NCBI GenBank assembly: GCA_003246265.1
Contig: QKAU01000002.1
Location: 1 to 64,000 of the forward strand
Direction of reading: 5' to 3'
From: Kiritimatiellales bacterium
GTDB lineage: Bacteria; Verrucomicrobiota; Kiritimatiellia; Kiritimatiellales; Pontiellaceae
DNA length: 64,000 nt
This document shows positions 1-64,000 of the stretch, one piece after another; the stretch's first letter is position 1, and every line of letters starts with the position of its first letter. A program made the position numbers and the translations under genes. Under the pieces are notes generated by a model. That model saw only the letters and a program-made list of their open reading frames with translations. It was not told the DNA's origin and made no database searches.

Positions 1-2013
1 GCCGCCACCCTGGACGAGTCCAACAGCTGGTGGCAGGTCGATCTCGGCGAGGCGAAGAGCCTGTACGGCATCCGGTTGACCGCGCCGGGCACGGTGCCGG
101 AATGGCTCGGCAACTTCCGGATCTCCGTATGGGACGCCAAGCCGGCCTACGGAGCCGTGCCCGTGTGGCAGCGGGATTATCTGGGTAGCGACGCCCTGTC
201 CGGCGGCGAAACGCTGGCAATCAAGAACTCGGACGACTCGGCCGACGGGACCACGGAGCTCGGTGCGGTGCGGGGGCGCTACGTGCGCCTCGAACTGCTG
301 GGCGAAAACAACATCCCGAACGGCATCCTGGGTCTCGCCGAGTTGCAGGTCCTCGCGTTCGACGGTTCCAACCTGGTCCTGTCCGATGCCGCCCTGGCGC
401 AGGGGAACGATTCCTGGCAGGCCTCGTTCGTCCAGCAGGTGAACATCGGCGAGATTGAAATCGTCAACGTCGACGGGCCGGACTACATGGAACTGAGCAA
501 CTTCAAGGTGTCCATATGGGACCGGGCCGGCGGATCCAAGGTTTGGGAAAAGGACTACTTTGCCACCGGCAGCGTGGGGCAGGGGGCCTCCTTCAAGGTG
601 TTGGGAAGCGATATCGGCGCCGACGGCCGCACGCGGCTGGCCAGCGTGCTCGGACGGACGGTGAGGGTTGAGCTGAACGGCCTCAACCACGCCGGCAACG
701 ACCACCTGGCGTATTCCAGCATCGCCGTGCGCGACGCGGCAACCGTGCGCCCCGTGAAGAACGTGGCGCTCCAAGGGGAGGCTTCGCAATCGGCCAACCA
801 CTACTACACCCATGGCTTTGCCGACACCGCCATCAACAGCATCGTCATCCCCGAAGACGATTTCACGACCGCGGCCTCGCAGTACCAGGCGTGGTGGCAG
901 GTCGACCTGAAGCAGGTGCGGACCATGGATCAAATCGTCATATTCAACCGCACGGATGCCGCCGACCGGCTGGGCAACTTCAGGGTGAGTGTTTGGGACG
1001 GCGATCCCGGCAGCGGCGGCACCGAACTGTGGCGGCACGACTACTCCTACTCCGCAGGCGACATCCCGGCCGGCGGTTCCCTGACCATTGACGGCCATGT
1101 AGCCTCTGCGGGATCGGGCATCCGCCTCGATGCCGTGTCCGGAGCAAGGTTCGTTCGCGTGCAGCTGCTCGGCACCAACCTGCTTTCACTGCCCGAGGTA
1201 CAGGTGTGGGAGCTCGACGCCACCGCGCCGGCCGTTGACGGGTCCGTCTACATCCAGGCGGAGGACTATGCCGGATTCTACGACACGACCGCCGGAAACT
1301 CGGGCAACCTCTACCGGACGGACGACGTGGACATCGAGGCGCTTGACAGCGGGCTGTGCGTGGGCTGGATCGCGGACGGCGAATGGTTGTCGTACGCGAT
1401 CGATCTCCTGCCCGGCACCTACTCGCTATCCGCCCGCGTAGCCGCAACCGCCGGAGGCAGGTCCTTGTCGGCCTCGCTGGACGGCGTGCCGGTTGCGCTG
1501 CTGCCCATCCCCGATACGGGCGGGTGGGACCTCTTCGAGACCGTCTCCACCTCCAACCTGGTCATCGTCGGCAGCGGGGAGAAGGCGCTGCGGCTCGATC
1601 TCGCCGGCGGGGCGTTCAATCTCAACTGGGTCGCCTTCACTCCGGTCGGGGGCGACGGCGATGGCGACGGCATGCGCGACGACTGGGAATCGGAACGCTT
1701 CGGCGATCTGGGCGAAGAAGCGGCCGACGATCTCGACGGGGATGGCTTTTCCAACCTGCAGGAGTACTATGCCGACACCGATCCGGCCGACAGCAACTCC
1801 TTCTTCCATGCGGAGATCGACCCCCTGCCTGCGGGAAGCGTGGCCCTCTCCTGGGTGCAGTCCCGCGAGCGGACCTACAACATCCTCCGCAGCAGCCGGC
1901 TGGATTCCTCCTACACCCAGATGGTTTACGGAATCGAATACCCGCAAACCAACTATGTCGATGCGGAGGGGCTGGAGCAGGCCTTCTACCGCATCGAAGT
2001 CTTGGTGCCCTAG
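1..2013 (+). CDS. Secreted discoidin/CBM6 carbohydrate-binding protein, 5' end missing
   Basis: The reading frame is open from base 1, so the true start lies outside the window and the 5' end is missing. At least two galactose-binding (F5/8 type C, discoidin-like) modules are visible: each carries a WWQVDL motif and a NFRVSVWD-type strand, at the very start and near base 890. A CBM6-like module follows (about bases 1240-1650; motifs IQAEDYAGF, GEWLSYAIDL, FNLNWVAF), then a calcium-binding Asp-rich hinge (GDGDGDGMRDDWE, LDGDGFSNLQEY) and a C-terminal beta domain ending in an FYRIEV motif, as often seen in Verrucomicrobia/Kiritimatiellota exoproteins. A catalytic domain, if any, must lie upstream. 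Its role is inferred as binding polysaccharide outside the cell. Confidence 0.85.
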   Translation, partial: AATLDESNSWWQVDLGEAKSLYGIRLTAPGTVPEWLGNFRISVWDAKPAYGAVPVWQRDYLGSDALSGGETLAIKNSDDSADGTTELGAVRGRYVRLELLGENNIPNGILGLAELQVLAFDGSNLVLSDAALAQGNDSWQASFVQQVNIGEIEIVNVDGPDYMELSNFKVSIWDRAGGSKVWEKDYFATGSVGQGASFKVLGSDIGADGRTRLASVLGRTVRVELNGLNHAGNDHLAYSSIAVRDAATVRPVKNVALQGEASQSANHYYTHGFADTAINSIVIPEDDFTTAASQYQAWWQVDLKQVRTMDQIVIFNRTDAADRLGNFRVSVWDGDPGSGGTELWRHDYSYSAGDIPAGGSLTIDGHVASAGSGIRLDAVSGARFVRVQLLGTNLLSLPEVQVWELDATAPAVDGSVYIQAEDYAGFYDTTAGNSGNLYRTDDVDIEALDSGLCVGWIADGEWLSYAIDLLPGTYSLSARVAATAGGRSLSASLDGVPVALLPIPDTGGWDLFETVSTSNLVIVGSGEKALRLDLAGGAFNLNWVAFTPVGGDGDGDGMRDDWESERFGDLGEEAADDLDGDGFSNLQEYYADTDPADSNSFFHAEIDPLPAGSVALSWVQSRERTYNILRSSRLDSSYTQMVYGIEYPQTNYVDAEGLEQAFYRIEVLVP

Positions 2014-2077
2014 CCCTTTCCTGGACGCATCGTAGCTCCGCCCCGCAGCCTGCCTTCCAGAACGGCATCCATGGGCG

Positions 2078-2095
2078 ACCGGCAGGCGCCGGTTT
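2078..2095 (+). terminator. Weak hairpin after the discoidin gene
   Basis: ACCGGC and GCCGGT form a perfect 6-bp stem around a 4-base loop and are followed by only three T. It lies 65 bases after the stop codon at 2013. It could end the upstream transcript but lacks a proper U tract. Confidence 0.3.
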
Positions 2096-2129
2096 CCCTG
2101 TGCGGGTGGTTGGGAATGCCATTTGCAGG

Positions 2130-2159
2130 ATTATATTGTGCAAGATTATGAGCAGTTTC
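2130..2159 (+). promoter_or_regulatory. Conserved upstream element, copy 1
   Basis: ATTATATTGTGCAA followed by GAGCAGTTTC, with the ATATTGT and GAGCAG blocks starting 17 bases apart. The same two blocks with the same spacing occur at 4175-4204 before the paralogous gene, although most surrounding sequence differs. It lies about 130 bases upstream of the start codon at 2287. It may be a promoter core or a shared operator; nothing here decides between them. Confidence 0.5.
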
Positions 2160-2286
2160 AGGCCACATGAATGTTGCCGGATATCGAGTCGAATGGAATA
2201 GATGGGGTTGCATTGCGAAGTGGAATCTGGGGACTCGGAACCGAATGCCACTCGTGTACGTAGGGAATAAACAAGGAGAGAACCTC

Positions 2287-3846
2287 ATGAAGACAGCTAG
2301 AATACTCGTTGGCGCCGCAGCCGCATTCGTGGCGGCGCAATCGGCCATGGCGGCCTATACCAATGTGCTGATCGACGCGACCACGCATAACGGTTCGTTT
2401 GAAAACGGCCTGATCCTTGAGGCAGGCAAGACGGATCGGGGCCTGGCGGTGGATGAATGGGCGCTTTCCTACTCGGGAACCTGGGCCCGGTTCACATTGG
2501 CCAGCTATGTAGCGGACTCCGCAACGGACGGCAACATTGGCGTAACCTTCAACAACGGCGTGACCGCCACGATCACCTCGGATCCGATCTACCAGGCCAT
2601 GAACTCCAACGATATGTTGACCCTGACGTTCGACATGGTGGATAGAACGCCCGGTGATACGACGAATACCTTCTACGAGGCGATTGTTGTGGTCGATGGC
2701 AAGGAACCGCTCTCGTTCGGTGTCCAGCAAATGCCCGTATCCGGTTCCGGACAGTATTCCGGTCAGGTACTACTGCCGTCCGACTGCCTGTTTTATTCCA
2801 TCAAGATTGTGGCGGGCGTAGGCGGAAGCGACAACCAGAACTGCCTGGACAACGTCACGCTTGCGCGTGTGGGCGATGCGCCGCTGGAGCCCGAAGCGAT
2901 CTTCTCCGTCTTCATGGGTGCGGGCGTGTGCAACGGCGACTGGCAGTCCAACGACCCGTTTGTCGGATGGACCGACCTGTCCATGACCAATGCGCTTCCG
3001 TTTGCCGTCCCCGGTCTTGTGACCAACACCACCGGCCGCCGGCAGTATTCCGGCAGTGCGGACCATGTGGTCCTGCAGTGGGGGGATGTCTGGACAGCCC
3101 AACGCACCTATTACTCCGGCGGCAATGATGCATGGGGGGTTGACGGTTCGATTCTGGGTGACATGGCAGGCTATCCAAACACCTATTTCTTCATGAACTC
3201 CGGGGATTCCACGGTGCGGTCAAGCGCCTGTCCGGCCACGCTTTACAACGGCGATCAAATCATGGTCCAGTTTGACATGCTGTCTCAAACCCTGCCCACT
3301 GCGGCAACGAATACCCCGGCAAACTGCGCCGGCATGGTGCTCTTCAACGATGGAGCGATCACCAACTCCTGGACGGCGGAGGAAACCTATGTAACCAACA
3401 CTCTTCAGGCTACCACGTTTACCAAGGTGTTCCCGGTGACCGCCGATGTCACCAACATGCAGGTGGTGCTCTATTTCTCCACCGGGCGTGGATATGCCGA
3501 TAATCCGACCCGTTCGGCCAACAAATGCCTGCTGGACAATGTCCGGGTGTTCGGTCTTAGCGCCCCGAGCGGAGCTCCGATCAATATCGTCGCCCTCAGA
3601 CCGGTCGCGGCCGGCATTTTTGAGATGGAGATCGACATTCAGGGCGGTGCCACCCGCCAGATTACCCATCCGGTCGGCAGAAGCAGCCTGAACTTCGCCG
3701 GGTGGACCCACATCCCGCACTCGGACGACGGCCTCAATCCGTTTGTCCAGACGAACCTGCTCTATTCCATAGAGGCTGGTACCAACCGCGTCATCTATGT
3801 CCAATCGGGCGATGCCCAGGCCTTCTTCGGGATCTCCAAGGACTAG
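2287..3846 (+). CDS. Secreted beta-rich protein of unknown function, paralogue A
   Basis: The 519-residue product starts with a clear signal peptide (MKTARILVGAAAAFVA, then AMAA), so it should be exported. The start at 2287 is chosen over an in-frame upstream codon at 2167 because AAGGAG sits about 8 bases before it and the signal peptide begins there. Residues about 25-210 look like a galactose-binding-type beta sandwich. Residues about 215-430 match the repeated domain of the next gene (motifs TTGRR, RTYYSGGN, YFFMNSGD, SWTAEETYV, YFSTGRG, LLDNVRV). The last ~90 residues form a C-terminal domain (WTHIPHSDDGLNPFVQTN, GDAQAFFGIS) shared with paralogue B. No catalytic motif was recognised; a surface or matrix role is a guess. 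Confidence 0.8.
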   Translation: MKTARILVGAAAAFVAAQSAMAAYTNVLIDATTHNGSFENGLILEAGKTDRGLAVDEWALSYSGTWARFTLASYVADSATDGNIGVTFNNGVTATITSDPIYQAMNSNDMLTLTFDMVDRTPGDTTNTFYEAIVVVDGKEPLSFGVQQMPVSGSGQYSGQVLLPSDCLFYSIKIVAGVGGSDNQNCLDNVTLARVGDAPLEPEAIFSVFMGAGVCNGDWQSNDPFVGWTDLSMTNALPFAVPGLVTNTTGRRQYSGSADHVVLQWGDVWTAQRTYYSGGNDAWGVDGSILGDMAGYPNTYFFMNSGDSTVRSSACPATLYNGDQIMVQFDMLSQTLPTAATNTPANCAGMVLFNDGAITNSWTAEETYVTNTLQATTFTKVFPVTADVTNMQVVLYFSTGRGYADNPTRSANKCLLDNVRVFGLSAPSGAPINIVALRPVAAGIFEMEIDIQGGATRQITHPVGRSSLNFAGWTHIPHSDDGLNPFVQTNLLYSIEAGTNRVIYVQSGDAQAFFGISKD

Positions 3847-3869
3847 TCCGTGCCGCTTGGACGGCGTGA

Positions 3870-3912
3870 CGGGCGCCCGTTTCCGGACGGGTGCCCGTTT
3901 TTTTTTTTTTTT
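3870..3912 (+). terminator. Strong intrinsic terminator after paralogue A
   Basis: CGGGCGCCCG pairs with CGGGTGCCCG (10 bp with one G-U) around an 8-base loop, followed by a run of 15 T. It begins 24 bases after the stop codon. A nearly identical hairpin follows paralogue B at 5966. Confidence 0.9.
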
Positions 3913-4346
3913 ACCGGACGCCATCCGGCTTCCGCTGAATGAAGGCTTGCGCAGGTCGTGGGCGGCAAAACAACCTGGCCGAAGAGGGCCCCTCCATTCT
4001 TGACCGAGGCTCGGAACCGTTCCTTGTTGTTGCGTGGCCCGTCTGGATGCTTCGCTGCATGCGAAGATCGCGGGAGCCATGGCTCTGGACACAGGATTGC
4101 TTCCCTGGAATGGCGGGAATACCGGAGGCAGGGCGGTGAAGGGGGTCGTTCGGAGCCGATCGGCATGTAGCTCCGATCATATTGTACAAAACAAAGAGCA
4201 GTTTCGCGGGAGGCAATGGTTGCGCATCCTCGGGGCCGATGGGATAAATGCCACCATGGGTTTGGTTATGGACCCTGTACAGCTTCATGGGCCTGATCCC
4301 TGGGAGGGCGCATGGATTCCAAATCATTGGTTGGAAGGAGATCAGA
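3913..4346 (+). other. Intergenic region between paralogues A and B
   Basis: About 430 bases without a convincing gene. It holds the second copy of the conserved upstream element at 4175-4204 and a presumed untranslated leader of about 140 bases before the start at 4347. Reading frames crossing it lack ribosome sites and do not resemble known proteins. Confidence 0.6.
4175..4204 (+). promoter_or_regulatory. Conserved upstream element, copy 2
   Basis: ATCATATTGTACAA followed by GAGCAGTTTC, same blocks and same 17-base offset as at 2130-2159. It is about 145 bases before the start codon of paralogue B. Conservation in otherwise diverged intergenic DNA suggests co-regulation of the two genes. 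Confidence 0.5.
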
Positions 4347-5942
4347 ATGAAAAAAAGATGGATGCTGATAGGCGGCGCGGCCGCGATTGCATTGGCCTGT
4401 TCGGTACAGGCGCAGGTGACCAACGTCATCATCGGTGGCGACGCGGGCAACGGGAACTTCACCACCGTCGATCCCTATGCCGCGAGCCACGCCGTGACCA
4501 CCAACACCACTGGTCGGCGGCTGATCCAGACCAGCATCATCGGCAGCTACATTGCCGTGCCGGGCTGGCGGTTGGAGCGTACCTACATCAGTGGCGGCAA
4601 TGCCTCGTACGGGTGGGACGGCGCTGCCGGAACCCCCATCGGCGGTCCGGACTACGTGTTCGGCAATTCGGGCGACTGGACACTGTCCTCGGACACCATC
4701 TACGCCGCAGGCATGGTGTCGGGCAGCGTCGCAACGGTCTCCTTCGAGTTGGCCATGACCACCATCCTAAGCAGCAACGCGGCCTCCTGCGCGGGCACGG
4801 TCGATTTCGGCGGCGGGCAAACGTTCTCGTGGACGGCCGCCGACGCGACCGCCGTCGCCGCCAATACGCTGCTGAGCTTCAACACCAACTTCGTGCTGAC
4901 GGCCGACAGCTCGCAGGCCAGCATCACGCTATACCCGTCCACGGGGCGCAACACGGACGGCTCCACCGGGGGCGGACAGGTTAAGATCGACAACGTATCG
5001 CTGGTGGTCGTCAGTCCGGAAACGGCCTATGAAAGCATCATCCTGCTGGGCGGGGACCTGGGCAACGGCAACATCCAGACCGTCGATCCCTTCCATGCCT
5101 GGACGAACAGCGCGCGGACCAACGAGATGACCTACGTCACCAACAGCACGCTGCGCAGGATGTTCCAGAACTCCGATATCGGAAGGGTGGTGGATTTCCC
5201 CGGCTGGAGCGCGCGGCGCACCTACTACATGGGAGGCAACAATGCCTGGGCCATCGACGACACTGCCGGAAGCGGCAAGGCCGGCTATCCCAACGCCTAC
5301 TACTTCATGAACTCGGGCGACGCCACGCTGACGTCGAGCAACTATCCGGTCCTGCTGTTCCCGGGCGACACGCTGACGGTCTCCTTCAACATGTGGATGG
5401 CCAACCTGATCACCAATGAAGTGGCCGTTCCTCCCTCCTGCGCCGGCAAGATCGACTTCGGCGGCGGGCATGTCTACGAATGGACCGCCGAAGAGACCTA
5501 TGTCCTGGCCAACCAGACGATGGTCGGCTTCACGAAGGATTTCGCGATGACCAATTCGGCCAGCGAGATGACCGTCGAGCTCTATTTCTCCACCGGTCGC
5601 GGCGACCAGACCAATGCGTTGCGTTCGGCCAACCAGTGCCTGATCGACGACATCACGGTCGTCGCCAAGCGTCCGCCGTCTCCGCCCTCGATCGTGGGCT
5701 TCAAGCTGGTGGCCCCGGGCATCTACGAGATCGAGGTGGAGACCAAGAATCCCGATGTCCAGCATCTGCTCGGTTCGACCGATCTGGTCAATGGGGGCTG
5801 GAGCTCGATTCCCCATTCGGACGACGGCCTCAATCCGTATGTCCAGACCAACCTGCTCTATTCGACGCCGAACGGGGTGAACCGCGTCATCTACATCCAG
5901 TCGGGCGACGCCCAGGCCTTCTTCGGGGTCTCGGCGGACTAG
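4347..5942 (+). CDS. Secreted beta-rich protein of unknown function, paralogue B
   Basis: A 531-residue protein with a signal peptide (MKKRWMLIGGAAAIALA, cleaved near VQAQ). The start at 4347 follows GGAAGGAG by about 7 bases. It contains two tandem copies of a ~230-residue domain: copy 1 has IIGGDAGNGNFTTVDP and NSGDWTL, copy 2 has LLGGDLGNGNIQTVDP and NSGDATL, and both end with a STGR...IDNV/IDDI strand. The C-terminal ~90 residues (STDLVNGGWSSIPHSDDG, GDAQAFFGVS) match paralogue A almost residue for residue, and the DNA similarity continues past the stop codon into the terminator. This suggests duplication or gene conversion. Function unknown; probably extracellular. Confidence 0.8.
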   Translation: MKKRWMLIGGAAAIALACSVQAQVTNVIIGGDAGNGNFTTVDPYAASHAVTTNTTGRRLIQTSIIGSYIAVPGWRLERTYISGGNASYGWDGAAGTPIGGPDYVFGNSGDWTLSSDTIYAAGMVSGSVATVSFELAMTTILSSNAASCAGTVDFGGGQTFSWTAADATAVAANTLLSFNTNFVLTADSSQASITLYPSTGRNTDGSTGGGQVKIDNVSLVVVSPETAYESIILLGGDLGNGNIQTVDPFHAWTNSARTNEMTYVTNSTLRRMFQNSDIGRVVDFPGWSARRTYYMGGNNAWAIDDTAGSGKAGYPNAYYFMNSGDATLTSSNYPVLLFPGDTLTVSFNMWMANLITNEVAVPPSCAGKIDFGGGHVYEWTAEETYVLANQTMVGFTKDFAMTNSASEMTVELYFSTGRGDQTNALRSANQCLIDDITVVAKRPPSPPSIVGFKLVAPGIYEIEVETKNPDVQHLLGSTDLVNGGWSSIPHSDDGLNPYVQTNLLYSTPNGVNRVIYIQSGDAQAFFGVSAD

Positions 5943-5965
5943 TCCGTGCCGACAGGTCGGCGTGA

Positions 5966-6000
5966 CGGGCGCCCGTTTCCGGACGGGTGCCCGCTTTTTT
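5966..6000 (+). terminator. Intrinsic terminator after paralogue B
   Basis: The same CGGGCGCCCG/CGGGTGCCCG stem as at 3870, followed by six T. The T run ends at 6000, 37 bases before the next start codon at 6038, so it separates paralogue B from the glycosidase run. Confidence 0.85.
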
Positions 6001-6037
6001 AGGCCGGGCGGCCTTCGATGTCCGGCCGGGGAGACCC

Positions 6038-7315
6038 ATGAAGCGGATTGTGGCGATCATGTTGCTGGGGCAGTTGGCGGCCGGCGTCCGGGCCGGTTGC
6101 CGGGAGGGGGGTGCCATGGATGGCAGAACATTGCTCGACCGGCTGGCGGTCCAGTTGGACGGATTGCGTCCCCAGTCCATCCGGCCCGCGGAGGGATTCA
6201 TCCGGCGCGACTACCTCGTGCCCGGCGGATTCTACAAGCAGATGTGGGATTGGGACGGCTTCTTCATCGGCTGCCACCTTCTCTCCCTGGGCCAGCCCGG
6301 ATACCTGCGCGACTGGGTGCTCGGCTTCGCCGAGGCGGCGGACGCGGAGGGCTATGTCCCGGGATGCATCACGACGCAGGGCCCGCGGCCGATCTTCGGC
6401 AAGTTCGCCATGAAGCCGTTCCTGGCGCAGGGCGCGTACCTCGCTTCGGAGGCCCTAGGCGACTACCGGTGGCTGGAAGCGGTCTATGCCGAGCTTGCCA
6501 ACGTTTGCGCCTACCGGGAGGCCACGCAGTTCGATGCCGCCTACGGCCTCTTCTTCTGGGACAACGCCATGCAGAGCGGGGCGGACAACACGGTGGTCCT
6601 GACGAACGACGACCGCGAGCGCAGCGCGATCCTGGCCGTGGACCTCAACACGTTCCAATATCGTGAATACAAGGCCATGCGGGCCGTTGCCGCGGCCCTC
6701 GGCCATGACGGCGATGCCGCCATGTACGCGCAAAAGGCGGCGCTGCTGCGGGAGAACATCCTCAAGCACCATTGGGATGCCGAGCGGTACTCCTTCTGGA
6801 ATGTCCGGCGCAGGGATGGCCGCGCGGTGCGCCGGGTGAGCTATTCGAACTTCACGGCGCTCATGGAGCCGGACCTGCTGCCCTTGGAGGAGGGGCGGGA
6901 AATGGTCCGGCGCTACCTCTGGAACGATGCGCACATGCTGTCGCCCCACGGCCTGCGGACCCTTTCCCGGCAGGATCCGGACTACAACAACGAGAACATC
7001 ATCGTGCCCTACTCCAACTGGCAGGGGCCCATCTGGCCGATCGCCAACTACCTCTTTTTCATCGGCCTGAAAAACTACGGATTCGATGCGGAATGCGGCG
7101 CGCTGGCCGCCATGATGGCCCGGCTGGTGTCGGAGGACATCGCGGCCTGTGGCTCGATGCACGAGAACTACGATGCCGAAACCGGCGCGCCGCTGGCGCC
7201 GACGGCGGAGCAGTCGGGCGGGGTCTTCAAGGGGTTCGTCGGCTGGAACATGCTGGTGCTGAACATGCTCGAGGGGGTGTGCGGGGATGGCTGGCTGCTG
7301 CTGGAGATCCGATGA
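6038..7315 (+). CDS. Clan GH-G glycosidase (GH37 trehalase/GH63-like), exported
   Basis: A 425-residue (alpha/alpha)6-barrel glycosidase. Motifs typical of GH37/GH63 are visible: GGFYKQMWDWDGFFIG near residue 65, whose Asp is the likely general acid, NWQGPIWPIANYLF near residue 330, and SMHENYDAETG near residue 370, whose Glu is the likely base. An N-terminal hydrophobic segment (MKRIVAIMLLGQLAAGVRAG) indicates export, and a Cys right after it could be lipidated, though the lipobox is imperfect. The start at 6038 is favoured by GGGGAGA just upstream. Substrate is uncertain; GH63-like enzymes usually act on alpha-glucosides. It opens a glycan-degrading gene run. Confidence 0.75.
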   Translation: MKRIVAIMLLGQLAAGVRAGCREGGAMDGRTLLDRLAVQLDGLRPQSIRPAEGFIRRDYLVPGGFYKQMWDWDGFFIGCHLLSLGQPGYLRDWVLGFAEAADAEGYVPGCITTQGPRPIFGKFAMKPFLAQGAYLASEALGDYRWLEAVYAELANVCAYREATQFDAAYGLFFWDNAMQSGADNTVVLTNDDRERSAILAVDLNTFQYREYKAMRAVAAALGHDGDAAMYAQKAALLRENILKHHWDAERYSFWNVRRRDGRAVRRVSYSNFTALMEPDLLPLEEGREMVRRYLWNDAHMLSPHGLRTLSRQDPDYNNENIIVPYSNWQGPIWPIANYLFFIGLKNYGFDAECGALAAMMARLVSEDIAACGSMHENYDAETGAPLAPTAEQSGGVFKGFVGWNMLVLNMLEGVCGDGWLLLEIR

Positions 7316-7387
7316 CAAGGCCATGGGTGCATGTTGCGCCCGGCCCTGCGCCGCGTGTGTGGAACCCTTTCCGGGCCGGAGGTTGAT

Positions 7388-8971
7388 ATGGGTGCGATGG
7401 ATATGAAGTGGTTGCTGCCTCTTGCCGTGGGACTGCTTTCCTGGAACGCGGCTGCAGCCGAAGCGGCCCCGGCTGCGGTACGCTGCATCGACGTCGACTG
7501 GACGGCGCAACGCGGCACCCTCGACCGGTCGCCGTTGCACTGCGTGGGCTCCGGCTATGCCGCGCTGGCGTTGCGAAGCAGCTACGCCCGGCAGCTGGCC
7601 CTCGTTGCCAGGGAGTGCGGCTTCGAATATGTCCGCTGCCACGGCATCTTCGACGATGCCATGGGCGTGGTCCTGGAAGACCGCTCCGACAACAATGCGC
7701 TGTGCTTCAATTTCCAGTACGTGGATGAAGTCTACGACATGATGCTGGAGTGCGGGATCAAACCGTATGTCGAGCTCAGCTACATGCCGGAGAAGCTGGC
7801 CTCCGGCGACCAGACCATGTTCTGGTGGAAGGCCAACGTCACTCCGCCGAAGGAGTACGCGCAATGGGGGCGGCTGGTCAGCGCATTCGTCGAGCACCTT
7901 GTTGAGCGCTACGGGATCGACGAGGTGGGGAGCTGGTATTTCGAGGTCTGGAACGAACCCGACCACAAGCAGTTCTTCTCCGGGACGCAGGAGGAGTATT
8001 TCACGCTGTACAAGACGACGGTCGAAGCGGTGAAGAAGGTCGATCCCGCGCTGCGCACCGGCGGGCCGGCCACCTGCAGCGGCCGCTGGCACGCGGCGTT
8101 CCTGAAGTATGTCGCGGACGAGGGGCTTCCGCTCGACTTCTTTTCTACCCATACGTACGGGGTGGGGGGATTTGTCGATGAGCTGGGCCAGCGGCAGCTG
8201 ACCCTCAACCGCTGGCCGCGCATCGTCACCTCCGCCGTCCAGGATACCCGCCGCAAGCTGGACGAGAGCGGTTTCGAAAGGGTGCCGCTGCATTTCAGCG
8301 AATGGGGCGCCTCCTACAGCTCCCGGGATCCGATCCACGACAGCTATGTCCAGGCGCCCTACCTCCTGGACAAGCTCAAGGCGTGCGAGGGCTATCAGCA
8401 GGCCATGTCCTACTGGACCTTCTCGGACATCTTTGAAGAGTCGGCGCCCCCGTACGCCCCGTTCCATGGCGGGTTCGGCCTGCTGAACCTGCAGGGGATC
8501 CGCAAGCCGAGCTATTTCGCCTACAAGTTCTTCCACGAGCTCGAGGACATGGAGTTGATGAACAGCGACGGTGCATCCTGGGTCAGCCGGAGCGAACGGA
8601 GCCTCACCGCCCTGGCATGGGAGTTCGAGCTGCCGCCGCAGGAGCGGATCTCCAACCAGGAGCTGTTCAATGCCGACCTCGAACCCGCCAGGGGCACGCC
8701 GCTCCGCTTCAAGGCCGCGCAGGTTCCCGACGGACCCTACAAGCTGGAGCTCTTCCGGGTCGGATACCGGAGCAACGATGCGTTCACTACCTATGTGGAC
8801 ATGGAGCGCCCGCGGCCGCTTTCCCGGCAGCAGCTCGCCACGCTGCTGCGGTCGGCCGACGGCAGCGCGGAAACGGTCCGGACCGTCATGGTGGAGAACG
8901 GCGCTTTCGAGTGGCCGGTCGACATGCGGAAGAACGATGTTGTTTTTCTCCGGCTGCTGCGGCTGGATTGA
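7388..8971 (+). CDS. GH39 family glycosidase (beta-xylosidase/iduronidase-like), secreted
   Basis: A 527-residue TIM-barrel glycosidase with a signal peptide ending near AAAAEA. The GH39 acid/base is visible as Glu190 in EVWNEPD and the nucleophile as Glu305 in HFSEWGASY. The C-terminal ~120 residues form a beta-sandwich accessory domain (RNDVVFLRLLRLD-like end). The start at 7388 has GGAGG 5 bases upstream; Met codons at 7397 and 7403 are alternatives. GH39 members hydrolyse beta-xylosides or alpha-iduronides by a retaining mechanism; which applies here is not decided by sequence alone. It likely works with the neighbouring fucosidase on a marine heteropolysaccharide. Confidence 0.85.
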   Translation: MGAMDMKWLLPLAVGLLSWNAAAAEAAPAAVRCIDVDWTAQRGTLDRSPLHCVGSGYAALALRSSYARQLALVARECGFEYVRCHGIFDDAMGVVLEDRSDNNALCFNFQYVDEVYDMMLECGIKPYVELSYMPEKLASGDQTMFWWKANVTPPKEYAQWGRLVSAFVEHLVERYGIDEVGSWYFEVWNEPDHKQFFSGTQEEYFTLYKTTVEAVKKVDPALRTGGPATCSGRWHAAFLKYVADEGLPLDFFSTHTYGVGGFVDELGQRQLTLNRWPRIVTSAVQDTRRKLDESGFERVPLHFSEWGASYSSRDPIHDSYVQAPYLLDKLKACEGYQQAMSYWTFSDIFEESAPPYAPFHGGFGLLNLQGIRKPSYFAYKFFHELEDMELMNSDGASWVSRSERSLTALAWEFELPPQERISNQELFNADLEPARGTPLRFKAAQVPDGPYKLELFRVGYRSNDAFTTYVDMERPRPLSRQQLATLLRSADGSAETVRTVMVENGAFEWPVDMRKNDVVFLRLLRLD

Positions 8972-9019
8972 GATGGAGGGGCCCATGGCAACCGACCTGC
9001 AACAGGCAAGGCATTGGTG

Positions 9020-11059
9020 ATGAAACCGAATCTGGCAGGGACAGCCGCATGCGGTTTGATGGCGGGCGTTCTCATGGGATGTGCGACCCACACAGCTGAA
9101 GAGCGCAGTCCGCGCTGGACGGTTTCCGGCGCCAACCGCATTTCCCTGGCGTTCCCCGACGGCGACTACCGCCCCTATGCCGACGATATCGAGATGGCAG
9201 GCCGGCGCGTGGCGGCGATCGTTGCCTATTCGATCGATGAGCAGGGCCAGCTCGCGCTGGAGCGGAAGGTGTTCTTTCCGCAGTTGCATCAGTACAAGCC
9301 CGAGGGCGGCTCCTGGTTCCACGATTACCGCGCCTACCTGCAGGATACCTATGAAGACGATATCCTCCCGACGCTCTACGTGAACAACGAACGTTTCGTT
9401 CCCGGTCCGGTCGGGGAAGTGGTCATTGCGGGATGGCTTCGATTCGAGCATGGGCCATCGCCAAGTGGATTAGCACTTTGTCGGACGCTGTATCCTTCGA
9501 TGGATGAACGCATGTTCTGCGAGGTGTGGATGTTGACGAATACAACCAATACGACGCTGCGCATTGCTTCCGGGAATACCCTGCAGGAATTTGTCGACTT
9601 CGGCGCAAAGGGGAAATTCACGCGCCGCGTTGTCTCCACGGCACCGGAACACATTGAGCTGAAACCCGGCCAGCAATTCGATTTATCGATCGGCATCATG
9701 GCCATAATGGACGACGAGGATTATCCAAAGGTCGATAGTTCGGAAACGTTCCGCAACCGGCATGGGTTTCTTGGCAGGATCGCCGGTTCCCTGCAGCTGG
9801 AGACGCCGAATCCTGCGCTCAACACCCTGTTTGGATTCTCGAAGATCCGGGCGGCGGAAAGCATCTATGAGTCGGAGCTGGGACTGATCCATTCGCCGGG
9901 GGGAGGGCGCTACTATGTCGGCATCTGGGCCAACGACGAGGCGGAATACGCCGGTCCCTTCTTCCCGTACCTGGGATACGACATCGGGATCGAATCCGCG
10001 ATGAACTGCTACCGAGCCTTTGCGGGAGAGATGAATCCGGAGTACGAAAAGATCCGCTACGCCTTCGAGATCGAGGGGATCGCCAAGCCCTTCCTGAAGG
10101 ACCGCGGCGATGCGGCGATGATCGCCTTTGGCGCCGCGCAGTTCGCCTTGGCCAATGGCGACCGCGCCGCCGCGGAGGAGCTGTGGCCGCTGATCGAATG
10201 GTGCCTGGAATACTGCCGCCGCCAGCTCAACGAAGAGGGTGTGGTTCGCTCGGAGTCGGACGAGATGGAGGGGCGGATCGAAACGGGCGACGCGAATCTT
10301 TCGACCTCGTGCCTCTATTACGGCGCATTGAACCACGCGGTCGACCTGGCGCGGGAACTGGACAAATCCGGCGCCGAACTTTACGCCGCGCAGGCCACGG
10401 CACTGCGCGATGCGATCGAAAACTATTTCGGCGCAACGGTGGAGGGGCTCCATACCTACAAGTATTACCAGGCGCACGACCGCCTGCGCCACTGGATCTG
10501 CCTGCCGCTGGTGGTGGGCATCCACGACCGCGCAGAAGGGACGGTCGACGCGCTGTTTGATCGCCTCTGGACCGACAACGGCGTGCAGGTCGAGAAGAAC
10601 AACGATGATCCGAGGGCCTCCGGAATCTTCTGGGACCGCGGAACGCTCTACGCGCTGCGCGGTGCGTTCATGGCCGGGGCCACGGATCGGGCGATGGATC
10701 GTCTCGTCCGGTTTTCGGAGCGACGGTTGCTGGGCGATCGCGTGCCGTATGTGGTGGAGGCGTCGCCCGAGGGGAACATGGCCCATCTTTCCGCCGAGAG
10801 CGCACTCTATTGCCGCGTCTTCATCGAGGGCCTGTTCGGGTTCAAGCCCACCGGCTTCCGGTCATTCGACCTCGCCCCGCGGCTACCCTCTGGATGGGAT
10901 GCGATGGCGTTGCGGAACATCAGGGCCTTCGATGGCGACTTCGATATCGAGGTGCGTCGGATGGATGGGCGGATCTTCGTCCGCGTCTCGAACGGCGGCT
11001 CGGTCGTGCTGGACGAAGGGATCAACGAGGTGGGGACGGTTCATGTTTCGCTTGAATAG
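9020..11059 (+). CDS. Six-hairpin glycosidase-like lipoprotein
   Basis: A 679-residue protein with a lipoprotein signal (GLMAGVLMGC; Cys as lipid anchor). The N-terminal half is a beta-sandwich domain. The C-terminal half from about residue 260 is an (alpha/alpha)6 toroid (VGIWANDEAEYAGPFFPYLG, GDANLSTSCLYYGALNHA, GIFWDRGTLYALRGAFMAG, GNMAHLSAESALYCRVFIEG), followed by a small beta domain, as in GH78/GH95-like rhamnosidases and related families. The exact GH family was not recognised. TTG and GTG codons just upstream of 9020 are less likely starts. The end overlaps the fucosidase start by 17 bases, so the two are probably translated from one mRNA. Confidence 0.65.
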   Translation: MKPNLAGTAACGLMAGVLMGCATHTAEERSPRWTVSGANRISLAFPDGDYRPYADDIEMAGRRVAAIVAYSIDEQGQLALERKVFFPQLHQYKPEGGSWFHDYRAYLQDTYEDDILPTLYVNNERFVPGPVGEVVIAGWLRFEHGPSPSGLALCRTLYPSMDERMFCEVWMLTNTTNTTLRIASGNTLQEFVDFGAKGKFTRRVVSTAPEHIELKPGQQFDLSIGIMAIMDDEDYPKVDSSETFRNRHGFLGRIAGSLQLETPNPALNTLFGFSKIRAAESIYESELGLIHSPGGGRYYVGIWANDEAEYAGPFFPYLGYDIGIESAMNCYRAFAGEMNPEYEKIRYAFEIEGIAKPFLKDRGDAAMIAFGAAQFALANGDRAAAEELWPLIEWCLEYCRRQLNEEGVVRSESDEMEGRIETGDANLSTSCLYYGALNHAVDLARELDKSGAELYAAQATALRDAIENYFGATVEGLHTYKYYQAHDRLRHWICLPLVVGIHDRAEGTVDALFDRLWTDNGVQVEKNNDDPRASGIFWDRGTLYALRGAFMAGATDRAMDRLVRFSERRLLGDRVPYVVEASPEGNMAHLSAESALYCRVFIEGLFGFKPTGFRSFDLAPRLPSGWDAMALRNIRAFDGDFDIEVRRMDGRIFVRVSNGGSVVLDEGINEVGTVHVSLE

Positions 11060-12545
11060 CTTTTGTGTCCTGGCCGCGGCGGCCGTTGCTGCGACCGGCT
11101 GCTCGGGTCGGCGGTTCGAGGCGACGGCGGAGTCGCTGAAGCAGTACGACTGCCCCGAATGGTTCCGCAATGCGAAGTTCGGCATCTACCTGCACTGGGG
11201 GGCCTATTCCGTGGCGGAGCAGGGCGAGTGGTATGCGCGCAACCTCTACATCCAGGGGAGCCCGGAATACGAACACCACCTTAAAACCTACGGCCACCCG
11301 TCCGAATTCGGCTACGCCGATTTAATTCCGATGTGGAAGGCGGAAAACTTCGATCCCGACGCCCTGCTTGCGCTGTTCAAGCGTTCTGGCGCCCGGTACT
11401 TCACGCCCTGTGCGGTGCATCACGACAACTTCGACCTGTGGGACTCGAAGCACCATGCATGGAACGCGGTGAACATGGGGCCGAAGAAGGACCTGATCCG
11501 GATGTGGAAGGAGGCGGCGGATCGGGCCGGCCTACGCTTCGGGGTGACAACCCACCTGTCGCGTTCCTACAGCTGGCTGAATGTGGCGAACGGATCGGAT
11601 GCGAAGGGGCCGATGATGGGCGTGCCGTACGACGGCGCGCAGGGAAAGGCCAGAGGACTCTATCCCTCGAACGACGGGCAGGGCACCCACGCGCGCGCGC
11701 CGGAGAATGCCCCGGAGGCGTGGCGCACGTTGTGGGCACGGCGCATCATGCAACTGATCGACGACTACGATCCGGACCTGCTCTATTTCGACTGCGCCAT
11801 CCCGTTCCGCGGCGACGACGCGGGTCGCACCGGAATGAAGGTGGTCGCGCATTACTACAACCGGCGGCCGGAAGGCGTCATGTGCGTCAAGGAACGTCCC
11901 TGGCAGGGGTACTACGAGGCGGGACTGGCCACGCTCGACTACGAGCGCGGCAAGGCGTCCCACATCCTGCCCGAGCCGTGGCAGACCGACGACTCGATCG
12001 GTTCCTGGGGCTACAATCCGTCCAAGCCCTACATGGAGCCGGATCTGGTGATCGATAAGATCGTCGATATCGTCTCCAAGAACGGAAACCTGCTGCTGAA
12101 TATTCCGATCAAGGCGGATGGCACGCTGGACCAGGAGGCCACGGAGCTGCTGATCAAGGTCGGCGAGTGGTTCGATGTGAACGGGGAGGGAATCTACGGG
12201 ACGCGCCCGTGGTACCGCTACGGAGAGGGGAACTACGAGATCGACGCGCACGACCGGGAATCCGGCATGAGCCATCGCGACATCCGCTACACTACCCGGG
12301 ACGATGCGCTCTACGCGTTTGTGATGGCCGAACCCAACTCCGCGGACCGGACGGTGACGCTGGAGTTCATCACCGAACTGAACGCAAACGCGGGCGTTGT
12401 CGAATCGGTCGAGCTGCTTGGATACAAGGGCGGTCTGGAGTGGGAGAATCATCCGGATGGATTGCAGGTGATCCTGCCGTCGGAACTGCCAAGCGATTTC
12501 GCCCACGGGCTGAAGATCCGGTTTGCAGGCGGTCTGAAGCGATGA
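11043..12545 (+). CDS. GH29 alpha-L-fucosidase, lipoprotein
   Basis: A 500-residue protein with a lipoprotein signal ending at AAVAATGC. The GH29 features are clear: CPEWFRNAKFGIYLHWGAYS near the N-terminus, GARYFTPCAVHHDNFDLWDS, and the nucleophile Asp250 in LLYFDCAIPF. The C-terminal part (KNGNLLLNIPIKADGTLD) matches the family's end-of-barrel strand and is followed by a beta-sandwich. GH29 enzymes release L-fucose from non-reducing ends by a retaining mechanism. It overlaps the previous gene by 17 bases and the next by 4. The fucose-type catabolic operon at 23-32 kb would be a natural consumer of its product. Confidence 0.9.
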   Translation: MFRLNSFCVLAAAAVAATGCSGRRFEATAESLKQYDCPEWFRNAKFGIYLHWGAYSVAEQGEWYARNLYIQGSPEYEHHLKTYGHPSEFGYADLIPMWKAENFDPDALLALFKRSGARYFTPCAVHHDNFDLWDSKHHAWNAVNMGPKKDLIRMWKEAADRAGLRFGVTTHLSRSYSWLNVANGSDAKGPMMGVPYDGAQGKARGLYPSNDGQGTHARAPENAPEAWRTLWARRIMQLIDDYDPDLLYFDCAIPFRGDDAGRTGMKVVAHYYNRRPEGVMCVKERPWQGYYEAGLATLDYERGKASHILPEPWQTDDSIGSWGYNPSKPYMEPDLVIDKIVDIVSKNGNLLLNIPIKADGTLDQEATELLIKVGEWFDVNGEGIYGTRPWYRYGEGNYEIDAHDRESGMSHRDIRYTTRDDALYAFVMAEPNSADRTVTLEFITELNANAGVVESVELLGYKGGLEWENHPDGLQVILPSELPSDFAHGLKIRFAGGLKR

Positions 12546-13597
12546 AACCGTTCCATCTCCCGGATGATCAGCTGCTGCGGCTCGAACGGTTGAAGGCCGG
12601 CTACAAGCTCATGTTCGAGCGGCCTCGAGAAGCGGCGCCGAAGATCATCGTCAATGTGCCGCCGGAACGATGGCCGCGCTGGGAGGAGCAACTGGCCGAT
12701 CCGCTGGCGATGCTCGATGCCCAATACGCGCAGATCGAGCAGCATCTGAAATTGGAGGATGATTATGTTCCGGCCCTGCGCGTCAATTTCGGCACCGCCC
12801 AGGTGGCGGCGGCCTTCGGCTGCGAACTGGCGATGATGGAGAACAACCTGCCGGCCGCCGGAAGCCATGTGCTGGAGCGGCTGGAGGAGGTGCGGCGCAT
12901 GGAAATCCCTTCGATGGAGGCTGGCTGGTTCCCGAAGCTGCGCGAGTGGAGCCGCATCTGGCTGGATCGGCTGCCCGCGGGAATCGAGCTGCAGCACCCG
13001 GATATCCAGAGCCCGTTCAATACGGCGCATCTCGTCCGCGGCAACGATATCTTCACCGACATCCTCGACGAACCGGAACAGGTGGGCGAGTTGCTTGCGC
13101 TGGTGACGGACTTCATGATCGGGCTGATCGGAGACCTGCGGCAGTACCGCACCGACGGCGACGGCTGGTTCTGCGACTGGGGCGCCCTTTGGAAGGGCAG
13201 CGCGCGCATCAGCAACTGCACCTCCGACCTGCTGGGCCCCGAGCTCTACAACGAGCATGTCCTGCCGTACGACCTTAGGTTCTTCGAGGCGGTCGGTGGC
13301 GGGCGCATCCACTGTTGCGGCGGCGCTCCGGGCGTGATCGAAAACCTCGTGCGGAATCCGCGCATTACGGGCATGGATTTCGATGCCGGACTGCACGACC
13401 CGTGGCGCATGGCCGAACGGGCGGATCCGGGCACGGTGCTGGTATTCCAGGAGTACGGAAAGAGCTTTCCCTATACGGAGCGGTTGCTATCGGGAGAATG
13501 GCCTATGAAGCGAAACATCGTCGTCATTGCGGAAGCCCCGACGCTCGATGAAGGCAGGCGGCTGCTGGCGCAGCTGCGACATTCGATACCGCAATGA
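12542..13597 (+). CDS. URO-D/methyltransferase-superfamily protein 1
   Basis: A 351-residue cytoplasmic protein of the uroporphyrinogen decarboxylase (URO-D) superfamily; the start ATG overlaps the fucosidase stop in an ATGA. The N-terminal PVWxMRQAGR motif of true HemE is absent and no haem genes are near. Residues 257-259 read His-Cys-Cys (RIHCCGG), matching the His-x-Cys zinc motif of MtaA-type methyl-corrinoid:thiol methyltransferases, but no later Cys is present for the usual third ligand. Such genes recur in Kiritimatiellota and Lentisphaerae glycan loci. A methyl-transfer role is an inference; haem synthesis is unlikely. Confidence 0.7.
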   Translation: MKPFHLPDDQLLRLERLKAGYKLMFERPREAAPKIIVNVPPERWPRWEEQLADPLAMLDAQYAQIEQHLKLEDDYVPALRVNFGTAQVAAAFGCELAMMENNLPAAGSHVLERLEEVRRMEIPSMEAGWFPKLREWSRIWLDRLPAGIELQHPDIQSPFNTAHLVRGNDIFTDILDEPEQVGELLALVTDFMIGLIGDLRQYRTDGDGWFCDWGALWKGSARISNCTSDLLGPELYNEHVLPYDLRFFEAVGGGRIHCCGGAPGVIENLVRNPRITGMDFDAGLHDPWRMAERADPGTVLVFQEYGKSFPYTERLLSGEWPMKRNIVVIAEAPTLDEGRRLLAQLRHSIPQ

Positions 13598-13605
13598 GGT
13601 TACCC

Positions 13606-14694
13606 ATGCATGCATCTGGATACATCCGCCCGTCAGCGCTCGTTGCGTTGCTTTCATCCCTGCTCCCCGTCCTGCCCGCTGCGGCGGGAAGCGGACAGCC
13701 GAAACCGCGGGAGATCCGCGTGCTGGTGGTCCGTGCGGAATTCCCGGACCGCAAGATGGAGCTCGGCGAGTCGGAGTGGAAGCGGGAATGGGGGACGCTG
13801 CAGGAGAAGCTGGCCGACTACTGGAAGCGGCACAGCTACGGCATCATCGAGGACATTCCCATGGAATGCACCGGTCGGCTGGAGCTTCCCGAGGCATCGA
13901 CGAACTACTTCGACGTCCAGGAACTGCGCAAGGCGATGCGCAGGGCGGCGGAGAAGGAAGGCTACCGCCTCTCCGAATACGACCAGGTGGTGCTTTCCTA
14001 CCCGAGCATCCGACACAACATTTCGTTCGGCGGGCTGGGCACGCCCGGCACGGTCTGGCTGCCGGGAAGCAACCCGTTCGACGGCGGCTACATCCACGAG
14101 TTCGGCCATGCACTTGGCGTGGGCCACGCCAATGCGGTCGAAGGCGACGGAGTGCCGTATCCGGGAGAGCACCGGGAAGGGCGCGACGGGTTGTTCATGA
14201 TGGGCAGCGAAGGTCAGGGGCGCGTCGGCGACTATTCGACCATCAACCTGCCCATGCGCTACCGGATGGGATTTGTCGGCGACGACCATCTGGAGCGCGC
14301 AAAGGGAAGGGGCGTCTACCGGATCTACGACTTCGAGCGCGAACGCCTTGCCGAAAAGCGCACGCTGGGGGTGCGGGTCGAGGTGGAGGGGAAGGATTTC
14401 TGGATCACCTATGCACCGGCGATGGCCGACCGCTGGTCCCGGTTCAATGCGGAGGGGTTCGAACGCGGCGTGCTGCTCCACGAGCTGCGGGGTTCCGTGA
14501 CGGATATCCTCGACTTTACACCGGGATCGCAGGGAACGGGCAGCACCGCCGACTTCATCGATACGCGCGATGGCGCCCTGCAGATCGGAACCTCGTTCGC
14601 CTTCCCGGGAACGACGGTGGTGGTTGAACCGCTAAAGACGGGCCGGACGGGCAACTGGCGCTGGATCGAGGTTGGCATCGATACCGGAAAGTAG
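13606..14694 (+). CDS. Secreted zinc metallopeptidase with HEFGHALGVGH motif
   Basis: A 362-residue exported protein (signal peptide MHASGYIRPSALVALLSSLL, cleaved near PAAAG). The zinc site HExxHxxxxxH is complete: His164, Glu165, His168, His174. MMGS at about residue 206 could serve as a Met-turn, as in M6/M11-like or other metzincin peptidases. The C-terminal ~120 residues look like a beta-rich accessory domain. The start at 13606 is preferred because GAGG lies 6 bases upstream; an in-frame ATG at 13594 that overlaps the preceding stop is possible. It presumably clips extracellular protein or glycoprotein; specific family not certain. Confidence 0.65.
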   Translation: MHASGYIRPSALVALLSSLLPVLPAAAGSGQPKPREIRVLVVRAEFPDRKMELGESEWKREWGTLQEKLADYWKRHSYGIIEDIPMECTGRLELPEASTNYFDVQELRKAMRRAAEKEGYRLSEYDQVVLSYPSIRHNISFGGLGTPGTVWLPGSNPFDGGYIHEFGHALGVGHANAVEGDGVPYPGEHREGRDGLFMMGSEGQGRVGDYSTINLPMRYRMGFVGDDHLERAKGRGVYRIYDFERERLAEKRTLGVRVEVEGKDFWITYAPAMADRWSRFNAEGFERGVLLHELRGSVTDILDFTPGSQGTGSTADFIDTRDGALQIGTSFAFPGTTVVVEPLKTGRTGNWRWIEVGIDTGK

Positions 14695-14718
14695 CGAACG
14701 ACGAATGGAAGGAAGAAC

Positions 14719-16881
14719 ATGACGCCACGCATGCTGCCGAAGCTGGTCACCATGACTGCACTCTTCTCCAACCTGGCGGCCGCGGCCGACGAAGCCGAAG
14801 ATCCCTTTCTCTGGCTCGAATCGATCGATGGCACCAGGGCCATGGAATGGGTAGAGGCGCACAATCAGGCGACGATCCGGGAGCTGGCGCTGCACCCCGA
14901 CTTCGAGGCCATCCGGGCGCGCTGCCTGGAGATCCTCGATTCCGAAGAGCGCATCGCCTATCCCTCGATCCGGGGAACGATGATCTACAATTTCTGGCAG
15001 GGGGCCGGTGCGGAGCGGGGCGTTTGGCGCAGGAGCCGTCAAGCGGCGTATCTTTCGGGTGAGCCCCGGTGGGAGACGGTGCTCGACATCGATGCGCTGG
15101 CCCGGGCCGAACAGGAACAGTGGGTCTTCAAGGGGGCGCAGATGCTCGACCCCGAGTACGAGCTTTGCCTGGTCCAGCTCTCGCGGGGCGGCAGCGATGC
15201 CGTGGAGGTTCGTGAATTCGACCTGGTCGGAAAGTCGTTTTCGACCAATGGGTTTTTCCTGCCGGAATCCAAGACCCGCGTGGCGTGGCTGGACCGCGAC
15301 ACCCTGCTGGTCGGTACCGATTTCGGCGCGGATTCGATGACCGATTCCGGCTACCCGAGGATCGTGAAGCGTTGGCGGCGCGGTACACCGATCGAGGAGG
15401 CCGAGACGCTGTTCGAGGGTCGGAAGACGGATGTGGGTGCCGGCGCGACCGTCTATCGCAATCCCGAGCGCACCTACGTGATGCTGGACCGGAGCATTAC
15501 ATTCTACCAATCGGAGTATTTTGCCTATGAGTCCGGCAGGCTCGTCCGACTTGATCTTCCCGCCGACGCAGCGGTCGCCGGGATCTTCAAGGGACAGGTG
15601 CTGGTCGAGCTGAAATCCGACTGGGCGGTCGACGGGAGAACCCTTCCCTCGGGAGCCCTCGTGGCCGCCGGCTACGCGCCGCTGATGGAGGGCCGGCATG
15701 ACCTGTGCGTGCTGCATGCGCCCGAGCGGCGCAGCAGCCTGGCGGGAATCGCCACCACGCTCAACCAGGTGCTGGCCACGGTCTATGTAAACGGACAGTA
15801 CGACCGGCTGCAGCGCTTCCTGTTCGATGGGCAGGAGTGGCGTGTGGAGCCGGTGTCCCTGCCTGGAACGGGGACGGTTTCGATCGTCGCCACCGACGAC
15901 TACTCGGACCGGTACTTCTTCGCATACGAGAGCCCGCTGACGCCGCGCTCCCTCTACCATGTGGCGGATGACGGAGGGCGATCACTGGTCAAGTCCCTGC
16001 CTGCCTATTTCGATGCGGCAGGTTTTGCCGTCGAGTTCCACGAGGCCACGTCGAAGGACGGGGTCCGGATTCCCTATTCGGTGGTGATCGCCCGGGACGC
16101 GAAGCGCGACGGTTCCAATCCAACCCTGCTCTACGGCTACGGCGGATTCGAGGTTTCGCTCAGGCCGCACTACTCGCCGACCATGGGGAGCGCGTGGCTC
16201 GAGCGGGGCGGGGTCTACGCCATGGCCCATATCCGTGGCGGCGGGGAGTTCGGGCCGGCTTGGCACCAGGCCGCCAAAAAGGAAAACCGGCAGCGCGCCT
16301 TCGACGATTTCATCGCGGTCTCGGAAGACCTGGTGGCTCGCGGCATCTGCAGCCGCCGGACGCTGGGCATCATGGGGGGCAGCAATGGGGGGCTCCTGGT
16401 CGGGGTGGCCGCCACGCAGCGCCCCGACCTCTACGGGGCCGTCGTCTGCGCTGTGCCCTTGCTCGACATGAAGCGCTTCAACAAGCTGCTGGCCGGCGCC
16501 AGCTGGATGGGGGAGTACGGCAATCCCGACCTCCCGGAGGAGTGGGCCTACCTGTCGAAATATTCCCCCTACCACCAGGTCGCCGGGGAGCGCAGCTACC
16601 CGCGAATCTTCTTCACGACCACCACGCGCGACGACCGGGTGCACCCCGGCCATGCCCGCAAGATGGCGGCGCGGATGGAGTCGATGGGCCATCCCGTCTT
16701 CTACTACGAAAACACGGAGGGCGGGCACGGTTCGGGCGTGACCAACGGGCAGCGCGCCTATGTGCAGGGCCTCACCTACGCCTATCTGCTGACCACGCTC
16801 CGCCAGGATGTGCCACGGCCGGAGACGCAGGATGCGGATGCACCCCTCGTGCATCCTGGAGATTCAAACCCAATGGAGTGA
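14719..16881 (+). CDS. Prolyl oligopeptidase family serine peptidase (S9A)
   Basis: A 720-residue protein with a predicted signal peptide (cleaved near LAAAADE). N-terminal motif EDPFLWLE is typical of S9A; residues about 60-420 form a beta-propeller, then an alpha/beta-hydrolase domain. The catalytic triad is visible: Ser555 in GGSNGG, Asp in TTRDDRVHPGH (638/639) and His670 in EGGHGSG, nearly the spacing of porcine prolyl oligopeptidase. The start follows GGAAGGA by about 6 bases. It cuts short peptides after proline, perhaps finishing peptides released by the metallopeptidase next door. The next gene begins 2 bases after its stop. Confidence 0.9.
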   Translation: MTPRMLPKLVTMTALFSNLAAAADEAEDPFLWLESIDGTRAMEWVEAHNQATIRELALHPDFEAIRARCLEILDSEERIAYPSIRGTMIYNFWQGAGAERGVWRRSRQAAYLSGEPRWETVLDIDALARAEQEQWVFKGAQMLDPEYELCLVQLSRGGSDAVEVREFDLVGKSFSTNGFFLPESKTRVAWLDRDTLLVGTDFGADSMTDSGYPRIVKRWRRGTPIEEAETLFEGRKTDVGAGATVYRNPERTYVMLDRSITFYQSEYFAYESGRLVRLDLPADAAVAGIFKGQVLVELKSDWAVDGRTLPSGALVAAGYAPLMEGRHDLCVLHAPERRSSLAGIATTLNQVLATVYVNGQYDRLQRFLFDGQEWRVEPVSLPGTGTVSIVATDDYSDRYFFAYESPLTPRSLYHVADDGGRSLVKSLPAYFDAAGFAVEFHEATSKDGVRIPYSVVIARDAKRDGSNPTLLYGYGGFEVSLRPHYSPTMGSAWLERGGVYAMAHIRGGGEFGPAWHQAAKKENRQRAFDDFIAVSEDLVARGICSRRTLGIMGGSNGGLLVGVAATQRPDLYGAVVCAVPLLDMKRFNKLLAGASWMGEYGNPDLPEEWAYLSKYSPYHQVAGERSYPRIFFTTTTRDDRVHPGHARKMAARMESMGHPVFYYENTEGGHGSGVTNGQRAYVQGLTYAYLLTTLRQDVPRPETQDADAPLVHPGDSNPME

Positions 16882-16883
16882 AC

Positions 16884-17966
16884 ATGGATCTGATCGCTAT
16901 CGAACGGATGGACGACTGGGAGATGAGGTTGAGGAGACAGGACGCCTTCTGGGACGGGGAAATCATCGACCGGCCCTGTGTGCATCTGGTGTTCGACCGG
17001 CAGGATCCCGTGTCTGTATGGCCAAAGAAGGAGCATGCATCCCACGAGGCGCGTTGGATGGATGTCGGATACCAGGCGGAAAAGGCCCTGGCCGAAGTGG
17101 ACAACCGGGTCTACATGGGCGATGCCCTGCCGGTGCGCTGGCCCGACCTGGGCCCCGATTTCTTTCCGGCGCTGTATGGAGGAGACGTGGTGTTCGAAAG
17201 GGACACCTCCTACATCAAACCCTTCCTGCAGGCGTGGCCGGAGGAGATCGCGGAGCTGCAGCTTTCCCGCACGCATCCCTACTGGATCAAGATGGAGGAG
17301 CTGTACGATGCCTTCCTGGAGGTTGGGCGGGGCCGGTTCTATACCGGTTGGCCCGATCTCCATCCCGGAGCCGATTGCCTGGTGGGTCTGCGCGGACCCC
17401 AGAACATGGCCATGGACCTCTTCGACCACCCGGACGCCGTGAAGGCCGCCCTTGAGGTGGTGACGCGCGATTTTTTCGCAACATACGACCACTATTACGA
17501 AAAGCTGACGGCGGCGGGGCAACCGGTGACCGGATGGCCGAACGTGGTATCGAGCCGGAAATGGCACATTCCGGCGAACGATTTTTCCTACATGATCGGG
17601 CCGGCGCAGTTCGATGAATTCTTTCTGGACGGGCTTCGCCGGGAGGCTGCGTTCTTCGACGCATCGTTGCACCACCTCGATGGTCCGGGTTGCCTCAACC
17701 ATCTCGATAGCATCCTGTCGATCGAAGGGCTCCATGCCGTCCAGTGGGTGTGGGGTGCGGGCAACGGGGACGTGGTCGACTGGCTCCATGTCTTCAGGAA
17801 AATCCAGGGCGCCGGCAAGGGGATCCAACTGCTCCATGTCCATCCCCGGCATCTGGGGCTGCTCATGGAAAACCTGCGGCCGGAAGGGGTATGGCTTGAA
17901 CTGGTCGGCGTCCGGTCGGAGGAGGAGGGCGCCGCCCTGCTGCGCAGGGTTGCCCAATGGAGGTAG
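16884..17966 (+). CDS. URO-D superfamily protein 2
   Basis: A 360-residue protein of the uroporphyrinogen decarboxylase-like superfamily (recognisable by RPCVHLVF, GWPDLHPGADCLVGLRG, HHLDGPGCLNHLDSIL and the LLHVHPRHL strand). It lacks the HemE N-terminal RQAGR motif and the His-x-Cys zinc motif seen in protein 1, so its chemistry is open. GGAG sits 5 bases before the ATG, inside the end of the peptidase gene, which ends 2 bases upstream; the two are probably co-translated. No signal peptide. Probably a lineage-specific methyltransferase-fold enzyme tied to polysaccharide use. Confidence 0.65.
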   Translation: MDLIAIERMDDWEMRLRRQDAFWDGEIIDRPCVHLVFDRQDPVSVWPKKEHASHEARWMDVGYQAEKALAEVDNRVYMGDALPVRWPDLGPDFFPALYGGDVVFERDTSYIKPFLQAWPEEIAELQLSRTHPYWIKMEELYDAFLEVGRGRFYTGWPDLHPGADCLVGLRGPQNMAMDLFDHPDAVKAALEVVTRDFFATYDHYYEKLTAAGQPVTGWPNVVSSRKWHIPANDFSYMIGPAQFDEFFLDGLRREAAFFDASLHHLDGPGCLNHLDSILSIEGLHAVQWVWGAGNGDVVDWLHVFRKIQGAGKGIQLLHVHPRHLGLLMENLRPEGVWLELVGVRSEEEGAALLRRVAQWR

Positions 17967-18162
17967 CCCGGTTTTCCGACGCCCGCCCGGGCTCGGGCTG
18001 CACGGGGGGATCCAATCGCCTTCATGGTCCGATAGCGGCGGGGATGTATGGTATACGGGATCCCTCTGCTGCCGGCTCAATGCCGGAATGAGTTCGCGGT
18101 AGGCGTCAGCCAGCCCTCCGGTAAAATGCAATGATGTTGAGGGACGTGATGCGCGGGACGCC

Positions 18163-19332
18163 TCATCCGCCCAGCTCCACCATGCGATTCCGGTAGTGCA
18201 GGTAGTTTTCCAGCGAAACCTCCGGCGGGACGCCATGGTCGCAGGCCGGGATGTACCCGCCTTTGGATTTCATGAAGGGGATGATGCGCTCAAGTTCCTT
18301 GTCGATGGCTTCTTTGGACTTGGCAAGGATGCGTTTGTCGATGCCGTGGATCATGACCAGGTCCGGGTATTTCTTTCGAAGATCCACCACATCGCAGCCG
18401 GACGCCACTTCGAACGGACTCATGATATCCATGCCGACATGCTTGGCGTACAGATCAATCACCGGCTCGGCCTTGCCGTCGGTGTCGAGCTGCATGAAAA
18501 GGTGGCGCTCCTGGTCCATGTTGCGCGCACGCATGTGCCCCACCAGCTTGCGGTAGTAGGGCATGAGGAACTCCTCGATCATGGCTGGCGAGATCAGCGG
18601 TCCCATGTTGTAGCAGATATCCTCCCCGAAAAAGACCTCGTCGAACGACACATGCTTCTGATGCTCGGCAATGATGGCATCGTTCAGTTCCAGCCACTGC
18701 TGCATGCAGGCATGGATCAGGTCGGGATCATCGAAGAACATGTAGAGCAGGCCTTCCGGGCCCATGAGGCTGCGCAGGAACATGTAGCCGCCGATCACGC
18801 GCTGGACCATCACATAGCCCTGCTTCGCTTTCTCGACGGCTGTGGGCATATATTCATCGATTGCGGCGAGGCGTTCCGGCGTGGTCGGATCGAGGCGCCA
18901 CTTGATGTTCCCCTCCCATGACTTCATATCCTTGACCGGATGGTCGAGGTATTCGGGCATGAAGCCGGAGCGCTTGTCGTGGAACATCAGCACGCTGCGG
19001 CCAACCGCATCCTGGATGATCTCCTTGCCGTCATCCTGCCGATCCAGGACCTTTTCATCAAAGGCCGGAACCATGTTGGCTTCGCACCAGCCCAGTCCAT
19101 GCACATGGTGGTCCGCCGTTTTGTCGAAGCTGAAAAACGCATTCCATTCGTCGGAGCCTTCTTCGAGGTGTTCCGGCAGGCCCTGCTCGCGCCATGCGTC
19201 GATGCTGTAGTACCAGCCCTCGTAGTGGAAGATCGGCGCATCCGGCGTCCGGTTGAGCACCGCGCGGTATTTCTTTATGTGTTCCGGCATTTGTTCTTCG
19301 GGAAGCATCCCGTGGATTCCGTCGTGCTTCAT
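18163..19332 (-). CDS. URO-D superfamily protein 3
   Basis: A 389-residue cytoplasmic protein of the same URO-D superfamily, convergent with protein 2. Motifs include IFHYEGWYYSIDAW near the N-terminus, VMVQRVIGGYMFLRSLMGPEG in the barrel, FFGEDICYNMGPLISPAMIEEF, and HLFMQLDTDGKAEPVIDLY, where HemE-like proteins have HSDG. The HemE arginine motif is absent. GGGGTGG lies about 6 bases before the ATG at 19332. It is separated from other genes by about 200 bases on either side and has its own AT-rich upstream region. Function unassigned; it may also act in a demethylation or other C1 pathway. Confidence 0.7.
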   Translation of the reverse strand: MKHDGIHGMLPEEQMPEHIKKYRAVLNRTPDAPIFHYEGWYYSIDAWREQGLPEHLEEGSDEWNAFFSFDKTADHHVHGLGWCEANMVPAFDEKVLDRQDDGKEIIQDAVGRSVLMFHDKRSGFMPEYLDHPVKDMKSWEGNIKWRLDPTTPERLAAIDEYMPTAVEKAKQGYVMVQRVIGGYMFLRSLMGPEGLLYMFFDDPDLIHACMQQWLELNDAIIAEHQKHVSFDEVFFGEDICYNMGPLISPAMIEEFLMPYYRKLVGHMRARNMDQERHLFMQLDTDGKAEPVIDLYAKHVGMDIMSPFEVASGCDVVDLRKKYPDLVMIHGIDKRILAKSKEAIDKELERIIPFMKSKGGYIPACDHGVPPEVSLENYLHYRNRMVELGG

Positions 19333-19537
19333 AATACCACCCCTGGTTGTTAATGAATCTCATGTGTTAATTGGTGAACCATAGCGTTGCAATATATTCG
19401 CGTACATGGTCATGATTGTAATAGGCATGTGTATTATGGTTCGTTCCCGATGATTGCAGGCTTCCAGGCGCTGAAATTTTACGGGGCTGGATGCCTTGTG
19501 CGCTTTCTGCTCAAATCATCCCATTGATAGGCAAAAT
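19333..19537. other. AT-rich leader upstream of the URO-D-like gene 3
   Basis: About 205 bases between a minus-strand gene and the left end of the IS element. It is visibly more AT-rich than the flanking genes and likely holds the minus-strand promoter. An ATAGGCAAAA word at 19527-19536 resembles the repeat family found on the other side of the IS (20919-21184). No gene seen. Confidence 0.5.
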
Positions 19538-19575
19538 TGGGCCGACCCCCAAAAACTATGACGTTTGAAATGTGA
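19538..19575 (+). repeat. Left terminal inverted repeat of the IS3-type element
   Basis: Begins TGGGCCGACCCCC and ends AATGTGA; pairs with 20779-20815 read on the other strand with one length difference and several mismatches. Confidence 0.7.
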
Positions 19576-19614
19576 AATCTCCCGGTAAAGTAAACCACGA
19601 ACATGGAGATGAAC

Positions 19615-19989
19615 ATGAAGAAGAGGCGTTATTCCGAAGAGCAGATCATCGGGATTCTGAAAGAGAACGAAGCCGGTATATCCGTCGAGGATCTGGCCCG
19701 CAAGCACGGTGTGGCCGCCGGCACGATATACCGCTGCCGGAACCAGTACGGCTGCATGGAGGTCAGCGAGCTCAAGAAGCTCAAGGTGCTTGAAGCCGAG
19801 AACACCCGCCTGAAGCGCCTGGTGGCCGATCTGAGACTCGACAACCAGATGCTGAAGGAGATCAACTCAAAAACTGGTAAAGCCCGCTCAGAAGCGCAGG
19901 GCCGCCGACTTCCTTGTGGAGACATTCGATGTCGGACTGCGCAGATGCTGCGGGCTGGTGCAACTGGCGACGGCGAGCTACTACCATGA
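19615..19989 (+). pseudogene. IS3-family transposase OrfA, frame disrupted at its end
   Basis: The frame begins MKKRRYSEEQIIGILKE, the standard start of IS407-type OrfA, with GGAG 6 bases before the ATG at 19615. Residues 5-45 are a helix-turn-helix (AGISVEDLARKHGVAAGTIY) and residues 45-85 a coiled coil (LEAENTRLKRLVADLRLDNQ). OrfA of this group normally ends in NSKNW followed by a stop; here the run of five A at 19869-19873 has one A too few, so the stop is skipped and the frame runs on to 19989 through sequence that belongs to OrfB. The DNA-binding part itself looks intact. Confidence 0.7.
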
Positions 19990-20798
19990 GCCCAGGGGCG
20001 GGATGATGCGGCGTTGGCCGCCATTCTAAGGAGAAAGCGCAGCAACATGGCCGATGGGGGTTCCGGTCGATTTATGACCGAATCCGCATGGAGGGCTGGA
20101 TGGATAATCATAAACGGGTTCATCGGGTGTACTGCGACATGGGACTCCAGCTCTCCAACCGCAAGAAGCGCAAGACCGCCAAATGGCGGGGCGATACGCT
20201 GCCGCCGGTGTCGGGACGCAACGAGATCTGGGCGATGGACTTCGTGCACGACCAGACCGCCTGCGGCCGGACGATCAAGATGCTGACCGTCATCGACCTG
20301 TACAGCCGGGAATGCCTGGCTGTGGAGGTGGATACCTCCCTAAGCGGATCAAGGGTCGCCCAGGTCCTGAGCCACCTCATAGAAGAGCGTGGCAAGCCTG
20401 TGGCGATCCAGACGGACAACGGGCCGGAGTTTACCGGCAAGGCGCTGGATCAGTGGGCCTACCGCCTCGGCATCAAGCACCGCTTCATCGAACCTGGGAA
20501 GCCGACCCAGAACGCACACATCGACAGTTTCAACAGTCTGCTCCGGACCCAGTGCCTCAACCAGCACGGGTTCAGGAGCCTCGAAGACAGCAGGGAGTTG
20601 AATAACAGCTGGAAGTATGAGTATAACTGGATGCGCTGCCACCGTTCCATCGGGCGCCTTCCGCCCGGGGTCTACGCCCAGCGGAAACTGGAAAGGAGCG
20701 GGCCGGCTTCCGCTCCGACGAGTAATGGTACCCATTCTCGCGGTGCGGCGGCCAAGCACAGGGAATCCCCGGAGATTCTCACATTGCAGGTGTCATAA
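19864..20798 (+). pseudogene. IS3-family transposase OrfB (rve integrase), frameshifted
   Basis: OrfB similarity moves through three frames: KLVKPAQKRRAADFLVETF to SYYHEPRG (bases about 19870-19998), RDDAALAAI (about 19999-20026) and KEKAQQHGRWGFRSIYDRIR onward (from 20028). Apparent lost bases lie in the G run at 19995 and near 20027. The long last segment carries the integrase core: AMDFVHD, QTDNGPEFTGKALDQWAYRLG and GKPTQNAHIDSFNSLLR. The third catalytic acid, normally Glu in the ESFN motif, is Asp here. The element is therefore probably immobile, unless the indels are sequencing errors. Confidence 0.75.
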
Positions 20799-20815
20799 AA
20801 AAGGGGGACAGCCCA
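20779..20815 (-). repeat. Right terminal inverted repeat of the IS3-type element
   Basis: Read on the minus strand it starts TGGGCTGTCCCCC and ends CAATGTG, matching the left end at 19538. Confidence 0.7.
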
Positions 20816-20874
20816 CCTGCCCATGAGGCAACGGTAATGGACATAATTATTGCGTATAGTATTTTTTTCATCAT
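20779..20874 (-). pseudogene. Signal-peptide stub of a secreted-protein gene cut by the IS
   Basis: On the minus strand AAAGGAACGCC precedes an ATG at 20874. The frame reads MMKKILYAIIMSITVASWA, a convincing signal peptide, then enters the IS terminal repeat after about 20 codons and stops at 20779. The native gene has lost everything after its signal peptide: the sequence left of the IS does not continue the frame (it gives a stop within about seven codons). Too short to assign a family. Confidence 0.5.
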
Positions 20875-20918
20875 GGCGTTCCTTTCTATGTTTATGGTTA
20901 TTTTGCCGAACAGTTGAT

Positions 20919-20941
20919 TAGGCAGAAACGGATTCTGCCTA
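20919..20941. repeat. TAGGCAGAA / TTCTGCCTA inverted repeat
   Basis: A perfect 9-bp inverted repeat with a 5-base spacer (ACGGA). Further single copies of the same 10-base word occur at 20973-20982, 21143-21152 (inverted) and 21174-21184 (one extra G), with a weaker one at 19527-19536. The 21143 and 21174 copies form a second inverted pair with a 21-base spacer. Confidence 0.6.
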
Positions 20942-21000
20942 TTAATTTGCTGAACACCCTTCTCCGAGCGTGATAGGCAGAATGGGTGTATAAAGAATTC

Positions 21001-21240
21001 ATGAAAAAAATTAGATAAAGAAAAGGCGTTTTGTGGGAAGTATGCCGAATGCCTTAACAAATACGGGGTTTCCGGCCACAATGCGGAATGGCATGTGCGG
21101 CGCGCGCAGGAGTTTGTCTACGGGTTGGACGGGCGCCGCAACTTCTGCCTATCTCGATTCCTACCTCGACGTGATAGGCAGGAACCGAAGGATGGAAGCG
21201 TGGCATGTGCGGCGGGAGTGGTTGGCTGCACCGATGGGTC
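21001..21240 (+). pseudogene. Tyrosine recombinase (integron-integrase/Xer-like) N-terminal remnant
   Basis: With two small indels, the sequence reads as a SAM-like core-binding domain: from the ATG at 21001, MKKLDKEKAF (needs one A fewer in the A run), then CGKYAECLNKYGVSGHNAEW, HVRRAQEFVYGLDGRR up to about 21139, and, after a frame change, TSAYLDSYLDVIGRNRR and MEAWHVRREW from 21141. The paired W-HVRR helices and the YLDSYL segment resemble integron-type integrase N-termini. The catalytic R-H-R-Y domain is absent; pyrF begins about 230 bases on. Similarity is from memory of the family and is moderate. Confidence 0.45.
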
Positions 21241-21466
21241 AGCCGGTGCCGGCTGAACGCGCTTCATGGGAGGGCATCCGTTCATCGTTGTCCAGCGGCC
21301 GTTGCAAGCCTGCGCCCGGTGCGCCGGCTGGGGATTCCGAAGCCGTGGGTGGGAAGCCTCCCGATGGGGAAGGTGAATCCGGAACGAAAAAATCCGCGTT
21401 ATGGGTTCCTGCCTTCTCCGGTTATCTGCTAACTTTTGCGGCCATTGGAACCGGAAAGGACGAAGA

Positions 21467-22159
21467 ATGGCGAAGGCGGAAATCATTGTGGCGTTGGATG
21501 TGCCGGATGCGGCGGCCATGGAGGAAAAGCTCCGGGCCATGCCGGATTTCATCGAATGGTACAAGGTGGGGCTTGAACTCTTCTGCGCGGAGGGCCCCCG
21601 GGTGCTCGAACCGCTCAAGAGGCGCGGGAAAAAGATCTTTCTCGACCTCAAGCTGCACGATATCCCCCGCACCGTCGGCAATGCCGTCACGACCGCTGCC
21701 GCCCATGGCGTCAACCTAATGACGGTCCATGCCATCGGCGGCCGTGCCATGCTGGAAGAGGCCGCCAAGGCCGCCAAGAGCTGCGAACATCCGCCGAAGT
21801 TGGTGGCGGTGACCACCTTGACCAGCCTCAGCCAGGACGATTTTTCGGATCTGGGCATCGGCCGCACCGTGGCCGAGCAGGCCGTGGCCCTGGGGCGGCT
21901 GGCGATCGGTTCGGGCATCGACGGGCTCGTCACGAGCGCGCACGAGGCCGGCGTACTGCGCAAGACCTTCCCCTCGGCGCTGCTGGTAACGCCCGGCATC
22001 CGCATGCCGGAAGGGGACGTGGGAGACCAGAAGCGCGTCGCAACGCCGTCGTACGCGGTGTCGCAGGGGGCGACGCATCTGGTGATTGGCCGGCCGATCC
22101 TCCAGGCGGACGATCCGCCCGCTGCCGCTACCGCGATGTTGAACGACATGAATGGATAG
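21467..22159 (+). CDS. pyrF: Orotidine 5'-phosphate decarboxylase
   Basis: A 230-residue TIM barrel that decarboxylates OMP to UMP, the last step of de novo pyrimidine synthesis. The catalytic signature FLDLKLHDIPRTVGNA is complete, with IIVALDVPDA at the N-terminus and GDQKRVATPSYAVSQGATHLVIGRPI at the phosphate-binding end. Length fits bacterial type-1 PyrF. The start at 21467 has GGAAAGGA about 7 bases upstream; an in-frame codon at 21401 adds a non-conserved tail. Its stop is 4 bases before the next gene, so pyrimidine and purine genes are probably cotranscribed. Confidence 0.95.
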   Translation: MAKAEIIVALDVPDAAAMEEKLRAMPDFIEWYKVGLELFCAEGPRVLEPLKRRGKKIFLDLKLHDIPRTVGNAVTTAAAHGVNLMTVHAIGGRAMLEEAAKAAKSCEHPPKLVAVTTLTSLSQDDFSDLGIGRTVAEQAVALGRLAIGSGIDGLVTSAHEAGVLRKTFPSALLVTPGIRMPEGDVGDQKRVATPSYAVSQGATHLVIGRPILQADDPPAAATAMLNDMNG

Positions 22160-22163
22160 TACG

Positions 22164-22961
22164 ATGCACAAACCAAAGGTATTGATCATTACGGGATACG
22201 GGGTGAACTGCGAGGCGGAGTCGGCCCATGCGTGGAAGCTGGCGGGTGCCGAGCCGGCGCTGGTGCACCTGAACGACCTGCTGGAGCGCCCGGAACAGCT
22301 CGCGGAATTCCAGGCGATGATGTTCATCGGCGGCTTTTCCTATGGCGACCACATGACCAGCGGCCACGTCTTCGCCCTGCGCGTGAAGCATCACATGCAG
22401 GAGCAGCTCCAGCAGTTCATCGACGCGGGCAAGCTGATCATGGGGATCTGCAACGGATTCCAGGTGATGACCAAGATGGGATTGCTTCCCGCCCTGGACG
22501 GGCGGTATTTCGAACCGACGGTGGCCCTGATGCAGAACGACTGCGGCCACTTCCAGAATTTCTGGGTCGCCGTGCGTTTCGAGGAGCGCTCGCCCTGCGT
22601 CTTTACCAAGGGCCTGGGCACCCTGCCGCTGCCGATCCGCCACGGCGAGGGGAAGATCTTCACGCTGGACCGCGCCCTGCTGGACCGCATCGAGGCCGAG
22701 GGGTGCGTGGCGGCGCGCTACGTGGACAGGGACAACCAACCCACGCAGGCGTTCCCCGACAATCCCAACGGATCGCTCAACGCCATCGCCGGCCTGTGCG
22801 ACCCGACCGGCCGGATCTTCGGCATGATGCCGCACCCGGAGGCCTACCTCTTCCCGGAAAACCACCCGAACTGGGACCGGCAGAAGCTTGCCGGTACGTT
22901 GCCGGAGCAGGGGCTCGGCCTGAAGCTGTTCCGGAATGCCGTCAGGCACATCGTCGGCTAG
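22164..22961 (+). CDS. purQ: Phosphoribosylformylglycinamidine synthase, glutaminase subunit (PurQ-like)
   Basis: A 265-residue class I glutamine amidotransferase. Motifs: LIITGYGVNCEAE at the N-terminus, the nucleophile Cys in MGICNGFQVM (about residue 97), and MMPHPEAYLFPE carrying the catalytic His. This is the glutaminase that feeds ammonia to FGAM synthase in purine synthesis; the length (about 265 rather than 225) matches the longer PurQ-like form in some phyla. No purL or purS is in view. The in-frame ATG at 22152, inside pyrF, is an alternative start. Confidence 0.85.
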   Translation: MHKPKVLIITGYGVNCEAESAHAWKLAGAEPALVHLNDLLERPEQLAEFQAMMFIGGFSYGDHMTSGHVFALRVKHHMQEQLQQFIDAGKLIMGICNGFQVMTKMGLLPALDGRYFEPTVALMQNDCGHFQNFWVAVRFEERSPCVFTKGLGTLPLPIRHGEGKIFTLDRALLDRIEAEGCVAARYVDRDNQPTQAFPDNPNGSLNAIAGLCDPTGRIFGMMPHPEAYLFPENHPNWDRQKLAGTLPEQGLGLKLFRNAVRHIVG

Positions 22962-22983
22962 AGCCGCTCTTGGAAAACCGTAG

Positions 22984-23002
22984 CCGCGATCCGTGATCGC
23001 GG
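22984..23002. terminator. Hairpin between convergent purQ and AEC permease genes
   Basis: CCGCGATC and GATCGCGG form a perfect 8-bp stem with a 3-base loop, followed by a second small hairpin (CCGCG-CT-CGCGG). It lies between convergent genes and may work in both directions, but neither side has a U tract. Could also be a short dispersed repeat. Confidence 0.35.
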
Positions 23003-23059
23003 AGCCGCGCTCGCGGAAACCGCCCGGCAGGGTCCAGCCGAAGGGTGGCCTGCTCCTCC

Positions 23060-24049
23060 CTAGAGGACGAAGTAGATCCACAGGGGGATGGTGAGGACCG
23101 AGGCCGCGGTGGTGGCAACCAGCAGGGCGGAGACGAAGGCGGTTTCGATGCCGAGCTGGCAGCAGATCACGTAGCAGGCCACGGCGGTGGGCGTTCCCGC
23201 CAGGATCACGGCGACCCCCTGCGACACGGGCTGGGCATCGGGGTAGAAAAAGCGGATCAGGAGCAGCGTGGCAAGGGGTAGCAAGACAAGCTTGCTGCAA
23301 AGCGCCCAGCCCAGGGCATCGAGGTGCCGCATCGCCATCTCCTTGCGCAGCGAAGCGCCGATGGAGAGCAGGGCCAGGGGCAGGCCCATGGCACCGATCA
23401 GCTTCAGGAAGGAGCCGATCATTTCCGCCGAAGCCGTCACGGCCCGCGGCAGCTGCAGCGTACCGGAACCATCGCGGAAGTGCCCCGCCACCAGGGCGAC
23501 CAGGACGCCGGCCACCGCCGAGAGCAGGATGGGGTTGGCAAAGGCCTTGGCGATCCTGCGGCCGATCTTCGCCTCGCCGTCGCCCGCCCCGTAGAGGCCG
23601 ATCACCAGATAGCCGAAGACGATGAAGAAAGGGAGCACGAAGGCATTGTAGACCGCGGCCTTCGCTTCCCCGGCCGCCCCGAACGCATTGATGCAGAGCG
23701 GGAATCCGATGTAGGTGGCATTGGCCCAGAAGGTTCCGAACACCACGGCGGCGGCCAGGCTTTTCCGGTAGCCCCGGAGCTTGGCAAAGAGCATGGCCGC
23801 GAGGGCCACGACGACCAGCGCCAGCAGCGGCATCAGCACCAGGACCGGATCGAGGAAGTCGCTGAAGCGCTGCCGTGCCACGGCGTTGAAGATCAGGGCC
23901 GGAAGCGAGAAGGTGTAGACCAGCCAGTTGATGAAGGCGCAATGGCCGGAGGTGATCCGGCCGTTGCGCCCAAGCAGCTTGCCGAGGCCGATGGCCGCGA
24001 ACACGGGCAGGCAGACGACCAGCACATCCCATGTCCGGGCCATGTCCAT
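23060..24049 (-). CDS. AEC-family permease
   Basis: A 329-residue membrane protein with about ten hydrophobic segments, matching the auxin efflux carrier (AEC) family: N-terminal LVVCLPVFAAIGLGKLLGR, the WANATYIGFPL segment, and C-terminal ILAGTPTAVACYVICCQLG followed by a final helix. AEC members in bacteria move carboxylates such as malate or malonate by facilitated transport. It is the last gene of the fucose-type operon, 12 bases after the GatZ-like gene, with GGAGGG before its ATG. In this setting it may export an organic-acid end product such as lactate; that is inference. Confidence 0.8.
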   Translation of the reverse strand: MDMARTWDVLVVCLPVFAAIGLGKLLGRNGRITSGHCAFINWLVYTFSLPALIFNAVARQRFSDFLDPVLVLMPLLALVVVALAAMLFAKLRGYRKSLAAAVVFGTFWANATYIGFPLCINAFGAAGEAKAAVYNAFVLPFFIVFGYLVIGLYGAGDGEAKIGRRIAKAFANPILLSAVAGVLVALVAGHFRDGSGTLQLPRAVTASAEMIGSFLKLIGAMGLPLALLSIGASLRKEMAMRHLDALGWALCSKLVLLPLATLLLIRFFYPDAQPVSQGVAVILAGTPTAVACYVICCQLGIETAFVSALLVATTAASVLTIPLWIYFVL

Positions 24050-24061
24050 GACGACCCTCCG

Positions 24062-25375
24062 CTACTTCGCCATCTTGCAGGCGCGGGCATAGATGCCGAT
24101 TACGTCCTGCGTGCGATGGATGATGATCTGCTCGACCTCGTTTGCAATGAGGCCTTCGCTGATCGCGCTGTACTGGTTCGGCATGTATTGGCTCAACAGC
24201 GAGAGCGATGCCGGATGCGCCGTCAGGTTGGCCACCAGCTTCTTTGCTGCGGCCTGGATCTTCGGGTTGGGCCAGTAGTAGCGCGAGCGGTCGGAGAAGC
24301 TGTACTTGCGCTTGTAGGCCTGCGTGGCCTCGTCGCCCGGATAGTACTTCTTCCAGTACTTCGGTTCGGCCACCATGACGGCGTCGATGGTTTCGCGCAA
24401 TTTGGAGGTTTCGATTCCCCTGGGCGCGAGCATTTCCTCCTCGATCATGGCGAGGGCGAAGAGCGCCTCGCGGTAGCCGAAGGTGAGCCACGGGCCGACC
24501 TTGAGGATGCAGTAGTGGTCTTCGACCAGCCGGGTCAGGCCGGTTTCGGACTGGTAGTCGGTGGAGTGGGCCTCGTAGACGAAGCGTTCCTGGTCCATGA
24601 TGGCGTCGCTCAGCCCCTTGGCGGCTTCACGGTTGTAGTGGAACACCTGGTCGTCGCCGAATTCCACGCCGGGCTGCACGACCACGCCATAGACGCGCTG
24701 CCACGCATCGACCAGGCCGGCGGCCTCGAAGGCGGCCTTAGTGACGGCGATGGTCTTGAGGGCGTCGGCGGGCGTGGTGGGGGTTACCGTCTCCTCTTCC
24801 TCCTGCGCGCCGCCGGGAATCGGCACTTCGGTGCCGATGATGTAGACGGGCTTGGGTTGGCCGGCGCGGAACTGCGCATGCGTTTCCTCGGCCACCTTGG
24901 CCATGGACGCCGCGCGGGACGCCACGATCTCGTCGGCCAGCGGCTTGTGGCGGTCGCCCGCGTCGTCGGCGCAGAACATGGAGGCGTCGAGGTGGATCTT
25001 CTGGTAGCCGGCCTTCACGTATTCGCGGATCAGCTCCAGTGCCTTGGCCATGGCCGGTTCGGCGTTTTCGGACTGCCACGCGTTGGGGCCGAGATGGTCG
25101 CCGCCGAGCAGGATATCCTCCTTGTTGAATCCGACCTTGTCGGCGATACCGTGGACGTAGGCCACGAAATCGGCCGGCTTCATGCCGGTGTAGCCGCCGA
25201 ACTGGTCGACCTGGTTGGAGGTCGATTCGATCAGCACGATCGATCCATCCTTCCTGGCCTGGAGCATGGAGGCTTCCAGCACGGTGGGCTGCGCGGAGCA
25301 GATGGAATAGATGCCGCTACCTTTTCCGGCGCGGTTGTCGGCGAGAATCTGAACAAACTTATCTACGGCACTCAT
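24062..25375 (-). CDS. GatZ/KbaZ-like protein (tagatose-6-P epimerase or aldolase subunit)
   Basis: A 437-residue TIM-barrel protein of the GatZ/KbaZ family (motifs GIYSICSAQPTVLEASMLQA, ESTSNQVDQFGGYTGM, LGGDHLGPNAWQ, KIHLDASMFCADD, FEAHSTDYQ-like). In enterobacteria GatZ/KbaZ partners tagatose-1,6-bisphosphate aldolase; some relatives are reported as D-tagatose-6-phosphate 4-epimerases. No catalytic aldolase subunit (GatY/KbaY) is present here, which favours a stand-alone epimerase or other sugar-phosphate enzyme. The start at 25375 is preferred because GGAAGAAAC precedes it; 25387 has no ribosome site. Confidence 0.8.
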   Translation of the reverse strand: MSAVDKFVQILADNRAGKGSGIYSICSAQPTVLEASMLQARKDGSIVLIESTSNQVDQFGGYTGMKPADFVAYVHGIADKVGFNKEDILLGGDHLGPNAWQSENAEPAMAKALELIREYVKAGYQKIHLDASMFCADDAGDRHKPLADEIVASRAASMAKVAEETHAQFRAGQPKPVYIIGTEVPIPGGAQEEEETVTPTTPADALKTIAVTKAAFEAAGLVDAWQRVYGVVVQPGVEFGDDQVFHYNREAAKGLSDAIMDQERFVYEAHSTDYQSETGLTRLVEDHYCILKVGPWLTFGYREALFALAMIEEEMLAPRGIETSKLRETIDAVMVAEPKYWKKYYPGDEATQAYKRKYSFSDRSRYYWPNPKIQAAAKKLVANLTAHPASLSLLSQYMPNQYSAISEGLIANEVEQIIIHRTQDVIGIYARACKMAK

Positions 25376-25406
25376 TGTTTCTTCCATGTTTCTAGGGTTT
25401 AAGGTC

Positions 25407-26441
25407 TCAGAAGTTGATCATCACCTTCGCCCAGAGTTCCTTGTTCTGGTAGATGACGTCGTAGGCTTCCTGGATCCTCTCCACCGGGAAGGTGTGGGTC
25501 TGGAGTGCATCGACCTTGATCAACCCGGCCTCCATCATCCATGCGGCGGTCTTCCACTCGGTGCCGGGGAAGGGGGCGGAATAGTTCATCCACGATCCGA
25601 CCACGTTGAGCTCCTTGCGGGTGATCGCCTCGAACTGCGGACCGGTAAAGGTGATCGGGGCATGCGAGGTGCCGACCAGCAGCACCGCGCCGCGGCCGCG
25701 GGCCACCTGCATGGCGGAAATCTTGGCCGGCGCGGCGCCGGAGGATTCAAAGACGACGTGGGCGCCGTCTTCCAGTTCGCGGGCGCAGACCTCTTCAAGC
25801 GGTTCCTTGATGGGGTTGCAGAGGATGTTGGCGCCCATGGCGCGGGCCATCTCCAGCTTTCCTTCCGCCACGTCGGAGGCCACGATGTTCCGGCAGCCCA
25901 TCGCCTTGAAGATTTGGATGGCCAGCAGGCCGATGGTTCCCGCGCCCGTGACCACTACGTCCTTGCCAAGCAGGTTGTCCAGCCGCAGGATGGGGTGGAG
26001 GCAGACGGTGATGGGCTCGATGAAGGCGGCCTGGTCGAAGGAGAGGTTGCCGATGGCGACCAGGTTGCGGGCAGGTACGCGAACGAATTCGCCGAAGGCG
26101 CCCTGGACGCGCGATCCGATGAAGCTGTAGCCCTTGCAGAGCGAGTAGTTGCCCTGCGCGCACTTGTCGCACTTCATGCAGGGCATGAGCGGGGCGGCCG
26201 AGGCGCGGTCGCCGACCTTCCACCCTTCGACCCCTTCGCCCACCGCGACAATTTCGCCGGCGAATTCGTGGCCGAGGACCACCTGGTCCCATTTGGGATT
26301 GTCTTCCTGGATGCGCACGATGTCCGACCCGCAAATCCCGCAGGATTTCACGGCAATGAGGACCTCGCCCGCCTTGGGCGACGGCTTTTCCATTTCGACG
26401 ACATCGACGTGCTTGATGCCCTTGCGCAGTGCTGCTTTCAT
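25407..26441 (-). CDS. Zinc-dependent polyol dehydrogenase, GatD-like
   Basis: A 344-residue medium-chain dehydrogenase. Catalytic zinc motifs CGICGSD and LGHEFAGEI, structural zinc Cys cluster CMKCDKCAQGNYSLC, and nucleotide-binding VVVTGAGTIGLLA are intact. It is strikingly like galactitol-1-phosphate 5-dehydrogenase GatD, including FIGSR near residue 108, FIEPITV, and RKELNVVGSWMNYSAPFPG near residue 285. GatD oxidises a polyol phosphate to the ketose phosphate with NAD. No PTS for galactitol is present here, so the substrate may be a free polyol such as L-fucitol or galactitol. GGAGG precedes the ATG. Confidence 0.85.
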   Translation of the reverse strand: MKAALRKGIKHVDVVEMEKPSPKAGEVLIAVKSCGICGSDIVRIQEDNPKWDQVVLGHEFAGEIVAVGEGVEGWKVGDRASAAPLMPCMKCDKCAQGNYSLCKGYSFIGSRVQGAFGEFVRVPARNLVAIGNLSFDQAAFIEPITVCLHPILRLDNLLGKDVVVTGAGTIGLLAIQIFKAMGCRNIVASDVAEGKLEMARAMGANILCNPIKEPLEEVCARELEDGAHVVFESSGAAPAKISAMQVARGRGAVLLVGTSHAPITFTGPQFEAITRKELNVVGSWMNYSAPFPGTEWKTAAWMMEAGLIKVDALQTHTFPVERIQEAYDVIYQNKELWAKVMINF

Positions 26442-26462
26442 GATGGTGACCTCCGTTGGTTG

Positions 26463-27968
26463 TTATCGTTTTCCAAACTTCCTGGCGATTTCCGCGAGGG
26501 TGTCGTATTCGCCCTTGATGTGCTCGTACAGGCTGCGGAAGACGCCGTACATCTCGGTGTAGTAGGCGTGGTTCTCCATGTTTGGCTCAAAGCTGTCGCG
26601 CACCGCGATCTTGACGATGCCCTCCTCGAAACTCCGGATGGCGCCGACGCCGTAGGCGGCCGCGATGGCGACGCCGAGCGGGGGCAGGTCGACCGCGCCG
26701 GGAATGTCGATCGGCTTGCCGATGACGTCGCAGAAGATCTGCACCCAGGTGGCCGAATTGGCGCTGCCGCCGGTGATCTTGATGTTGCGGATCTCCACGC
26801 CTTCCTCTTCGGCGATGCCGAGCACATGGCGCGAGCCATAGGTGGTGCCCTCCATGAAGGCGCGGATCAGGTCCTGCCGGTTGGTGGTGGGCTTGAGCCC
26901 GAGCAGCACGCCGCTGGTGTTGTCGTTCCAGATGGGGCAGCGCTGCCCGACCATGTAGGGAAGGAAGACGATGGAGCTCTTGGCGCATACCGAGGTGTCG
27001 CCCAGCTTGTCGATTTCGGCGAAGCTCTCCTCCTCGATCACGTTTTCCTTGAACCACTTCAACCCGGCCCCGCCGAAGTCGACGCCGCCGGCGGTGATCC
27101 AGGTGCCCGGCACGATGTGGGGGTAGACGTGGAGGTTGCGGTTGTATTTCGGCTCCGAGAGGCAGACGTTGTTGGTCGTAACCGTCCCGCCCGAAATGAA
27201 GACCTCGCCGCCCTTGGAGACGCCCGCGCCAAGACCGGCGGCAACGTTGTCCATCGAGCCGGCGATGACCGGGGTGCCTTCGCGAAGGCCGGTCTTGGCG
27301 GCGGCTTCGGCGGTCACCGTGCCGACCACGTCGGTGCAGTTGTAGACCGGCGGCAGCTTGGCTCGGTCGATGCCGCAGCCTGCCAGCAGGACGTCCGAAT
27401 ATTCGCCGGTGCGGGTGTTGCACATCTGGGAGAGGCCCGCTTCGGAGATGTCCATGGAATAGTTGCCGGTCAGGCGGTAGACCAGATATCCGTTGGCATG
27501 GAGGAACATGTGGGTCTTTTCGTAGACCTCCGGCTCGTTCTCCTTGATCCACATGATCTTGGGGGCGATGTTGCCCGCGTCGCTGACGTTGCCGTTGATC
27601 TCCCACAGTTCCGTGCCCATGTGGTCGGCCATCCACTTGGCCTGCTTGGCGGCGCGGCGGTCCATCCAAATGAGTCCGGGGCGGAGCGGGTCGCCCTCCT
27701 TGTCGACCGGCAGGACGGTGGTGGAGAAGGCGTCGATGCCCACGGCGATGATCTTGGCGGGGTCGATGGAGCTCTTTTCGATGAGCTCCTTCGTGTTCTC
27801 CTTTAGCGCCCGCCACCATTGGTAGGCGGGTTGCTCCGCCCAGCCCGGATGGGGATAGCTGGTTTCATAGGATTTCTTGGCGGTTGCCACCACGTTGAAG
27901 TCGGTATCGAAGAGCACCGTCTTGCAGCTGGTGGTGCCGAGGTCGACGCTCAGAATATAATCGGCCAT
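26463..27968 (-). CDS. FGGY-family sugar kinase (xylulokinase/fuculokinase-like)
   Basis: A 501-residue carbohydrate kinase. The N-terminal phosphate motif SVDLGTTSCKTVLFD, the IWMDRRA substrate loop, the GSMDNVAAGLGAG segment and the adenosine motif ITGGSANSATWVQIFCDV define the FGGY family. Family members phosphorylate ketoses or polyols with ATP. Closest in feel to xylulokinases; substrate cannot be read from sequence. Between a polyol dehydrogenase and a phosphatase, it should phosphorylate the ketose the dehydrogenase makes (L-fuculose or D-tagatose). AAGGGAAG lies about 7 bases upstream of its start. Confidence 0.85.
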   Translation of the reverse strand: MADYILSVDLGTTSCKTVLFDTDFNVVATAKKSYETSYPHPGWAEQPAYQWWRALKENTKELIEKSSIDPAKIIAVGIDAFSTTVLPVDKEGDPLRPGLIWMDRRAAKQAKWMADHMGTELWEINGNVSDAGNIAPKIMWIKENEPEVYEKTHMFLHANGYLVYRLTGNYSMDISEAGLSQMCNTRTGEYSDVLLAGCGIDRAKLPPVYNCTDVVGTVTAEAAAKTGLREGTPVIAGSMDNVAAGLGAGVSKGGEVFISGGTVTTNNVCLSEPKYNRNLHVYPHIVPGTWITAGGVDFGGAGLKWFKENVIEEESFAEIDKLGDTSVCAKSSIVFLPYMVGQRCPIWNDNTSGVLLGLKPTTNRQDLIRAFMEGTTYGSRHVLGIAEEEGVEIRNIKITGGSANSATWVQIFCDVIGKPIDIPGAVDLPPLGVAIAAAYGVGAIRSFEEGIVKIAVRDSFEPNMENHAYYTEMYGVFRSLYEHIKGEYDTLAEIARKFGKR

Positions 27969-27999
27969 GTATCGCTTCCCTTGGTATCGTTGTTCGCGG

Positions 28000-28620
28000 C
28001 TACGCCCTGGACACGGCGCGTGCCGCGCCGTCCAGGAAAATGGATTCGACGACGTGCCTGTCGCCGAGCCTGGTGAAAAGGGTCTTCCAGATTTCGCCGT
28101 TGCGGGCGATGTCGTAGGGATAGTCCGGCAGGGTTTGTTCGAGGTGGCCCTTTATCATGCGCATCGTCACCGCGTGGGTGACGAAAAGGATGCCGCCTTG
28201 CGGCATGGATTCGATGGACTGGAAGAACGGGACCAGCCGTTCGGCGAGCATCCCGTAGGACTCGCCGCCGCCCTCGGGCACCCAGTGCCAGCGCTGCGTG
28301 CGGTCATGCATGTAGTCCGGCCGGGCGTCCAGCTCCGCATAGGTCAGGCCGGAGAAGACGCCGAGTTCCTGCTCCGTCAGCCGTTCGTCGACGCCGACCT
28401 CCAGCCCGAACGCCTTCGCGATCGGCTCGGCGGTCTGCCGGGCGCGCAGCAGGGGGGAACTGACGATGCGGTCGATCGTGGCAATCTTCTTCAATCCGGC
28501 CGCGATGGTAGCTGCGTCGGCCAACCCCTGTTCCGTGAGGGGGAAGTCCATGCGCGATGCGAGGAGGTCCTGGAGGTTCGCCTCGCTCTGCGCGTGCCGG
28601 ATGAAGTAGATCGTCTTCAT
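28000..28620 (-). CDS. Histidine phosphatase superfamily (phosphoglycerate-mutase-like) protein
   Basis: A 206-residue protein with the histidine phosphatase signature IYFIRHAQSEAN (catalytic His near residue 8), the SSPLLRARQTAEPIA loop, the acid ELGVFSGLTYAEL and the second His in LFVTHAVTMR. It likely dephosphorylates a sugar phosphate or small phosphoester. The start at 28620 lacks an obvious ribosome site; the in-frame upstream GTG at 28665 would sit inside an inverted repeat and adds a non-conserved leader. Sitting between the kinase and fucU it may act as a safety valve against sugar-phosphate build-up (inference). Confidence 0.85.
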   Translation of the reverse strand: MKTIYFIRHAQSEANLQDLLASRMDFPLTEQGLADAATIAAGLKKIATIDRIVSSPLLRARQTAEPIAKAFGLEVGVDERLTEQELGVFSGLTYAELDARPDYMHDRTQRWHWVPEGGGESYGMLAERLVPFFQSIESMPQGGILFVTHAVTMRMIKGHLEQTLPDYPYDIARNGEIWKTLFTRLGDRHVVESIFLDGAARAVSRA

Positions 28621-28625
28621 GCAAC

Positions 28626-28679
28626 GTGAACCGTGAGGCGCAAGGCGTGTTTCATTAGTGGTCACGCCTCACGCTTCAC
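28626..28679. repeat. 15-bp imperfect inverted repeat before the phosphatase gene
   Basis: GTGAACCGTGAGGCG (28626-28640) is mirrored by CGCCTCACGCTTCAC (28665-28679), two mismatches, 24-base loop. In the mRNA it would fold just upstream of the phosphatase start and may tune its translation or stability. Confidence 0.5.
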
Positions 28680-28692
28680 TTGTCGTGATTGC

Positions 28693-29127
28693 CTAGGCAA
28701 TCGGCGTGACGCCCTTTTTCAGGATGATGTTGCCGTACTTGGCGGTGGTGCCGGTCACGACGCAGGCGAAGGCCTTTTCGGCGCGGTCGTAGAAATCGAA
28801 ACGACCGATGCGCACCGGCGCGGGGGCGTCGGGCACATGCTTGCGGATGGCGGCCATGTAGGACTTCTCCACCTTGGGGTCGAGCTTGTCGCCTTCGACC
28901 GCGGCCATCATGATCAGCGGATCGGCATAGCTGTCGAGTTCGAAGAGCGGGATGATGCCGTTGAGCAGATCGGGGATCTGCAGGCCGTCGCCGCGCAGGA
29001 CGTTCTTCGGGCAGAAGGTGTGTCCCGGGAAGTGGGCGTCGGACAGGACGATTTCGTCGCCGTGCCCCATTTCGGCGAGGATCTTGAGCAACTCGGGGCT
29101 TACGATCGGATTGATTCCCTTCAGCAT
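28693..29127 (-). CDS. fucU: L-fucose mutarotase
   Basis: A 144-residue RbsD/FucU-family protein that interconverts sugar anomers. It is very close to Fuc[37 protein letters not shown] with the catalytic His, [38 protein letters not shown], and [12 protein letters not shown] at the end, with the usual length. In Escherichia coli FucU supplies alpha-L-fucose to the isomerase FucI; no FucI is in this operon. AGGAG precedes the ATG. It overlaps nothing and starts 15 bases after the fucP stop. Confidence 0.92.
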
Positions 29128-29142
29128 GGTGGTTCTCCTGGT

Positions 29143-30549
29143 TTAGGCTTTCTTCGTTTCAGACGATGGACGGAACACATGGATGGTCATCCATCCGTAG
29201 ATGGCGATCACGACGAAGCAGACGAGCGGCATGACGAAGGATGCACTGACGCTGGTCAGGGTGAGGCCGCCGAGGTGGTAGTCGCCATGGTCGATCATCC
29301 CGCCCATCATCAGCGGCATCCAGGCTCCGCCCACGATGGCGAAGACGAGGCCGGCAGAGGCGAGCTTGGCTTCCTGCCCCATGCCGTCGAGCGCGATGCC
29401 GTAGATGGTCGGGAACATGAGCGACATGCAGCCCGAGACCGCCACCAGGCAGAGCAGGCCCGCGTGGTTCTGCAGGAAGATGACGCCCAGCACGAGGCCG
29501 GCCGCCACGAGCGACAGCGTCATGAGCAGATGGCCCGGGCTGAAATACTTCAAGAGGAAGGTGCAGACAAACCGGCTGACCAGGAAGATGCACATCGCGG
29601 CAATGTTGTAGTTCTGGGCGGTGTCGATGCTCAGTCCGACATTGGTCATGGCGTAGTGGATGACGTAGGTCCAGCAGGTGATCTGGGCGGCGACGTAGAA
29701 CATCTGGGCAATGACGCCGGTCCACCAGCGTGGAATGCCGAAGAGCTGCCTGGCGGTCTGGAGCGGGTGGATGGCTTCGTCGTGCCCGCCCACCCGCGGC
29801 ATCTTCTTGACGAGGAAGACCACGAATACGGCAGCGACCAGGATGCCGATGGCCGCGTAGGGATTGCGAATGATGTTCAGGTCGCCCGTCTGGTGGGAGA
29901 GGAACTGTTCGGGATGGGTGTCGCGGAAGGCGGCCATGGCCTCGGCGATCTTGCCATCGACCACACTTGGCAGCATCTCCTTGTACTCGGGATGGGCGGC
30001 GATTTCGGTGTTGCGGAATTCGGTAACCCAGAGCTTGGCCAGGATCAGCTTGCTGGCCACCACCATGCCGCAGAGCGAACCAATGGGATTGAAGGCCTGG
30101 GCCAGGTTGAGGCGCTGGGTCGCCGTTTTTTCATCGCCCATGGAGAGGATGAAGGGATTGGCGGTGGTTTCGAGGAACGCGAGCCCGAAGGTGAGGACGT
30201 AGAGCGAGATCGGGAACCAGATGAACTCCTTGGTGACGGCCGCCGGAATGAACAGCAGCGCGCCGGTGGCATACAGCGCCAACCCCAGCAGGATGCCCGC
30301 CTTGTAGGAGAATTTGCGGATGAACAAGGCCGCCGGAATCGCCATCGTGGCGTATCCGCCGTAGAACGCCCCCTGGATCCAGCTGCTCTGGGCATTGGTC
30401 AGTCCCGGAAAGACCTCCTTGAACGCCCGCACCAACGGGTTGGTGATGTCGTTGGCAAACCCCCACAACGCAAACAGCGTAGTGACCAGAATGAATGATC
30501 CGAGCAGTGCCTTCGGAACCACTGGAATCGTTTCCCTCGTGCCGTTCAT
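29143..30549 (-). CDS. fucP: L-fucose:H+ symporter family permease (FucP-like)
   Basis: A 468-residue major-facilitator permease with about 12 membrane helices. N-terminal motif LFALWGFANDITNPLVRAF is the hallmark of the FucP/GluP family, followed by SWIQGAFYGGYATMAIPAAL and FLETTANPFILSMGDEKTAT. It is somewhat longer than FucP because of a ~40-residue loop around residues 175-220. Family members import L-fucose, or glucose and galactose, with protons through the inner membrane. Together with fucU it makes L-fucose the best substrate guess for the operon. GGAGG is 8 bases before the ATG. Confidence 0.88.
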   Translation of the reverse strand: MNGTRETIPVVPKALLGSFILVTTLFALWGFANDITNPLVRAFKEVFPGLTNAQSSWIQGAFYGGYATMAIPAALFIRKFSYKAGILLGLALYATGALLFIPAAVTKEFIWFPISLYVLTFGLAFLETTANPFILSMGDEKTATQRLNLAQAFNPIGSLCGMVVASKLILAKLWVTEFRNTEIAAHPEYKEMLPSVVDGKIAEAMAAFRDTHPEQFLSHQTGDLNIIRNPYAAIGILVAAVFVVFLVKKMPRVGGHDEAIHPLQTARQLFGIPRWWTGVIAQMFYVAAQITCWTYVIHYAMTNVGLSIDTAQNYNIAAMCIFLVSRFVCTFLLKYFSPGHLLMTLSLVAAGLVLGVIFLQNHAGLLCLVAVSGCMSLMFPTIYGIALDGMGQEAKLASAGLVFAIVGGAWMPLMMGGMIDHGDYHLGGLTLTSVSASFVMPLVCFVVIAIYGWMTIHVFRPSSETKKA

Positions 30550-30588
30550 GCGCTCATCCTCCGTGCTAGATTGTTCCCTGAATTTGAT

Positions 30589-30616
30589 GGAGACCGCCCA
30601 TGGGCGGTCTCCTTTT
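30589..30616. promoter_or_regulatory. Perfect 24-bp palindrome between the reductase and fucP genes
   Basis: Bases 30589-30612 are a perfect palindrome (GGAGACCGCCC, AT centre, then its complement). On the + strand it is followed by TTTT; on the coding minus strand it is preceded by AAAA and has no U tract. It would form a very stable hairpin in the operon mRNA between the first gene and fucP, and could set their relative levels by processing or partial termination. Confidence 0.6.
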
Positions 30617-30628
30617 CAACATGCTGGA

Positions 30629-31678
30629 TTACTGGGCGATGACGCCGTCTTCGTCCCACAGGTCGGTCCACTCCTGGTCGTCCCTCCAGAGGAAGACCTG
30701 GCCCTTGATCAGGCGGCACTGCTTGTCGATGGAAGCCAGTTCGGCCATCTCCGCGTCGGTGATGCGCATGTAGTCGGGCAGGGCGCAGCGCAGGTTGCTG
30801 CGGTATTCGTTCTCGAAGACCGAGAAGGGGATCGGGATCTGCCCGCGCTGGACGGCCCACTTGATGCAGACGACCGCCGGATGGACACCGAGGCGCGCGG
30901 CGATCTTCTTGACGACCGGATCCTCGATGTCGACCGTGTCGGTCGCGGTCTTGTCGCGGTCGGGGCGGGTGGGGGAGCCGATGGGGCAGAAGCCGATGGG
31001 CTGGATGTCGTTCTTGATCATGAAGTCGAAGAGTTCGGGCTGCTGGAAGTGCGGGTGCAGCTCCATCTCGTTGGCGACCGGCTTGATCTTGCAGTCGCGC
31101 AGCAGTAGCTTCATCTTGGCGATGGTCATGTTGGAGGTGCCGATGGACTTGACCAGCCCCATCTCGACGAGTTGCTCCATCTGGGCCCAGGTCTTCATGA
31201 AGTTTTCATGGATGTAGGGCTTGGCGTTCTTGTCGCGGGAATCGACGGTAACGCCCTTGGCGTGGAAGTTCGGGAAGGGCCAGTGGACGAGGAAGAGGTC
31301 GAGGTAGTCGAGGCCGAGATCCGCCAGGGACTTCTTGCAGGAAGCAATGACCTGGCCGTCGCCGTGCATGTCGTTCCAGACTTTTGAGGTAATGAAGAGC
31401 TCCGCACGCGGGACGCCACCGGCCATGACGACCTTGAGGGCTTCGCCGATCTCCTTTTCGTTGCCGTAGACGGAGGCGCAGTCGAAGGCGCGCTGCCCGT
31501 ACTCCGCGGCGCCGATCACCGCGTTGGCGATTTCGATGTTGCCGAAGCGGTCGGAACCGAAGGTGCCCATGCCGATGGCGGGCATCTTTTCCCCGTTGTT
31601 GAGAGTCTTCTTGGGCACGATATTGGGGTCGACGCCCTCCTCGGCCATGACGAACGTGGTTTTCTTTACTGCGGACAT
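30629..31678 (-). CDS. Aldo/keto reductase
   Basis: A 349-residue (beta/alpha)8 NAD(P)H-dependent oxidoreductase. The catalytic tetrad is visible: Asp and Tyr in AFDCASVYGNEKEIGEAL, Lys in ITSKVW and His in LVHWPF; the cofactor loop includes IPIPFSVFENEYRSN. AKRs of this type reduce aldoses to polyols. First gene of the operon, with a strong AAGGAGG site, divergent from an AraC regulator. In context it would reduce the imported aldose to its alditol, which the GatD-like dehydrogenase could then oxidise to a ketose. C-terminal ~30 residues (FLWRDDQEWTDLWDEDG) are a distinctive extension. Confidence 0.85.
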   Translation of the reverse strand: MSAVKKTTFVMAEEGVDPNIVPKKTLNNGEKMPAIGMGTFGSDRFGNIEIANAVIGAAEYGQRAFDCASVYGNEKEIGEALKVVMAGGVPRAELFITSKVWNDMHGDGQVIASCKKSLADLGLDYLDLFLVHWPFPNFHAKGVTVDSRDKNAKPYIHENFMKTWAQMEQLVEMGLVKSIGTSNMTIAKMKLLLRDCKIKPVANEMELHPHFQQPELFDFMIKNDIQPIGFCPIGSPTRPDRDKTATDTVDIEDPVVKKIAARLGVHPAVVCIKWAVQRGQIPIPFSVFENEYRSNLRCALPDYMRITDAEMAELASIDKQCRLIKGQVFLWRDDQEWTDLWDEDGVIAQ

Positions 31679-31905
31679 TCCTATCCTCCTTGCTGGTTGT
31701 TAGGCTCACATGGACACTGCGGCCCGTACCGGCACCGCATCCATCCGCCCGGTCGTCGGAGACCACGGCGAACAGGTATGCAAGCTAACAGCCGGGCCGC
31801 TGGGCGTCCATGCATCGCTTTGACCATGGAATGGACATATTTGACTTTCAGGTTTCCGGTGGAAAGACTATCTTTCAACCCGAGTTCTGTCGCAGCAGGT
31901 TTGAA
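31679..31905. promoter_or_regulatory. Divergent promoter region of the sugar operon and its regulator
   Basis: 227 bases between the divergent starts of the aldo/keto reductase and the AraC-type regulator. It should carry both promoters and the AraC operator. No clear repeat half-sites or consensus promoter could be assigned by eye. Confidence 0.5.
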
Positions 31906-32778
31906 ATGAACGAAAAGCAGGCACCCTTCATCTCCACGCAGGTTTCATCGGGAGAGTACTACTATCTTAATTTGACCCCGGATCGCCACCTTTCCGAGGT
32001 GGTGGTGTGCGGCGGGAGGGAGCAGTGTGCACCGGCCTACCGGATGGAACGCAACAGCTTCAAGTTCCACTCCATCGAGTTCGTCTCATCCGGGCGGGGT
32101 TCCTTGACCCTGCACGACCGGACCTACCCGCTGCGGCCGGGCGCGATCTTCTGCTACGGTCCCCGCATGCGCCACGTCATCCAGACCGATCCCGAATACC
32201 CGATGCTGAAACACTTTGTCGACTTTTCGGGAAGCGCGCTGGTTGAACTGCTCAAGTCCACGGTCTTCCGGCAGGGGCGTCCGCTCTACGTCTCCCGCCC
32301 ATTCCGAATCCGCAGCATCTATGAAAACCTGATCACCACCGGCGGGACGGAGAGCCGCAACCGCGAGGCCCTCTGCCTGCTGCTGCTCCGGCAGCTGATC
32401 CTCAGCGTGGACGAATGCGCGATGGATGCCGAAACCGCCTTCTCCCCCGCCTGGCAGACCTACCTGCGCTGCCGACAGCACATCGAGCGCTTCTACATGG
32501 AGACGGCGTCGGTGACGGACGTGGCCCGGCGGTGCCACGTCGACCAGGCCTATCTCGCGCGCCTGTTCAAGCGTTTTGCCGAAGAGACCCCCTTGCAGCT
32601 GCTGACCCGCCTGAAGATGGGCAAGGCCGCCGAGATGCTGGGCAGCCGGGACCGGATGGTCAAGGAGGTGGCCGCGGAGGTCGGCTATGCCGATCCGTAC
32701 CATTTCTCCCGGGTCTTCAAGCGGGTGTACGGGATTCCTCCGGAAACCTTCACGCAGGCGGCCAGCCGACGCGGTTAG
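31906..32778 (+). CDS. AraC-family transcriptional regulator
   Basis: A 290-residue regulator. The N-terminal ~150 residues are a cupin-like sensor domain (FHSIEFVSSGRGSLTLHDR, YPLRPGAIFCYGPRMRHVI), which in this family binds a sugar. The C-terminal ~100 residues hold two helix-turn-helix motifs (SVTDVARRCHVDQAYLARLF and VKEVAAEVGYADPYHFSRVF, then YGIPPETF). It is divergent from the fucose-type operon and is its likely activator. The start at 31906 fits the beginning of the conserved domain; the frame is open further up to 31810, so the true N-terminus is not certain. Confidence 0.85.
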   Translation: MNEKQAPFISTQVSSGEYYYLNLTPDRHLSEVVVCGGREQCAPAYRMERNSFKFHSIEFVSSGRGSLTLHDRTYPLRPGAIFCYGPRMRHVIQTDPEYPMLKHFVDFSGSALVELLKSTVFRQGRPLYVSRPFRIRSIYENLITTGGTESRNREALCLLLLRQLILSVDECAMDAETAFSPAWQTYLRCRQHIERFYMETASVTDVARRCHVDQAYLARLFKRFAEETPLQLLTRLKMGKAAEMLGSRDRMVKEVAAEVGYADPYHFSRVFKRVYGIPPETFTQAASRRG

Positions 32779-32832
32779 CGACGGCGCCGGGGCGGATCGT
32801 TCCGGCCGGGACGGCAAGCAGGGAGGCGGGGC

Positions 32833-33222
32833 ATGGCGATATTTGGAAACCATCTGGCGAAGTGGCACCTGAAGTCCTTTCTCTGGATCTATGCGGCCGA
32901 CCTGGTGCTACTGGCCTGGTTGGCCCATGCGGGGCTGGACAAGGGGGGCGGGCACGCGCTCCGGGTGGCGAAAACCGCCCTCGCCGCCATCGGCGGGCCC
33001 ATGGTCTGCGCTGTCTCGCGCGATTTCCAGTCGTGCTGCCTCCGCTTTTCACTGGAGGTGATGAAGATGGCCCTGCCGATCCTGCTGGCGGGCATCCTGC
33101 CGCAATTCGTTGGTCCTCGCGATGCCCTCTGGCTGCGCATCCTGCGGCCCGTGGCCTGGGTGGCGGGTTGGATGGGGTGGTTCATCCTGGGCCTGATGTC
33201 GATGGTGCACGCCGTATCCTGA
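32833..33222 (+). CDS. Small membrane protein of unknown function
   Basis: A 129-residue protein with about four hydrophobic segments (FLWIYAADLVLLAWLAHA, ALAAIGGPMVCAVSRDF, ALPILLAGILPQFV, ILRPVAWVAGWMGWFILGLM). A strong GGGAGG site precedes the ATG at 32833, so it is probably real. No family was recognised. It lies between the AraC regulator and rlmN on the same strand, 54 bases after the former. Confidence 0.6.
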   Translation: MAIFGNHLAKWHLKSFLWIYAADLVLLAWLAHAGLDKGGGHALRVAKTALAAIGGPMVCAVSRDFQSCCLRFSLEVMKMALPILLAGILPQFVGPRDALWLRILRPVAWVAGWMGWFILGLMSMVHAVS

Positions 33223-33302
33223 ACGGGGCGTCCCGGGCCGGGGATAATGCCGCCTATTGCCGCTTGCCTCGGCCGGGCGGCTGTGCCTAACTCCCGCGCG
33301 TC

Positions 33303-34352
33303 ATGGAAACCGAAAATCGCCAGTTCATGCATGGTTTGTTCCTCCACGAGCTCGAGGCGTGGATCGTCCATGCCGGGGAAAAGGCGTTCCGCGCCAAGCA
33401 GGTCTGGCAGTGGCTCTACCAGCACCAGGTCCGCGATTGGGAGGCGATGAGCAACCTTCCCCTGGCGCTGCGCCAGCGGATGGAGGCATCGTTCATCCTT
33501 CGCCCCCTCGAAAAGATGGAGGTGCAGGAGTCGGATACGGGGACGCGCAAGCTGCTCTGCCGCCTCGTCGACGGCGAACTGATCGAGGAGGTGCTGATTC
33601 CGGCGCCGGACCGCCGGACGGTCTGCGTCTCCAGCCAGGTGGGGTGCATGTTCGGATGCGCCTTCTGCGCCAGCGGTCAGCTGGGGGTGAAGCGCAACCT
33701 GAAGGCGGGTGAAATCGTCGGCGAAGTGCTGGCGGCCGAGCGCGAATACGGCGATCGCATCACCAACGTGGTCTTCATGGGGATCGGGGAGCCGTTCGAC
33801 AACTACGACGAGGTCATGCGCGCCGTGCGCATCCTGAACGATCCGGACGGCTACTGCCTCGGGGCGCGGCGTATCACCATCAGTACCTGCGGCGTGGTTC
33901 CAGGCATCCAGCGGCTCGAGAACGAGGGGCTGCAGGTGGAGCTGTCGGTTTCGCTGCATGCGCCCACCAACACCATCCGCGATACGCTGATGCCCGTGAA
34001 CGTGTCGTGGTCGCTCGACGAGCTGCTGGCGACCTGCCGCCGCTACACCGAGCGGACCAAGCGCATCATCACCTTCGAATACACCCTCATCCGCGACGTC
34101 AACGACACCGAGCAGGATTGCGCCGACCTGGTCCGCCTGCTGTCGGACTTCCCCTGCCGCGTCAACCTGATCCCGCTCAGCGAGATCGAGGAGTACGAAG
34201 GACGTACCTCGCACAGGGAGACGGTGGAGAAGTTCATCCGGCGCCTGGAGAAGGCGGGCATCAACACCACGGTGCGGTGGTCCAAGGGAACCGACGTCAA
34301 CGCCGCCTGCGGCCAGCTGCGCAGCCGGTCCATGGGCCGCAGCCTGCGCTGA
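33303..34352 (+). CDS. rlmN: Dual-specificity 23S rRNA/tRNA adenine-C2 methyltransferase RlmN
   Basis: A 349-residue radical SAM methyltransferase that methylates A2503 of 23S rRNA and A37 of some tRNAs. The 4Fe-4S motif is Cys115-x3-Cys119-x2-Cys122 in GCMFGCAFCASG. Other family marks are FRAKQVWQWLYQ near residue 30, VFMGIGEPFDNYDEV, ITISTCGVVPGI, LSVSLHAP and the C-terminal catalytic Cys in VNAACGQLR. Length is usual. It is followed 42 bases later by the TamA-like gene on the same strand. Confidence 0.95.
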   Translation: METENRQFMHGLFLHELEAWIVHAGEKAFRAKQVWQWLYQHQVRDWEAMSNLPLALRQRMEASFILRPLEKMEVQESDTGTRKLLCRLVDGELIEEVLIPAPDRRTVCVSSQVGCMFGCAFCASGQLGVKRNLKAGEIVGEVLAAEREYGDRITNVVFMGIGEPFDNYDEVMRAVRILNDPDGYCLGARRITISTCGVVPGIQRLENEGLQVELSVSLHAPTNTIRDTLMPVNVSWSLDELLATCRRYTERTKRIITFEYTLIRDVNDTEQDCADLVRLLSDFPCRVNLIPLSEIEEYEGRTSHRETVEKFIRRLEKAGINTTVRWSKGTDVNAACGQLRSRSMGRSLR

Positions 34353-34394
34353 TTGACCTTTTGCGGCAAAAGGCCTACGCTCTTTCACGCGCTT

Positions 34395-36161
34395 ATGGAC
34401 CGCTATTGCCCACGATTCCTGTTGATGGCCCTGGCCTGGGCCTGTGCCGTCGCGCCGATGAGGGGGGAGGAGGCGCAGGTCGAATACAAGCCGAAGCTCG
34501 AAGGGGCCGGCGACCGCGCGCTGAAGAAGGCCATCCGGGAATCGACCAAGACCTGGAAGCTGAGGAGCTATCCGCTGGCGACGCAGGGACAGCTGCGCCG
34601 GCGGGTCGAGCGGGACCTGCCCCTGATCCGCGAGCTGCTCGAATCGCGCGGCTACTACGACGGCGAAACCTGGGTGGAGTACCAGACCAACCGGACACCT
34701 GTTCGGGTGGTGGTCCATGTCGAGCAGGGTCCCTGCTACCGCCTGCGCAACGTCGAGCGGCAGTGGGCGGCTTCGTCCGATCCGGCACTCGAACGCATCA
34801 GCCCACGGCTGCGTCGCGGGCAGAAGGCCATGGCCGAATCGGTGCTGGCCGAGGAGATGCGCATGCTCGAGGCGGCCCGCCGCAACGGATATCCCTTTCC
34901 GCGGCTCCTTCGCAGGAGCGTCGAGATCGACCGGCAGGAAAAAGTGGTCGACGTGGCCTTCGAAATCGACCCCGGGCCGCCGGCCTGGTTCGGCGAGGTG
35001 CTGGTGGAGGGGTTGAAAGAGCTCTCCCCCGCCTATGTCCGCCGCCAGGTGCCCTGGGAAGCCGGCGACAAATTCGATGCGAAGGCGGTGGTCGACTTCG
35101 AGAAGAAACTGCTTTCCTCGGGCCTCTTCGGGACCGTGCGCGTCGAAGCGGTCGAGGCCGCCGTTGGAACAAACCGCGTGCCGGTGCTCGTGCGCGTCGG
35201 AGAGCGCGACAAGCGGACAATCCGGCTGGGTGCGAACTACTCGGACCTCGGCCCGGGCGTCAAGGGCTTCTGGGAGCACCGCAGCCTCTTCGGCGGCGGC
35301 GAGCATGTGGAAACCGAACTGGAGTGGAATCCGGTCGAATGGGGCGGCAGTGCGCGCTTTACCCGGCCGGGATTCCTCGATGCGGAGCAGTCGCTGGTGC
35401 TCCATGCCGAGGGATCGGTCGAGACCCCCGAAGCCTACGACGCCAAGCGGGCGGCCGGTACGGCGATGCTGCTGCGCGATTTCACCCCCGACATCCAGGG
35501 CGGTGTCGGCACAGGCTACAAGTACTCGCTCGTCGAGCAGCTGGGGATGAAGGAACGCTATGCACATGTCCTCTTCCCGCTGCAGGCGGTCTTCGACTAC
35601 CGCGACGACAAGCTCAATCCCGTTCGCGGCGCCCAGGCCTTCGGGCGGACAACCTGGTTCGAGGATACGCTCGGCACCGGCTCGTTCGCGAAATCCGCCA
35701 TCGAGGCGCGGCACTACGCGATGTGGTGGGAGCGCTACCGGCTCTCGAGCGCGCTGCGGCTCGCGCTGGGCAGCATCGACGGCGCCGACCTGCTGTCGGT
35801 GCCGGCGGACGAGCGGTTCTATGCCGGTGGCGGCGGTTCGATCCGCGGCTATGAATACCAGTCGGTCGGCCCGAAATTGAACGGCGTGCCGACCGGGGGC
35901 GACAAGCTGCTGGAGTTCTCCGCGGAGTTGCGGCTCCAGCCGGGACGGCGGCTTGGATATGCGCTCTTCGTGGACGGAGGAACGGCCTACGCCGACCTGG
36001 GCGACGAGGCGAACCGCTCCTTGCGCTATGGCGCGGGGTTCGGCCTGCGCTGGTTCACCACGATCGGTCCCTTGCGGGCCGATGTCGCCTATCCCCTCAA
36101 CCCCTCCGCCGAACAGGTGGAACGCCTTCAGTTCTACGTCAGCCTGGGACAGTCGTTTTGA
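34395..36161 (+). CDS. tamA: TamA-like Omp85 outer-membrane assembly protein
   Basis: A 588-residue outer-membrane protein with a signal peptide (MDRYCPRFLLMALAWACAVA). Residues about 40-300 contain POTRA-type domains (RGYYDGETWVEYQ, SPAYVRRQVPWEAGDKFD), and the rest a 16-strand Omp85 barrel with the conserved loop SIRGYEYQSVGP and barrel-ending FYVSLGQSF with terminal Phe. TamA works with TamB in moving lipids and outer-membrane proteins across the periplasm. The start at 34395 is chosen over TTG at 34353 on the signal peptide. It overlaps tamB by one base, supporting a functional pair. Confidence 0.88.
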   Translation: MDRYCPRFLLMALAWACAVAPMRGEEAQVEYKPKLEGAGDRALKKAIRESTKTWKLRSYPLATQGQLRRRVERDLPLIRELLESRGYYDGETWVEYQTNRTPVRVVVHVEQGPCYRLRNVERQWAASSDPALERISPRLRRGQKAMAESVLAEEMRMLEAARRNGYPFPRLLRRSVEIDRQEKVVDVAFEIDPGPPAWFGEVLVEGLKELSPAYVRRQVPWEAGDKFDAKAVVDFEKKLLSSGLFGTVRVEAVEAAVGTNRVPVLVRVGERDKRTIRLGANYSDLGPGVKGFWEHRSLFGGGEHVETELEWNPVEWGGSARFTRPGFLDAEQSLVLHAEGSVETPEAYDAKRAAGTAMLLRDFTPDIQGGVGTGYKYSLVEQLGMKERYAHVLFPLQAVFDYRDDKLNPVRGAQAFGRTTWFEDTLGTGSFAKSAIEARHYAMWWERYRLSSALRLALGSIDGADLLSVPADERFYAGGGGSIRGYEYQSVGPKLNGVPTGGDKLLEFSAELRLQPGRRLGYALFVDGGTAYADLGDEANRSLRYGAGFGLRWFTTIGPLRADVAYPLNPSAEQVERLQFYVSLGQSF

Positions 36162-38620
36162 TGAGAAGATTGTTATCCATCCTGGTTCGAACCCTCGCCT
36201 GCCTCCTGCTGGCGGTCATCCTTGCGCTGGGCCTTGTGCAGACGAAGCCGGGCAAGCGATGGCTTGCCGCCGTGGTTGCCGACCAGGTCGGCCGCCATGC
36301 GGGCATCGACCTGCGCATCGAGGGCCTTGGAGGATGGATTCCGGCCCGACTGCACGTCGAACGCGTGGAGCTGGGCGACGGGGAGGGCCCGTGGCTGGAG
36401 TTCGACGATTTGCGGTGCGCATGCTCCGTCGGTGATCTCCTGAAGGGCAGGGTGGTCCTCCGTGAACTGCGTGCGAGGTACGTTGCGCTCAACCGCCTGC
36501 CCGCGATCAAGGCACGGACCGCGAATGAGGCCGCACCCCAAGCCGTCCGCCGCTGGATCGAGGTCCGGGTGGAAGGACTCGATATCGAAACAGTTGCCGT
36601 GGACGAGGAGATAGCAGGACTGCGGTGGTCCATGGGAGTGCGTTCGGATGACCTTGGACTGGATGCAACCGGGTGCTTCGAAGGTGCGCTGGAGCTTGCG
36701 GGGGATATCGAAGGAGACCTGCGGTTTTCCGGCCGGCTTGGGGAAGGGATTGAGGCGTGGCGCTTGGCGGCGAGGCTGGCTTCGAGACATCTGCCAGGCC
36801 TTGAAAGGACTTCTGCCTCGGTCCACGCCGAGGGAGGCGTTGGCCGGGGTAGGATTTCGTGCGCCATCGAGGTGGGCGGCCAGACCTACGCGACCTACGG
36901 GGCCGAGGCCGCTGCATCGTGGTCCACGAGCAACGGGCAGTGGTCCGTCGATATCGACTCGGCCGAACTTAGCGCTTGGAATACGGTGCGGCTTTCGGTG
37001 TCCGGCAGGGTGGCCTCCGACCGGATCGCGCTGGCGGGAGACGTGGCGGCATTCGATATCGCGGCCATCCCGCTGGGTGGCGTTGAGCTAGCAGGCACGG
37101 CCAGGGGCCACTTTTCGGTTGAAGGCCCCCTCGAGGAACCGCGCATGATGGCGGAGCTTGGCGTTGACGGATTCGCGGGAAAGGGTGGGGTGCTCGAAGG
37201 TCTTTCGGACATCGACCTACGCGCCTCCGCCGAACTGGGCGAGGGCCGGTTGGCGTGCAAGGCATCGGTCGCCTCGGGGGAGGGGATCCTGCTTGACGGC
37301 TCCCTTGGGCTCCCCTGCACCGTATCGCTCGTGCCATTGCCGGTGCGCCTGTCGTTCCATCCCGAGCAGTTGGCAGGTGCGCTGGATGGCTTCGTCGATC
37401 TGGGCATGCTCAACCGGTTCGCGGCCATGGAGGAGCAGCAGGTCGATGGACGGATCGACGCTGCCCTGCGCTATGCAGACCAGACGCCGGCCGGGCTGGT
37501 ACGGCTCGTCGACGGATCATACGAACATTTCGACTTGGGGGTTCTCTGCCGCGATATCGACGTGGAGCTGGAGGCCACGGCCGAGGGGCTCGTGGTGAGG
37601 CACGGCTCCGCCACCGATGGGAACAGCGGCCGCCTCGGGCTTTCCGGCGCCGTAGGCATGCGCTCGATGGATCTTCTGCTCGATCTCTCTTCGGCGTGGG
37701 TCGTGCACCGGCCGGAGATTGCGGCGCGGATGTCGGGACCGATGAGGCTGCAGGGAACCGTGGTCCACCCGCAGCTTTCAGGTCGGCTGGTTGTGGAGAA
37801 GGCCACGGTGCTGCCGGACAACATGGTGGTTGCACGACCGAGGCTGCTGGCCGACTTCGATGCTTCCAAACCGAACGACGGCGGGCGTAGCGAGGGGGTT
37901 GCCATGCTGCCGTTGGGGATCGATTTGGAAATCGAGCTGGCCGACCAGGTCTATGTCACCGCGTCGCTGATCGATTCGGTGTGGGGCGGACAACTGAGGC
38001 TCGTGAACGCGCAGGGCCCGGTGGAAGCGCGCGGCGTGCTGAAACCCAGGCGGGGCTTCATCGACTTCATCGGGAAGAAGTTCCGGCTCGTGCAGGGATC
38101 GGTTGTACTGGATGGCGGCGAGCCGGTGTTGGACCAGCTGGTTGCCGAATACGTGCGCGGCCCGGTGACCGCAAGGCTGGTCGTGGGCGGACGCGTCACG
38201 GATCCGGTCTTCCGGCTGGAATCGATTCCGCCCATGCCGCAGGACGAGGTGATCTCGCACATCCTGTTCAACAGGGACACCACCACGATTTCGCCCTACC
38301 AGGCCTACCAGATCGCCGCGGCGGCGCGGCAGTTGTCGGAAGGGCTGGGCGGACCCGGTTTCATGTACCAGATGCGCAAGGCGGCGGGCGTCGACACCCT
38401 GGAAATCCGGGAGGCGGAGTATGCCGGAGAGGCATCGTCCATCGCGGCGGGGAAATACATCACGCCAGCCTTCTACGTGGAGGTCAACCAGACGCTTGAA
38501 CTGGAAGGGGCGGCGGGGATGGCGGCCGAATATGAGGTAACTCCCCATATTTCCGTTGAAACTAGCACAGGCCCGCAGATGCGTCCGGGAGTCGGCGTCA
38601 ACTGGAAATACGATTATTGA
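36161..38620 (+). CDS. tamB: TamB-like translocation/assembly protein
   Basis: An 819-residue protein with one N-terminal membrane anchor (ILVRTLACLLLAVILALGLV) and a long repetitive beta-taco region of the AsmA-like/TamB type, ending in the TamB domain (RLVQGSVVLDGG, PQDEVISHILFN, SPYQAYQIAAAARQLSEGLG, ASSIAAGKYITPAFYVEV, final GVNWKYDY). TamB forms a periplasm-spanning lipid conduit with TamA; enterobacterial TamB is about 1,260 residues, so this one is short. Its ATG overlaps the tamA stop in TGATG, indicating translational coupling. Confidence 0.88.
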   Translation: MRRLLSILVRTLACLLLAVILALGLVQTKPGKRWLAAVVADQVGRHAGIDLRIEGLGGWIPARLHVERVELGDGEGPWLEFDDLRCACSVGDLLKGRVVLRELRARYVALNRLPAIKARTANEAAPQAVRRWIEVRVEGLDIETVAVDEEIAGLRWSMGVRSDDLGLDATGCFEGALELAGDIEGDLRFSGRLGEGIEAWRLAARLASRHLPGLERTSASVHAEGGVGRGRISCAIEVGGQTYATYGAEAAASWSTSNGQWSVDIDSAELSAWNTVRLSVSGRVASDRIALAGDVAAFDIAAIPLGGVELAGTARGHFSVEGPLEEPRMMAELGVDGFAGKGGVLEGLSDIDLRASAELGEGRLACKASVASGEGILLDGSLGLPCTVSLVPLPVRLSFHPEQLAGALDGFVDLGMLNRFAAMEEQQVDGRIDAALRYADQTPAGLVRLVDGSYEHFDLGVLCRDIDVELEATAEGLVVRHGSATDGNSGRLGLSGAVGMRSMDLLLDLSSAWVVHRPEIAARMSGPMRLQGTVVHPQLSGRLVVEKATVLPDNMVVARPRLLADFDASKPNDGGRSEGVAMLPLGIDLEIELADQVYVTASLIDSVWGGQLRLVNAQGPVEARGVLKPRRGFIDFIGKKFRLVQGSVVLDGGEPVLDQLVAEYVRGPVTARLVVGGRVTDPVFRLESIPPMPQDEVISHILFNRDTTTISPYQAYQIAAAARQLSEGLGGPGFMYQMRKAAGVDTLEIREAEYAGEASSIAAGKYITPAFYVEVNQTLELEGAAGMAAEYEVTPHISVETSTGPQMRPGVGVNWKYDY

Positions 38621-38694
38621 ACGTATTTCTAGTGAATCCAGTGCAATCCGCGGCTAAACTGGCAATACCCTTATGCTAATTTCAGGAAATTAAC

Positions 38695-38723
38695 TTGACG
38701 GGTTTGCAAGTCATCATTTATAG
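38695..38723 (+). promoter_or_regulatory. Sigma-70-type promoter of the Rrf2-cysK unit
   Basis: TTGACG (38695-38700), 17-base spacer, TTATAG (38718-38723). The -10 box is the left arm of the inverted repeat described at 38718-38739, so a regulator bound there would block RNA polymerase. Confidence 0.65.
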
Positions 38724-38739
38724 ATGATGAAAACTATAA
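38718..38739. promoter_or_regulatory. Candidate Rrf2 operator
   Basis: TTATAG and CTATAA form a perfect 6-bp inverted repeat with a 10-base spacer, overlapping the -10 box and transcription start region. Position suggests autorepression by the downstream Rrf2 protein. Confidence 0.45.
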
Positions 38740-38767
38740 CAAAATACCGCTTGAAGGAGTGCCATCC

Positions 38768-39205
38768 ATGAAATTATCGACCAAGGGGAGATACGCCACC
38801 CGGATCCTGTTGTGCATCTCCCGTCTGCAGGGCGACCAGCCGGTGCCGAAGAAGAAGATCGCAGAGCAGGAAGGGATTTCCACCGACTACATCGAGCAGA
38901 TCATCGTGCCGCTGAAGAATGCCGGACTGGTGGGCAGCGTGCGGGGATTGCGCGGCGGCTTCCGCCTGGCCAAGGATCCTGCGAAGATCACGGTCTACGA
39001 CATTTTGGCCGCATCCGAGGGCGACATCAACCTGGTCGGCTGCCTGGCCGAGGGATGCAGCCGTTCCGACACCTGCGTGGTGCAGCGCGTATGGCAGGGG
39101 GCCAGCGACGAGCTCAGGAAGTATTTTTCGCGGATTACGCTCAAGGAGCTGCACGACGACTATGCCCGCCGCGCCGCAGAGCAGCCGCTCATGTTCAACA
39201 TCTAA
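38768..39205 (+). CDS. Rrf2-family transcriptional regulator (IscR/CymR-like)
   Basis: A 145-residue winged-helix regulator starting MKLSTKGRYATRILL with the recognition helix region GISTDYIEQIIVPLKNAGLV and wing GLRGGFRLAKDP. Three cysteines at 92, 97 and 103 (GCLAEGCSRSDTC) sit almost exactly where IscR binds its 2Fe-2S cluster (92, 98, 104). It directly precedes cysK by 18 bases, as CymR-type regulators of cysteine supply do. AAGGAG is 9 bases upstream. It may sense iron-sulfur status, cysteine or both; its operator is probably the inverted repeat at 38718. Confidence 0.88.
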   Translation: MKLSTKGRYATRILLCISRLQGDQPVPKKKIAEQEGISTDYIEQIIVPLKNAGLVGSVRGLRGGFRLAKDPAKITVYDILAASEGDINLVGCLAEGCSRSDTCVVQRVWQGASDELRKYFSRITLKELHDDYARRAAEQPLMFNI

Positions 39206-39223
39206 TCCAAACGGAGACCAATC

Positions 39224-40150
39224 ATGCCCATCTATGACGATATCACCCAAACCGTCGGCAAGACGCACCTCGTCAAACTCAACCGCATCACCAAGGGCCT
39301 GCCGGGCACCGTGGCGGTGAAGCTGGAATCGCGCAATCCGCTCGGCAGCGTCAAGGACCGAATCGGCGTAGCCATGGTGGAGGATGCCGAGCGCAAGGGA
39401 CTGATCAGTCCCGGCGACACGCTCATCGAGCCCACCAGCGGAAACACCGGCATCGCGCTCGCCTTCACGGCGGCCGCCAAGGGATACAAGCTGGTCCTGA
39501 CCATGCCCGAGAGCATGAGCATCGAGCGCCGCCGCCTGCTCCAGGTGCTGGGCGCGGAACTGGTGCTTACGCCTGCGGAACAGGGCATGCCCGGCGCCAT
39601 CCGCGCGGCGGAGAAGCTGGTCGAAGAGAATCCGAACGCGATCATGCTCCAGCAGTTCGACAACCCGGCCAATCCCGAAATCCACCGCCAGACCACCGCC
39701 GAAGAGATCTGGGAGGATACGGATGGCCAGATCGACATCTTCGTGGCCGGGGTCGGCACGGGCGGCACGCTGACCGGCGTGGCTTCGGCCCTGAAACCCC
39801 GCAAGCCCGGCCTCAAGGCGGTTGCGGTCGAGCCGAACAAGTCGCCGGTCATCTCCGGCGGCAAGCCGGGCGCCCACAAAATCCAAGGCATCGGCGCGGG
39901 CTTCATCCCGAACAACCTCGACACCTCGCTCATCGACGAAATCTTCCTGCTCGACGGCGACGACGCGGGTGCGATGGCGCGCCGCCTTGCGAAGGAGGAG
40001 GGGATCCTGTGCGGCATATCCGCCGGGGGCAACGTGCATGCGGCGGTCGAGCTGGCCAAGCGTCCGGAGAACGCAGGCAAGCTGATCGTCACGGTCATCT
40101 GCGACACCGGGGAGCGCTACCTCTCCACCTGGCTCTTCGAAGAGGCGTAG
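39224..40150 (+). CDS. cysK: Cysteine synthase (O-acetylserine sulfhydrylase)
   Basis: A 308-residue PLP enzyme making L-cysteine from O-acetylserine and sulfide. Lys44 in [11 protein letters not shown] is the PLP Schiff-base lysine; [13 protein letters not shown] binds substrate, and [11 protein letters not shown] holds the PLP phosphate. Length and motif spacing are standard for CysK. It is cotranscribed with the Rrf2 regulator upstream and closed by a strong terminator 26 bases after its stop. Confidence 0.95.
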
Positions 40151-40175
40151 CCCGGAGCGCGCAGGACGCGAATGA

Positions 40176-40212
40176 AAAGCCGCGATCCCGAGGGGGCGCG
40201 GCTTTTTTTTTA
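40176..40212 (+). terminator. Intrinsic terminator after cysK
   Basis: AAAGCCGCG and CGCGGCTTT form a 9-bp perfect stem with a 12-base loop, followed by a run of T to about 40212. Confidence 0.9.
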
Positions 40213-40239
40213 TTATGCCATCGTCGGGAGGCGCGGGGG

Positions 40240-41418
40240 CTACTTGAAGCGGAAATAGTTGTAGTGCTCCAGCTTCTTCCCGTACTGCTTGACGACCATG
40301 GAGACGGCCTCCAGGCGGATTGCCAGGCTCTCGAACTCGCTATCCAGGAACCCGGTCAGGTCGCGCTGCTTCGAGCTGAACATGCGTACGGTGCGGGCGC
40401 GCGTCTCGCAGATGCCCGAGAGGGTTTCGGCGCTGTCGATGAGGTCGGTGCGGATCTTGCGGTTGATCCGGTCGAGCTCCACCTGGGTGCAGCTTCCCTT
40501 GTCGAGCATCTTCTCGATCTTGTTGACCATCTGGTTGTGTTCGTCCGACCAATAGCGCAGCTCCCCGGCGGGACAGCTGCTGGCGGGGATGCGGCTGGAA
40601 GGATCGCTGTACCATGTGCCGATGATCTCGAAGATGGCATCGATCAGCATTTCCGTTTCGCGGTAGGGCTTGCCATAGGCGTCGTTGTATTTCTTCCAGT
40701 TGACCGGCCGCCACTCGACATCGTCGAGCCGGTAGCAGAAGCGGCGGATCTCCTCGCCCTTCTTGTCGTCGCTCTTCCACCGGATGTAGCTGGCGATGCC
40801 GATCACCTGCTTGTCGAGGTTCAGCACGGGACTGCCGCTGTTGCCGGGCACGAAATCGGCGCTCACCTCGATCCGGTCGGAACCCACGCCGTTCACCTTC
40901 CCATACAGTTCGGTGGCCACGCCGCCCCCTTCGCTGTTGCCGAAGACGGCGATAGGATCGTCGACAGCCAGTTCCCCGGAGACCGCCAGCGCGTCGTAAT
41001 CCAGGGGGAGGGGAAGACGGGCGATGTCGCGCCTGGCCGACAGCTCCACGCCCAGCGGCTGCACGGCATGCCCCGATGCGGTCTTGAAGCTGATCTGCTC
41101 GGCACCCATGATGATGTGCTGGTTGGTGAAGAGGTAGGGCTTCCCATCCATGAAGGCAACGAACCCGCTACCGGCGGACCGGCCCTTGATTCCTTCGCAC
41201 TCGATGAGGACCAGGTGGTTCTGCACGTCGTTGAAGGAGTAGCCGAACCGGGCCTTCATCTCCTTTTCCTCGGCCAGCCGTGCCGCAACGGCCGCATCCG
41301 ACTTCTCCTCCCCGTCCTCCTTCTTGTCCGCGGCGTCGTCGGCCATGGCGAGGGCGGCGTGGAGGAGGGCGACGGCGAGGCCGAGTCCGAGACAGCGGCG
41401 CGTGATGGACAGGTGCAT
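40240..41418 (-). CDS. Exported trypsin-like serine protease, catalytically intact
   Basis: A 392-residue protein with a signal peptide (LGLAVALLHAALAMA). Residues about 60-215 are a chymotrypsin-fold domain with the full triad: His101 (TNQHIIMG), Asp131 (ARRDIARLPL) and Ser194 (PGNSGSPVLN). A Lys/Glu-rich stretch (30-55) precedes it and a ~170-residue helical C-terminal domain with Cys pairs follows (CPAGELRYWSDEHNQMVNKI, CETRARTVRMF). It is the last gene of a three-gene minus-strand set and a paralogue of the inactive protein just upstream. Substrate unknown; no PDZ domain is seen, unlike DegP. Confidence 0.8.
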   Translation of the reverse strand: MHLSITRRCLGLGLAVALLHAALAMADDAADKKEDGEEKSDAAVAARLAEEKEMKARFGYSFNDVQNHLVLIECEGIKGRSAGSGFVAFMDGKPYLFTNQHIIMGAEQISFKTASGHAVQPLGVELSARRDIARLPLPLDYDALAVSGELAVDDPIAVFGNSEGGGVATELYGKVNGVGSDRIEVSADFVPGNSGSPVLNLDKQVIGIASYIRWKSDDKKGEEIRRFCYRLDDVEWRPVNWKKYNDAYGKPYRETEMLIDAIFEIIGTWYSDPSSRIPASSCPAGELRYWSDEHNQMVNKIEKMLDKGSCTQVELDRINRKIRTDLIDSAETLSGICETRARTVRMFSSKQRDLTGFLDSEFESLAIRLEAVSMVVKQYGKKLEHYNYFRFK

Positions 41419-41445
41419 GGTGTTTCCGGGGTTAGGGGTTGCGGG

Positions 41446-42516
41446 TCAATAGGTCGAGGATCCCATCCGGTCTATCAGGGCGGCGGCCGCCTCCAGCGCA
41501 TCCGCCTGGTCCCGGATTTCCCCGGCAAGATAGGCGGTTAGGCCGCGCTGTTCGGACAGCCGGCGAAGCTGGCGCGCCTGTGCAGAACACATGGCCGAAA
41601 GCCGCCTCATGCTGGAGGAATAGCTGTCGTAGAACTCGCGCCGCCCCTTGCCGACATCGACGGCTTGGCCGACAATGTCGTTGTGGGATTGCGCCCACGA
41701 GGCCAGTTCACGGTCGGGCTGTGCCCCGAATTGCACCTGGCCCAACGGTTTTTCGCGCCATCCCTCCAGCAGGTCGCCGATGCGGTCGAGCATGAGCGAT
41801 GCCTCGAGGTAGGGGGTTCCTACGTCGTGGTTGAAGCGCTTCCAGTCCACCGGCTGCCACTGGATCCCCTCGAGTTTCAGGCAGAAGCGCCGGGTTCCGT
41901 GATCGAAGCGCGACCCTTTCTTCACCGCGTCGCTTCTCGATTCGCGGGTATAGCTTGCCAGGGCCACGACTTCGCGCCGGGTATTCAGGACGGGGCAGCC
42001 CATGTTGGCCGTGTCGAATTCGGCCGTCACCTCGATCCGGTCCGCCCCGATGCCGCTGATCCGGCCGTAGATCGAATCCTTGGCCTCCTTGGCCTCGTCC
42101 TTGCCGAAAACGGCGACGGCCTCGCCCATGCCGCATCCGGAGGCCAGCGCGAAACCGCCGCCATCGGCCAGGGGCAGCCGGACCAGGTCGCCATTGGCTC
42201 CGACTTCGACGCCCTGCGGCTGGATGGCGCGGCCGCAGGGGGAGGTGAACTTGATGCGCTCGGCCCCCAGCAGCAGGTACTGGTTGGCCACCAGATAGGG
42301 CTTCCCGTCCATCATCGCCACGAAGCCGCAGCCATCGCGCTTCAGCTCACGGAATTCGCAGCGGATGCGCACCAGGTTGGTCGATACGTCGGCCAGTGCG
42401 TAGTCGAAGCTTGCCGCATCCTCCAGCCCGGCGGCCGCCATCCGGACCATCCCGAGCGTGCAGGCGCCCAGAAAGGCCAGCTGCCATTGACTACGGGGTC
42501 TCGGCGGGCTGTGCAT
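41446..42516 (-). CDS. Exported pseudoprotease, paralogue of the adjacent serine protease
   Basis: A 356-residue protein with a signal peptide (FLGACTLGMVRMAAAG) and the same layout as the neighbour: chymotrypsin fold, then a helical C-terminal domain. Aligned positions show loss of two of three catalytic residues: Tyr80 (VANQYLLLG) replaces His, Asp110 (ANGDLVRLPL) is kept, and Met172 (TANMGCPVLN) replaces Ser. Most fold-defining stretches (MDGKPYL, IQPQGVEV, ITAEFD-like, CPVLN) are kept, so it is probably a folded binding or regulatory partner. Its start overlaps the end of the upstream gene by 26 bases. Confidence 0.75.
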   Translation of the reverse strand: MHSPPRPRSQWQLAFLGACTLGMVRMAAAGLEDAASFDYALADVSTNLVRIRCEFRELKRDGCGFVAMMDGKPYLVANQYLLLGAERIKFTSPCGRAIQPQGVEVGANGDLVRLPLADGGGFALASGCGMGEAVAVFGKDEAKEAKDSIYGRISGIGADRIEVTAEFDTANMGCPVLNTRREVVALASYTRESRSDAVKKGSRFDHGTRRFCLKLEGIQWQPVDWKRFNHDVGTPYLEASLMLDRIGDLLEGWREKPLGQVQFGAQPDRELASWAQSHNDIVGQAVDVGKGRREFYDSYSSSMRRLSAMCSAQARQLRRLSEQRGLTAYLAGEIRDQADALEAAAALIDRMGSSTY

Positions 42517-43300
42517 CCGACGGCTCCTGCTCGTAGTATTCGAGGGTACGGGTGGAAAACTGCTCGAAGATCTTCTCCTTCCCCTTCAGGAGGTCGTAGG
42601 TCTGGAGCAGGCGCTGCGTCCAGTTTCCGTGCTCGTCGATCTTGAGGTATTCGTATTCGTTGAGGTTTTTCTTCTTTTCGCTCTTGTAGACCACCACCGA
42701 TCGTTGCAGCAGGCCCTGGTCGTTGTATTCGTAGGTGACGGTATAGTCGAGCCGTCCGTCTTCGTAGCGCGCATAGCGCTGCTTGATGTTGGCGGCGTCG
42801 CGATCGTAGGCGCTGAGCGGGACCGTCTTCCCGCCCGTCTTCTTGATGGTGGTGTTGACGCGGTACCTGGCTTCGTTGTACTCCTGCACCTCCACCTCTC
42901 CGGTGATCGAATCGACGTAGGCGATCTTGCGGGTCGGCAGGTTCACGACGACCTGGTAGTCGTTGGTCGTCTTGTCGCGCACGTCCTCCACGCGTTCCCG
43001 CACCATGCAGCCGGCCGCATTGAAGCCGTTGGTCGCCATGTAGATCTGCTTGCCGCGCGTATCCCACTTGTAGATCGAGACGAGGTTGCCCTGCTTGTCG
43101 TAGGTCTTGACCTCCTTGTACTTCCGGTCCGACATGTCGTATCCGTACTCGTTGGTTACCGTCTTGACCGGACCGAACAGGTCGTCGTCGATGGTGTCGG
43201 GCACGGCGATGTCGAGATGGGTAGGTTCTCCGGCAAGCAGCCGCAACGAAAGACAGGCGCACAGCGCCGCCTGCAAAGGAATCCAAGTCGGTTTCATCAT
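42491..43300 (-). CDS. Exported YD-repeat-like protein of unknown function
   Basis: A 269-residue protein with a signal peptide (MKPTWIPLQAALCACLSLRL, then LAGEP). The body is a string of beta-hairpin units resembling YD/RHS repeats: VTNEYGYDMSDRKYKEVKTY, YDKQGNLVSIYKWDTRGKQI, VTYEYNDQGLLQRSVVVY, LKIDEHGNWTQRLL. It starts at 43300 (or Met at 43297) after GGGGGTG; an upstream ATG at 43360 adds a non-signal leader. It is the first gene of the protease/pseudoprotease module. It might be a substrate, chaperone or wall-bound partner of those proteins. Confidence 0.65.
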   Translation of the reverse strand: MMKPTWIPLQAALCACLSLRLLAGEPTHLDIAVPDTIDDDLFGPVKTVTNEYGYDMSDRKYKEVKTYDKQGNLVSIYKWDTRGKQIYMATNGFNAAGCMVRERVEDVRDKTTNDYQVVVNLPTRKIAYVDSITGEVEVQEYNEARYRVNTTIKKTGGKTVPLSAYDRDAANIKQRYARYEDGRLDYTVTYEYNDQGLLQRSVVVYKSEKKKNLNEYEYLKIDEHGNWTQRLLQTYDLLKGKEKIFEQFSTRTLEYYEQEPSDAQPAETP

Positions 43301-43479
43301 CGCAACACCCCCGCAAATCCTAGAAGGTTTTAACGTCCCGGGGGCGGTGAGGGAAAGCAAAAGCTTCGACGGATTTTATGATGTTCCTTGACGGTTAAAG
43401 GATATCGGCAAATGCGTGTTTTTGCACGGGGGCAACAGGTCTTGACGATCCTTGAAGGATTGCGCAATGCGGCCGAAGC

Positions 43480-44040
43480 CTAGTCCACCCGCTCCATGGC
43501 CGGGGTCGGTTCCGGCGGGGCGATTGCCTCGCCCGGCCCCGATGGGGCTTCTTCCGGTGCTGCGGGAACGCGGCAAAAGGTGTTCCTTACCCGTTCGGAT
43601 TTAAGGAAGTAGGGAATCCAGATCAGGGCTGCCACGACCGAGCGGACCAGTTCCTGCGCGGAAGAGGGATCCTCCTGGGCCGCCACGGCCGGGATCATGC
43701 GCGATGCGACGAGATCCAGGGCGACGATGGCCACGGAGGTGGCATAGAACAGGATGATCCAGCGAGGGAAGCGGGGGGACTTGGCGAAGAGCAGGATCAG
43801 CAAGGCCGCCGCCCAGCTCATCATGAGGGTGTTCCCGGCCAGCTCGAAGAGCAGGACGGGGGCCCAAAGGGGGTGGTATGCTTCCGTGCCGGGGCTCGTC
43901 AGTACGCCCCATGCACCGGACAGGAATACCTGGAGGTGGATGGTGATCAGCATGTAGCCTAGCCGGATAGGCGTGATGATCAATCCAATCATCGGGAGGA
44001 TCAACCATCCCCCGATCCCTGCAATGCGCCGACGTTCCAT
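43480..44040 (-). CDS. DUF2569-like membrane protein
   Basis: A 186-residue inner-membrane protein with about four helices. The N-terminal GIGGWLILPMIGLIITPIRL is the typical opening of DUF2569 proteins; a Pro/Glu-rich cytosolic tail follows the last helix (AAPEEAPSGPGEAIAPPEP). The start at 44040 has AAGGGGGTGGAG upstream; an in-frame codon at 44100 lacks one. It follows phoU on the same strand by about 90 bases, but no role in phosphate uptake is known for the family. Confidence 0.7.
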   Translation of the reverse strand: MERRRIAGIGGWLILPMIGLIITPIRLGYMLITIHLQVFLSGAWGVLTSPGTEAYHPLWAPVLLFELAGNTLMMSWAAALLILLFAKSPRFPRWIILFYATSVAIVALDLVASRMIPAVAAQEDPSSAQELVRSVVAALIWIPYFLKSERVRNTFCRVPAAPEEAPSGPGEAIAPPEPTPAMERVD

Positions 44041-44133
44041 GCTCCACCCCCTTGCCCAAGGATGCCAGTATGCACATCCAGCCGGGAAAGGCAAAAGCAA
44101 TGGCCGGCCATTTGCGGGCGGGGGAGGACAATC

Positions 44134-44796
44134 CTATTCGCTGCCGGCCTGGTGGCGCACGATGTCGGCTTCGACCATGTAGATCACATCTTCGGCGATG
44201 TTGGAGGCATGGTCGCCGATACGCTCCAGACGGTTGGTGATCGCCAGCAGGGTGATGAGCGATTCGGCGTGCTCGGGGTCGCGTTTGAGCGCCTCGACGA
44301 TCTCGGCCTTCATCTCGGCCTTCATGTCGTTGATCTCCTCGTCGTCGTGGATCACTTCGCGGGCAAGGTAGGTGTCGATGTTGACGAGGGCATCCAGGCT
44401 CTTGCGGACGATGGTTTTGACCAGGTAGGTCATCTGGTGGAGGTCGAGCGGGACCTTCGGCTTGGGGGCCTTGTTGATGGAGATGCCGTTCTTCGCGATA
44501 TCGGCGGCCAGGTCGCCGATGCGCTCCAGGTCGGAGTTCATGCGCATGATGGAGGTGATGAAACGCAGGTCGATGGCCACGGGCTGGTAGAGCGCGAGCG
44601 CCTTGAGGCACTCCTCCTCGACCTCGACCTCGAGCTCGTCGACGCCCTTGTCCTGCGCCATCACCCTGAGCGCCAGCTCCGCATCGCTCTCCTGGAAGGA
44701 TTTGACCGCCAGCTCCAACTGCTGGTCGACCCGTGCGCTGAGGGCATAGATCAACTTCTTGATCCGTTCGAGTTCCTTTTCCAAATGTTTGGCCAT
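44134..44796 (-). CDS. phoU: Phosphate transport system regulator PhoU
   Basis: A 220-residue helical-bundle protein with two PhoU repeats, each with the metal-binding E/DxxxD signature: RMNSDLERIGDLAADIAKN and AITNRLERIGDHASNIAEDV. PhoU links Pst transport state to PhoR and keeps the Pho response off in high phosphate. It ends the pstS-pstC-pstA-pstB-phoU order. The gap to pstB is about 60 bases. Confidence 0.95.
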   Translation of the reverse strand: MAKHLEKELERIKKLIYALSARVDQQLELAVKSFQESDAELALRVMAQDKGVDELEVEVEEECLKALALYQPVAIDLRFITSIMRMNSDLERIGDLAADIAKNGISINKAPKPKVPLDLHQMTYLVKTIVRKSLDALVNIDTYLAREVIHDDEEINDMKAEMKAEIVEALKRDPEHAESLITLLAITNRLERIGDHASNIAEDVIYMVEADIVRHQAGSE

Positions 44797-44859
44797 GGGG
44801 CTTCCTCCGGGGATCTGTTCAACCTGTGCGTCGGATCATGGGTCGTCCGCCGCGCCATA

Positions 44860-45681
44860 TCAACCAAAGCGTCCCGTAATATAGTTTTCCGTCTGCGGGT
44901 TGTCCGGGTTTGTGAAGAGTTGCTTCGTGTTGCCGAATTCCACCAGCACGCCTTCGTACATGAACGCGGTGAGGTCGGAAACGCGCGCCGCCTGCTGCAT
45001 GTTGTGCGTCACGATGATGATCGTGTATGCCTCGCGCAGCTCGCCGATCAGGTCCTCGATCTTGGCCGTGGCCTTGGGGTCGAGGGCGGAAGTCGGTTCG
45101 TCCATGAGCAGGATCTCCGGCTTGATGGCCAGCGCCCGGGCGATGCAGAGCCGCTGCTGCTGGCCGCCGGACATGCCGAGCGCGTTGGTGTTGAGCCGGT
45201 CCTTGACCTCGTCCCAGATGGCCGCCTGCCGGAGGCTGGTCTCGACGATCTCGCCAAGCTGCTGCCGGTTCTTGACGCCTTGGAGGCGGGGGCCGTAGGC
45301 CACGTTGTCGAAGATGGACTTGGGGAAGACGTTCGGCTTCTGGAACACCATGCCCACGCGCGAGCGCAGGGTAACGACGTCGATGTTGCGTCCGTAGATG
45401 TTGTGCCCGTCGAAGATCATCTGCCCCGAAGCATGGGTGGAGGGGATGAGGTCGTTCATGCGGTTGATGGAGCGCAGGAGCGTGCTCTTCCCGCATCCGC
45501 TGGGGCCGATCATGGCCGTCACCATGCGCTTGGGGACCTGCAAGCTGACCTTGCGGACCGCCTCGAAGTTGCCGTAGAAGAGGGAGAACTCCCGGGCTTC
45601 GATGTGCGTTTCGGCTTCCTGCGCCGAATCGTTGTGCTCGGCGAACTGGTCGAAACGGCGGAGCGTTATGTCGTCGTTCAT
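44860..45681 (-). CDS. pstB: Phosphate ABC transporter ATP-binding protein PstB
   Basis: A 273-residue ABC ATPase. Walker [10 protein letters not shown] (from residue 59), signature [18 protein letters not shown], Walker [14 protein letters not shown] and H-loop [14 protein letters not shown]. The family-specific [13 protein letters not shown] after Walker A marks it as PstB. A ~25-residue acidic N-terminal extension precedes the domain. Its ATG comes one base after the pstA stop, so the two are coupled. It powers high-affinity phosphate import at the inner membrane. Confidence 0.97.
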
Positions 45682-45682
45682 T

Positions 45683-47029
45683 TCAGCCTCTCAGTTTCTT
45701 GGCGATGCGGGCGCGCATCGTGATGGCGGCCAGGTTGAGCAGCAGCACGAGGGCGACGAGGGTCAGGACCATGCCGTACTGGACGTGGCGGATTTCGTCG
45801 ACCGCCTCATGCTCGGTGCACAGGTTGTAGATGTTCCATGGCAGGGCGGGGGTCGGCTGGTTCATGGTTTCCCATAGCTTGAGCGGCATGCCCACGCTCA
45901 CCGCGGCGGTAAAGATGATCGGCGCAGTCTCTCCGGCGGCGCGGCCCATGCTGATGACGATGCCGGTGAGGATGCCCGGCAGGGCCGCCGGCAGGATGAC
46001 CGTCAGCACCGTGCGCCAGCGGCCCGCGCCCAGGCCGAAGGCGGCCTCCTTGTAGGAGCGCGGAACGGCGAGGATCGCCTCTTCCGAGGAGCGGATGATG
46101 GTGGGGAGCACCAGCAGCGAGAGGGTCAGCGATCCGGCCAGCACGCTCTTGGAGTCCGAGACGTGGATGGTGTTGAGGAAGAACGCCAGGCCGAAGAGGC
46201 CGAACACGATGCTGGGTACCCCGGCCAGCGTACTGATGCAGATGCGCAGGAAGCTGATGATGCGTCCCTCCTTGGCGTACTCGCACAGGTAGACCGCGGC
46301 GATGACGCCCATCGGCACGGCAAAGAGCATGGCTCCCAGGGTGAGGTAGATCGTGCCCAGCACCTCGGGCCAGATCCCGCCGAAGATGTGCGAATCCTTC
46401 GAGGTGTCGGTGATGAAGCGCCAGTAGAAGGTCGTCCGCGGGCGCATCATTTCGTCGATATGCGCCGGCAGGTAGTCGAAGAGCGGTTCGAGACGGGTGC
46501 CGCGGAACTGGTCGACGCGGGGCTTCTCGATCTGCACGCCCATGGCGCCGGGGGTCGAGTAGTCCCATTCCGTGGCGTAGAGCACCTCGTGGAGCTTCAC
46601 CATGGTGCGGTCCCAGCGCGTCTGGCCATACTGCTGCCGCAGCAGGACCGGGGTCCGCTTTCCGGGCCGCGGTCCCAGCAATACATGGAGGGCTTCCTCG
46701 ACCTCCCCGTAGGCGTCCTTGTAGTTGCGCCGGACGGTGCGGTCCATCGCCTTCATCTCCGCCTCGAACTCCTCCAGCATGCGGTAGACCGGCGCGCGCG
46801 CCTCGGCCGCCTGGCGGGTCTCGCGGTTGAAAGCCTTCGCATCGCCCCGGCCGAACTGTTCGAGCATGACGCGGCGGTGCTCGATGGTGCCCTTGAACAG
46901 ATAGGCCTTGGATCCGCGCCAGATGATTGGTGTCAGGATCAGAACCAGCGCCATGGCCATGAGGGCGATCGCCATCAGGCCCAGTCCGGAGAAGGCCTTG
47001 TCGAGCAGTTTGCGGGTTCCGAGGCGCAT
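45683..47029 (-). CDS. pstA: Phosphate ABC transporter permease PstA, with large extra domain
   Basis: A 448-residue permease, about 150 residues longer than usual PstA. After the first helix ([19 protein letters not shown]) comes a ~180-residue, mostly charged insert predicted to be outside ([57 protein letters not shown]). The standard permease domain follows ([57 protein letters not shown]). It couples to PstB, one base away, and PstC, 4 bases away. Confidence 0.92.
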
Positions 47030-47033
47030 CAGG

Positions 47034-48206
47034 TCATTTCCCCAGCTTTTTGCGTGAACGTTTCACGATGAGCTCGCTGGCGAGGTTCATGGCGAAGGAG
47101 AAGGCGAGCAGGCAGGCCGCCATGGCGAACAGGACATGGAACCGCGCCGATCCGGTCACATGGTCGGCTTCGCCCATGTCGCCGGCAATGGTGGCGGTCA
47201 GGGTGCGGACCGGCTGGAGGACGTTGTACCACGGTTCGGGAATGCGCGCCGCGTTGCCCGAGGCCATCCAGACCACCATGGTTTCGCCGATCGCCCGCAT
47301 GACGCCGAGGATGACGGCGGCGAGGATGCCGCTGATCGATGCCGGAATGACCGCCTTGACCAGGGTCTCCGCGCGGGTGGCGCCCAGGGCGTAGGAGCCT
47401 TCGCGAAGTTCGCGGCCCGCCGCCTGCAGGGCATCCTCCGAGACGCTGACCACGGTGGGCAGGGCCATGATACCGAGGATGATGGAGACGTTGAGGGCGT
47501 TGGTGCCGCTGCTGATTTCGATTCCGGCGAGGCGGGCGGCGATCTGCCTGAGCACCAGGAAGGCCAGGATGCCCAACGCGGGAAAGATGACCGCCCCGGC
47601 CAGCCGGGGTTTTGGGAGCATGTGCTTGAGCCGGTCGAGCAGCAGGTCGCCGGCAACCATGACCAGCAGGAAGAAGACGGGGCCGAGCACGAGCCACGCC
47701 CCGATCGAAAGCACGGAGCCTCCGTGGTTCTGCAGGACGGTGGCGAAGACGACCAGGGCGAAGAACCCGTAGGCCACGGAGGGGATGGCGGCCAGGATCT
47801 CGATGACCGGCTTGACGACCTGGCGCATTCGGAAGGGAAGCAGGTCGCTGAGGCAAACCGCGGCCGCGATCCCGAGCGGGACGGCGACCACGACCGCGCC
47901 GAGCGTGACCAGTCCGGTTCCCACCATGATCGGCAGGGCGCCGAATTCGGGGGGATGGCCGGACGGGTACCAGCGCGTGGAGGTGAAGAACTCCCGGGTC
48001 CCCTCCAGTTTGAAGAAGGGGACCGCGTCCTTGAAGATGAAATAGAAGATGAAGAAGACGGCAAAGGTGGAGAGCGAGGTGACGAGGAAGAGCAGGCCCT
48101 GGCCCAGCCATCCGCCCAGGCGCAGGCGCAGGCTCGCGGCGTCGCTCATGACGAGGCTCTTGCTGGGACTTTGCGCCATGGAGTCTTGACTTCCCTGGTT
48201 GAACAT
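47034..48206 (-). CDS. pstC: Phosphate ABC transporter permease PstC
   Basis: A 390-residue permease with the PstC pattern: YPSGHPPEFGALPIMVGTGL, EILAAIPSVAYGFFAL, SEDALQAAGRELREGSYALG and RAIGETMVVWMASG. It is ~70 residues longer than common PstC, with an extra helix pair around residues 165-215. An alternative start lies at 48179. Part of the pst operon, 4 bases before pstA and about 100 after pstS. It forms the channel with PstA. Confidence 0.93.
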   Translation of the reverse strand: MFNQGSQDSMAQSPSKSLVMSDAASLRLRLGGWLGQGLLFLVTSLSTFAVFFIFYFIFKDAVPFFKLEGTREFFTSTRWYPSGHPPEFGALPIMVGTGLVTLGAVVVAVPLGIAAAVCLSDLLPFRMRQVVKPVIEILAAIPSVAYGFFALVVFATVLQNHGGSVLSIGAWLVLGPVFFLLVMVAGDLLLDRLKHMLPKPRLAGAVIFPALGILAFLVLRQIAARLAGIEISSGTNALNVSIILGIMALPTVVSVSEDALQAAGRELREGSYALGATRAETLVKAVIPASISGILAAVILGVMRAIGETMVVWMASGNAARIPEPWYNVLQPVRTLTATIAGDMGEADHVTGSARFHVLFAMAACLLAFSFAMNLASELIVKRSRKKLGK

Positions 48207-48305
48207 GCCGTTGGAACGCCGGGCTTGGGTGGCGAATCCGTTCTTTTCGAAGACATGGTGGGCCCCTGGAGACGCACCACGCGGCTTCCTAGTTACGTTT
48301 CCGCC

Positions 48306-49121
48306 CTAGTAGGAGGTGACCGGCACGAAACCGATCTCCTCGACCATCTCCTGCCCATCCGCGCCGAGGTGGATGGTGACGAAGCGGTAGAGCGGGGAGC
48401 CCAGCTTCGGATAGCCGTTGGTGTACATGAAGAGCGGGCGGGCAACAGGGTATTCGCCCGTCTGCACCGTTTCGGCGGAAGGGTAGATGCCGTTGATCTT
48501 CAGGGCCTTGACGGTCTTGTCGACGAAGCCCAGTCCGGCGTAGCCGATGGCGGCCGGCGTACTCTGGACGCGCTGGCGGATGGCGCCGTTCGATCCCACG
48601 TACTCGCAATCCTCGCGGATCTTCTGCTTGTCCATCACCTTCTCTTCGAAGGTTTCATAGGTGCCGCTGTTGGTGTCGCGGGAAATGGCGACAATCTTCT
48701 GGTCGGGGCCGCCCACTTCGCTCCAGTTGGTGATTTCGCCCAGGTAGATCTTGCGGACCTGCTCGACGGTGAGTTCCTGCACGGGATTGGAGGGATGCAC
48801 CAGGATCGGCAGGCCGTCCAGGGCCACGACATGCGCGACAGGCTGGATGCCCTTGTCGGCAGCGGCCTTGAATTCGGAATCCTTCATGGGGCGCGACATG
48901 TCGGCCACGTCGCACGTCTGGTTGACGAGGCTCTTGGCGCCGTTGCCGCTGCCCGATTCCGAAACCGTGATGTTCACGTCGGGGTTGGCGGCCATGAAAT
49001 ACTCGGCAAACGCCTTGGCGATGGGGCCGACGGTGGTCGAACCATCGACAACGATCTTCTGCTGGGCGGTTGCGGCGGCGGCCATGAGCGCCGCAAGGGC
49101 ATAAACGGATATCTTGTTCAT
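48306..49121 (-). CDS. pstS: Phosphate-binding protein PstS
   Basis: A 271-residue periplasmic binding protein with a signal peptide (MNKISVYALAALMAAAATA). Phosphate-binding segments are visible: VDGSTTVGPIAKAFAEYF, SESGSGNGAKSLVNQTCDVA and SRDTNSGTYETFEEKVMD. It is the compact PstS form. The ATG at 49121 is preferred to 49127 because AGGAG is properly spaced only from the former. A candidate Pho box (49186-49203) lies about 65 bases upstream. Confidence 0.95.
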   Translation of the reverse strand: MNKISVYALAALMAAAATAQQKIVVDGSTTVGPIAKAFAEYFMAANPDVNITVSESGSGNGAKSLVNQTCDVADMSRPMKDSEFKAAADKGIQPVAHVVALDGLPILVHPSNPVQELTVEQVRKIYLGEITNWSEVGGPDQKIVAISRDTNSGTYETFEEKVMDKQKIREDCEYVGSNGAIRQRVQSTPAAIGYAGLGFVDKTVKALKINGIYPSAETVQTGEYPVARPLFMYTNGYPKLGSPLYRFVTIHLGADGQEMVEEIGFVPVTSY

Positions 49122-49185
49122 TGTCATCTCCTGTTGTTGGTTTCACGAGCGTTTCGCCTGGTACACGTGCAAGATCGGACAGGAG

Positions 49186-49203
49186 TGTTAGGGTTGGATT
49201 AGG
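49186..49203 (-). promoter_or_regulatory. Candidate Pho box upstream of pstS
   Basis: On the minus strand CCTAATC-CAAC-CCTAACA: two 7-base units with a 4-base spacer (11-base period). Related units precede the porin, the Na/Pi transporter and phoB (see 56277, 58229, 60839). Confidence 0.5.
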
Positions 49204-49226
49204 CAAACGTTAATGGGATGTGAGTT

Positions 49227-50603
49227 TCATGGGTTTCCGGCTGGCGCGGTTGTTCCAACCGGTTGCGGGTTGGCCGGGGATCCGGTGGCGATCTGGAGGC
49301 GCAGCTGGGCCAGGTTGAACCTGGTGGCCACGGCGAGGTGGAGCGCTTCGGCCTCGGCGAGCGCCTTGATGGATTGCAACGCTTCGAGCGGGAGGCCCTG
49401 CTTTTCGAAGATACGTTTGCGGTTCAGTTCGTAGGAGGAACGGGCTCTGGCGACGGCGCGTTTCGTGAGATCGAGCTGCCGTTCGGCACTGGCCAGTGCG
49501 GCGTGGTCCATGCGGACCTCGGTGGAAATGTCCACCATCGCCTGGTCTTCGCGGGCGCGGGCTTCCGCCATGAGCGCGCGGTGCTGCTGGATCTTGTTGC
49601 GGTTGCGCAGGCCAAGGCTGTCGAACTGCCAGTAGACCATGCCGTACAGGTCGCTGCGCGTATCGTCGTAGGGGCTGCCGCTGCCGGTTCCGCCGCCGAA
49701 ACCTCCATAGCTGAAGCCGATCTCCACCTTGGGCAGGAAGATGCCGTACTGCTCCTTCCGAAGCCGGGACTTTTCGGCCTCCAGCACGGCTTGGCTTTGC
49801 CGCGGTTCCGGGCGTGTTGCCAGCGCGCGCGCAACGAGGTCCTTGGCCGGGGTTTGGCTATCGACGAGCGAAAGGGGGACGATCATCCGGTCGGCGGGGG
49901 CCGGTTCGGCGCCATCCTCCAGCCGGAGCAGACGGGCGAGGTCCAGGGCGGCGGCGTTGCGGCGTTCCCGGGCCTGTTCCAGTTTTTGCTGCTGGATGAG
50001 CGATTCAACCTCGGCCCGTTCGGCGTCGGCGCGGAGTCCTTCGCCGGCATCGGCGAAGTGGCGGGTCTGCTCCGCCAACTGCCGGGCGTGCCCGGCGGAA
50101 AGTTCCATGATTTCGGTTTCGCGGGTGGCGCCGACGAGCCCGTAGTAGGCCTCCGCCACTTCGACCATGACCTGCAGGCGGATCGAATCCTCCTCCAGCT
50201 GGGCGGCGCGGTGCATTTGCCGGGCGGCGGCCGGGGCGTAGAGGGCCTCCGAAAGGTCGATGCCTGCCGACAGGCCGGGGCGCAGCGGCATGCCCGCGCC
50301 GTAGGCGCCTGCGCCAAGACCCGCGTAGCGGGAGTTGCGCTCGACGTCGGCGACGTTCCCGCCGGTCTCCTGCAGCGGGCCGTCCTGCCAGCCATAGCTC
50401 GCGCCGATGCGCAGGGTCGGAACCCACTGGTACCAGGCGGCGGCCTTGTCGAGTTCCGCGCGGGTGGTGCGCTGGACCTGGATGGCGAGGTCGGTGTTTT
50501 TTTCATTGGCCAGCCGCAACGCGGTGGGCAGGTCGATCAGCATCGGTTCGGCGGAAGCGGCGGATGCCGCGGCGGCCAGCAGAAAGAAAAGGCGGGTCTT
50601 CAT
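49227..50603 (-). CDS. TolC-like outer-membrane efflux protein
   Basis: A 458-residue outer-membrane channel with a signal peptide (MKTRLFFLLAAAASAASA). Two long helical/barrel repeats of the OEP family are seen (LPTALRLANEKNTDLAIQV, AEAYYGLVGATRETEIMEL, RDQAMVDISTEVRMDHAALA-like, RAVARARSSYELNRKRIF). It is the last gene of an RND triplet; its ATG overlaps the RND stop in ATGA. With the adjacent fusion protein and pump it would form a tripartite efflux system. Substrate unknown. Confidence 0.85.
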   Translation of the reverse strand: MKTRLFFLLAAAASAASAEPMLIDLPTALRLANEKNTDLAIQVQRTTRAELDKAAAWYQWVPTLRIGASYGWQDGPLQETGGNVADVERNSRYAGLGAGAYGAGMPLRPGLSAGIDLSEALYAPAAARQMHRAAQLEEDSIRLQVMVEVAEAYYGLVGATRETEIMELSAGHARQLAEQTRHFADAGEGLRADAERAEVESLIQQQKLEQARERRNAAALDLARLLRLEDGAEPAPADRMIVPLSLVDSQTPAKDLVARALATRPEPRQSQAVLEAEKSRLRKEQYGIFLPKVEIGFSYGGFGGGTGSGSPYDDTRSDLYGMVYWQFDSLGLRNRNKIQQHRALMAEARAREDQAMVDISTEVRMDHAALASAERQLDLTKRAVARARSSYELNRKRIFEKQGLPLEALQSIKALAEAEALHLAVATRFNLAQLRLQIATGSPANPQPVGTTAPAGNP

Positions 50604-53600
50604 GGGGCGTCTCCGGATGGTTGGGGTTGGTGCTTTTTGGCCAGCGTGTAGACGCAGGGGACAAGGAAGAGCGTCAGGGCGGTCGAGGCCACCATGCCAC
50701 CGATCATCGCGCGCGCCAGCGGAACCATGGCTTCGTTCCCGATCGAGAAGTTGAAGGCGAACGGCGCCATCGAGGCGAGCATGGTGAGCGAGGTCATCAG
50801 GATCGGACGCAGGCGGACGCAGGCGGCCTCGTAGGCAGCCTCGAACGGCCCGTGGCCGAGATCCATCTGCCGGTTGGCGAACTCCACGAGCAGGATCGAG
50901 TTGTTCACGACGACGCCGACCAGCATCAGCGTCCCCATCAGCGACTGGATGTTGAGCGTCGTGCCGGTCAGGAAAAGCGCGACAACGACGCCCGAGAGCG
51001 CGAGCGGCACCGCCAGCATGATGATGAGCGGTTCGGAAAAGGAGCGGAACTGGGCCATCAGCACCAGGAAGACCAAAAGCGCGGCGGTCAGCAGGCCGAA
51101 GCCGATGGTCGCGGCACCCTGGCGCATCGACTGCACGGGCCCGCGAAGGGAGACGGTTACGCCGCTCGGAAGTTCGATGCCTGCAAGCGTCTTTTCGACC
51201 TTCTTCATCACCGAGCCGAGGTCGCGGCCCTCGATGTTGACGTAGACGTCGTTGACGCGGGTGATGTTGTTGTGGGTGATTTCGCCGGGGATGGAGGTGC
51301 GCTTGACGGTTGCGATACTCGATAGTGGGATGGTGGTGCGTTTGCCATCCATCTCGACGGGCAGGGGAATGTTGTCGAGCTCGTCGACGGAATCGATCTC
51401 GTTGTCGGCATATTGCACGCCGATGAAGAAGTCGGTTCCTCCCTTGTCGATCCATATCATGCGGCTGAGGCCGATGCTCGATCCGTAGGCGGTGACGATG
51501 TTGCGGGCCACATCCTCCTGGGTAATGCCGTGGAGCGCGGCCTTGGCGCGGTCGACCTGGATGTCGAGCTGGGGATAGTCGAGCGCTTGGGCGATCTGGA
51601 CGTCGGCGGTCCCGGGTATTTCGCGCACGGCGCGTTCGATTGTTTCGGCGGTGGCGCGGCAGGCATCGAGCGAGCCCGCCGCGATCTGGATGTCGATCGG
51701 CGCGGCGACGCCCTCGTTGAGCGTAGCGTTGACGATGCCGCCGGTGACGAAGAGGAACTTTTCGTGCGGAAAGGCCTCGGCGAGGCTGGCGCGCAGCTCG
51801 CGGACATGGCGCATGACGCTTTTCTTGCGCCCCTTCTCTTCGAGGTTGATGATCAGGAAGGCGGTGTCTGGACCCGAGTTGGGGCTGAGGGCGGTGGAGA
51901 AACCCGCGCCCTTGCCGACCGGCATGCCGATGTTGGCGATGATCGATTTGATCTCATCCTGCGGAATGGCCGACTGGATGTGGCGCTCGATCTTCTCGAC
52001 CAGCTTTTCGGTCAGTTCGAGGCGCGTGCCGGGCGCGGTCTTCAGGCGGATTTCGAAGGAGCCGGCATCGACTGCCGGAAAGAGTTCGGTGCCGATGAAA
52101 GGGAGCATCAGGAAGCTGGCGGCGCAGGTTCCCCCGATGAGTATGATCGCGAGCCAGCGGTGCCTGAGGGTGTGGGCGAGCATCTTCTGGTAGACGCTCT
52201 CCGGTTGATCGAGGCGCTCCTCCAAGGTGTGTTCGACTGCGGCCGTGGCTGGCCCATGGCCGAGGAATCGGGCGCAAAAGACGGGGGCGACCGTCATGGC
52301 GACCACATACGAGGCGGCGATGGTGAAGACGGCGGCCAGCGCCAGCGGTTGGAAGAGGAATTTGATCATGCCGGTGAGGAAAAGGGCTGGAATGAAGACC
52401 GCCAGGGTGGTGACGGTGCCGGCAAGGATCGGCATCGAAACTTCCTCGGCGCCGTCGCGCGCGGCGTCGATGGTCCCCTTGCCCATGCGGCGGTGGCGGA
52501 CGATGTTTTCGACCACGACGATCCCCGCGTCGACCACCGTTCCGACCGCGAGGGCGAGGCCGCCGATGGTCATGACGTTGAGCGTTTCGCCGGTGAAGTA
52601 GAAGCCGAGGATGCCCGAGAGCAGCGAGAAGGGGAGCATCAGCAGGACCGCAACCGAGGGGCGGAATCGGCGCAGGAAGAGCACGACGATGAAAACCACG
52701 AGCAGCGCGCCGAGCAGGATCTGCTTCTGCAGGCCGGCCATCGCCTGGCGGATGTAGGAGGACTGGTCGCTCACCAGCGTGATTTCGGTGGTGGCGGGAA
52801 TGTCGCCGCGCGCCTTCATCTTCGGGATTTCGGCGGCGATGCCGGCGCGGATGCTGTCGACCACCTTGACGGTGTTTTCGCCGGGTTCGCGCAGGAGCGG
52901 GCAGTAGACCGATCGGCTGCCGTTGACGCGGACGATGTTGTATTGGAGCGCTGCATCGTCCTTCGCATAGCCGACATCCTTGATGAAAATGGTGCGTCCG
53001 CCGCGGATGGCGAGTGGGACATTGTCGATGTCGGCGGTGGTCGGAAGGGTGTTGACGGGGTGGACCTGGTAGTCGAGCCGGCCCATCTTGACCGTTCCGC
53101 CCGCCACTACGAGGTTGGCCTTCTCCATGGCCTCGACGACGTCGTCGGCCGCGAGGTGGTGGGCGGCGAGCTTGGCGGGGTCGAGGTAGATCATCATCTG
53201 GCGGAACTTGCCGCCGAAGGGGTGGGGGATCTGGACGCCCCTGAGTCCGCCCATCTTGTTGCGGACGGCGTAGTAGCCGATCTTGTAGAGCTCCGTTTCG
53301 CCCAGCCCCTCGCCGCTGATCGCCGCGAGCAGCACCGGCATGTTGCCGGGCTCGGAACGCATGGTGAAGGGAACCTCGATGCCCGGCGGCAGGTGGAAGA
53401 GGTCGCTCATCTCGTAGTTGATGATGTCGTTCATCGCCGTGCCCGGGTCGGCGCCCGCGCGGAAGGTGATCTTCAGCAGCGCCGCGCCGGGCAGGGAGCG
53501 CGATTCGATCGATTCGCGCTTCCCGGCCAGCGTGAGCGCCCGTTCGACGCGCTCGGTGACCGACTTTTCCATCTCAAGGGTCGAAAGGCCGGGGTAGGAA

Positions 53601-53743
53601 TAGTAGCTGACCACCACCGGCTTCTTGAAATCGGGCAGGATGTCCGTCGGGATCCTGGGGTATACCGCGAGGCCGAGGAAGGCGAGCGCGAGGATGGCCG
53701 CAAGGATACCGTAGGGGTTTTTCAGGGCGAATTTGACGAGCAT
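50600..53743 (-). CDS. RND-family efflux pump inner-membrane protein
   Basis: A 1,047-residue AcrB/HAE1-like transporter with 12 helices and two large periplasmic loops. Motifs: N-terminal AVYPRIPTDILPDFKKPVV, the helix-4 GTVVDAGIVVVENI (one Asp where HAE1 pumps often have two), GIPLPVEMDGKRTTIP-like docking segments and VQSMRQGAATIGFGLLTAAL. It exports substrates with proton import. GGGAG precedes the ATG at 53743, 15 bases after the fusion-protein gene. Substrate unknown. Confidence 0.9.
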   Translation of the reverse strand: MLVKFALKNPYGILAAILALAFLGLAVYPRIPTDILPDFKKPVVVSYYSYPGLSTLEMEKSVTERVERALTLAGKRESIESRSLPGAALLKITFRAGADPGTAMNDIINYEMSDLFHLPPGIEVPFTMRSEPGNMPVLLAAISGEGLGETELYKIGYYAVRNKMGGLRGVQIPHPFGGKFRQMMIYLDPAKLAAHHLAADDVVEAMEKANLVVAGGTVKMGRLDYQVHPVNTLPTTADIDNVPLAIRGGRTIFIKDVGYAKDDAALQYNIVRVNGSRSVYCPLLREPGENTVKVVDSIRAGIAAEIPKMKARGDIPATTEITLVSDQSSYIRQAMAGLQKQILLGALLVVFIVVLFLRRFRPSVAVLLMLPFSLLSGILGFYFTGETLNVMTIGGLALAVGTVVDAGIVVVENIVRHRRMGKGTIDAARDGAEEVSMPILAGTVTTLAVFIPALFLTGMIKFLFQPLALAAVFTIAASYVVAMTVAPVFCARFLGHGPATAAVEHTLEERLDQPESVYQKMLAHTLRHRWLAIILIGGTCAASFLMLPFIGTELFPAVDAGSFEIRLKTAPGTRLELTEKLVEKIERHIQSAIPQDEIKSIIANIGMPVGKGAGFSTALSPNSGPDTAFLIINLEEKGRKKSVMRHVRELRASLAEAFPHEKFLFVTGGIVNATLNEGVAAPIDIQIAAGSLDACRATAETIERAVREIPGTADVQIAQALDYPQLDIQVDRAKAALHGITQEDVARNIVTAYGSSIGLSRMIWIDKGGTDFFIGVQYADNEIDSVDELDNIPLPVEMDGKRTTIPLSSIATVKRTSIPGEITHNNITRVNDVYVNIEGRDLGSVMKKVEKTLAGIELPSGVTVSLRGPVQSMRQGAATIGFGLLTAALLVFLVLMAQFRSFSEPLIIMLAVPLALSGVVVALFLTGTTLNIQSLMGTLMLVGVVVNNSILLVEFANRQMDLGHGPFEAAYEAACVRLRPILMTSLTMLASMAPFAFNFSIGNEAMVPLARAMIGGMVASTALTLFLVPCVYTLAKKHQPQPSGDAP

Positions 53744-53758
53744 GGGAAGCGCTCCCGG

Positions 53759-54805
53759 CTAGTTGCGGTTCTGGACGGAGACCGCGTCGCCGTCGCGCAG
53801 GCGGCCGAGACCGTTGACGACGATTTGTTCGTTGCCGGTGAGCCCGGCGGCGACTTCGATTTGCATGCCGTTGTCGTTGCCCAGGGTGACCGGGATGCGC
53901 TTCACGGTTCCATTCTCGACGGCGTAGACGTGCGGCGGACCGTCGTTGAGCCGGACGGCGCCGGCCGGCACCACCAGCGCGTTGCGCCGGGTTTTCAATT
54001 CGATGGTGGTTTGGCCGTACATGCCGGGGAAGAGCAGTCCCTTGCTGTTGTCGAGGTCGATTTCCGCCCGCATGCGGCGGGTGTCCGGGTCAAGCACGCC
54101 GGCGGTGCGGGTGACGGTGGCGGAGAAAGTTTGGCCAGGGTAGGCATCGAAGGAGAGGGTGGCGGGATCGCCGTTGTTCAGCCAGACGGCGTCGCGTTCC
54201 GGGATGTAGGCGACCACGCGCAGCGGCGTGATCGAGTCGACTTGGATGAGCGTGGTGGCGGTGTCGGCCGCAACCAGGTCTCCCGGATCGACGTTGCGCA
54301 CGGAGACGATGCCGTCGAAGGGAGCGGGAATGGAGGCGTAGGCCAGCATCTGTTCGGCTTCCGCCAACTTGGCCGTCGTGACGTTTTGGGCTGCCATGGC
54401 CTGCTCCACGCGCAGATCGGCTTCATGGGCCGCCTTTTCGGTGACGGAGCCGGTTGCGGCCAGCGCCTTGACGCGCGTTTGTTCGGATTGCGCGGCGTCG
54501 AGGGCCGCCTGGCGCTCCTGCGTTTCGGCCTTGAGCACGGCGACGACGGCGGCCAGTTCGGGCACATCGACCTCCACCATGGGTTGGCCGGCCTTGACAA
54601 GGGTGCCGATATCGACATGGACGGCCTTGACGTACCCGGTGACCCGCGCGCCGATACAGGCAGAGTGGAAGGCTTCGACGCTGACGGGCTGGGTGGTAGT
54701 CACCGCCACGTCTTTTTTCTGGACGGGAACCAGTTCAACCGGCGCGGCGGCATGGACGGAGACGGCCGTTAGCAGGGCCAATCCACTGAGGTGTTTCGTT
54801 AGCAT
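53759..54805 (-). CDS. RND periplasmic adaptor (membrane fusion protein)
   Basis: A 348-residue adaptor with a signal peptide (GLALLTAVSVHAAAP). Biotinyl-lipoyl halves are visible (GYVKAVHVDIGTLVKAGQPM and SIPAPFDGIVSVRNVDPGDL), with the helical hairpin between (LKAETQERQAALDAAQSEQT) and beta-barrel and proximal domains after. It bridges the RND pump and TolC-like channel, which follow in that order. AGGAG precedes the ATG; a GATAATTATC palindrome lies 50 bases upstream. Confidence 0.88.
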   Translation of the reverse strand: MLTKHLSGLALLTAVSVHAAAPVELVPVQKKDVAVTTTQPVSVEAFHSACIGARVTGYVKAVHVDIGTLVKAGQPMVEVDVPELAAVVAVLKAETQERQAALDAAQSEQTRVKALAATGSVTEKAAHEADLRVEQAMAAQNVTTAKLAEAEQMLAYASIPAPFDGIVSVRNVDPGDLVAADTATTLIQVDSITPLRVVAYIPERDAVWLNNGDPATLSFDAYPGQTFSATVTRTAGVLDPDTRRMRAEIDLDNSKGLLFPGMYGQTTIELKTRRNALVVPAGAVRLNDGPPHVYAVENGTVKRIPVTLGNDNGMQIEVAAGLTGNEQIVVNGLGRLRDGDAVSVQNRN

Positions 54806-54854
54806 AGGTGGTTTCTCCTGATGGTCGTATCCATGGTTGGATTTTAAATATGAG

Positions 54855-54864
54855 GATAATTATC
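54855..54864. promoter_or_regulatory. GATAATTATC palindrome upstream of the RND operon
   Basis: A perfect 10-base palindrome in an AT-rich stretch (TGAGGATAATTATCATC), 50 bases before the adaptor start. It resembles a partial Fur-type box but could equally be a -10 promoter element. Confidence 0.3.
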
Positions 54865-54917
54865 ATCTATTCTTCCGGTAGTAACGACGAATTCCGGGAA
54901 ATCTGGACATGAACATT

Positions 54918-54945
54918 AAAAAAAGGCGCCCGGGAAGGGCGCCTT
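54918..54945 (-). terminator. Intrinsic terminator of the porin gene
   Basis: On the minus strand AAGGCGCCC and GGGCGCCTT form a perfect 9-bp stem with a 5-base loop, followed by a T run. It lies 24 bases after the porin stop. Confidence 0.9.
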
Positions 54946-54968
54946 GCGGTGTCGCTTGCAGCGGGGAT

Positions 54969-56138
54969 TTACCAGCTGATGCGGAGGGCGGAAGTCAGGC
55001 CGTATCCGTTGTAGTCTTCGCCGGTCTTGGCCAGGTTGCTGCCGTAGTTGCATTCGATCGCGTTCTGCCATTTCAGCTTGTGGCCGTAGAGGTACCAGTT
55101 GAAGCCCGCCAGCAGGTTGTGGGAAGTTTCCACCTTGTCGTTCGCGTTTTTCGCGGCATAGCGGGACATGCGGACATCCGAACGGTTCTCCAGGCTGGTT
55201 ACGCCAGCGTATTGGAGCACCAGCTGGAATTCCTTGGAGATGTTGTAGAAAGGCATGATGTCCACGCCGATCAGGTCGCTCTGGTCCTTGCCGTTTTCGG
55301 GCTCCGAAATGCCCTTGCCGCAGGCGATGTCGGTCCAGATGCCCACCTTTTCGGAGAGCATCTGCTTGTAGACGAGGGCGGCGACGTGCTGGAGGTCGCG
55401 GGTGCCGACCGTGTAGTCCGGATCCTGCTTGACCCCGGTGTAGTCGGGATCGTTGTAGACGTAGTCCAGCCGGAGCGAGCCCTTCTTGCCGACCTTGTGG
55501 CCAACGGAGAGCAGGGAGAACCAGCCGCTTTCGAAATGGCCCAGTTCGTCTTCGCCGCTGGAGGAGAATCCGCCTGCGTTGTAGCTCCATTCTTCCTTTT
55601 CGCCGGAGACCGTGGCGCCGGTGAAGTATTCGGTCGGGAACCAGAGGTTTTCGGCGACGATGCTGCGCTCGGGAACGATGAGCTTCTTGGAGGAGGTTTC
55701 CCCGTCCAAGGTGAATCCGGCCGACTGCTTGCCGACCTTGATCGATGCCGCCTTGCATGCGTTCCATCCCGCGTAGGCATCGGTCAGGCGGCCGTAGAAA
55801 TTGTCCCAGGAATCTTCCTGGTCGATATCGTTCAAGTTGGCATCCATTTCGATGTGCAGAACGAGATTGTTAACGAGATCCGCCTTGAATCCGAGCCGGA
55901 GCCGGCGCCAGTCGAAGTCGTCGTAGTTTCCTTCTTCGCTATGGAACGATACGGCGTCGCCCTGCAGGCGTCCGGTGAAGACGACTTTTTGGACCGGTCC
56001 GTCGGACTTGTCGACCAGTATGGTGGCCGCATCCCAAATCTTGTCGTACATGGACGGTTCGGCGGCCGTCTCGGCGTTGGCCACGGTTGCGGAAGCCGCG
56101 ATCGCCGCGATCCATCCTGCTGCAAATGCTTTCCTCAT
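54969..56138 (-). CDS. OprO/OprP-like phosphate-selective porin
   Basis: A 389-residue outer-membrane beta-barrel with a signal peptide (MRKAFAAGWIAAIAASATVA). It matches the porin O/P family: FTGRLQGDAVSF at the N-terminus, WRRLRLGFKADLVNNLVLHI, DAYAGWNACKAASIKVGKQS, and a C-terminal aromatic end (SALRISW). OprO/P porins pass phosphate or pyrophosphate, which fits its position between pst and the Na/Pi transporter. The start at 56138 has GGAGAGAG upstream; 56168 does not. A candidate Pho box lies at 56277-56305. Confidence 0.8.
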   Translation of the reverse strand: MRKAFAAGWIAAIAASATVANAETAAEPSMYDKIWDAATILVDKSDGPVQKVVFTGRLQGDAVSFHSEEGNYDDFDWRRLRLGFKADLVNNLVLHIEMDANLNDIDQEDSWDNFYGRLTDAYAGWNACKAASIKVGKQSAGFTLDGETSSKKLIVPERSIVAENLWFPTEYFTGATVSGEKEEWSYNAGGFSSSGEDELGHFESGWFSLLSVGHKVGKKGSLRLDYVYNDPDYTGVKQDPDYTVGTRDLQHVAALVYKQMLSEKVGIWTDIACGKGISEPENGKDQSDLIGVDIMPFYNISKEFQLVLQYAGVTSLENRSDVRMSRYAAKNANDKVETSHNLLAGFNWYLYGHKLKWQNAIECNYGSNLAKTGEDYNGYGLTSALRISW

Positions 56139-56276
56139 GATTCTCTCTCCATTTGGTTTCATTGACACAATTCGAAGGAAGGGGGACGGCCGGTCCCATC
56201 CGGTCGGTTTATCCGGACCACGTCACCGAACCGTGCATATTTCCCCTTCGTCATGCAAATAGGATTAGAATCCGAA

Positions 56277-56305
56277 TGTTAGGATATGGTGAGTCAACGG
56301 TTAGG
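56277..56305 (-). promoter_or_regulatory. Candidate triple Pho box upstream of the porin
   Basis: On the minus strand CCTAACC-GTTG-ACTCACC-ATAT-CCTAACA: three 7-base units at exact 11-base spacing, about 140 bases before the porin start. Confidence 0.5.
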
Positions 56306-56362
56306 GATTGGTGGAAAATCGGGATTCCTTCCCAAACATTCGGGTCCCGTCGGTTGTCGGCG

Positions 56363-56396
56363 AAAAAAAGAAGCGCCCCCGTTGCCGGAGGCGCTT
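56363..56396 (-). terminator. Intrinsic terminator of the Na/Pi transporter gene
   Basis: On the minus strand AAGCGCCTCC pairs with GGGGGCGCTT (10 bp, one G-U) around a 6-base loop, followed by C and seven T. It lies 24 bases past the stop. Confidence 0.88.
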
Positions 56397-56419
56397 TGCA
56401 GTAGGCGGATGGACCGCGG

Positions 56420-58186
56420 CTATTTTTCGCCGGCGACGACCTCGGCGATGTTCAGGGCATGGTCCTTCATGCGGCGGTAGTAGTTGAGGATGTCGGTGAA
56501 GGCCAGGCTGAAGAAGGGCGAAACCTCCTCGTTCTGCAGCCGTTCGAGGTGCTGCCGCCGGAAATCCTTCATCATGGCGGTGATGCCCACGCCCTCGGCC
56601 GCCGCCCAGGGAAGCATCTCCTTCCTCGTTCCCTTGACCATCTTGTCGACTTCGGCAATGTAGGTTGCGACGCGTTCGTGCAGCCGGACCAGCTTGTCGC
56701 GGGCCGGGGCGTCGAGCCGGAGATCCATCTCGCCCAGCTTGCGCAACCCCTTGAGCACGTTGGCCACGTAGTCGCTCAAGGATTCGTATTCGTCGGCAAT
56801 GCGCATCTGCATGTGGGCCTGGAGGGTGATCTCCTGCGGGACCTGGCCGGCGGTGAGGCGGCTGAGGAAGAGGAAGATCTCCTTCTGGACGTTGTCGAGG
56901 ATCTCCTCGCGACGGAAGATCTCCCGCTCCAGGTCGGGGTCCGGGGCGTCCATGTCGAGGCAGCTGCGCAGCTTGGACATCATGCCCTCGACGCTTTCGG
57001 CCATGAAGTGGAGCTGCTCCTTCGACTGCACGATGCTCAGCGAAGGCGTATTGAGCATGCGGACGTCGAGGTAGGTGAGGTGGGCGACCTCCTTGATCTT
57101 CTTGTCGGGGACCAGGATGGTAACCAGCTTGCCCAGCAGGCCGGCGAAGGGCAGGAAGACGAGTACATTGATGACGTTGAACGAGGTGTGTGTGAGCGCG
57201 ATGCCGGAGGTGACCACGAGGTCGAAGGTTTTCTGGATGCCTTCCATCATCTCCGGGTTGGCGAGGGCGTCCGCCACGGGGATGTCGGGATGGAGGTTGG
57301 CCGCGACCTGGTCGATAGTGACCGTGATCGGATCGTAGCCGGTCTTCGACGAGATGATCCGGGCCAGCGCATGGATCATGACGGGGAAGAGGGAGATGAA
57401 CCAGGTGGTGCCGAACACGTTGAAGAGGACGTGGGAGTAGGCTGCGCGCTTGGCGTTGGTCGTGGTTCCCAGCGACGCCAGCCATGCCGTGATGGTAGTG
57501 CCGATGTTTTCGCCCATCACCAGCGCGGCCGCGGTCTGGTATTCGATCACGCCCGAGCAGGCCAGGCTGATGGTGATTCCGAGCGTGGCGGAGGAGGACT
57601 GGACGATCATGGTCATGATGCACCCCACCAGCGCGCATTTGACGATGCCGAGGTAGGAGGTCGCCTGGAAGGCGTGGAACCAGGTGCTGAACTCCTCGTG
57701 GGAGCGCAGGGGCTTGAAGCCGTTCTTCATGAGCTCAAGGCCGAAGAAGACCATGCCGATACCCATGACCGCCATGCCGATGTAGCGCACCCGGTCGGCC
57801 TTCGAGAAGAGGAAGGCGAAGGCTGCGATGCCCAGGATGGGCAGGCCGTGCTTGCCGATGTCCAGGACCAGGATCCATCCGGTGATGGTGGTACCGATGT
57901 TGGCGCCGAAGATGACGCCGATGGCCTGCATCAGCGTCATGATGCCCGAGTTGACGAAGCCCACCACCATGACCGTGGTGACCGAACTGGACTGGACGAG
58001 GGTCGTGACAAGGAGGCCCACCAGCACGCCCATTACGCGGTTGTTCGTCGCGAAGCCGATGACCTTGCGCAGCCGGTCGCCGGAAACGGCCTGCAACCCT
58101 TCGGACATGTATTTCATGCCCAGCAGGAAAACACCGAGCCCTCCGACTACCTTCGACGCGATGTCCCAGAACAAATGTTCGCCCAT
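56420..58186 (-). CDS. Na/Pi cotransporter with C-terminal PhoU-like domain
   Basis: A 588-residue PNaS-family transporter (NptA/YjbB type). The two inverted repeats carry the QSSS motifs (LVTTLVQSSSVTTVMVVGFV and MTMIVQSSSATLGITISLAC), each followed by a GANIGTT- or GENIGTT-like loop. From about residue 350 a helical PhoU-like tail follows (VEGMMSKLRSCLDMDAPD, YESLSDYVANVLKGLRKL). These proteins move phosphate with sodium, often as exporters. The start at 58186 has AGGGGGCC upstream. A candidate Pho box lies at 58229-58246. Confidence 0.88.
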   Translation of the reverse strand: MGEHLFWDIASKVVGGLGVFLLGMKYMSEGLQAVSGDRLRKVIGFATNNRVMGVLVGLLVTTLVQSSSVTTVMVVGFVNSGIMTLMQAIGVIFGANIGTTITGWILVLDIGKHGLPILGIAAFAFLFSKADRVRYIGMAVMGIGMVFFGLELMKNGFKPLRSHEEFSTWFHAFQATSYLGIVKCALVGCIMTMIVQSSSATLGITISLACSGVIEYQTAAALVMGENIGTTITAWLASLGTTTNAKRAAYSHVLFNVFGTTWFISLFPVMIHALARIISSKTGYDPITVTIDQVAANLHPDIPVADALANPEMMEGIQKTFDLVVTSGIALTHTSFNVINVLVFLPFAGLLGKLVTILVPDKKIKEVAHLTYLDVRMLNTPSLSIVQSKEQLHFMAESVEGMMSKLRSCLDMDAPDPDLEREIFRREEILDNVQKEIFLFLSRLTAGQVPQEITLQAHMQMRIADEYESLSDYVANVLKGLRKLGEMDLRLDAPARDKLVRLHERVATYIAEVDKMVKGTRKEMLPWAAAEGVGITAMMKDFRRQHLERLQNEEVSPFFSLAFTDILNYYRRMKDHALNIAEVVAGEK

Positions 58187-58228
58187 GCCGGCCCCCTTTG
58201 CGTGGTAAGTTAAAAAATGCGGGGGCAC

Positions 58229-58246
58229 GCTAACAGATAGCTAACA
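58229..58246 (+). promoter_or_regulatory. Candidate Pho box upstream of the Na/Pi transporter
   Basis: GCTAACA-GATA-GCTAACA: a perfect 7-base direct repeat with 11-base period, 43 bases before the transporter start. It points the opposite way to the pstS and porin copies relative to the gene. Confidence 0.5.
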
Positions 58247-58295
58247 ATAGGCGACAAAAAAAGGCGCGGGGGTTTGGCGGAAATTCCAGATGGGA

Positions 58296-60095
58296 TTATG
58301 CGGGGTTTGCGGCCAATTCCCCAAGGGCTCCGTTCGGCAGCACGACGGTAAAGGTGCTTCCATGCCCGACCCGGCTTTCCACCTCGATCGTTCCGCCATG
58401 GGCCTGCACGATATGCTTTACGATGGAGAGCCCGAGGCCCGTGCCGCCCAGTTTGCGGCTCCGGGCGGTATCGACCCGGTAGAAGCGCTCAAAAAGCCGG
58501 TCCAGATGCTTCCGCTCGATCCCGAAGCCCTCGTCTTCGACGGAGAGTTTCACCCACGGCCCGTCCTCCCGGGCCGTGACCACCACCCGCTTGTCGGGAT
58601 CGGAATACTTCACCGCATTGATGATCAGGTTGACCAGCGCCTGCTCGACCAGCGGGGCATTGATGGATGCCACGAGGTCGGCAGGACACTCCATCTCGAC
58701 CCGGATGTGCTTCTTCTGGGCCTGAAGCTGGCAGAGATAGATGGCGTTTTCCACCACTCCGGACAGCCGGCTCTTCTCCTTCATCACCTGGCCCTCCTTC
58801 TGCTCTAGGCGGGACAGGGTCAGCAGGTCGTCGATGATCGCATTGAGGCGCTCGGCCTGCTGGCTGATGATTTCCAGGAAACGCCGGGTGCCGGGTTCGT
58901 GCTTCCAGTCGTCGGAGAGCAGCGTTTCGACAAAGCCCTTGATGGAGGTGATGGGGGTCTTGAGTTCGTGCGAAACGTTGGCGACGAAGTCGGAGCGGAC
59001 CGTCTCCAGGTGGCGCAGCTGGGTTACATCGCGCAGGATGATCAGTGCCCCGATCGATTCCCCTTCGGCGCTGCGCAGCACCGTGCCGTTGACCTGGATC
59101 TGCTTCTCGGCCTGGCCTACCAGGCTCAGGTCGCGCGAGAGCGGCCGCTGGGATCCCAGCACGGCCTTGATGAACTCCTGAAGGTTGGCAAACCGGACGG
59201 CCTGCTGCACCAGGTCCCGCTTCATCCGCTCCGGATCGACGCCCAGGATCTCGCCGGCTACCCGGTTCATGTGGATGACGCGCTCGCGGCGGTCGATCGC
59301 CAGCACGCCGTCGTTCATGCTGGAAAGCACCGCCTCCTGTTCGCTGCGCTGCTCGCTCAGCGTGGAGAGGGTGTGGTTGAGCTGCTGCGACATGGTGTTC
59401 AGCGATTCGGCCAGCTGGTCGAACTCCATCGTCTGCTGTGCTGCAATGCGGTGGTTGAACTCCCCCTCGGCAAACAGGCGCGCCGCGCGACCCATGCTGT
59501 CGAGTGGCGTGGTGATGCGACGGACCACCACGATGCACACGGCAAAGGCCAGCATGCCGGTGAGGATGGCGGCGACGATCACGCGTTTCGTCATGGCGTT
59601 GAGTTCGGCCTGGATCGCGGTCATGGGCAAGGCCGCCCGCACCGCGCAGAGGGTTTCGTGGCGATCGTTGCGCAGCGGAACGGCCACATACATCATCTCC
59701 TGCCTGAGGGTCCGGCTGTAGCGGTTGTCGATGCCGGAATCGCCGCCCAGGGCCTGGCGGATTTCGGGCCGGTCGCCATGGTACTCCATGTCGTCGGGCT
59801 GCTTTTCGGAATCCCCCGCGACGCGTCCGTCGGGGAGGATGACGGTAAAGCGGGTGCGGGCATCGTTTCCAAGCCGTTTGCAGAGGGCGTCGACCGCGGA
59901 CAGGTCGTTGGCCTGCATCAGGGGCTGGACATGGTCGGCAAGCAGGAGTGCGCGGGTGCGGATGTCCTTTTCCAGCGCCTGGAAATAGAGATTGGACATC
60001 GAGTGGTAGGCATAGAGCGCCACCACCAGGATGGCCACCGCCATCAGGACCCAGTAGGAGGGGAGCAAGAGCCAAAACAGGCGCCTTTTCTTCAC
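58296..60095 (-). CDS. phoR: Phosphate-regulon sensor histidine kinase PhoR-like
   Basis: A 599-residue membrane kinase. Helix 1 (residues 8-31), a ~140-residue periplasmic domain, helix 2 (172-191), HAMP (192-245), PAS (250-360), then HisKA with His376 in NVSHELKTPITSIKG, and a HATPase domain (NLIINAVKYSD, DEGFGIERKH, GGTGLGLSIVKHIVQAHGG). The start is GTG at 60095, 17 bases after the phoB stop. The long periplasmic domain makes it unlike the short-loop PhoR of E. coli and more like PhoR of Gram-positives. It should phosphorylate the adjacent PhoB. Confidence 0.9.
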   Translation of the reverse strand: MKKRRLFWLLLPSYWVLMAVAILVVALYAYHSMSNLYFQALEKDIRTRALLLADHVQPLMQANDLSAVDALCKRLGNDARTRFTVILPDGRVAGDSEKQPDDMEYHGDRPEIRQALGGDSGIDNRYSRTLRQEMMYVAVPLRNDRHETLCAVRAALPMTAIQAELNAMTKRVIVAAILTGMLAFAVCIVVVRRITTPLDSMGRAARLFAEGEFNHRIAAQQTMEFDQLAESLNTMSQQLNHTLSTLSEQRSEQEAVLSSMNDGVLAIDRRERVIHMNRVAGEILGVDPERMKRDLVQQAVRFANLQEFIKAVLGSQRPLSRDLSLVGQAEKQIQVNGTVLRSAEGESIGALIILRDVTQLRHLETVRSDFVANVSHELKTPITSIKGFVETLLSDDWKHEPGTRRFLEIISQQAERLNAIIDDLLTLSRLEQKEGQVMKEKSRLSGVVENAIYLCQLQAQKKHIRVEMECPADLVASINAPLVEQALVNLIINAVKYSDPDKRVVVTAREDGPWVKLSVEDEGFGIERKHLDRLFERFYRVDTARSRKLGGTGLGLSIVKHIVQAHGGTIEVESRVGHGSTFTVVLPNGALGELAANPA

Positions 60096-60112
60096 GGTCG
60101 CGTCAATCTCCG

Positions 60113-60811
60113 CTAGCTGTCTTCCTTGAAGCGATAGCCGATGCCCCGGACCGTTTCAATGTATTTTCCCGCCGGACCCAGCTTCTTCCGCAGGCCGACG
60201 ATCTGCACGTCGACCGATCGGTCCGTGACCGGATAATCCTCGCCATGGACGGCGTCCACGATCTGGTAGCGGGTGAAGACGCGGCCCGGCTGCTGCGCCA
60301 GCAACTGAATCACCTTGAACTCGGTGAACGTGAGCGCCACATCCTCGCCGTCGACCTCCACCTTGTGGCGGTTGGCGTCGATGGTGATGCCATGGATGCT
60401 GACGACCTCATCGCCCCCCGGCGAGCCCTTGCCTCCGGCGATGCGGCGCAGGGCCGCCTTGACGCGGGCGAGCAGCACGCGCGGACTGAAGGGTTTGGTG
60501 ATGTAGTCGTCCGCGCCGAGCTCCAGCCCGGTCACGATATCGGCCTCTTCGCAGAGGGCCGTCAGCATGATGATGGGGATCCGTTCGGTCCGGGGGTTCG
60601 ATTTCAGCTGCTTGCAGACCTCGAGGCCATCGGCACCGGGCAGCATGATGTCGAGCAGGATCAGGTCCGGTCCATACTGGGAGGCAACGCCCAGCGCCTC
60701 CTCGCCGGAATCGACCACCCTCACCTTGTACTTGCTGCGCTCGAGGTTGAATTGCAGCAGTTCCTGGATCGGGGCCTCGTCCTCGACCACCAGAATCTTG
60801 ATCTTTTCCAT
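60113..60811 (-). CDS. phoB: Phosphate-regulon response regulator PhoB-like
   Basis: A 232-residue OmpR/PhoB-family regulator. Receiver domain with acidic pair VVEDE, phospho-acceptor Asp54 in LILLDIMLPGADG, Thr in IIMLTAL and Lys in YITKPFSPRVLLARV. The winged-helix domain includes ALTFTEFKVIQLLAQQPGRV and VDVQIVGLRKKLG. The start at 60811 (MEKIKILVVE) fits the family; 60829 is an alternative. CTAAC repeats just upstream (60839-60861) suggest autoregulation. Confidence 0.92.
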   Translation of the reverse strand: MEKIKILVVEDEAPIQELLQFNLERSKYKVRVVDSGEEALGVASQYGPDLILLDIMLPGADGLEVCKQLKSNPRTERIPIIMLTALCEEADIVTGLELGADDYITKPFSPRVLLARVKAALRRIAGGKGSPGGDEVVSIHGITIDANRHKVEVDGEDVALTFTEFKVIQLLAQQPGRVFTRYQIVDAVHGEDYPVTDRSVDVQIVGLRKKLGPAGKYIETVRGIGYRFKEDS

Positions 60812-60838
60812 GCGGAAACAGTGTTCCATTAGGCGAAC

Positions 60839-60861
60839 CCTAACAATCCCTAATATGTTAG
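60839..60861. promoter_or_regulatory. Candidate Pho box upstream of phoB
   Basis: CCTAACA-ATCC-CTAATAT followed by GTTAG; units are imperfect and fit either a 10- or 11-base period. It lies about 30 bases before the phoB start. Confidence 0.4.
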
Positions 60862-60985
60862 AAAACCGTTATCGCCTTGTTCGGATGGGATTTTGGAAAG
60901 GGGCCGGCGCTAGTTTCCCGTTGATGGTTCTCGACCGCGGCGATGTTGCCTTCCATCGTTGAAGTGCAAGGAAGGAGAGTGCTCC

Positions 60986-61588
60986 ATGACCATGATGTTT
61001 CCCGATGGAAGACGGCGCTGCCCATGGTGCGCGGCGGCGCCGGAGCTCCTGGCGTACCACGACCAGGAGTGGGGCTTCCCGGTCGGCGATGATTTCCGGC
61101 TGTTCGAGAAGCTGTGCCTGGAGGGTTTCCAGTCGGGCCTGAGTTGGAGGACGATCCTCGCCAAGCGCGAAAAGTTCCGGGCCGCCTTCCTCGGCTTCGA
61201 TTTCCATGAAATCGCACGGTTCGGTCCAAGGGATGTGGATCGGCTGCTGCTGGACAAGGGGATCGTCCGCCATCGGGGCAAGATCGAGGCGGTCGTGAAC
61301 AATGCGCGGCGGGCCCTGGAGCTGGTGTCGGAGGCCGGTTCGCTCGCGACCTTCGTCTGGCGCTACGAACCGGAACTTGACACGCTTCCGGCACCGCAAA
61401 CGGTTTCGGTCTCCGAAGCTTCCATCGCCCTGTCGAAGGCGTTGAAGCAGCGGGGCTGGAAGTTCGTGGGGCCCACGACGGTCTACGCCTTCATGCAGGC
61501 GATGGGGCTGGTCAACGACCATGTAGAGGGCTGCTTCGTCAGGGACAAGGTCGGACAGGCGAGGAAACGCTTCAAGCGGCCGGCATGA
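60986..61588 (+). CDS. tag: DNA-3-methyladenine glycosylase I
   Basis: A 200-residue base-excision repair enzyme that removes 3-methyladenine from DNA. Typical Tag motifs: RRCPWCAAAP (zinc Cys), YHDQEWGFPV, FEKLCLEGFQSGLSW with the conserved Glu, NARRALEL and the C-terminal GLVNDHVEGC with the remaining zinc ligands. The start at 60986 has AAGGAGAG about 8 bases upstream; an upstream in-frame ATG at 60959 is less likely. Divergent from phoB. Confidence 0.93.
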   Translation: MTMMFPDGRRRCPWCAAAPELLAYHDQEWGFPVGDDFRLFEKLCLEGFQSGLSWRTILAKREKFRAAFLGFDFHEIARFGPRDVDRLLLDKGIVRHRGKIEAVVNNARRALELVSEAGSLATFVWRYEPELDTLPAPQTVSVSEASIALSKALKQRGWKFVGPTTVYAFMQAMGLVNDHVEGCFVRDKVGQARKRFKRPA

Positions 61589-61691
61589 TCCCTATCCAGA
61601 TCCGGCCCGCCTAGACCCTTTCCGCCGCCGTGGCCGGCGGTGTTGTGTGGTATGCGGTGCCCGCCTGGGTGGATTAATCCGCGGCGCGTAT

Positions 61692-61721
61692 TTGACTTTC
61701 TTTCCGCAGCACACCTATCCT
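61692..61721 (+). promoter_or_regulatory. Promoter of the HMG-CoA reductase gene
   Basis: TTGACT (61692-61697), 18-base spacer, TATCCT (61716-61721), 25 bases before the start codon. Confidence 0.5.
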
Positions 61722-61746
61722 GCAACTTCTCTTCGGAGGAAGGAAC

Positions 61747-62778
61747 ATGAGCGAGTTTGCACGGATTCCCATGCAGTTTGTCGGCCCGATGCGCCTGTCG
61801 GGTCAAGTGGTCGAAGGCGAGTTCGAGGTGCCGCTGGCCACCTACGAATCGCCGCTGTGGCCGTCGGTCAACCGCGGCGCGCGCGTTTCGATGAACTGCG
61901 AAAAGGGCATCCAGTGCACTGTCGTCGACGACCGCATGACCCGCTCCGTCCTGTTCGAAGCCCCCGATGCAACCGCCGCCTTGCAGGCGCTGCAAAAAAT
62001 CAGGGCTGGAATGCCGAAGCTACAGGAGATCGTCGCGGGCACCAGCCGCTTCGCCAAGCTCATCGACCTGCATAGCCAAATCGCCGGCAACCTGCTCTTC
62101 CTCCGCTTCGAGTTCACCACCGGCGACGCCTCCGGCCACAACATGTGTACCCAGGCCGCCGAGGCGCTGATGAACCACATTCTCGAATACCACCCCGATC
62201 TCCAATACGGCTCTATTTCCGGCAACTACTGCTCCGACAAGAAGGCCACCGCCGTCAACGGCATCCTCGGGCGCGGCAAGTATGTTGTCGCCGAACTGCT
62301 CATCCCCGGCAAGATCTGTAGCCGCTATCTAAAGACCACGCCCGAAAAGATCGTCCAGCTCAACATTCGCAAGAACCTGATCGGAACCATGCTCGCCGGC
62401 GGACTGCGCAGCGCCAACGCCCACTTCGCCAACATGCTGCTCGGCTTCTATCTCGCCACCGGCCAGGATGCCGCCAACATCGTCGAAGGCTCGCAGGGCC
62501 TGACCTTGGCCGAGGAACGGGGAGGGGACCTCTATTTCTCCGTCACATTGCCCAACCTGATTGTCGGAACCGTCGGCAACGGGAAAGGGTTGGATTTCGT
62601 GCAGGAAAACATGCGGCGCATGGGGCTCGCCGAAACGCGCGACCCCGGCGAAAATTCTCGCCGCCTCGCCTGCCTCTGCGCCGGTGCCGTCCTCTGCGGC
62701 GAACTCTCCCTCCTCGCCGCCCAGACCAACCCCGGCGAACTCATGGAAGCCCACCGCCGCATCGAGCGCGGGCAATAG
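61747..62778 (+). CDS. Hydroxymethylglutaryl-CoA reductase, catalytic domain only
   Basis: A 343-residue HMG-CoA reductase, the committed step of the mevalonate isoprenoid pathway. Catalytic residues map to Glu34 (ATYESPLWPSVNRG), Lys165/166 (GNYCSDKKATAVNG), Asp241 (ATGQDAANIVEGSQG) and His336 (ELMEAHRRIE). TGDASGHNM and IVGTVGNGKG are the standard substrate and NAD(P) motifs. It is shorter than most class I/II enzymes (about 400 or more), as N- and C-terminal extensions are absent. GGAGGAAGG precedes the start. No other mevalonate gene is in view. Confidence 0.88.
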   Translation: MSEFARIPMQFVGPMRLSGQVVEGEFEVPLATYESPLWPSVNRGARVSMNCEKGIQCTVVDDRMTRSVLFEAPDATAALQALQKIRAGMPKLQEIVAGTSRFAKLIDLHSQIAGNLLFLRFEFTTGDASGHNMCTQAAEALMNHILEYHPDLQYGSISGNYCSDKKATAVNGILGRGKYVVAELLIPGKICSRYLKTTPEKIVQLNIRKNLIGTMLAGGLRSANAHFANMLLGFYLATGQDAANIVEGSQGLTLAEERGGDLYFSVTLPNLIVGTVGNGKGLDFVQENMRRMGLAETRDPGENSRRLACLCAGAVLCGELSLLAAQTNPGELMEAHRRIERGQ

Positions 62779-62824
62779 GAAACCTAGGGCAGGCAACGGT
62801 TGGGTTTCCGTTAATGGGTGCAAG

Positions 62825-62845
62825 GGCGGTGTGTCCGACACCGCC
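62825..62845 (+). terminator. Hairpin after the HMG-CoA reductase gene
   Basis: GGCGGTGT and ACACCGCC form a perfect 8-bp stem with a 5-base loop. No T run follows, so termination would have to be factor-assisted. The remaining bases to 63005 are AT-rich with no gene seen and probably hold the next promoter. Confidence 0.4.
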
Positions 62846-63005
62846 GTGGACGGCGGGGGACAGTCGTCCGTACCAGTGAAATCGGCAGCGGCATCTCATT
62901 AAAGCATGACCCCTCCATTTCTTTGCACATATACACTTAATACACGATCATAAATATCTTGTTTTGTGGTTCCCTTGCTGATAGATGGGATGGAAACCCC
63001 AACGG

Positions 63006-64000
63006 ATGAATCCCATGAAACGAAAACCAATTCTACTCAACCTCGTCTCTGTCGCGCTATTGATGTTCGCCGGTGCTCCGCTTCGCGCCCAGCTTACGGA
63101 ACCGGTATTGCACTGGACGTTGGAGGAGGGGGCGGGCACCAACACGGCCGAAGCCGTTTCGGGGGTAACCAACGTGGCCCATTTTGTCGATGGGGTGGCT
63201 TGGACCAACGGCCTCGCACCGGGCAGCAGCCATGCGGTCAATCTCCAGCTTTCGAACTCCGGCTACATCGATGCGGGCACCTTGCAGACCAACGGCGACT
63301 ATGTCGCCGCCACAGACGCAACCGACATGTTCGTTTTGTCCAACCAGTGGACGATCACCGGCTGGGTGGAGCTCGCGCAAGACAGCTTCCTATACAACGA
63401 CCAATGCATCCTGACCTCCGATACCGACGCTCCCGACTGGTGGCTGTTTTTCATCCGCACCGCCGGCCAGCTGCCGAACAGCCTCGGGTTCGACTTCAAC
63501 AGCGTCCGGATCGATAGCGGAATAGACATTCCGACGGGCAGACCCGTTTTTGTTTGCATATCGGGCGACCAGACAGCCTTGGCTTTTGGCCCCGGCATCG
63601 GGCATCGCTTCGCGGTTTGGGATGGCGCGGGCTGGCACTACAAGGAAGGCGTCCGTTACGAGAATATCCAGCTCGACGGGCTGGAGATCGGTTCGTTCAA
63701 CAACGGCACCCGGCAATTCGAGGGTACGCTGGACGAGCTGCGCGTCTACAATACAGCCTTGAGCAAGGCGGAACTCGCCGGTCTCGCGCTCAACAATGCG
63801 ATCGGGGGCGACCTGGGCGCAACCGTCACCGCCCCCGCCGCCTTGACCAACGCCACCAGCCTCTCCTTCGCCGTCCAATTCACCGAGGACGTGACGGGCT
63901 TCGACATAACCGATCTGGACTTCTCGATCGGCCCGTCGATCTTCACCGGGACGCCGGCCATCACCGGTTCCGGCAGCACCTACACGGTGACTCTTCCCGT
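63006..64000 (+). CDS. Secreted LamG-domain protein, 3' end beyond the window
   Basis: The frame runs from ATG at 63006 (or 63015) to the window edge without a stop, at least 331 residues. A signal peptide is clear (MKRKPILLNLVSVALLMFAG, then APLRAQ). Residues about 30-265 form a concanavalin/LamG-type jelly roll (VLHWTLEEGAGTNTAEAV, VNLQLSNSGYIDAG, QWTITGWVEL, FEGTLDELRVYNTALSKAEL). Residues from about 275 start a bacterial Ig-like module (TNATSLSFAVQFTEDVTGFD, ITDLDFSIG). Such chains belong to large surface or secreted adhesins or polysaccharide-binding proteins; the rest lies outside. Confidence 0.8.
   Translation, partial: MNPMKRKPILLNLVSVALLMFAGAPLRAQLTEPVLHWTLEEGAGTNTAEAVSGVTNVAHFVDGVAWTNGLAPGSSHAVNLQLSNSGYIDAGTLQTNGDYVAATDATDMFVLSNQWTITGWVELAQDSFLYNDQCILTSDTDAPDWWLFFIRTAGQLPNSLGFDFNSVRIDSGIDIPTGRPVFVCISGDQTALAFGPGIGHRFAVWDGAGWHYKEGVRYENIQLDGLEIGSFNNGTRQFEGTLDELRVYNTALSKAELAGLALNNAIGGDLGATVTAPAALTNATSLSFAVQFTEDVTGFDITDLDFSIGPSIFTGTPAITGSGSTYTVTLP

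Follow-up and report, generated by a model that had tools for sequence, protein, structure and literature searches.

Three genes lie together on the minus strand at 40240-43300 of the window, by which we mean the whole 64,000-nucleotide stretch analysed here, itself part of a 3.0 Mb assembly. They are transcribed in the order YD-like gene (P0003; 42491..43300, 269 aa), pseudoprotease gene (P0002, the B-type copy; 41446..42516, 356 aa) and HtrA-like protease gene (P0001, the A-type copy; 40240..41418, 392 aa). The pseudoprotease ATG, with AGGAG upstream of it, falls 26 bp inside the YD-like gene at its 3' end; after the pseudoprotease gene, 27 bp separate it from the start of the protease gene. 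All three products open with an apparent signal peptide, read by eye, consistent with an earlier note on this DNA that had described three exported proteins encoded together at this place. Directly upstream on the same strand, 43483-48206 carries pstC-pstA-pstB-phoU-like genes and then a DUF2569 gene, and the neighbour on the other side is a convergent cysteine-synthase-like gene. A hairpin at 40174..40215, of the form GCCGCG...CGCGGC with A-/T-rich runs on its flanks, was read directly; it is a probable terminator common to the trio and the cysteine-synthase-like gene, and received no flag from a simple scan. A promoter scan at the trio gave no signal above chance. The closest named relatives of the protease come from Pontiellaceae bacterium B12219, a Pontiella desulfatans MAG and other Kiritimatiellales, which makes it very probable that the host belongs to the Pontiellaceae, within the Kiritimatiellota.

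The protease, P0001, is apparently active: its triad is intact, with His101/Asp131/Ser194 in the usual motifs and a GNSGSP loop. It matches PF13365 (Trypsin_2) at 56.3 bits in the Pfam scan (E=7.7e-15) and TIGR02037 with E=7.6e-11, the latter at 41.6 bits against a curated degP/htrA cut-off of 416. The pseudoprotease, P0002, carries Tyr80/Asp110/Met172 where the triad has His/Asp/Ser, and reaches only 15.4 bits against Trypsin_2, under the cut-off. The two proteins share 37% identity over 316 aa (E=2e-74). A structural model of P0002 (pLDDT 83.0, pTM 0.77) has a two-barrel protease fold followed by four long helices (residues 225-255, 269-287, 292-321 and 328-355), and its best Foldseek matches are DegQ, DegP, DegS and HtrA1, with E about 1e-9. 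As modelled, the pseudoprotease is an HtrA/DegS-type barrel with a four-helix bundle in place of a PDZ domain; the Pfam scan found no PDZ domain, and the C-terminal part of the model consists of the four helices.

This helical domain is common to both proteins, occupying 41449..41865 of the minus strand in the pseudoprotease (from residue 218) and 40243..40719 of the same strand in the protease (from residue 234). Its A-type version is conserved, with W..V(N/D)WK.(Y/F)N at the start and a YF.F(K/E)-like tail, and designed coiled coils were its only sequence relatives in the PDB. What the earlier note had read from the letters of this pair agrees with the family alignment and the model, including the residue numbers of the P0001 triad, Tyr80 and Met172 beside a retained Asp (Asp110) in P0002, the kept protease fold, the paralogy of the two proteins and their shared C-terminal domain.

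The YD-like protein carries the motifs THLDI, YDxxGN and DxxGNWxQ, and residues H28, L29, I31, Y67, D68, G71, N72, D222, G225, N226, W227 and Q229 are invariant among 11 homologues. Its model (pLDDT 76.9, first 41 residues unreliable) shows about 15 strands arranged as an all-beta ladder, for which Foldseek returned 4ghb (E=1e-7), RhsA (E=2e-5) and, down to E=1e-3, Tc BC and teneurin shells. The TM-scores are low for all of these (0.50 at best, those to RhsA, Tc BC and teneurin included), and for that reason the likeness to RHS-type shells falls short of proof of homology. Neither PF05593 (RHS_repeat; 11.2 bits, cut-off 22) nor TIGR01643 (YD_repeat_2x; 10.7 bits, cut-off 15.8) was reached, and membership of a Pfam or NCBIfam family was rejected because no match rose above its cut-off. 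Five further YD-like homologues likewise had no Pfam match above cut-off, and a PDB search for sequence relatives of the YD-like protein returned none. The description of this third protein as a YD or beta-hairpin repeat protein is thus upheld at the level of the predicted fold but not by the cut-offs of the two repeat families.

A search with P0001 covered 58 genomes, the window's own included. Within the genus, tandem arrays are the rule where the protease family is present (most such genomes): the 16 tandem loci have two copies each, or three in one case (G004), and are found in G000 (twice), G001, G003, G004, G005, G007, G008, G009, G014, G017 (twice), G018, G021, G023 and G027. Three genomes (G006, G010 and G015) have one copy each, H/D/S at the triad positions in every case, while G026 and G028 stand outside both counts owing to contig ends or ambiguity. 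Near-identical trio loci (L055/L056) were observed in G018 and G041, genomes placed in different families of the order. This near-identity may reflect binning error, contamination or transfer, and because a binning error is possible the two were counted once for pairs.

The YD-like gene was found by profile search in 15 of the 58 genomes, and in all 13 that could be judged it lies directly upstream of a protease copy or is fused to one; the other two are G002, where it falls at a contig end, and G032, which has a distant lone homologue. Its presence is associated with that of the core protease (Fisher p=0.001, or 0.007 with the contig-edge G002 counted against), a value that serves only as a guide, the genomes being related. 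Three genomes, on at least two branches, encode the YD-like protein fused to a protease: G007 (647 aa), G001 (665 aa) and G010 (538 aa; the N-terminal part of the YD-like region lies outside the frame, in a genome 59% complete). The fusion linker is low-complexity and acidic/Ser/Thr, and the protease part is always a B-clade copy. Pairs persist without a YD-like gene in four genomes (G003, G017, G023 and G027), so the YD-like protein is not essential to the pair. In a mirror-tree comparison across seven genomes, itself uninformative, the YD distances tracked neither those of A (r=0.26) nor those of B (r=-0.29), and a search of 289 genomes from across the phylum saw no YD-like protein outside the order. 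The tandem pairs and the adjacency or fusion in 13/13 genomes together indicate that the trio is a real module; protease and YD-like gene do occur together, and the module proposed from the window alone stands.

In most relatives, the module is situated between a Na/Ca-exchanger-like gene and menaquinone-pathway-like genes (mqn/ubiE/ubiX-like neighbours, named by eye from the sequence start). In the window's genome this site holds another tandem pair without a YD-like gene (G000:C22:85879-88333; L007:6880-9334), whose first copy is H/D/S and second S/K/S, and the trio is found elsewhere, downstream of pstC-pstA-pstB-phoU. Being intact at a different site, the trio has, it seems, been held together through rearrangement. 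We rejected a role linked to the surrounding genes, since those in the window (pst/phoU, DUF2569, cysteine synthase) are not those of most relatives. In two relatives, a gene adjoining the pair and convergent with it codes for a secreted product whose signal is PEP-CTERM-like (L048:6008-7138 and L045:9577-10782), the signal matches being at or just under cut-off. Genes resembling it are apparently also present in L043, L049 and L052, and no such gene lies beside the window trio.

The family alignment comprised 51 members, of which 49 were placed in a tree built with the catalytic columns excluded, and by parsimony on this tree the triad was lost separately at least seven times. Losses in the core pairs affected the window B copy (Y/D/M), the G003 B copy (H/D/G), the G017 and G027 B copies in one event (H/N/G) and the second copy of G001 (H/D/N). 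Elsewhere they affected the S/K/S copy at the C22 locus of G000 (a long branch of unsure placement), one copy (R/D/S) of the second G017 pair, and a group of orphans (K/D/C and S/D/S). These inactive orphans (L065, L064 and L066, in G005, G017 and G001) have no active member of the family beside them. No triad loss is seen in the A clade proper, and in the tandem pairs of the genus one copy is always H/D/S, with both dead in none.

The orthologue of the window B copy in the nearest relative, G009 (L043/L038), is H/D/S, with ADSG at the position of GNSG in A-type copies. Triad-keeping B copies without the oxyanion-hole Gly are those of G007, G008 (KNSG), G009 (ADSG) and G021 (DNSG), while those of G005, G014, G018 and G023 look intact and fully active. 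Because the nearest relative is H/D/S and several B copies look intact, it is the pair, and not its inactivity, that is conserved. As read from the sequences, one member has lost activity repeatedly, in particular lineages and not ancestrally, and the "conserved inactive partner" of the earlier note does not describe this pattern.

A redundant duplicate drifting towards a pseudogene would be consistent with this lineage-specific inactivation, with the H/D/S state of the nearest relative and with the faster divergence of B-type copies (mean identity over seven genomes of 43%, vs 56% for A-type). However, the inactive copies in relatives are full-length open frames, free of the frameshifts that had been named beforehand as a sign of decay, and the fold of the window copy is predicted with confidence. 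The B copies of G017 and G027 differ with pN 0.245 and pS 0.67-0.70, giving a dN/dS of about 0.14-0.17, a ratio that is rough because synonymous sites are saturated. By domain, dN/dS is about 0.14 for the protease portions, where 24.5% of non-synonymous and about 70% of synonymous sites differ, and about 0.17 for the helical portions. Since H/N/G is common to both copies, they diverged after inactivation provided that the state has a single origin, as in the tree. Sequence free of constraint would not retain such an excess of synonymous change, and a ratio well under 1 means that purifying selection continued in this one lineage after the active site had gone.

Simple decay appears unlikely in the G017/G027 lineage on these substitution patterns, and as the explanation of the inactive copies in general we hold it to be very improbable. 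The window B copy stands alone in its dead lineage, and that it is kept for function would follow by analogy. A gene kept through several separate inactivations suggests that the dead copy probably has a job. The results support a conserved, genus-level module in which the inactive copy is under apparent selection.

Beyond the genus, a profile search with the helical domain matched 14 of 289 phylum genomes. In one distant family (f56), all four genomes with the domain carry abutting tandem pairs, five in all (L123:4510-7322, L124:4951-7229, L126:4678-6970, L132/L142 and L133/L143), and both copies are dead in every one, the first reading H/F/T-D-A/V/L and the second D/N/S-G-V/I/A. Another genome, G236 (L122:4941-8434), has a tandem pair with H/D/S in both copies, one of which bears an N-terminal leucine-rich-like region. 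Relatives of 534 aa at L127:4683-6284 and L128:4361-5962 are H/D/S and have an extra region N-terminal to the protease domain.

The earlier note knew of no described system of this composition. This holds for the addition of a YD-like protein and a helical bundle, which was not found in the family libraries or literature searched (in the latter, neither Kiritimatiellota serine proteases nor YD proteins with pseudoproteases came up), but not for the association of an active HtrA with an inactive partner, which is known from MamE/MamO (PMC4794232). There, as in MamE1/MamE2, one gene cluster encodes an active HtrA-type protease and an inactive trypsin-like protein, and the triad was lost independently after duplication, three times among duplicates of the MamE/MamO family; MamO activates MamE without catalysis, and a direct MamE-MamO interaction was not detected (PMC4794232). 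MamO differs in having a TauE transporter domain, the like of which is absent from the window pseudoprotease in both the Pfam scan and the model; what the window proteins have is the helical bundle and a YD-like partner. For MamO a regulatory role has been demonstrated, whereas for the window pseudoprotease it is one that we infer. Plant Deg7, in which an inactive protease domain serves in trimerisation (PMC3473262), similarly joins an active Deg protease domain to an inactive one, but does so in one polypeptide with four PDZ domains, whereas the window trio consists of separate ORFs without PDZ.

Within the HtrA/Deg proteases (S1C; DegS, DegQ, HtrA1), the likeness is by sequence for the P0001 protease domain and by fold for the P0002 model; P0001 has both the protease domain and the triad of this group, and P0002 has the fold but not the triad. 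HtrA/Deg proteins usually carry one or more PDZ domains, plant Deg5 having none, and the window pair differs from them in having a four-helix bundle instead of PDZ. The YD-like protein resembles RHS/YD shells, the Tc toxin BC component, teneurin and 4ghb (Bacteroides uniformis BACUNI_01323) in its predicted all-beta hairpin ladder, but at 269 aa it is too short to accommodate a toxin or cleavage domain.

We propose, with about even confidence, that the inactive copy works with the active one as its regulator or non-catalytic subunit and that the YD-like protein is a further partner. The precedents for this are MamO, which activates MamE without catalysis, and the dead domain of Deg7 with its part in trimerisation. 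The trio would then be an exported HtrA-like proteolytic module, in which the A-type copy supplies proteolysis of a presumed substrate and the B-type copy acts as a non-catalytic, or catalytically weakening, paralogous subunit with its fold and helical bundle kept. B would form or regulate a physical complex with A, probably via the bundle that stands where HtrA has PDZ, and regulation would be exerted by B upon A. With A supplying catalysis, B would be free to lose its active site, as it has repeatedly done. The YD-like protein may be viewed as a lasting partner of B, covalent in the fusions, and most likely as a substrate- or surface-binding adaptor.

The dead copy could also have been repurposed as an independent binding protein for a ligand, metal or substrate, no longer working with A, so that the operon reflects only the duplication. 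The protease domain of MamO binds metal directly (PMC4794232), and the f56 tandem pairs with both copies dead (5/5), together with the orphan inactive copies in G005, G017 and G001, indicate that the scaffold can serve without an adjoining catalytic partner. In the genus, however, tandem pairs always retain one H/D/S copy and the genes remain adjacent at different chromosomal sites, and we consider this reading rather unlikely. It is less likely still that the YD-like protein is a substrate or pro-region-like inhibitor of the protease, presented by B. Gene adjacency, export with the protease and fusions with a long low-complexity, possibly cleavable linker are consistent with such a role, but in G001, G007 and G010 the fused copy is H/D/S, which suggests a lasting partner, and the YD-like protein is missing from four pair-keeping genomes. 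That inheritance alone accounts for the YD-like protein being encoded beside the proteases, and that it acts separately from them, has very little probability in view of the 13/13 adjacency, of fusions that fall on two or more branches and of a trio that sits intact at another site in the window genome, although pairs without a YD-like gene exist and the lone G032 homologue (146 bits) lies beside transketolase with no protease.

If the inactive copy is indeed a subunit or regulator of the active one, a wider picture may be sketched tentatively: a heteromeric, PDZ-less HtrA-like system of Kiritimatiellota and relatives, in which the bundle would pair active and inactive subunits, the YD-like protein would serve as adaptor and the f56 pair would be wholly non-proteolytic. 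We regard this as possible rather than probable. To our knowledge, few bacterial protease/pseudoprotease pairs have a known role, and MamE/MamO is tied to magnetosomes. The related genomes described here contain graded states of one such pair, with both copies active, with a damaged oxyanion hole, with one copy dead and, in a distant family, with both dead. This graded series offers a natural test of why duplicated proteases become regulatory subunits, and of why a dead protease fold is kept.
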